A stretch of 20,915 bases of DNA from a virus: IMG/VR virus record IMGVR_UViG_3300027668_000982, positions 1 to 20,915 of that record. The stretch is one strand, 5' to 3'. The notes below the pieces were generated by a model, which saw only the letters and a list, made by a program, of their open reading frames with translations, was not told the origin of the DNA and did no database searches. Made by a program: the position numbers and the translations under genes. The number at the start of each line of letters is the position of its first letter. The first letter of the stretch is position 1. Positions 1 to 20,915 of the stretch are shown piece by piece.

Positions 1-2
1 GC

Positions 3-194
3 AAAGGCCTTGAGGACATCTATTGGAGCGTACAGTCAGACCTTAATGGAATGTATGATAATAACAATGAACAACTCAAGGATATGCTATATGCTGCTAA
101 GGTAGCACAAGCACTTGAAGCAATGAACAAGGCTAGAGCTTTAGTCTACTCAGCACAAAAGCAAGCACGTGCTACCACCAAGCGTGAGTCATAA
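3..194 (+). CDS. Hypothetical protein, C-terminal fragment
   Basis: An open frame enters from the left edge of the window and stops with TAA at 192-194, giving 63 visible residues. The visible part is hydrophilic and Ala/Lys/Gln-rich (for example AAKVAQALEAMNKARALV) and looks largely helical. There is no zinc motif or membrane segment. I do not recognise the family. It runs in the same direction as the following small early genes and lies about 40 bases before the next start. The start codon and N-terminus are outside the window, so no function can be given. Confidence 0.7.
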   Translation, partial: KGLEDIYWSVQSDLNGMYDNNNEQLKDMLYAAKVAQALEAMNKARALVYSAQKQARATTKRES

Positions 195-205
195 GCTAAA
201 CTATA

Positions 206-221
206 GCCCTCGCAAGAGGGC
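206..221 (+). other. GNRA-capped stem-loop upstream of the next gene
   Basis: A perfect 6-bp GC-rich stem, GCCCTC / GAGGGC, is closed by the tetraloop GCAA, a member of the very stable GNRA class. It sits between the stop at 194 and the Shine-Dalgarno-like GAGGTAA of the gene at 235. No U-tract follows, so it is not a classical terminator. It may act in RNA processing or as a 3' stabiliser (inference). Confidence 0.5.
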
Positions 222-234
222 ATGAGGTAACACA

Positions 235-543
235 ATGCAAAAAGCACATTTACATCTAATCAAGTGGGCAGTATCCAAAGGCTACTCAGTGGCAGTCTAT
301 GGCGAGGGCGAGTTTGATGGTATCCACTCAACCTATGCCACCATCAAGGATAACGTAGAGGCCTGCGATATGGGCGAAATGGTGTTAGTCAAGCCTAGCA
401 CTAAGACAGAGGGCAAGTGGGCACGAAAGGCTAGCTTTGCCTACATCCACGAATACGAGCAAGAGCCCGAAGAGAGTATCTATGACTATACGGTCAACGA
501 GGTAGCAGAAGAGTGGCAACGAGACTACGAGGCTACACACTAG
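235..543 (+). CDS. Hypothetical early phage protein, 102 aa
   Basis: A 102-residue soluble protein. It starts at ATG 235, with GAGGTAA about 6 bases upstream as ribosome binding site. The sequence has a hydrophobic N-terminal third (IKWAVSKGYSVAVYGEGE), then a mixed region, and ends in an acidic, aromatic tail rich in Glu and Tyr. No catalytic or metal-binding motif is visible and there is no signal peptide. Small acidic proteins of this general look are common in early or middle blocks of podoviruses, where many act on host proteins, but nothing here identifies the target. Stem-loops lie on both sides (206-221 and 546-600), so it may have its own processed transcript (inference). Confidence 0.75.
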   Translation: MQKAHLHLIKWAVSKGYSVAVYGEGEFDGIHSTYATIKDNVEACDMGEMVLVKPSTKTEGKWARKASFAYIHEYEQEPEESIYDYTVNEVAEEWQRDYEATH

Positions 544-545
544 CT

Positions 546-600
546 GTTAACTTACCATAGGGCCTTGAGAGTTAAGACAGGGCCCTAGCAGTAAGTTAAT
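546..600 (+). other. Long imperfect stem-loop in an intergenic gap
   Basis: The gap after the gene ending at 543 is nearly filled by one long inverted repeat. TTAACTTAC (547-555) pairs with GTAAGTTAA (591-599), with G546-T600 as a possible wobble. A 2/3-base internal loop follows, then TAGGGCC (558-564) pairs with GGCCCTA (581-587), leaving a 16-base apical loop. That is 16 Watson-Crick pairs. There is no trailing T-run, so an intrinsic terminator is unlikely. An RNA-processing site or regulatory hairpin is more plausible (inference). Confidence 0.55.
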
Positions 601-626
601 AACACAACCAACGGAGCACAAGTATC

Positions 627-908
627 ATGCGTAAAATAGAGCAACAAATGAACACTGCAGTACATCATAAGGCTGCATGGTCTAAAGATAACACTATGGT
701 GCGCTATGCGCCCGAAGTTAACTCAAGCGCCATCTACCTACATGGGCACCACATTGCCACCTATGTACACAGCACAAGCACTATGGTGCCTAATCGTGAC
801 ACGTTCAGAGATTGGCCCACAGCAACCACACGCAGCCGTTTACGTGCATTGGGTGTCAACGCCAGCATTAAGAACTTTGCAGCAACTATAAACGGGGTTG
901 AGCTATGA
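627..908 (+). CDS. Small conserved phage protein of unknown function, 93 aa
   Basis: A 93-residue soluble protein. It begins at ATG 627 after a purine-rich ACGGAGCAC stretch. The pattern is typical of a widespread family of small phage proteins: an N-terminal Asn/Ala-rich helix, an NTMV segment, a short beta region with YLHGHHIAT, and a C-terminal Thr-Thr-x-Ser-Arg-Leu-x-Ala-Leu helix. I recognise the pattern but know of no established function. Its stop overlaps the next start (ATGA at 905-908), so the two genes are translationally coupled. A second open frame inside it, 706-891, is a shadow without a good ribosome binding site. Confidence 0.75.
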   Translation: MRKIEQQMNTAVHHKAAWSKDNTMVRYAPEVNSSAIYLHGHHIATYVHSTSTMVPNRDTFRDWPTATTRSRLRALGVNASIKNFAATINGVEL

Positions 909-1090
909 ACACACAAGAGCATGAGCAAGACCAAGAGGAATACTGCAGCGCCTGTTGTGGTGCTGATATAGTACACGAGGACATATGCGCGGAGTGTAAG
1001 GAGCATTGTGAGGCATTCACAGAAGAGGAGGCATGGGACGTTTGGTTTGACTCAGGCTTCTCTAGTGGTCTATCAGGAGAGGCGACATAA
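905..1090 (+). CDS. Small zinc-ribbon-like protein, 61 aa
   Basis: A 61-residue very acidic protein. Its middle carries a cysteine pattern typical of a zinc ribbon: C-S-A-C-C-G-A, then I-C-A-E-C-K-E-H-C, two CxxC knuckles about 14 residues apart. The acidic Glu-rich ends surround this core. The start overlaps the stop of the previous gene by 4 bases (ATGA). It may bind nucleic acid or a host protein through the zinc site (inference); no enzyme activity is suggested. Its stop at 1088-1090 lies one base before the start of the next small gene. Confidence 0.7.
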   Translation: MNTQEHEQDQEEYCSACCGADIVHEDICAECKEHCEAFTEEEAWDVWFDSGFSSGLSGEAT

Positions 1091-1091
1091 T

Positions 1092-1253
1092 ATGGACATT
1101 ATCCTAGACTTACTAATAATAATACTCACTATAGCGGCCCTATTTCTAGCGCCTCTAGTGTATTATTTGGTAGCAGGTCAATTTAATAGCCCCACGGCTA
1201 GAGAGAGAAGCGAGAAAGCCAAACTAAAACTAAAGCGTAAGGGTAACAAATGA
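1092..1253 (+). CDS. Single-helix membrane protein with basic tail, 53 aa
   Basis: I choose ATG 1092, which has AGGAGAGG upstream (about 1076-1083) and follows the previous stop directly. The frame is open further upstream to 1008, but that would overlap most of the zinc-ribbon gene. The 53 residues begin with MDIILDLL and form one long hydrophobic segment (about residues 3-29). A strongly basic C-terminal tail follows (KAKLKLKRKGNK). The predicted topology is N-terminus out or periplasmic and tail in the cytoplasm. This size, single helix and basic tail are seen in small holins, but also in many other early membrane proteins. It lies 7 kb from the lysozyme, so the holin idea is weak. It couples to the next gene through ATGA at 1250-1253. 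Confidence 0.65.
   Translation: MDIILDLLIIILTIAALFLAPLVYYLVAGQFNSPTARERSEKAKLKLKRKGNK
1117..1134 (+). promoter_or_regulatory. T7-promoter-like sequence, doubtful
   Basis: TAATAATACTCACTATAG at 1117-1134 matches the classical T7 late promoter from -17 to +1 at 16 of 18 positions. The two differences are at -12 and -11, inside the specificity region read by the polymerase. It lies inside the coding region of the small membrane protein, where Ile codons ATA create much of the similarity. No phage RNA polymerase gene is in the window and no second copy as good was seen, so this may be chance. Confidence 0.2.
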
Positions 1254-1420
1254 AGCATGATCTAAAGAACTATGGGCAAGGCATCAAAGCAAGCCCACAG
1301 GTAACGATTGACCTAAAGCGTCACAAGACTATAGAGCTAATGGTAAACGCCATAGGCGGCCTTATTGGAGCTGCTAGCGTATACCTTATAATTAAAGTAT
1401 TATTCGAGGGTAACTTATGA
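1250..1420 (+). CDS. Small membrane protein, 56 aa
   Basis: A 56-residue frame with ATG at 1250 and TGA at 1418-1420. It overlaps the genes on both sides by 4 bases (ATGA at 1250-1253 and 1417-1420), which strongly supports it as real. The N-terminal half is polar and basic (KHDLKNYGQGIKAS). The C-terminal half is one hydrophobic helix with small residues (AIGGLIGAASVYLIIKVLF, about residues 34-52). This is the reverse arrangement of the preceding membrane protein, so the pair could sit in the membrane with opposite or complementary topology (inference). I do not recognise the family. Confidence 0.65.
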   Translation: MKHDLKNYGQGIKASPQVTIDLKRHKTIELMVNAIGGLIGAASVYLIIKVLFEGNL

Positions 1421-1716
1421 GAACTAAACGTAGCTATACACGTACTGAAGCTGACCTATACAACATATTGCTTGACTTGAACTACAGCGAGCCATATATC
1501 ACTATGGAGCACATAGAGCAAGTAACAGGTCAGCCTAAGCGCCAATTAGCGCCTGTGCTTGGCGACTTGATAAGCAAGGGAAAGATACTAGCAGGCAACG
1601 AGGAGGTGCTGGATGGCCTTATACGCACCTACACGCCTATAGTTGCACGTGGTCAAGCCTATGGCTACCCACTAGACTACTATACCTATGAGGAATGGAG
1701 CTTGTTTGCTTTATAA
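1417..1716 (+). CDS. Possible winged-helix DNA-binding protein, 99 aa
   Basis: A 99-residue protein. Its first 60 residues resemble a winged helix-turn-helix: a helix (EADLYNILLDLNY), a segment with MEHIEQVTGQPKRQLAPVLGDLISKG that fits two helices with the turn around Gly-Gln-Pro, then an ILAGNEE strand. The C-terminus is Tyr-rich and mixed. Family knowledge: short phage proteins with this layout exist and are often annotated as wHTH, but their roles are mostly unknown. Here it could be a small transcription regulator of the early/middle switch (inference). It is coupled to the previous gene by ATGA at 1417-1420. Confidence 0.65.
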   Translation: MRTKRSYTRTEADLYNILLDLNYSEPYITMEHIEQVTGQPKRQLAPVLGDLISKGKILAGNEEVLDGLIRTYTPIVARGQAYGYPLDYYTYEEWSLFAL

Positions 1717-1747
1717 CTTAAGATAATAAAGATAGAGAGTAAAGACC

Positions 1748-1948
1748 ATGAGTAGATGTAAAGGGTGCGACGTCATATTGAATGATTTTGAGCTAAGCAA
1801 GAAAGACACAGAGACTGGAGAGTTTTTAGATTTATGTAATAAGTGCTTGACAAGTGCTAGAGAAGGAGAGTACAACTACTCTATAGATGCAGAAGATCTA
1901 GATATTAACGAAACACAAGGAGACTCAGCATGGCTGAATCCACGATAG
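1748..1948 (+). CDS. Small zinc-finger-like phage protein, 66 aa
   Basis: A 66-residue protein starting MSRCKGCDVILNDFELSKKD, followed by a TGEFLDLCNKCL segment. CxxC at residues 4-7 and CxxC near residues 30-33 would make a four-cysteine zinc site. Proteins of this pattern are common in phage genomes, usually of unknown function. The C-terminal third is acidic. The start follows the leader element AGAGAGTAAAG (1734-1744), which recurs before the SSB gene. The last 19 bases overlap the next gene. Confidence 0.75.
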   Translation: MSRCKGCDVILNDFELSKKDTETGEFLDLCNKCLTSAREGEYNYSIDAEDLDINETQGDSAWLNPR

Positions 1949-2172
1949 ACGTAGAGCTAGCTATTGGTATATTTGCCGAAGTGGTGCTAGAGGTAGAAGT
2001 AACATGGAGCTTTAACGATCAAGGCGCTATAGACATAGATGACTTTTATGCTTACCACGTGTCTAGAGACGACACAGGCCATAAGACCTACGAGAAGGTG
2101 CCTTATTGGATGCACAAGATAATCGAGGTAGAGCTAGAAGAATACCACGATGATATAGAAAATAAATCTTGA
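1930..2172 (+). CDS. Hypothetical acidic protein, 80 aa
   Basis: An 80-residue acidic protein with beta-strand-like alternation (IDVELAIGIFAEVVLEVEVTW) followed by an aromatic, Asp-rich middle and a Glu-rich end. ATG 1930 has a good AGGAGA at about 1919-1924, which decides this start although it overlaps the preceding gene by 19 bases. No metal site or membrane segment is visible, and I do not recognise the family. Its stop codon (2170-2172) lies inside the -35 box of the following promoter, so it is the last gene before a new transcription unit begins. Confidence 0.7.
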   Translation: MAESTIDVELAIGIFAEVVLEVEVTWSFNDQGAIDIDDFYAYHVSRDDTGHKTYEKVPYWMHKIIEVELEEYHDDIENKS

Positions 2173-2197
2173 CACACTTCAGGCACAATGGTATAAT
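2169..2197 (+). promoter_or_regulatory. Perfect consensus sigma-70 promoter
   Basis: TTGACA at 2169-2174 and TATAAT at 2192-2197 are both perfect consensus boxes, separated by exactly 17 bases. The predicted start is around 2204, giving an SSB leader of roughly 140 bases. The -35 box overlaps the stop codon of the upstream gene. It points into the replication cassette, so host RNA polymerase probably starts this operon. Confidence 0.85.
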
Positions 2198-2220
2198 ATA
2201 CCTAAGAGAGCAAAAAAATA

Positions 2221-2296
2221 TACTTTGATAATAATTAAAGTACATACATAAGAGTCTTAAGACACTTAAGTAGCAGTAAAGTGTACCTAGTACACT
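2221..2296 (+). promoter_or_regulatory. Structured leader with successive inverted repeats
   Basis: Between the promoter and the SSB start lie several inverted repeats. A 9-bp hairpin (one G-T pair) spans 2221-2242. A perfect palindrome GTCTTAAGAC lies at 2254-2263. AGTGTAC / GTACACT forms a 7-bp stem with 3-base loop at 2280-2296. ACACTT (2262-2267) can alternatively pair with AAGTGT (2279-2284), which excludes both the palindrome fold and the third hairpin. A weak GACC/GGTC stem follows at 2303-2316. Together these could be an operator, a translational control leader or an origin element (inference). Confidence 0.5.
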
Positions 2297-2346
2297 AAAG
2301 TAGACCTATATGGGTCATTATAGATAATCTAAAGAGAGTAAAGCGT

Positions 2347-2712
2347 ATGTCAGTAATCACAGGTCAAGTAGCATTTGCTAATTTGTCAGAACATGAAATG
2401 TATCAAGGACAGTCAACAGGCAAGTATTCAATCGTGCTTACCCTAGATGAAGATAATGCAGGTAAGCTAAAGGCTCAAGGCGTAAAGCTGCGAGACTATG
2501 AAGGTAACAAGCAACGAAAGTTTGCTAGTAAGTTTGATGTACCTCTATACGAGCTTAACGGTGACGAGTTCATGGGCTCCATATCACGAGGCTCTACAGT
2601 GCGAGTGCAGTATGCGCTAGGTCAAGAGCACCCAGTGCATGGTATAACGCCCTATCTTGATAAAATCCGAGTGGTGGAGCTAGCAGCCTCAGAGTCAGAC
2701 GAGGACTTTTAA
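2347..2712 (+). CDS. Single-stranded DNA-binding protein, 121 aa
   Basis: Probably the phage ssDNA-binding protein, which coats template strands and helps coordinate polymerase and helicase. The 121 residues form a compact, beta-rich, OB-fold-like body (GKYSIVLTLDEDNAGKLKAQGVKLRDYEG, then VRVQYAL and IRVVEL strands). The acidic tail ESDEDF ends in Phe. An acidic tail ending in Phe is the hallmark of T7 gp2.5 and bacterial SSB, where it docks partner proteins. The gene is first in the operon after the consensus promoter and structured leader and directly precedes primase-helicase, the expected place. The assignment rests on tail, size and context more than on a clear family match. Confidence 0.75.
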   Translation: MSVITGQVAFANLSEHEMYQGQSTGKYSIVLTLDEDNAGKLKAQGVKLRDYEGNKQRKFASKFDVPLYELNGDEFMGSISRGSTVRVQYALGQEHPVHGITPYLDKIRVVELAASESDEDF

Positions 2713-2722
2713 CCCAGCTCGC

Positions 2723-2784
2723 AGGAGGCTATCTAAGGCCTCCTAAGACGACCCCTAGGCCTACTATTCCCCAGTGGCTTAGGG
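2723..2784 (+). other. Two stem-loops between SSB and primase genes
   Basis: The gap 2713-2816 holds two GC-rich hairpins. AGGAGGC (2723-2729) pairs with GCCTCCT (2738-2744) over an 8-base loop. CCCTAGGCC (2753-2761) pairs with GGCTTAGGG (2776-2784) with one G-T wobble over a 14-base loop. Neither is followed by a T-run. They may slow polymerase, mark RNA cleavage or limit expression of the downstream primase relative to abundant SSB (inference). Confidence 0.45.
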
Positions 2785-2793
2785 CCCTTACAC

Positions 2794-2813
2794 GAGCTTA
2801 CAGGAGCTTACAG
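2794..2813 (+). repeat. Tandem 10-bp repeat holding a ribosome binding site
   Basis: GAGCTTACAG occurs twice in tandem (2794-2803 and 2804-2813), directly before the primase-helicase start at 2817. The junction creates CAGGAG, the only good Shine-Dalgarno for that gene, about 10 bases from the ATG. Gain or loss of a repeat unit would change the site, so this may be a slippage product that tunes translation (inference). Confidence 0.7.
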
Positions 2814-2816
2814 AGT

Positions 2817-4457
2817 ATGTATCCCACAGATAGAGTAGAGAGTCACTTTATAAAACATGAGCCATGCCCCGCCTGTGGCTCTAGTGACGCTTTAAGCAGG
2901 TATAGCGATAATCACGCGGTTTGCTTTAGTTGTAACCACTATATACATGGCGACAACAGCTTCCCAGCTATGACAGGCAAACCTAAGACAAGGCCATTAG
3001 AAATGACAGGCACAATAGCAGCAATTCAGGACAGACGTATTAGCTTAGACGTAGCTAAGCGCTATGGAGTAACAGTAGAGCATAGTGCAGATGGTAGCAT
3101 TAGCAAGCATCATTACCCATACCATGCACAGGGCAGCAATAAGGTAGTAGGCACCAAGGTACGTAAAGTAGCGGATAAACAGTTTCATGCCACTGGTAGC
3201 CTAAGCGAGGCAGGCCTCTTTGGTCAGCAAGCCTTTGCAGCTGGAGGTAAATACATAACAGTAACCGAAGGAGAGCTAGACGCATTAGCAGTAAATGAAA
3301 TGTTTGATGGTAAATGGCCTGCAGTAAGCATTAGGTCAGGAGCCGCAAGCGCAGTCAAGGACATAAAAGCCAGCCTAGAGTACCTAGAGACATTTGACAA
3401 TGTGGTTATATGCTTTGACAATGACGAGGCAGGTGTAAAGGCAGCTGAGGCTGTTGTAGGCCTATTCTCACCACGCAAGGCAAAGGTATGCACACTGCCA
3501 CTTAAGGACGCTGGTGATATGCTCAAGGCCAACAAGGTACGAGAGTTCACACGATGCTGGTGGGATTCTAAAGCATTCAAGCCAGAGGGTGTCGTAAGCC
3601 TAGGTGACTCCGACGTATGGGATAAGTTCCTTAAGCGTGGTACGGAAGAGGTGACGCCACTACCTGCAAGCTTTGGCAGTCTTAACGCCATGATGAATGG
3701 CGGCATTGCAGCAGGTGAGGTGACTGTCATAGGTGCCCTAACGTCAATAGGTAAGACCACTATGGTCTACAATCTAGTGCATGGTATGTACACAGAAAGC
3801 GCCAAGAAGATTGGTTGTGTGTTCTTAGAGGCTGACGTAGGTGAGACAGTAGAGAAGTTACTGTCAGTCTACATGGGCACCAACATTGCCGATGTGCCTA
3901 ATGAGAGTAGAGACTACAACCTGTACCATGAGAAGTACGATGAAATGGCACAGTCTGATAAGCTACACATATTAGATCACCAAGGTGCTTTAGAGGCTGA
4001 CGAGTTATTTGCTAAGATGCAATACTTGGTCAAAGGTTTAGACTGTGATGTTATCATACTAGACCCGTTACAGGCCGCAGTGACTAGCAATGAGAATGGC
4101 ACTATAGATGCTTTCATGGACAAATGCCTCAAGCTTGCCAAGAATACAGGTGTTAGTATTATCATTGTTAGCCATATGCGTAAGCCACACGCTAAAGATC
4201 CCCACGACATAGGCGAGTATGATTTGAAAGGCTCAGGCTCAATTAACCAGATAGCCTTTAACACTATACTCTTGTCGCGAGACAAAATGACGGACGACGA
4301 TTATGCACGTAACTGTACTCAGGTGCAGCTAGTTAAGTGTAGACGTACAGGACGTACAGGGGTAGCTGGTTGGTTGTACTATGAGAATAATACAAGCCGC
4401 CTAGTAGCTACTCAGGCACCTGAAATTAAAGCAGCTAACTCACATGACGACTTTTGA
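2817..4457 (+). CDS. T7 gp4-like primase-helicase, 546 aa
   Basis: Bifunctional replication protein: it unwinds the fork as a ring helicase using nucleotide hydrolysis and makes RNA primers. The zinc-binding domain has Cys17, Cys20, Cys36 and Cys39. The TOPRIM primase core has EGELDALA (Glu151) and FDNDEAG (Asp201, Asp203). The RecA-like helicase has the P-loop ALTSIGKTT (Lys313), Walker B DVIILD (411-416), His453 in VSHMRKP and DLKGSGSINQIA (469-480), which matches the T7 region preceding the nucleotide-sensing segment. At 546 aa it is close to T7 gp4 (566 aa). The last residues, SHDDF, form an acidic Phe-ending tail like that by which T7 gp4 docks its polymerase. The 3' end of this gene is partly duplicated 228 bases downstream. 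Confidence 0.95.
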   Translation: MYPTDRVESHFIKHEPCPACGSSDALSRYSDNHAVCFSCNHYIHGDNSFPAMTGKPKTRPLEMTGTIAAIQDRRISLDVAKRYGVTVEHSADGSISKHHYPYHAQGSNKVVGTKVRKVADKQFHATGSLSEAGLFGQQAFAAGGKYITVTEGELDALAVNEMFDGKWPAVSIRSGAASAVKDIKASLEYLETFDNVVICFDNDEAGVKAAEAVVGLFSPRKAKVCTLPLKDAGDMLKANKVREFTRCWWDSKAFKPEGVVSLGDSDVWDKFLKRGTEEVTPLPASFGSLNAMMNGGIAAGEVTVIGALTSIGKTTMVYNLVHGMYTESAKKIGCVFLEADVGETVEKLLSVYMGTNIADVPNESRDYNLYHEKYDEMAQSDKLHILDHQGALEADELFAKMQYLVKGLDCDVIILDPLQAAVTSNENGTIDAFMDKCLKLAKNTGVSIIIVSHMRKPHAKDPHDIGEYDLKGSGSINQIAFNTILLSRDKMTDDDYARNCTQVQLVKCRRTGRTGVAGWLYYENNTSRLVATQAPEIKAANSHDDF

Positions 4458-4459
4458 TA
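4444..4459 (+). repeat. Direct repeat, left copy
   Basis: ATGACGACTTTTGATA covers the end of the primase-helicase gene, including its HDDF codons and stop. An identical 16-base copy lies at 4672-4687. Extended to 4440-4463 and 4668-4691, the copies match at 22 of 24 positions. Together they bracket one small gene (4472-4675). Confidence 0.9.
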
Positions 4460-4471
4460 TGGAGAATAACA

Positions 4472-4675
4472 ATGAAGATGCATAAAATGTTTGAGTGTGA
4501 GGGCTACACTTTCAAGTGGGCAGGTGGTTGTACTATTAATGTGTACTGGGATGGTATTGAGGTAGACGCCATAGAGTTCTATCACACTTATACTGATAAA
4601 GAGGTAGCTATTTTATGTCTTGATTGGTTAGAAGAGAACGGTATTATAGAAGATGTAGAAGCTTATATCATATGA
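4472..4675 (+). CDS. Hypothetical 67-aa protein in a repeat-flanked cassette
   Basis: I choose ATG 4472, preceded by GGAG (4461-4464) at good spacing; a TTG at 4454 would add six residues but lacks a site. The 67 residues are acidic and aromatic: KMFECEGYTFKWAGGCTINVYWDGIEVDAIEFYHTY begins with beta-like segments, followed by a helix around AILCLDWLEENG. No catalytic motif is visible and I do not recognise a named family. Its look is that of the small early proteins at the left of the window rather than of replication enzymes. It sits between primase and polymerase, bracketed by near-identical 24-bp direct repeats, which suggests later insertion. Its stop falls inside the right repeat. Confidence 0.7.
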   Translation: MKMHKMFECEGYTFKWAGGCTINVYWDGIEVDAIEFYHTYTDKEVAILCLDWLEENGIIEDVEAYII

Positions 4676-4687
4676 CGACTTTTGATA
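4672..4687 (+). repeat. Direct repeat, right copy (primase tail remnant)
   Basis: This is the second copy of ATGACGACTTTTGATA. Read from 4668 it encodes Ser-Tyr-Asp-Asp-Phe-stop, one residue different from the true primase end Ser-His-Asp-Asp-Phe-stop, but in a frame not used by the small gene that overlaps it. The remnant stop (4683-4685) lies 12 bases before the polymerase ATG, with AAGGA between them. That looks like the original primase-polymerase junction. Confidence 0.85.
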
Positions 4688-4697
4688 AGGACCAGTA

Positions 4698-6422
4698 ATG
4701 ACTAGATTAATATTTGATATAGAGACTAATGGGCTAAACCCTAGCATAGTGTGGTGCATTGTCACTAAAGATATTGATTCTGGTGAGGTGATTACTTATG
4801 TTCAGGGGCAATGGGCATTATTCAATAAAGCAATAGCACAAGCTGAGGAGGTAATAGGCCATAACATCATAGGGTACGACATTCCAGTGTGCGAGCGTTT
4901 ACTTGCGACAGACTTTAGTGGTCTAAAGATCACAGACACCTTAGTCATGTCTAGGCTAGCCAATCCACAGAGGGATGCACATTCACTAGCATATTGGGGA
5001 GAACAACTTGGGTATCCGAAAGGCACTTATGAAGATTGGACACAATATACGCCTGAGATGGTGGAATATTGTAAGCAGGACGTTAGCGTTAATGAACAGG
5101 TATACCAAAGACTCATACACGACCTTGATAGCTTTGGAACTGAGTGCGTTGAGCTTGAGCATAACGTACAGAATATCATACAAAAACAAATACGCAACGG
5201 GTGGCTCTTAGATCAACCTAAGGCCAGAGACCTAGTTGCAGAACTAAAGGAAAAATCATATGACCTTGAAGAAATTGTCCAACAAGTTTTTCTTCCTCTA
5301 CCTACGTACATTAAGGAGATTGTTCCCAAGCTTAAGAAAGACGGCAGCACCAGTATCGTCGGACTCAAGTTCCTCGGCGACAGATGGGAAGAAGTAGGTG
5401 GCCCTTTTAGCCGTATTGATTGGCCTGTGTTTAACTTGGGTTCTAGGCAGCAGATAGGGCGTTACCTTAAGCACTTCGGATGGAAACCTAAGGTATTCAC
5501 CGAGACTGGTCACGCTATCGTTTCTGAGGATGTGCTTAAGAATGTCAAAGGCATACCTGAGGCCTCGCTTATAGCTTCATACCTACTCGTAGGCAAGCGT
5601 ATAGCTCAGGTACGTAGTTGGCTTGAGGCTGTAGACGAGGACACACAGAGGGTACACGGGTACGTCAACACTAATGGCGCAGTGACTGGACGCATGACAC
5701 ACAGCAAACCTAACTTAGCACAGGTGCCTAGCTCTAGTAGCTTATATGGGCCTGAGTGCAGGGCTTGCTGGATTACACCTAAGGGCTATAAGCTCGTAGG
5801 TATTGATGCCTCAGGGCTAGAGCTTAGAATGTTAGCACACTACATGAATGATCCTGACTATACTAATACTATACTCACGGGTGATATTCACACTGCTAAC
5901 CAAAAGGCTGCAGGACTGGCTACACGTTCAGAAGCAAAGACCTTCATTTATGCCTACCTATATGGCGCAGGTGACGAGAAGATAGGATCTATAGTGGGTG
6001 GTGGACGTAAGAAAGGAAAGCAACTCAAAGATAGCTTCCTAAAGGCTACACCAGCACTAGCAGACCTTAAGGCTAATGTAGCTGAATCAGCGAGCAAGGG
6101 CTACGTAACTGCCCTAGATGGGCGTAAGATATTCATTAGGTCTGAACACGCTGCACTCAACTCATTACTGCAGTCAGCTGGTGCATTAATCATGAAGCAA
6201 GCCTTGATTATATTGGATAAGTATGCTAGAATATGGAAGTTAGATTATAAGTTCGTAGGCAATATCCATGATGAATTTCAAGTTGAGGTTAGAGAGGATC
6301 AAGCAGAGAAGTTTGGTTCACTAGCGGCTAGTTGTATTGAGGCTGCTGGTATACATTTTAATCTTAGGTGTCTTCTTGCTGGAGACTATAAGATTGGAGC
6401 TAACTGGGCTGAGACTCATTAG
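4698..6422 (+). CDS. Family A DNA polymerase, T7 gp5-like, 574 aa
   Basis: Replicative DNA polymerase with an active-looking 3'-5' proofreading domain. Exo I is DIETNG (Asp7, Glu9), Exo II GHNIIGYD (Asp61), Exo III YCKQD (Tyr124, Asp128). Polymerase motif A is GIDASGLELR (Asp370, Arg377), motif B is R410-x3-K414-TFIY (Tyr418), motif C is IHDEFQV (Asp525). From motif B to the end it follows T7 gp5 closely (LYGAGDEKIG, HAALNSLLQSAGALI, NFRCLL-like NLRCLL). It is about 130 residues shorter than T7 gp5 (704 aa). The exonuclease part is shorter by about 46, and the region that carries the thioredoxin-binding loop in T7 (here about 195-245) is compact. Tyr418 corresponds to Tyr526 of T7 and position 762 of E. 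coli Pol I. Confidence 0.96.
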   Translation: MTRLIFDIETNGLNPSIVWCIVTKDIDSGEVITYVQGQWALFNKAIAQAEEVIGHNIIGYDIPVCERLLATDFSGLKITDTLVMSRLANPQRDAHSLAYWGEQLGYPKGTYEDWTQYTPEMVEYCKQDVSVNEQVYQRLIHDLDSFGTECVELEHNVQNIIQKQIRNGWLLDQPKARDLVAELKEKSYDLEEIVQQVFLPLPTYIKEIVPKLKKDGSTSIVGLKFLGDRWEEVGGPFSRIDWPVFNLGSRQQIGRYLKHFGWKPKVFTETGHAIVSEDVLKNVKGIPEASLIASYLLVGKRIAQVRSWLEAVDEDTQRVHGYVNTNGAVTGRMTHSKPNLAQVPSSSSLYGPECRACWITPKGYKLVGIDASGLELRMLAHYMNDPDYTNTILTGDIHTANQKAAGLATRSEAKTFIYAYLYGAGDEKIGSIVGGGRKKGKQLKDSFLKATPALADLKANVAESASKGYVTALDGRKIFIRSEHAALNSLLQSAGALIMKQALIILDKYARIWKLDYKFVGNIHDEFQVEVREDQAEKFGSLAASCIEAAGIHFNLRCLLAGDYKIGANWAETH

Positions 6423-6430
6423 GGATAATT

Positions 6431-6862
6431 ATGGAAGAACGTAAACAAATAGAACTATTCGTAGATAAGTATGCAGGTGATGCAGAGGCAGCCGACACTA
6501 AGGTATGTAACAAATGTTCTAAAGCTTTACCTTTATCTCACTTTGGCCCCGCTAATGGTGGGGTATACCTACGGCCTGAGTGTAGGGCGTGTCTAAACTA
6601 TGGCGTTAAGATACGTAAGGGGCTACGGGAAATACACGGTATGCCGCCTGCTGGTCATCATTGCCCTCTATGCTTATGTAGTGAGGAGGAAGCCCAAGGT
6701 AAAGGAGGATTCAAGTCTAGCGCATGGGCATTGGATCACGACCATGACACAGATACCTTTAGAGGCTGGTTGTGTCATAGTTGTAATAGAGCATTAGGGG
6801 TTTTCAATGACGACATACCACGTATGCAGAGAGCAATTAACTATATTAGAGGTAAAGTATGA
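6431..6862 (+). CDS. Endonuclease VII family nuclease, 143 aa
   Basis: Probably a recombination endonuclease VII homologue, a zinc-stabilised His-Me finger nuclease that cuts branched DNA. The C-terminal half has the family signature: CPLC (Cys78, Cys81), DHDHDT (102-107), GWLCHSCNRALG (Cys115, Cys118), then NDD. An extra N-terminal module has CNKC (26-29) and CRAC (51-54), with LPLSHF between, and looks like a second zinc site. At 143 aa it is close to T4 gp49 (157 aa). It starts 8 bases after the polymerase stop and ends overlapping the exonuclease start (ATGA at 6859). A homing HNH role is possible but less likely, given the DHDHDT core and its place among replication genes. Confidence 0.9.
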   Translation: MEERKQIELFVDKYAGDAEAADTKVCNKCSKALPLSHFGPANGGVYLRPECRACLNYGVKIRKGLREIHGMPPAGHHCPLCLCSEEEAQGKGGFKSSAWALDHDHDTDTFRGWLCHSCNRALGVFNDDIPRMQRAINYIRGKV

Positions 6863-7602
6863 ATAAGACTAAAGGTAAGCCATTTGCAAAGTGCTTTGTT
6901 GATGCGGACAGCTTAATATTCCGTATAGCACTTAAGACAGACATAACCCTTAAGCTGGCTAAGGAATACTACGACAAAGCCATAGAGGACATTGTGTGGA
7001 ACACCTGCAGTGATGAAGTCTTTGTAGCTCTTAAGGGTAAAGGTAACTTCAGGTATGAGGTGGCTGACGACTACAAGCAACACAGGAGCGGTAAACCTTT
7101 GGATGATAAGGTAGCTAAGAGGCGTAAGGCTTTGAACAAATATGCTTATAGCCAAGGGCATCATAAGTCAGACAATTGTGAAGCTGATGATGTGGTATCC
7201 ATATGGGCACAGGAGGCCTTAGACGCTGGTGAGAACTTTGTCATAGCACATATAGATAAAGACATAGACATGGTAGAAGGTTGGCACTACAACTTCACCA
7301 AAGAAACTTTATACTACATTGATGCAGACAAGGGCTGGTACAAGATGTGCCTACAGATGCTCACAGGAGACTCTACAGACAACATACAAGGCCTTAGAGG
7401 TATTGGCCCTAAGACAGCACAGAAGCTGTTGAAGGATGTTGATACAGAGGATATGGTAGCCAAGGTGCAGGAGGTGTGGAAGGATAAGCATCCTGAGGAT
7501 TGGGAGTCTAGGCTTGAGGTCTGCTGGAATCTTATCTATATGCGTCGAGACTGGAATAGCTTCAAGCAACTAACTATAAAGGATACACTGACTTATGCTT
7601 AA
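6859..7602 (+). CDS. 5'-3' exonuclease, FEN/T7 gp6-like, 247 aa
   Basis: Flap-type 5'-3' exonuclease that would remove RNA primers and degrade DNA from 5' ends for nucleotide recycling and recombination. The metal-binding acidic residues are placed as in the family: FVDAD (Asp15), NCEADD (Glu108, Asp110, Asp111), IDKDID (Asp133, Asp135) and LTGDSTDN (Asp171, Asp174). A helix-hairpin-helix follows (GLRGIGPKTAQKLL, 178-191) that binds duplex DNA. At 247 aa it is shorter than T7 gp6 (300 aa). Overlaps with endonuclease VII (4 bases) and endonuclease I (8 bases) suggest coordinated translation. Confidence 0.93.
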   Translation: MNKTKGKPFAKCFVDADSLIFRIALKTDITLKLAKEYYDKAIEDIVWNTCSDEVFVALKGKGNFRYEVADDYKQHRSGKPLDDKVAKRRKALNKYAYSQGHHKSDNCEADDVVSIWAQEALDAGENFVIAHIDKDIDMVEGWHYNFTKETLYYIDADKGWYKMCLQMLTGDSTDNIQGLRGIGPKTAQKLLKDVDTEDMVAKVQEVWKDKHPEDWESRLEVCWNLIYMRRDWNSFKQLTIKDTLTYA

Positions 7603-7972
7603 GTTTAGATCAGGCCTAGAGAGCGCCTTTAGTGAGGCTGTGGGCACCAAGGACTTTGCTTATGAGCCCTACAGGCTGCCTTATATCATTCATAAGAAAT
7701 ACGTACCTGACTTCATATGTCAACGTACAGGAGCTATGATTGAGTGCAAGGGATTCTTTAGGGTAGGTGACACACAGAAGTACAAGGCTATACGTGACGA
7801 GATTAACCGACCACTTATCTTTGTGTTCACTGACTCACGTAAGAAGCTACGCAAGGGCTCTAAAATGACCCTAGGTGAGTGGTGTGAGAAGGAAGGTTTA
7901 GCTCACTTCACTATGAAATCAGTTGATAAGTTACTGGAGCATTTAAAATGTCTAGCACCTTTGAAGAAATAA
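7595..7972 (+). CDS. Endonuclease I, T7 gp3-like junction resolvase, 125 aa
   Basis: Homologue of T7 endonuclease I, which resolves Holliday junctions and helps break down host DNA. Conserved points: FRSGLE (Glu9, matching T7 Glu20), YVPDF (Asp39, matching Asp55), IECKG (Glu50 and Lys52, matching Glu65 and Lys67). The following SRKKLRKGS-LGEWCEKEG block also parallels T7 (SRTKLYKGS-YGEFCEKHG). These form the PD-(D/E)xK nuclease centre. It is slightly shorter than T7 gp3 (149 aa). The ATG lies 8 bases inside the end of the exonuclease gene, and its own last 25 bases overlap the next small gene. Confidence 0.94.
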   Translation: MLKFRSGLESAFSEAVGTKDFAYEPYRLPYIIHKKYVPDFICQRTGAMIECKGFFRVGDTQKYKAIRDEINRPLIFVFTDSRKKLRKGSKMTLGEWCEKEGLAHFTMKSVDKLLEHLKCLAPLKK

Positions 7973-8112
7973 GAGAACAAATATTACACAACTATGATGT
8001 TGACTTCTTGTGTGAGCTACTAGGGATTACAAGTGAATCCTTAGTGGATCGTTATGAGGACTTAATCATGAAGAATCTTTCACTATTTGAAGAGGATACA
8101 TTAGATGACTAA
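7948..8112 (+). CDS. Small conserved-looking acidic phage protein, 54 aa
   Basis: A 54-residue frame, ATG 7948 to TAA 8110-8112. It fills the gap between endonuclease I and the DUF3310 gene and overlaps them by 25 and 8 bases, which supports it. The protein (start MSSTFEEIREQILHNYDVDF, then a LCELLGITSESLVDRYEDLI helix pair) is acidic and all-helical. Small proteins with this DVDF-L-x2-LGI-x-SE-x-L-x-DR-E pattern recur in T7-like and other phages without a known role. An adaptor or helper function near the nucleases is possible but not shown. Confidence 0.7.
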   Translation: MSSTFEEIREQILHNYDVDFLCELLGITSESLVDRYEDLIMKNLSLFEEDTLDD

Positions 8113-8521
8113 AGTTGTAGGATCAATGGAATATGCTTATGACCAACCCGACTCAGTGGGATTTGATTGGGAACATGATGTGACATATAACCTAAATGAT
8201 GATGATGACATATCCTGTGATTGTAACTTGAAAGGAGAACCTATGAAAGCACTAGACATACAGGTAGGCGGTGACCACTACACTAGTATGAAGCTACAGC
8301 CTCTTGAGAAGACTTATCTACAGTATGGTTATGAGGGTGTCAAACATTCCCTCTATACCAAGGTAGACAAATATCTCACTAGGGACAAGGGTACAGATAG
8401 GGTTGATATTGAGAAAGCTATTCACTGCCTACAGTTACAACTAGAGTTTTATGACAGGTGGGCCGCTTTAGAAGCTCTAGAGCCTCGTAACAAGGCACAA
8501 CCTATAGAAGGTAACAAATGA
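8105..8521 (+). CDS. DUF3310 protein with possible internal start, 138 aa
   Basis: The C-terminal 92 residues form a DUF3310 domain: QVGGDHYTSMKLQPLE, then a YLTRDKGTDRVDIEKAIHCL helix. T7 gp1.7, a nucleotide kinase, carries a related region, so a role in nucleotide metabolism is possible but unproven. The first 46 residues are an acidic extension (NLNDDDDISCDCN) not typical of the domain. ATG 8105 has GAAGAGG upstream; ATG 8243 (residue 47) has the stronger AAAGGAGA at 8231-8238 and starts exactly at the domain. Two products of 138 and 92 residues may be made. The end is coupled to the lysozyme start by ATGA at 8518. Confidence 0.8.
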   Translation: MTKVVGSMEYAYDQPDSVGFDWEHDVTYNLNDDDDISCDCNLKGEPMKALDIQVGGDHYTSMKLQPLEKTYLQYGYEGVKHSLYTKVDKYLTRDKGTDRVDIEKAIHCLQLQLEFYDRWAALEALEPRNKAQPIEGNK

Positions 8522-8949
8522 ACAAGCTAAGTGCTATGCTTACAAAGCATGAAGGTTCTAGAGCTTTTGCTTATAGATGCACAACAGGCAAGCTAACCAT
8601 AGGAATTGGACGTAATATAGATGAAGATGGTGGCTTAGGTCTGTCTACACAAGAGATTCAGGTCTTACTTACTAATGACATTATAAGAGTAGAGGAGGAA
8701 CTAAGTAACTCGTTACCTTGGGTTATAAGCTTAGACTGTACACGTCTTGATGCGTTAGTTGACATTTGCTTTAACTTAGGCCTACCTAGGTTCCTTAGGT
8801 TTGCTAAAGCACTTGATGCACTTGAGGCAGGTGACTACGATAAGGCAGCAGACGAGTTCATGGACAGTCGATGGGCAAATCAAGTAGGCTACAGAGCCTT
8901 TGAAGTTAGTGAAATGATTAGAACTGGCGTATACCAAGAGGAATACTAA
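8518..8949 (+). CDS. T4-type lysozyme (endolysin), 143 aa
   Basis: GH24 muramidase that would cut peptidoglycan at the end of infection. The catalytic pattern is Glu12 (KHEGSRAFAY), Cys21 (YRCTTG), Thr27 (LTIGIGRN), i.e. E-8aa-C-5aa-T. T4 lysozyme has Asp20 where Cys21 is here. Family knowledge: Cys replaces this Asp in some natural phage endolysins, and the Asp-to-Cys change in T4 lysozyme keeps activity. The later AL-x2-ICFNLG and SRWANQVGYRA-E segments fit the T4-type C-terminal lobe. There is no signal peptide or anchor helix, so it should stay in the cytoplasm until a holin opens the membrane. Start coupling: ATGA at 8518-8521. Confidence 0.93.
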   Translation: MNKLSAMLTKHEGSRAFAYRCTTGKLTIGIGRNIDEDGGLGLSTQEIQVLLTNDIIRVEEELSNSLPWVISLDCTRLDALVDICFNLGLPRFLRFAKALDALEAGDYDKAADEFMDSRWANQVGYRAFEVSEMIRTGVYQEEY

Positions 8950-8950
8950 G

Positions 8951-9121
8951 ATGAACGGACAGGTAAGAGGTTTAGCGTTAGAGTTGTTAAGAGAAGAGTG
9001 TGTGGAAGGTTTAAATAAAGCCTCGTTACCTGAGAGCAGTAAAGAAAGTAAAGTAGAAGCGGAACGGGCCTGTAAATTATACGATAATGCACTACATGGG
9101 AAGACTAAAGATGTTAATTAA
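8951..9121 (+). CDS. Hypothetical protein, 56 aa
   Basis: A 56-residue frame, ATG 8951 to TAA 9119-9121, one base after the lysozyme stop and with GAGG upstream. The protein is hydrophilic and helical, begins MNGQVRGLALELLREECVEG and has a Ser/Lys/Glu-rich middle (PESSKESKVEAERA) and a basic end. It has two separated Cys and no membrane segment, so it does not look like a holin. It overlaps the thioredoxin-like gene by 11 bases. The frame fits the compact spacing of the operon, but I do not recognise it. Confidence 0.6.
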   Translation: MNGQVRGLALELLREECVEGLNKASLPESSKESKVEAERACKLYDNALHGKTKDVN

Positions 9122-9344
9122 ATTTTACACAGAAGGCTGTCAGCCATGTTATGCGCTAGGTGTTTCATTAGATAAGCTACTAATTGACTACACAGAGGTA
9201 GACATTGGCAAAGACCTAGAATCAGCTATAAAACATAAAGTAATGAGTGTACCTACTTTGCTAAATACAGAGACAGGTAGCAGGCTCACTGGTTTTACAG
9301 GTCAGGTACAACTAGAGGAGTGGTTAAATGACAATCAACATTGA
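9111..9344 (+). CDS. Thioredoxin/glutaredoxin-like protein, 77 aa
   Basis: Small redox protein, probably the electron donor that reduces the phage ribonucleotide reductase. From ATG 9111 it reads MLIKFYTEGCQPC: a first beta strand, then the active-site CxxC (Cys-Gln-Pro-Cys) at residues 10-13. The cis-proline segment SVPTL follows, then a GFTGQ-QLEEWL end. The frame is open to 9087, but that would add eight residues before the natural beta strand. At 77 aa it is of glutaredoxin/NrdH size, and the CQPC motif lies between the classes, so which reductase recharges it is unclear. It overlaps NrdA by 17 bases. A thioredoxin-like polymerase partner role is a less likely alternative. Confidence 0.88.
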   Translation: MLIKFYTEGCQPCYALGVSLDKLLIDYTEVDIGKDLESAIKHKVMSVPTLLNTETGSRLTGFTGQVQLEEWLNDNQH

Positions 9345-11076
9345 TTATAATCGTAATGATTTACTATCAGAGCAGGCTTTTGTGCTTCTTAAAGACTACT
9401 ACTGTCGTGAGGATGAAGACCCTCAAGAAGCTTATGCTAGAGCAGCTACTGCCTTTAGTAAGCATGACGAGGCTTTAGCACAACGTATCTATGACTACGC
9501 CAGCAAAGGTTGGTTTATGTTTAGTTCGCCTATACTATCCAACGCCCCAAAGGAGGGGGAGAAAATAAATGGACTACCTATTAGCTGCTTTTTGTCTTAC
9601 GTACCTGACAGCCTTGATGGTCTTATCGGACACTCTACAGAACTCCGATGGTTGTCTGTTAAAGGTGGTGGAGTGGGTGGTCATTGGTCTGACATCCGCA
9701 GTGTTAGTGATGTTGCTCCTTCACCCATACCTTTCCTAAAGACTGTTGACAGTGATATGACAGCCTATAGGCAAGGTAAGACTCGTAAGGGTTCCTATGC
9801 AGCCTACATGGACATTAGCCATCCAGACATAATTGAATTTATTAATATACGTGTACCGACAGGAGGTGATCCAAACCGTAAGGCATTTAACATTCACAAT
9901 GCAGTTAACATTACAGATAGGTTTATGGATGCTGTAGTAGCTGGTGACACTTGGCCTTTAGTAGATCCTGACGATAAGACAGTACGTGACTTGCTACCAG
10001 CACGTGAGTTGTGGGAGAGACTAATTGAGACACGCTTTAGGACAGGTGAGCCTTACTTAAACTTTATTGATGAAGCCAACAGGCACTTACCACCATCCAT
10101 GAAGGAGAAAGGATTAGAGATACATGGTTCTAACCTATGTAACGAGATACACTTACCTACATCAGATGAACGTACAGCAGTGTGTTGTTTGTCAAGTGTT
10201 AACTTAGAGTATTACGAAGAGTGGAAAGACACCACTATGGTATCGGATTTAATTACTATGTTAGACAACGTAATTAGCTTCTTCTGTTTCCATGCGCCTA
10301 AGGAGCTACGTAAGGCTGTCTACAGCGCCACACAAGAGCGTTCACTAGGACTAGGGGCAATGGGGTTCCATAGTGCTTTGCAACGCTTAGGCGTACCGTG
10401 GGAGTCTCCTATGGCTACTGCTTTGAATACTGAGATGTTTACCCACATCAAAGCACAAGCTAGGGCAGCATCAGTGTATTTAGCTGAGGAACGTGGGGCT
10501 TGTCCTGACGTAGCAGGTATGCGTAACAGCCACTTGTTAGCTATAGCGCCTAATGCTAACAGCAGTATCATTGCAGGTTGTTCTGCTAGTATAGAACCAT
10601 TAAAGTCTAATGCCTTTACTCACAGGACAAGAGTAGGCGCCCACTTGGTAGAGAACAAGTATTTAGCTAAAGTTCTTAAGGGTTACAACAGCGACCCTAA
10701 GTGGCTAGCAGAGCAGTGGAAGTCTATACTATTACATGAGGGCAGCGTACAGCACCTAGAATGGATGGAAGAATGGGATAAGCAAGTATTTAAGACTGCT
10801 TTTGAGTTAGATCAACGATGGGTTATAGATCATGCAGCGAGTAGACAACCTTTCATATGCCAAGGACAGAGTGTTAACCTATTCTTTCCAGCAGGTACAG
10901 ATAAGGCCTATGTGAATGAAGTACACCTGAGAGCTTACAATAAGAAGCTTAAGGGCTTGTATTACCTAAGGACTAGTGCAGGATCTAGTGCAGACAAGGT
11001 AAGCGTTAAGCCTACACGTGTTGCTCTAGCGGATTTTAATAATGATGAAGACGAATGTCTAAGTTGCCAAGGATAA
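9328..11076 (+). CDS. nrdA: Class I ribonucleotide reductase, large subunit, 582 aa
   Basis: Catalytic alpha subunit, reducing ribonucleotides to deoxyribonucleotides with NrdB. Motifs: Cys87 in LPISCFLS (first redox Cys), Asn269-x-Cys271-x-Glu273 (the catalytic N-x-C-x-E with thiyl radical Cys), Cys286 in CCLSSVNL (second redox Cys), Tyr545-Tyr546 (radical transfer pair) and the C-terminal Cys577-x2-Cys580 shuttle. GGVGGHWSDIR (114-124) fits the conserved substrate/effector region. It is about 180 residues shorter than E. coli NrdA (761 aa) and starts almost directly in the catalytic domain, so it has no N-terminal ATP cone and probably no dATP shut-off of activity. It starts inside the thioredoxin gene and ends six bases before nrdB. 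Confidence 0.96.
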   Translation: MTINIDYNRNDLLSEQAFVLLKDYYCREDEDPQEAYARAATAFSKHDEALAQRIYDYASKGWFMFSSPILSNAPKEGEKINGLPISCFLSYVPDSLDGLIGHSTELRWLSVKGGGVGGHWSDIRSVSDVAPSPIPFLKTVDSDMTAYRQGKTRKGSYAAYMDISHPDIIEFINIRVPTGGDPNRKAFNIHNAVNITDRFMDAVVAGDTWPLVDPDDKTVRDLLPARELWERLIETRFRTGEPYLNFIDEANRHLPPSMKEKGLEIHGSNLCNEIHLPTSDERTAVCCLSSVNLEYYEEWKDTTMVSDLITMLDNVISFFCFHAPKELRKAVYSATQERSLGLGAMGFHSALQRLGVPWESPMATALNTEMFTHIKAQARAASVYLAEERGACPDVAGMRNSHLLAIAPNANSSIIAGCSASIEPLKSNAFTHRTRVGAHLVENKYLAKVLKGYNSDPKWLAEQWKSILLHEGSVQHLEWMEEWDKQVFKTAFELDQRWVIDHAASRQPFICQGQSVNLFFPAGTDKAYVNEVHLRAYNKKLKGLYYLRTSAGSSADKVSVKPTRVALADFNNDEDECLSCQG

Positions 11077-11082
11077 AGAAGA

Positions 11083-12036
11083 ATGAGTTTATTGACAGTA
11101 TCAGCAGCATACAAGCCCTTTAACTACTCAAGCTTTGTTGAGCAAGCTATTGAACACGATAAGTTAGCTTGGGGAGAATGGGAGTGTGACTTACAAGAAG
11201 ATGTAACACAATGGAAGTCAGGTAAGATAACACCACCTGAGAAGAACTTTATCACACAGATACTACGTTTGTTCACACAGTCTGATGTTATCGTGGGTGG
11301 TAGTTACGTAGATGTATTCTTACCACGTATCAAGAACAATGAGGCTAGGATGATGATGCTATCGTTTGCACAGCGAGAGACTATCCATATGCGCTCTTAC
11401 GCCTTGCTTAACGATACCCTAGGCTTTCCTGAGGCTGAGTACACAGCGTTTCTTGAGTACGATGCTATGGCTGAGAAGCTTGAGTTTATGCAGACCTTTG
11501 ACCCCAACACTAAGCAAGGGTTAGCTAAGGCATTAGCACAGACAGTATGTAATGAGGGTATGAGTTTGTTTAGTGCCTTTGTTATGCTGCTAAACTTTCA
11601 ACGCTTCGGTAAGCTTAAGGGTATGTGTGAGATAGTTGAATGGTCGATACGTGACGAGACAATCCATGTTGCAGGTATGACAGAGTTGTTTCGTACCTTT
11701 ACTAAAGAAAATCCAGAGGTAGTGAATGACGAGTTTAAATTATCTATATATGAAATGTACCGAACTGCTGTATCGCTTGAAGATAAAGTTATTGATCTGG
11801 CGTTTGAACTGGGAGGTGTGGAAGGTCTTGAGGCTAGTGAAGTCAAAGAGTACATCAGATACATAGCAGACCGTAGGCTGACTAACCTAGGTCTTAAGCC
11901 TAACTGGGAGATAGAAGAGAATCCTCTACCTTGGTTAGATTGGGTATTAAACGGTGACAGCTTCAAGAACTTCTTTGAGGGTCGTGTGACTGACTATAGT
12001 GCAGATGGTATGTCTGGCGAATCTTGGGGGTGGTAA
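11083..12036 (+). CDS. nrdB: Class I ribonucleotide reductase, small subunit, 317 aa
   Basis: Radical-generating beta subunit, a ferritin-like helical protein with a dimetal centre. The ligands keep the E. coli spacing exactly: Asp68, Glu99, His102, Glu158, Glu192, His195 (E. coli Asp84, Glu115, His118, Glu204, Glu238, His241). The radical Tyr106 (E. coli Tyr122) is present in ETIHMRSY, so the usual tyrosyl radical type is predicted. The C-terminus (DGMSGESWGW) would dock to NrdA and carry the terminal part of the radical path. The gene follows nrdA by 6 bases and is followed by one small gene starting one base after its stop. Confidence 0.96.
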   Translation: MSLLTVSAAYKPFNYSSFVEQAIEHDKLAWGEWECDLQEDVTQWKSGKITPPEKNFITQILRLFTQSDVIVGGSYVDVFLPRIKNNEARMMMLSFAQRETIHMRSYALLNDTLGFPEAEYTAFLEYDAMAEKLEFMQTFDPNTKQGLAKALAQTVCNEGMSLFSAFVMLLNFQRFGKLKGMCEIVEWSIRDETIHVAGMTELFRTFTKENPEVVNDEFKLSIYEMYRTAVSLEDKVIDLAFELGGVEGLEASEVKEYIRYIADRRLTNLGLKPNWEIEENPLPWLDWVLNGDSFKNFFEGRVTDYSADGMSGESWGW

Positions 12037-12037
12037 T

Positions 12038-12271
12038 ATGAGTAGTATGAATTTGAATGACTTAGTTGACTGTGAGGCTATTACTAAGCTAACACTAGAT
12101 CAGTTCCACAGTGATCTTAAGGAAGAGCTAGAGTATGGTGACAATGGAGATAAACCTGAGGTTCTTAGGCTGCTCATTGCCATTGAGACTATCTTTAAAG
12201 AGTTGATGCTACCACATGAATACTTGATCTGGAAAAATGTTTCTGGAGTAGAGTTAGGTCTGATGCACTAA
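12038..12271 (+). CDS. Hypothetical protein, 77 aa, last gene of the operon
   Basis: I choose ATG 12038, one base after the nrdB stop and preceded by GGGGGTGG. The frame is open to 11999, but that would overlap nrdB. The 77 residues are acidic and helical (NLNDLVDCEAITKLTL, then EELEYGDNGDKPEVLRLLIAIETIFKELML). No motif is visible. It may belong with the reductase by position only. It is the last plus-strand gene before the shared terminator. Confidence 0.65.
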   Translation: MSSMNLNDLVDCEAITKLTLDQFHSDLKEELEYGDNGDKPEVLRLLIAIETIFKELMLPHEYLIWKNVSGVELGLMH

Positions 12272-12285
12272 ATCTTACGGACACA

Positions 12286-12323
12286 AAAAAGCCCTACCTA
12301 AGGAGACTCAGGTGGGGCTTTTT
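12286..12323. terminator. Bidirectional rho-independent terminator
   Basis: AAAAAGCCCTACCT (12286-12299) pairs with AGGTGGGGCTTTTT (12310-12323) with a single G-T wobble, giving a 14-bp stem over a 10-base loop. A-runs on one side and T-runs on the other make U-tracts in both directions. It sits exactly between the converging gene blocks, ending the plus-strand operon and the minus-strand operon. Confidence 0.92.
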
Positions 12324-12335
12324 ATTGCCTAGAGT

Positions 12336-14261
12336 TTAGTACCTAGGTTCTTGCTCAGGTTTGTTATCTACAATAGCAGAAGTACCTACAATGTTCTTAG
12401 CTACTTGTGCATAATCATCAACACCTGCTGTAACACCTCTAGTTGAATCGGCTATTGTCAGCATACGCTGATGTGCCCTAGGGCTTAGGCCTCCTAAACC
12501 TTCTGTTGGTAACGGTATGCCCCTCTTCTCTGCTAAAGCTTGAGCACCCTTCACGACAGGATCTACGTAAACTGGGTTATTGCGATCATAACCTTTCATC
12601 TTACCATCCCTAAGGTCAGCAAGTGTACCAGAGATCGGAGGAAACACAGTAACTAACCTAGTGCCGCCTACAGGTTTATACCCCATCATATCCGCTTCAT
12701 CCGAAGTAGCTATAGTGTAAGTACCGTCCCTCTTGAACTCTGCCCAGTCATTAACACCACCTAGCTCCTTAGCTTGTGAAGTGTGTGAGTTACTTATTGA
12801 CCAACTATCATTCTGTGCATTGTACTTAGCAGGTGGCAGTTTGTCCAACTGTGCTTCTAAAGCATCGAAGTTCTTCTGCTGTGGCTTACTCAAACCTTTC
12901 CCACTAGCCTTTAGTTCATGGAACCTAAGATATTCACGTACTGAGGTTGTAGGTGATGCATGATTACGTAAGCGCATAAGATCGCTCATGACCTGTGTGT
13001 CTGCAAAGTATTTAGGATCCACTTCATTAGCTAAAGTATGCATGAACTTACTAGCTTTAGAGCCACTACTGACAGCACTACCGATCTCAGCGCCCATTTG
13101 AGGATGTTGTTCCACAGGGTTCTTAACCATAATCTGTACGTCAGGTGCATCATCACCTAGCTTCCAAGCCCTTACTAAGTGAGCGTTGAAAGCATCCTTA
13201 GTTCCTTGTGAGATTGCACCTGTGTTGTGTCTAACAGCGTTTTCCCATACACCGTCTAAGCCACCATTAGCAATCGTTTTGAAAGACATAACCTGAGAAC
13301 CAAAGAGCTCTGTGATTATAGGAGGTACTTCCCCTGAAGGTAGTTGTTTATTCAGCATATATTGATAAGCTTCCAAGCCAGCCTGATAGCTAGGTGCCTC
13401 TCGTGCAAGCTCCATTATCTCAGCTCTCTTCTTGAAGCCTTTAGCGCCTATCTCTTTAACTTGTCTAGTCTTCTCTTTGTTGAGAATAGCTAATCTATCT
13501 GCTGACGCTTTAGCACCTTTAGGTGTCGTAGCTTTCCCACCTCTAACCTTCTCAGCTTTGATCTTAGTCTCTAGCTTATCAAAGTTAACAAACACTTGTC
13601 CAGCTTGTACATTCTTAAGGTGGCGTAAGGTCTGCGCCATGGCACCTGTGGAGATACCAGACGCAGTGGCCTCAGCTAAGGCTTGTGGTGAGTAAAGCTC
13701 TTTGATTGTACGTCCAACAGCAACAGCACCTACTTTAGCTACTCCCGCTATCTTACCTGCTATACTAGGCCCATAGAAACCAGCTATCTTAGTATCAGCG
13801 TTACCTGCAACCTGATTGATAGTGTTTCCAGAGAATATACGTTTAGCTTGACCAGCACTAAGAACATTAGCACCTGTCTCTAGAACATCAGTAGCCACTT
13901 TTATCTGGCTACCATAGTTATCATTCAGGTACTTACCGACTGTTGAGTTATCAATAACATCACGAGCTGGTTGAATTACATTATCATTAAGCGTGGTCAT
14001 TCCTTGACCTAAAGGCTCCGTGATACGATCAGGGACAATAGCTGATATTAATGAACCACTCACATCACCAAAGGCACCTGTGACGTTCTTAGCAGTGCTG
14101 GCTAAGGCTCCAAACATACTACTGTTTTCCCAAGCATCATCCATCTCAGCTTGTCGGCTGTCAAGAGAATCCTTGAGTTTAGTTCCCTCTTCCCTCAGCT
14201 CCCGTATAGGAGCTCCTAGGAAGCTATTATATATATCGTCTAGAGTTTGATTACCCGCCAT
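12336..14261 (-). CDS. Putative internal virion protein, 641 aa
   Basis: Large soluble protein at the 3' end of the minus-strand operon. I choose the ATG at 14261 (MAGNQTLDDIYNSF), with AAAGG upstream; a GTG at 14270 would add three residues. There is an N-terminal helical part with Ala/Gly-rich segments (about 150-210, SIAGKIAGVAKVGAVAVG). A Lys-rich central coiled region follows (about 220-290), then a mixed C-terminal domain. I do not recognise a catalytic domain. Position and composition resemble the internal (ejection) proteins of podoviruses, which line or cross the cell envelope, but this is inference. Its start overlaps the preceding gene by 11 bases. Mass spectrometry of virions would decide. 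Confidence 0.65.
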   Translation of the reverse strand: MAGNQTLDDIYNSFLGAPIRELREEGTKLKDSLDSRQAEMDDAWENSSMFGALASTAKNVTGAFGDVSGSLISAIVPDRITEPLGQGMTTLNDNVIQPARDVIDNSTVGKYLNDNYGSQIKVATDVLETGANVLSAGQAKRIFSGNTINQVAGNADTKIAGFYGPSIAGKIAGVAKVGAVAVGRTIKELYSPQALAEATASGISTGAMAQTLRHLKNVQAGQVFVNFDKLETKIKAEKVRGGKATTPKGAKASADRLAILNKEKTRQVKEIGAKGFKKRAEIMELAREAPSYQAGLEAYQYMLNKQLPSGEVPPIITELFGSQVMSFKTIANGGLDGVWENAVRHNTGAISQGTKDAFNAHLVRAWKLGDDAPDVQIMVKNPVEQHPQMGAEIGSAVSSGSKASKFMHTLANEVDPKYFADTQVMSDLMRLRNHASPTTSVREYLRFHELKASGKGLSKPQQKNFDALEAQLDKLPPAKYNAQNDSWSISNSHTSQAKELGGVNDWAEFKRDGTYTIATSDEADMMGYKPVGGTRLVTVFPPISGTLADLRDGKMKGYDRNNPVYVDPVVKGAQALAEKRGIPLPTEGLGGLSPRAHQRMLTIADSTRGVTAGVDDYAQVAKNIVGTSAIVDNKPEQEPRY

Positions 14262-15924
14262 TGGCTGCACCTTTCATAGGTATGCGTTGATTAGGATCTT
14301 CCTTCTGCTCTAGCAAGCTGATGATAACTAAGCGATCTGCTTTTAACTGCTCTATCATTTCTTTACTCTTCGAGACCTTGATAGCTTTACTTACGTTACC
14401 CAATAAGACACCAAGACCTTTCTTAGCGGCAGGGCCCTTTAGCATACGTGCAGTAACAGCCGTACCAGCCCCAAGGGCTAACGTGCCTGTAGCAAAGGCT
14501 AACCACCCTGAGGTTAGTGCCATTGTAGCTGCAGAACCAGTAGCTGCTATTGCTAGAGGAGTCGTAGGTATTGCCATACCAGTGACACGTTTAGCATTAA
14601 CATAAGCTCGTGCTAGAGATGTTTTAGCTAAACCAATGGATTTGTCAGCTAGGTTATCATAAGCTTTATACATAAGGTATTGCTTACGGAGTAAACCACT
14701 GACGTCAACATCAGGCACTGCGGTATCCACTGCGTTATTCATTGACTCACGTATGATCTTTAAAGCTTTAGCCTTAGAGTCCATATATTCATCGTTGACC
14801 ATCTTAGGGTCAATATCTAGCAACCATTTATCTAAATCCTTACGTGCTTGTAAGATACCTACAGAAGTACCATCAGAAGCATTTATGAAGTCTTTAGCTT
14901 GATCAAGTATAGCTTGCATCTTCTTAGGTGAAGCAATTCCGACAACGGAAGCATTCCCTGAAAAATACTCAGCTACCTTAGCATCTAGATCTGCATTTAA
15001 GACTTTTCGGTCAATATCGGGATTGCCTTTAAGCTTAAGTCGTTTGACAAGACGTTCAGCTGTAGAATCAATTTCATCGTAGACTGCATTAGCATTTACA
15101 ATTGGATTGTTACTACCTTTCACCTTAGGTATTAAAGATACCACGTTGATCACTTCTTGTTCTAAAGCATCAGGTGTTGTAGTTATACTACCTAAGAGGC
15201 CGTTAGTGTTTGTACGTCGTATGTCCTTACGCTCTAACTTTACAGGTGCTAAGATTTGAGTAATAACATCATGGCGACGCTCTATGCTTTGTAGCTTACC
15301 AGAGTTCTTTGCAGCCCATCCCCATTTGTCTAATGTAGCTGTGACAGGAGGAACTTTAGTGGCGGGGACACCCATAAGAGCTAAATCAAAACCAGCTCCA
15401 AGACGCATAGCCTCTTGAGGGTGGTTCTCTTTCCATTTCAAGAAGCTACCAAAGCTTGTCTTAGCAGCCTCAAGTCCTTCTCTGAAGAAAGGAGTTTCAG
15501 AGATGTCATAAGCAATAGATGCCAATGACTCCATGGTGTACTCCTCTACTGTGTCGGGAATAGCATTAGAAAGTGCATGACCAGCTACCTTGAGACCTGT
15601 CGTGAATACATCACCAGCAGCAGGTAAGATAGCTCTAGTAGTGGCTATAGCAGGAACATCGGTAGGCATTAGCATACCTTCATCATACAGTTGCTGTGTC
15701 TCAGCTATGCCACTTGTCAATGAGTTTGCAACCTTGGCAGGAGCCTCAGTCAGTGTAGCAAGTAAGTCATCAGGCGTGGAAGGTTTATAATCAACAAAAT
15801 CAGCCCTCTCTTTAGCTTTAGCTTCAGTATAGACAGCACTTAGACTGTTAACGGCAGCATTGTTACCTTCAGAAGCCGCTAGTTGTATAGCTTGTTCATA
15901 GCGTTTAAAATCAAATGCGGCCAT
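14251..15924 (-). CDS. Putative internal virion/ejection protein, 557 aa
   Basis: A 557-residue protein starting MAAFDFKRYEQAIQLAASEG. Most of it is mixed helical. The striking part is a hydrophobic Ala/Gly/Thr-rich segment at about 455-493 (PLAIAATGSAATMALTSGW, then LAFATGTLALGAGTAVTA). It could form one or two membrane helices, and a basic helical end follows (KKGLGVLLGNVSKAIKVSKSK). Internal proteins of T7-like phages use such segments to enter the host membrane at injection; here that is inference. AGGAC lies before the ATG. The gene is spaced 2 bases from the one upstream and overlaps the next, a tight structural operon. Confidence 0.65.
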   Translation of the reverse strand: MAAFDFKRYEQAIQLAASEGNNAAVNSLSAVYTEAKAKERADFVDYKPSTPDDLLATLTEAPAKVANSLTSGIAETQQLYDEGMLMPTDVPAIATTRAILPAAGDVFTTGLKVAGHALSNAIPDTVEEYTMESLASIAYDISETPFFREGLEAAKTSFGSFLKWKENHPQEAMRLGAGFDLALMGVPATKVPPVTATLDKWGWAAKNSGKLQSIERRHDVITQILAPVKLERKDIRRTNTNGLLGSITTTPDALEQEVINVVSLIPKVKGSNNPIVNANAVYDEIDSTAERLVKRLKLKGNPDIDRKVLNADLDAKVAEYFSGNASVVGIASPKKMQAILDQAKDFINASDGTSVGILQARKDLDKWLLDIDPKMVNDEYMDSKAKALKIIRESMNNAVDTAVPDVDVSGLLRKQYLMYKAYDNLADKSIGLAKTSLARAYVNAKRVTGMAIPTTPLAIAATGSAATMALTSGWLAFATGTLALGAGTAVTARMLKGPAAKKGLGVLLGNVSKAIKVSKSKEMIEQLKADRLVIISLLEQKEDPNQRIPMKGAANGG

Positions 15925-15926
15925 GG

Positions 15927-17375
15927 TTATAGTCCTATTCTATCTAAGATTGCTTGAGCTTCAGGGGACAATTGTATTGTTGTTGGCACCTGAGGCGTTT
16001 GAGGTGTCCGTTCAGGACGTACAGGGGCCTCAAGGTAGAAGCTAGTACCATTCTTCCATTGATCATTACCTGATAGCTTAACTAGTTTATTCACAATAGC
16101 ATTGTTCTTAGCGATAGCCATATTGGCATATGTACGTTCTAACTCAAGTAACTTGTTGATTGACTGTTCTTCAAGAGCAATGTCACCTGCAGCTATACCT
16201 TGTGCATACTCCCTGTCCTTATCGGATAGACCAGTACCAGCACCAAAGGCTTTAATGATCTCAGCAACAGCACGACCACGGAACTTGAAGAATGCTTCAG
16301 TATTTCCTACCATCTCATCTTGTTTTTCAGTTGATAAGCCCATGGATCCAAGAATCTTACGTGCCTGTAGTCCCATCTCACCAAACTTACCAGTAACGAT
16401 ACCTTCATCTACCATGGCTTGTGATACATAGTTCAACTCTAGCAGCCTTTGAGCATCAGTAGCTTGGGTATGTAGTTCACCATAAGTTTCGAGCTCAGTG
16501 TCTACCATAGTCCTTGTAATGTAATCCATCTGTGTGACTTCTTGAGTAAGCTGAGGTGCTACTGACAAGTTAAGAGATGAAGCTTCAACCCACTTCTGAG
16601 TTGTTGGATCAAATACACGACCTGAGCTGTCTACTCTATAAAACTCAGTAGCATCAGTAGAGGTCTTAAATGGTTTTAAGTCAGCCTCCACACCTTTAAG
16701 CATATCAACGAATAAGGTGGAATCCATGCTATCAAATTCACCACCCTGTACTCGCTTAATCCACTCAGGGCCTTTGTTGTACTTAGCTGATAAAGCTAAC
16801 TTACCGTTACGTCCTTTAGTCTCACTGATTCTAATCTCTTCTTGTGATCTAACTTGATCAGCAGCCTCATCTAGGTCACCACCATTGTTAAGTAGTTCAA
16901 CAGTAGAAGTTAACTTTAGATTAGTAGCAGCAGTAACTAAGGACTCTCTGCGACGCTGTTCTTTAGCAACCGCAGCTTTCCTATCAGTCTCAGACTTAAG
17001 ATCAGCTTGTCCTTTCTGAAGTAACTGACCCCCTCTCTCTACATAACCCAGCTTGATAAGCTCACCACCAAACTTAATGTTACTTGAAGGTGTACCAGCT
17101 GAAAGTTCTTGACCGTACTGTTGTTGCATTGCCTGCTGTTGTGCATTCTTAGCTTCAAGCTCAGCTCTCTCTTCATCGGCACCTCCAGCATTATCACCTA
17201 GGGCACGACCTAAGATACTACCGAACATACTGCCCATACGAGCACGTTGAGGGTCACGAGCACCCTGAGCAGCATCATTCATCATCTTCTGTTGATTAGC
17301 CTGAGAGCGGACTCTGCGTTGCTTTAAGAGATCATCAACTGTAATCCCTTGTGTAAATAAACCTTGATAAGCCAT
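15927..17375 (-). CDS. Putative virion structural protein, 482 aa
   Basis: A 482-residue hydrophilic protein (start MAYQGLFTQGITVDDLLKQR) with a Gln/Ala-rich helical N-terminus (about residues 70-90, KNAQQQAMQQQYGQ). A charged coiled-coil-like middle follows. A helical domain near 345-435 contains GTGLSDKDREYAQGI, then a Pro-rich linker (RPERTPQTPQVPTT) and a short helix at the end. The GTGLSDKDxE segment recurs, as I recall, in structural proteins of other podoviruses, but no function is fixed to it. There is no membrane segment. It lies between the Gln-rich repeat protein and the two putative internal proteins, so a role in the same assembly is likely. Confidence 0.62.
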   Translation of the reverse strand: MAYQGLFTQGITVDDLLKQRRVRSQANQQKMMNDAAQGARDPQRARMGSMFGSILGRALGDNAGGADEERAELEAKNAQQQAMQQQYGQELSAGTPSSNIKFGGELIKLGYVERGGQLLQKGQADLKSETDRKAAVAKEQRRRESLVTAATNLKLTSTVELLNNGGDLDEAADQVRSQEEIRISETKGRNGKLALSAKYNKGPEWIKRVQGGEFDSMDSTLFVDMLKGVEADLKPFKTSTDATEFYRVDSSGRVFDPTTQKWVEASSLNLSVAPQLTQEVTQMDYITRTMVDTELETYGELHTQATDAQRLLELNYVSQAMVDEGIVTGKFGEMGLQARKILGSMGLSTEKQDEMVGNTEAFFKFRGRAVAEIIKAFGAGTGLSDKDREYAQGIAAGDIALEEQSINKLLELERTYANMAIAKNNAIVNKLVKLSGNDQWKNGTSFYLEAPVRPERTPQTPQVPTTIQLSPEAQAILDRIGL

Positions 17376-17420
17376 AATTATTTCTCTTGTGTTTCTTTGC
17401 GTAGTGGAGACAGTTTATTA

Positions 17421-20400
17421 TTAACCACCTGTGAGCCAACCTAATCCAGTATCAACCCATCCAGATATATTGGCAGCACCGCCTGCAGTACCCGCGTAAG
17501 CATTTAAACCACCACCGAGTAGATTAAGCCAATCATTAGGTTGATAGTTATCCTTATTAGCTCTTGCTTGTCCAGTAATCAAATTAATACGGTTCTGTTC
17601 AGTTTCTAACTCATAGTTCTGAGCAGCAACGTCACGTGCTAGGTTATAGTTACGGTTACCAGTAAGCATACCCATCTCATAGTCTTGCAACTGTTGTTGG
17701 TTAGCCATAGCCATCTTCTGTTGATTTAGGCCATAATCCTGATACTGTTGCTGAGCAGCTAGTCCATAGTTCTGTTGACCAAACCCATAGTCCTGTACTT
17801 GCTGTTGTGTAGCTAAGTCCATCTTCTGTTGGTTAAGACCATAGTCTTGCATCTGTTGCTGCTGCTGTAGACCGTAGTTCTGAGTTTGACCTAAGGTATC
17901 AAAGGCTAAACGATCCTTCTGGTTTAAGGTGTCTAAAGCCATACGCTCAGTATTGAGACCAAAGTTCTGATTGTTGCTTAACTCAGCTAAGTTCTGACCT
18001 CTATTGGCTAAACCAAAGTTCTGTTGTTGACCTAGGGTATCCAAAGCCATACGTTCAGAAGCTAGACCAAAGTTCTGTCTATTACTTAATTCAGCTAAAT
18101 CTTGATTTCTACTTGACAAACCAAAGTTCTTGTTAGCCATAACATTAGCTTGGTCTTGAGTCTGCTGAGCCAGTCCAAAGCGATCTTGAGCCAAACCATA
18201 GTCCTGCATCTGACCACGTTCATTCAGAGCAAAGTTCTGTTGGTTGAGACCGTAAGCTTGATCCTGAGTCTGCTGAGCTAGTCCAAAGTTCTGTGCTTGT
18301 CCCTGTGCACTTAAGTTGAACTGGTTCTGAGCTAAGCTAGCCTGCTGTTGGGCTAGACCATAGTTCTGAGATTGACCTGCTTGAGCTAATCCAAAGTCCT
18401 GTGATTGTCCTCGTGAAGCTAAGTTAAACTGTGCTTGGTTGAGACCATAGTCTTGAGTCTGTCCTTGTGACGCTAAGCCAAAGTTCTGAGCTTGTGCCTG
18501 AGCATCCAAAGCTAAGCGCTGTTGAGACAAACCTTGCTCTTGACGTGCTTGTTGGTTGACTAACTGCTGCTGAGCAATATCTGACTCTAACTGGGCACCT
18601 TGGATACCAGCAGATAACATACCTTGGCCTGAGCCCATAAGGTTAGCGTATTGCTGCTGCTGTGCCTGTTGGTTCTGACCAAAGCGTTGACTATCTAAAC
18701 CAGCTATAGCCTGTGACCTTGCAAAAGCATCATCAGTAGATTGTGACGCAAGACCAGCAAGTGCTTGAGCTTGTGCTTGGTTCATACCAAATGCGTCTGG
18801 TTGTACCATTCCACTGTCTACACCAGCGCCTACAGCTTCACCAGCAAGCCTAAGACCTAGGCGACCTGAGCCAAACATATCTTGCTTAGCTAATGCACGT
18901 TGTTGTGCAAAGGCTGGATCAAGTAATGCTGAGCGTTGAGCAAACAAGTCTGCTGCACGTTGGTCAGTATTCATGTCAAAGCTGAGTTGATCTGGAGCCT
19001 GTTGTGCGTTAGTCGCTGCTTGTGTCAATAACCCTTGACCTGAGCCTACTAGGTTACTTAAGCTTGAGTAAGGATCGTTAAGGCTGGTTGTGGTTCCATC
19101 TTCGGTAGTCGTAGATGTACCTGTACCTGACCTAAAGGTTACTGGCTTAAATGTTCCTGAGTCTGCAGTTCCTGTAGGCACCGCAGCACCACCTTGTGCA
19201 ACAGCAGTAGGAGCTTGTGCAGCTATAGCTACCTGAGGAGCTTGTGCCTGAGCTGCAGGAGCAGCCTGAGCATAGTTCTGATACTGTAGAGCCGTGGGTG
19301 CTGCTTGTACTGCTACTTCACGTTGTAATGAATCATAGGCTGGTGTGCCTCGTGGTGCTTGTGCCTGATATGGAGCCTGAGGAGCTTGTGGCACCTGAGG
19401 AAGAATCATACCCTGTCGTGCTGCTAGCTCATAGGCTGCTGCTTGTGACTGCGGTGCCTGACGTGCCTGAGGTACTTGAGAATACTGAGGGCCTTGATTA
19501 GGGCGACCTTGGCTCTGTAGTGCCTGCTGACGTGCCAAGAGCTCTTGAGCCTGTGCCTGTGGAGGCTGACGTTCCTGTTGGCCTGCTTGGTTAGTAAGCA
19601 TACCACCAGTGTTGGGGCCTAAGAGCTGATTGTCACCGCCATTCCAGTTACCATAGTAACCTTCCTCAGGAATACGAATCTGAGACTGATTCCACGTAGG
19701 TGCGTAAGGATCATAAGTTGAATCAGTATCTTTAGGTATCGTAGGTGCCCAATCAGGCCTAGCACCATCAGTAACTGGAGCTGAAGGAGCATAAGGATCT
19801 ACTGCAGGAGCATTACGCAAGTCTTCTTGACGTTGCCATTCATCCATTCCTAGATATGCTTGGTCTGCTGCAATGTCATAAGGAGTCTTAACATAAGCAT
19901 TGGGATCTACATAATTAGGATCTTTAGGTGCCCACGAAGGACGACCATCAGGGCCACCAATGTAGTGTAGACCAATCTTACCCATCTCTGCTTTTACAGT
20001 TTCAGGAGTATCTTCTACTACTGTACCGTCTTCACTTACAGTGTGTGTTGCACCCATACTATTAATATCAGCGTTTTCATCACCACGAGTAGGCTTACCT
20101 GATTTATCATTATCCACATGATATAGCTCACGTGCAGCATTAACTGCATCTTGGACAGACATACCTGTGGGTAATCCATCCTTGACCATCTTATCATAGT
20201 GCACCTTAACTGCATCATTCATGCCGTACTTGGTTTGATTCCAGAAGGTCTTACCAGCTGTCTTAAGCATAGCAGCCGTAGGCTTTAGGGCAGCAAGAAG
20301 CATACCAACCTTAGTGGTAGGTAGTGCGTTGCCTTTATAATAACCAGCAGGGTAGTTAGCACCCGTGTTTGACTTAGTTGTGTTGTAGTTTGTTGACCCA

Positions 20401-20531
20401 CGGCCTACTGGGCCAGTGCCTGCAGAAGTTTTTTTACTATACTTTTTAATTACACGATTAGTTTCAGCCTGATCTGCTGCCAGTTCCGCTGAAGATTTAA
20501 CTCCCCTGTTTCCATCATCTATACTAGGCAT
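17421..20531 (-). CDS. Large Gln-rich repeat protein, putative virion component, 1036 aa
   Basis: Start MPSIDDGNRGVK, with GAGGG upstream of the ATG. Three regions are visible. The N-terminal 300 residues are mixed, with DPYAP repeats and Trp/Pro motifs. The middle (about 310-470) is a low-complexity Pro/Gln/Ala tract (for example PQVPQAPQAPYQAQAPRG), followed by a Thr/Ser/Gly stretch. The C-terminal part has a FGSGRLGL-like segment and then a long array (about 665-980) of 7- and 11-residue units such as NFGLASQGQTQ. A Gly-rich hydrophobic end follows (LNLLGGGLNAYAG and GWVDTGLGWLTGG). The array predicts a long coiled-coil-like rod. Context suggests a tail, tube or internal virion protein. 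I cannot say which. Confidence 0.75.
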   Translation of the reverse strand: MPSIDDGNRGVKSSAELAADQAETNRVIKKYSKKTSAGTGPVGRGSTNYNTTKSNTGANYPAGYYKGNALPTTKVGMLLAALKPTAAMLKTAGKTFWNQTKYGMNDAVKVHYDKMVKDGLPTGMSVQDAVNAARELYHVDNDKSGKPTRGDENADINSMGATHTVSEDGTVVEDTPETVKAEMGKIGLHYIGGPDGRPSWAPKDPNYVDPNAYVKTPYDIAADQAYLGMDEWQRQEDLRNAPAVDPYAPSAPVTDGARPDWAPTIPKDTDSTYDPYAPTWNQSQIRIPEEGYYGNWNGGDNQLLGPNTGGMLTNQAGQQERQPPQAQAQELLARQQALQSQGRPNQGPQYSQVPQARQAPQSQAAAYELAARQGMILPQVPQAPQAPYQAQAPRGTPAYDSLQREVAVQAAPTALQYQNYAQAAPAAQAQAPQVAIAAQAPTAVAQGGAAVPTGTADSGTFKPVTFRSGTGTSTTTEDGTTTSLNDPYSSLSNLVGSGQGLLTQAATNAQQAPDQLSFDMNTDQRAADLFAQRSALLDPAFAQQRALAKQDMFGSGRLGLRLAGEAVGAGVDSGMVQPDAFGMNQAQAQALAGLASQSTDDAFARSQAIAGLDSQRFGQNQQAQQQQYANLMGSGQGMLSAGIQGAQLESDIAQQQLVNQQARQEQGLSQQRLALDAQAQAQNFGLASQGQTQDYGLNQAQFNLASRGQSQDFGLAQAGQSQNYGLAQQQASLAQNQFNLSAQGQAQNFGLAQQTQDQAYGLNQQNFALNERGQMQDYGLAQDRFGLAQQTQDQANVMANKNFGLSSRNQDLAELSNRQNFGLASERMALDTLGQQQNFGLANRGQNLAELSNNQNFGLNTERMALDTLNQKDRLAFDTLGQTQNYGLQQQQQMQDYGLNQQKMDLATQQQVQDYGFGQQNYGLAAQQQYQDYGLNQQKMAMANQQQLQDYEMGMLTGNRNYNLARDVAAQNYELETEQNRINLITGQARANKDNYQPNDWLNLLGGGLNAYAGTAGGAANISGWVDTGLGWLTGG
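17586..18539 (-). repeat. Heptad/hendecad repeat array inside the Gln-rich gene
   Basis: Residues about 665-980 of the 1036-aa protein divide almost without remainder into units of 7 (for example DYGLNQQ, AELSNRQ) and 11 residues (for example NFGLASQGQTQ, RMALDTLGQQQ). The consensus is [N/D/Q/R]-[F/Y/M]-G/A-L followed by polar, Gln-rich positions. At one place a 36-residue superunit (11+7+7+11) is duplicated in tandem, containing two AELSN and two ERMALDTL. Such 7/11 spacing keeps one hydrophobic stripe along a helix. Confidence 0.85.
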
Positions 20532-20547
20532 ACTTAAATTCCCTCTA

Positions 20548-20832
20548 TTATGCGTTTAAAGCATCAATCTCAAGACGCAACCGAGCAATCTCAGCTACCT
20601 TAGGGTCTACCCATCCAGCTAGTTCAGCCCATGTAGTGCCGTCAAATGTATAACGTCCGCCTTGCCAATCCGCTGGAGGTGTTGCGCCAGTGTGAATGGT
20701 GGCATTAGAGGAGTTCATATCGCCAATGATAAAGTGAGGGCAAGTGATGTTCTCAGCAGTAGAGATTAATGAATGTTCATCATCAAAGGTATACGCTGAT
20801 ACGTTGTTAGAGTTAAATGTAATTGTTTGCAT
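20548..20832 (-). CDS. Small phage protein, possibly tail-associated, 94 aa
   Basis: A 94-residue protein beginning MQTITFNSNNVSAYTFDDE, a beta-rich start. A middle segment NSSNATIHTGATPPADWQGG follows, then YTFDGTTWAEL, and a short helical coiled end (VAEIARLRLEIDALNA). Small proteins with this SSNATxHTG-PADW-GG-YxFDGT pattern occur in marine phage genomes near tail or structural genes, with unknown role. Here it lies between a cut-off minus-strand gene and the Gln-rich protein. Its ATG overlaps the stop of that upstream gene (TAATG), and AAAGG precedes it, so it is translated in the same operon. Confidence 0.72.
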   Translation of the reverse strand: MQTITFNSNNVSAYTFDDEHSLISTAENITCPHFIIGDMNSSNATIHTGATPPADWQGGRYTFDGTTWAELAGWVDPKVAEIARLRLEIDALNA

Positions 20833-20915
20833 TAGGAGTTACCTTTAAGAATTAATGAAGTTGCTGATATTGCTTTACCTGCTACGACAGATGGAGTACC
20901 TGCGCTTGTGGCTAG
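20832..20915 (-). CDS. C-terminal fragment of a minus-strand gene
   Basis: A frame entering from the right edge and ending at TAA 20834-20832, with 27 visible residues (ending AISATSLILKGNS). The stop shares its last base with the ATG of the following 94-aa gene (TAATG), a tight coupling that supports it as a coding end. The visible residues are Ala/Ser/Thr-rich. Too little is present to name it. Confidence 0.6.
   Translation of the reverse strand, partial: LATSAGTPSVVAGKAISATSLILKGNS

Follow-up and report, generated by a model that had tools for sequence, protein, structure and literature searches.

How does a phage genome come to carry the end of its primase gene twice, with a small gene lodged between the two copies and the DNA polymerase gene starting directly after the second? 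This arrangement is found in a 20,915-base virus record, referred to here in its whole length as the window, whose genes are co-directional up to about 12.3 kb and whose primase and polymerase have distant named relatives in Pelagibacter, Roseobacter and Pseudoalteromonas phages (36-50% identity). An earlier note, made from the window sequence alone, had proposed the capture of a small gene, either by a cassette that carried its own copy of the primase tail or by short-homology recombination, and had suggested that this could be a general route into replication operons. Comparison with related contigs leads us to conclude that a single recombination, in which two related T7-like phages of marine origin took part, has very probably left this arrangement as its scar. 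The features of the window on which this conclusion draws are collected in Table 1.

Table 1. Features of the window around the primase-polymerase junction and of the segments compared with relatives.
Feature	Position	Strand	Basis or remark
gp2.5-like single-strand binding protein	2347-2712	+	phrog_112
Primase-helicase gene (T7 gp4-like), C-terminus ...SHDDF	2817..4457	+	PHROG 239, E 2e-161
Probable imported donor tract, primase 3' part and gene67, L002/L003-like	3587..4675	+	mismatch likelihood scan against L003, sliding windows
Left repeat copy, primase 3' end and start of gene67 leader	4440..4463	+	sequence same in L002/L003
GGAG, likely Shine-Dalgarno of gene67	4461..4464	+	7 bases before ATG 4472
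gene67, 67 aa, between primase-helicase and polymerase	4472..4675	+	own stop TGA 4673-4675
8-base microhomology TCATATGA, donor gene67 end equal to recipient primase tail; holds the joint	4668..4675	+	three-way comparison of L002, L128 and window
Joint sequence in the window, AGCTTATATCATATGACGACTTTT			
Right repeat copy, probable recipient primase-tail relic	4668..4691	+	identical to functional primase end of L128
Stretch of 50 bp identical to L128/L129 empty junction, polymerase leader included	4668..4717	+	sequence comparison
AAGGA, likely polymerase Shine-Dalgarno, probably retained from recipient	4687..4691	+	same in L128
DNA polymerase (family A) gene	4698..6422	+	PHROG 17, E 5e-148
Endonuclease VII-like gene, just 3' of polymerase	6431-6862	+	profile match
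Lysozyme gene	8518-8949		within backbone segment 8261..12300
Backbone segment, 98.8% identical to L129 (lysozyme gene included)	8261..12300	+	pairwise identity, 4.0 kb

The duplicated primase end

The two copies of the repeat, TCACATGACGACTTTTGATATGGA on the left and TCATATGACGACTTTTGATAAGGA on the right, agree at 22 of 24 positions, share a 16-base core and lie at an offset of 228 bases, so that the earlier description of two 24-bp copies bracketing a 67-residue gene (gene67) is exact. The note was also correct in taking the left copy as the end of the primase-helicase gene and in reading the right copy as TCA TAT GAC GAC TTT TGA (Ser-Tyr-Asp-Asp-Phe-stop) in a frame that gene67 does not use. 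The stop of this relic ends at 4685, and 12 bases, among them the AAGGA that had been pointed out, separate it from the polymerase ATG, as claimed.

Nowhere in the window is there a longer exact direct repeat within 400 bp than the 16-base core, and an exact repeat of at least 16 bases within 400 bases arose in none of 100 dinucleotide shuffles. When up to one mismatch is allowed, the core has four matches in 17 records (the window and 16 relatives), all of them at a primase 3' end or at the relic, which rules out a common regulatory sequence present elsewhere in the genome, the finding that the earlier note had named as one that would speak against it. A transposable element or integron-like cassette likewise finds no counterpart in the insert, which consists of gene67 only, with no transposase or integrase, and the repeat word occurs in these 17 records only at the primase end or in its relic.

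The conservation of the primase tail is probably owed to a role of the tail in the protein; the C-terminal tails of T7 helicases carry negative charge and bind the polymerase (PMC8472574). An unrelated gene inserted at the junction of another contig (L040, gap position 1-373) ends in NNDDF-stop, which resembles both the primase HDDF and the DEDF of the window's single-strand binding protein, all being acidic tails with a final Phe. An 8-codon frame, ATGACGACTTTTGATAAGGACCAGTAA, at 4672-4699 shares ATGA with the gene67 stop and TAATG with the polymerase start, overlaps through which the translation of the two genes could be coupled. Elsewhere in the window, the minus strand encodes a 1036-residue protein (17421-20531) with many imperfect repeats of the NFGLA-QQ-QAQ type.

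Relatives with an empty junction and with gene67

Related contigs were collected using gene67, the polymerase, the primase C-terminus, the gene67 family and the primase N-terminus, and the junction from primase stop to polymerase start was extracted from each. Two types of relative bear directly on the window. The contig IMGVR_UViG_3300031688_001110, which appears under the labels L128 and L129, has an empty junction with one copy of the repeat and 12 bases, GCTAATTCATATGACGACTTTTGA-TAAGGACCAGTA-ATGACTAGATTA. Five other contigs (L002-L006) have the primase end, a 14-nt leader, a gene67 of 71 residues and then a cell-wall hydrolase gene (Pfam Hydrolase_2), again with one copy. Both an empty-site relative and relatives with the donor arrangement are thus present. 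Up to the gene67 stop the window has the L002-type arrangement, and from there on it has that of L128, the only contig among the viral contigs searched that matches its polymerase leader.

The earlier note had predicted a relative with an empty junction, a single repeat copy and a 12-base spacing, and had held that the lack of any empty junction among close relatives would count against it; L128/L129 is such a relative, with 98.8% identity over the backbone. Because of this identity and that of the lysozyme gene (99%), which are independent of the junction, we regard L129 as a recipient-type sister of the window. Between the junction and 8261, identity to L129 is merely 71-74%, and the polymerase past about 4717 is 74% identical to L128; therefore the polymerase-exonuclease block was exchanged too, with 4668-4717 standing as an L128-type island flanked by two foreign segments. 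From its sequence, an ORF at 6859-7602 resembles a 5' exonuclease gene. At 8261, inside the ORF 8105-8521 and near a conserved GGTGACCACTA, identity with L129 steps abruptly from 71% to 98.8%, which has the appearance of another recombination boundary.

The probable imported tract and its joint

Compared with L003, the window is 74% identical over 2817-3565, 97% over 3566-4120, 89% over 4121-4395, 92% over 4396-4457 and 98% over 4458-4675, and the contrast between the first two of these intervals is strong (Fisher p 5e-33). Outside the tract, identity to L002/L003 is 74-80%, with the polymerase at 76-80% to L002. A likelihood scan of mismatches against L003 places the best-fitting boundaries at 3587 and about 4668. 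The imported tract thus brought the primase 3' end, i.e., the left copy, which bears out the suggestion of a cassette with its own primase tail. The patch at 89% points to more than one exchange having touched the donor tract, and since the contig of L128 starts inside the primase gene, the left breakpoint is placed by comparison with L003 and not with L128.

At its right end the tract is joined at TCATATGA, so that the alternative of short-homology recombination holds as well. In the donor, gene67 ends with these eight bases (final codons and stop), whereas in the recipient they belong to the Ser-Tyr-Asp codons of the primase tail, and the joint can be read three ways: GAAGCTTATATCATATGATTACTTC in the donor L002, GGCTAATTCATATGACGACTTTTGATAAGG in the recipient L128 and GAAGCTTATATCATATGACGACTTTTGATAAGG in the window. 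Because the window switches from donor to recipient within these bases, the left copy of the repeat is the one that came with gene67, and the right copy is what remains of the primase tail that the recipient had before. The continuation of the left copy, TATGGAGAATAACAATG, is likewise present in L002/L003. Tandem duplication of the left copy is ruled out, the right copy agreeing with L128 over 50 bp and the left copy with the donors. When 400,000 joints were drawn at random between these donor and recipient contigs, 117 had at least eight shared bases, which places the sharing at the joint beyond chance; the L128 tail stands in here for that of the actual recipient, which makes the length of the microhomology itself an estimate.

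The course of events that best accounts for these data would have begun with a recipient that had the L128-type empty junction (a primase ending ...SYDDF stop, then TAAGGACCAGTA and the polymerase ATG) and a donor with the L002-type junction (a primase ending ...HDDF stop, a Shine-Dalgarno, gene67 and then the hydrolase gene). A piece of donor DNA with the 3' part of the primase and gene67 would have entered the recipient, its left end being joined inside the conserved primase gene at about 3587 and its right end at the eight bases that happened to be common to the end of gene67 in the donor and the tail of the primase in the recipient. The product would be one full primase, a whole gene67, the recipient's polymerase ribosome-binding site and a non-functional relic of the primase tail. 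An annealing protein and an exonuclease are known to act in T7 in general, and the join here may have been made by single-strand annealing, with the phage's own gp2.5-like annealing protein and a 5' exonuclease as the probable agents. The product may then have been retained by selection for gene67 and the polymerase leader in intact form, and a further exchange would have replaced most of the polymerase-exonuclease block. Because the polymerase past 4717 is not L128-like, the relic may instead have reached the window along with the foreign polymerase, out of a different phage whose junction was of L128 type.

Alternative explanations

The two-copy state could also be ancestral, the empty junction of L128 being the product of a deletion between direct repeats. 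Direct repeats with a 16-base core would lend themselves to such a deletion, and in a similar case Pope et al. were unable to separate gain from loss. However, the L128 primase tail upstream of the repeat is distinct (13 of 62 positions differ in 4396-4457), the donor contigs carry gene67 with a single copy, and in the primase tree the window lies with L002/L003 (96) and L128 with L093 (99), i.e., with another empty junction and not with the window. The contigs of L129 and L093 moreover show unbroken collinearity at about 92%, an argument for the empty arrangement as the native one of their lineage, and we consider the deletion very improbable. Equally hard to credit is an artefact, in which the joint would be a chimera of two co-occurring phages formed in assembly or amplification. 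That the joint rests on one metagenomic contig counts against the recombination and for such an artefact, and no second contig with the same joint was found in IMG/VR, from which search very near records may be absent; amplification chimeras, too, form at short homologies. Yet the shared words of 8 and 16-17 bases are shorter than the usual assembler k-mers, the product has an intact gene with its stop codon and a correctly spaced polymerase leader, and a simple chimera of two phages does not explain 50 bp of L128 type followed by a third sequence.

The remaining alternatives leave the recombination in place or concern what followed it. As a variant of the recombination between donor and recipient, a homing endonuclease might have driven the exchange, the donor having served as template for the repair of a break at the junction and the primase sequence beside it having been co-converted. 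HNH-type frames lie at the same junction in three more distant relatives, the window has its endonuclease VII-like gene just after the polymerase, exchange boundaries are often marked by phage nuclease genes (PMC10448857), and a long tract on one side fits break repair. We nevertheless judge this variant unlikely, as a nuclease gene is absent from the junction in both donor and recipient contigs, and the joint itself lies at a microhomology, so that a nuclease would supply the break only. Somewhat less probable still is that the right copy was retained because it is functional, for example in the start of polymerase translation. Its frame ATGACGACTTTTGATAAGGACCAGTAATG could couple translation through the overlaps that the sequence permits at the gene67 stop and the polymerase start, and the Shine-Dalgarno sits inside the copy; but only its last part (AAGGA) is expected to be necessary, the leaders of other junctions (12-18 bases) are unrelated, and the two-copy state is unique, hence without comparative support.

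The junction as a variable gene slot

Among 97 distinct junctions, the window left out, 52 are no longer than 20 bases and 45 are occupied. The occupants are the hydrolase gene, relatives of gene67, other small genes and, in more distant relatives, HNH-type frames; the HNH endonuclease-like frames, with motifs such as CQDCGY...FHH...CPTCHKERH, lie in the primase-polymerase gap of L054, L058 and L060. On the primase tree the hydrolase changes at least 10 times and the empty state 9 times, counts to be read with most branches moderately supported and distinct sequences not being independent events. A remnant of the primase tail was found in none of the 45 other distinct occupied junctions, and the earlier proposal of a general route through a duplicated primase tail, along with its prediction that other small genes here would show a duplicated HDDF-stop, is therefore not borne out. 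The junction hydrolase was also considered as an alternative endolysin that replaces the downstream lysozyme, which is ruled out by the co-occurrence of both in many contigs.

Some empty junctions have leaders that resemble the conserved end of the hydrolase (Tyr-Arg-stop), as in the L039/L042 leader CTAAGGTGACCT compared with CTATAGGTGACCT in the sister L034, and in the L008 leader ATAGGTAACTT. The apparent last hydrolase codons and stop can be made out in the L039/L042 sequence AGGTGACCT and in that of L008. These leaders are probably scars of loss, though GGTAACC-like leaders occur elsewhere too and the resemblance is thus no proof. We offer only tentatively, as an idea with the odds against it, that the primase-polymerase junction of this marine lineage is a standing exchange port. 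Genes would come in and go out where microhomologies happen to lie close to stop and start codons, and because the polymerase ribosome-binding site has to be preserved, exchanges would leave the former neighbour's tail in place. Leaders would then record past occupants, the window with its primase-tail scar and L039/L042 and L008 with probable hydrolase-tail scars.

gene67

Relatives of gene67 were found at 23 loci in IMG/VR, and 20 members of the family were aligned. Beyond the junction, relatives occur in at least three other contexts: in L138 and L143 among early genes, in L132 and L135 next to an unrelated primase, and in L134 as a tandem pair. The distribution is that of a small gene that appears to move around. 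The tandem pair occupies 2753-3225 of L134, and L140 is listed with L132 and L135 beside the unrelated primase. The gene is under purifying selection, with dN 0.09, dS 0.78 and a dN/dS of about 0.1 between the window and L006. The window copy is without four residues, GDNK, of its nearest relatives, owing to a 12-nt in-frame deletion at about 4559-4571 (the gene67 of L002 spans 1071-1283), and the donor gene67 is for this reason taken to have been the fuller form. The deletion is flanked by GAGG and AGG.

AlphaFold2 models the protein as four strands and a helix (beta4-alpha, pLDDT 90.6). A fold search with this model gave no PDB or viral match at E <0.001, the best viral matches being uncharacterized small proteins. 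No relatives were found in bacterial genomes, and a search of named phages with the L011 relative as the query returned none that was convincing. Homology to the dGTPase inhibitor gp1.2 of T7 was considered because one gene67 relative matches PF10922 at E 0.014, a match below the cut-off, but neither profile comparison nor fold search supports it: hhalign of the gene67 family against the gp1.2 family gave a probability of 0.3%, and the gp1.2 structures 2mdp and 7u65 are absent among the fold matches listed for the model. A small, mobile and conserved gene of this kind fits a putative accessory role in host interaction.

Discussion

The closest known parallel is gene 68 of the Cluster I mycobacteriophage Island3, an insert of 85 residues that repeats, at its own end, the final sequence of the upstream gene (Pope et al. 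2011, PMC3029335). The near relative Brujita is without gene 68 and has a single recombinant copy, for which recombination between the shared 3' ends was invoked (PMC3029335). The window is of the same kind, with a small inserted gene, an end sequence in common with the upstream gene and an empty relative with one copy, in another phage group, with much shorter homology and with the direction of change better resolved. In Island3, the shared stretch is about 50-60 bp long and is translated as the end of the insert protein, and gain and loss are not separable; in contrast, the second copy in the window is a relic that lies in another frame and is not translated, the joint measures 8 bp, and relatives of both donor and recipient type are known.

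Mosaic genomes that arise at gene boundaries through relaxed-homology or illegitimate recombination have been described for temperate phages with Rad52-like recombinases (De Paepe et al. 2014, PMC3945230). The window resembles these mosaics in involving diverged phages, with one end in a conserved gene, a join near a gene boundary and functions retained, and differs from them in that it belongs to a T7-like phage in which the likely annealing protein is gp2.5-like, a class that is still to be investigated for mosaic formation (PMC3945230). As with morons and other small-gene slots, some genomes have a small gene at a site where near relatives have none. Classic morons, however, carry their own promoter and terminator; gene67, for its part, comes with a ribosome-binding site of its own and lies within a run of genes in the same direction.

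Whether the joints of phage mosaics arise at short homologies or by random joining is still debated (PMC3945230), one reason being that it is rare to see both of the parents of a joint. The window, as the product, can be aligned with a contig of donor type and a sister of recipient type, which makes it one recent and nearly base-resolved case, in which one side is homologous and the other was joined at an 8-base microhomology. The primase-polymerase junction, moreover, stands out as a slot that small genes enter and leave.
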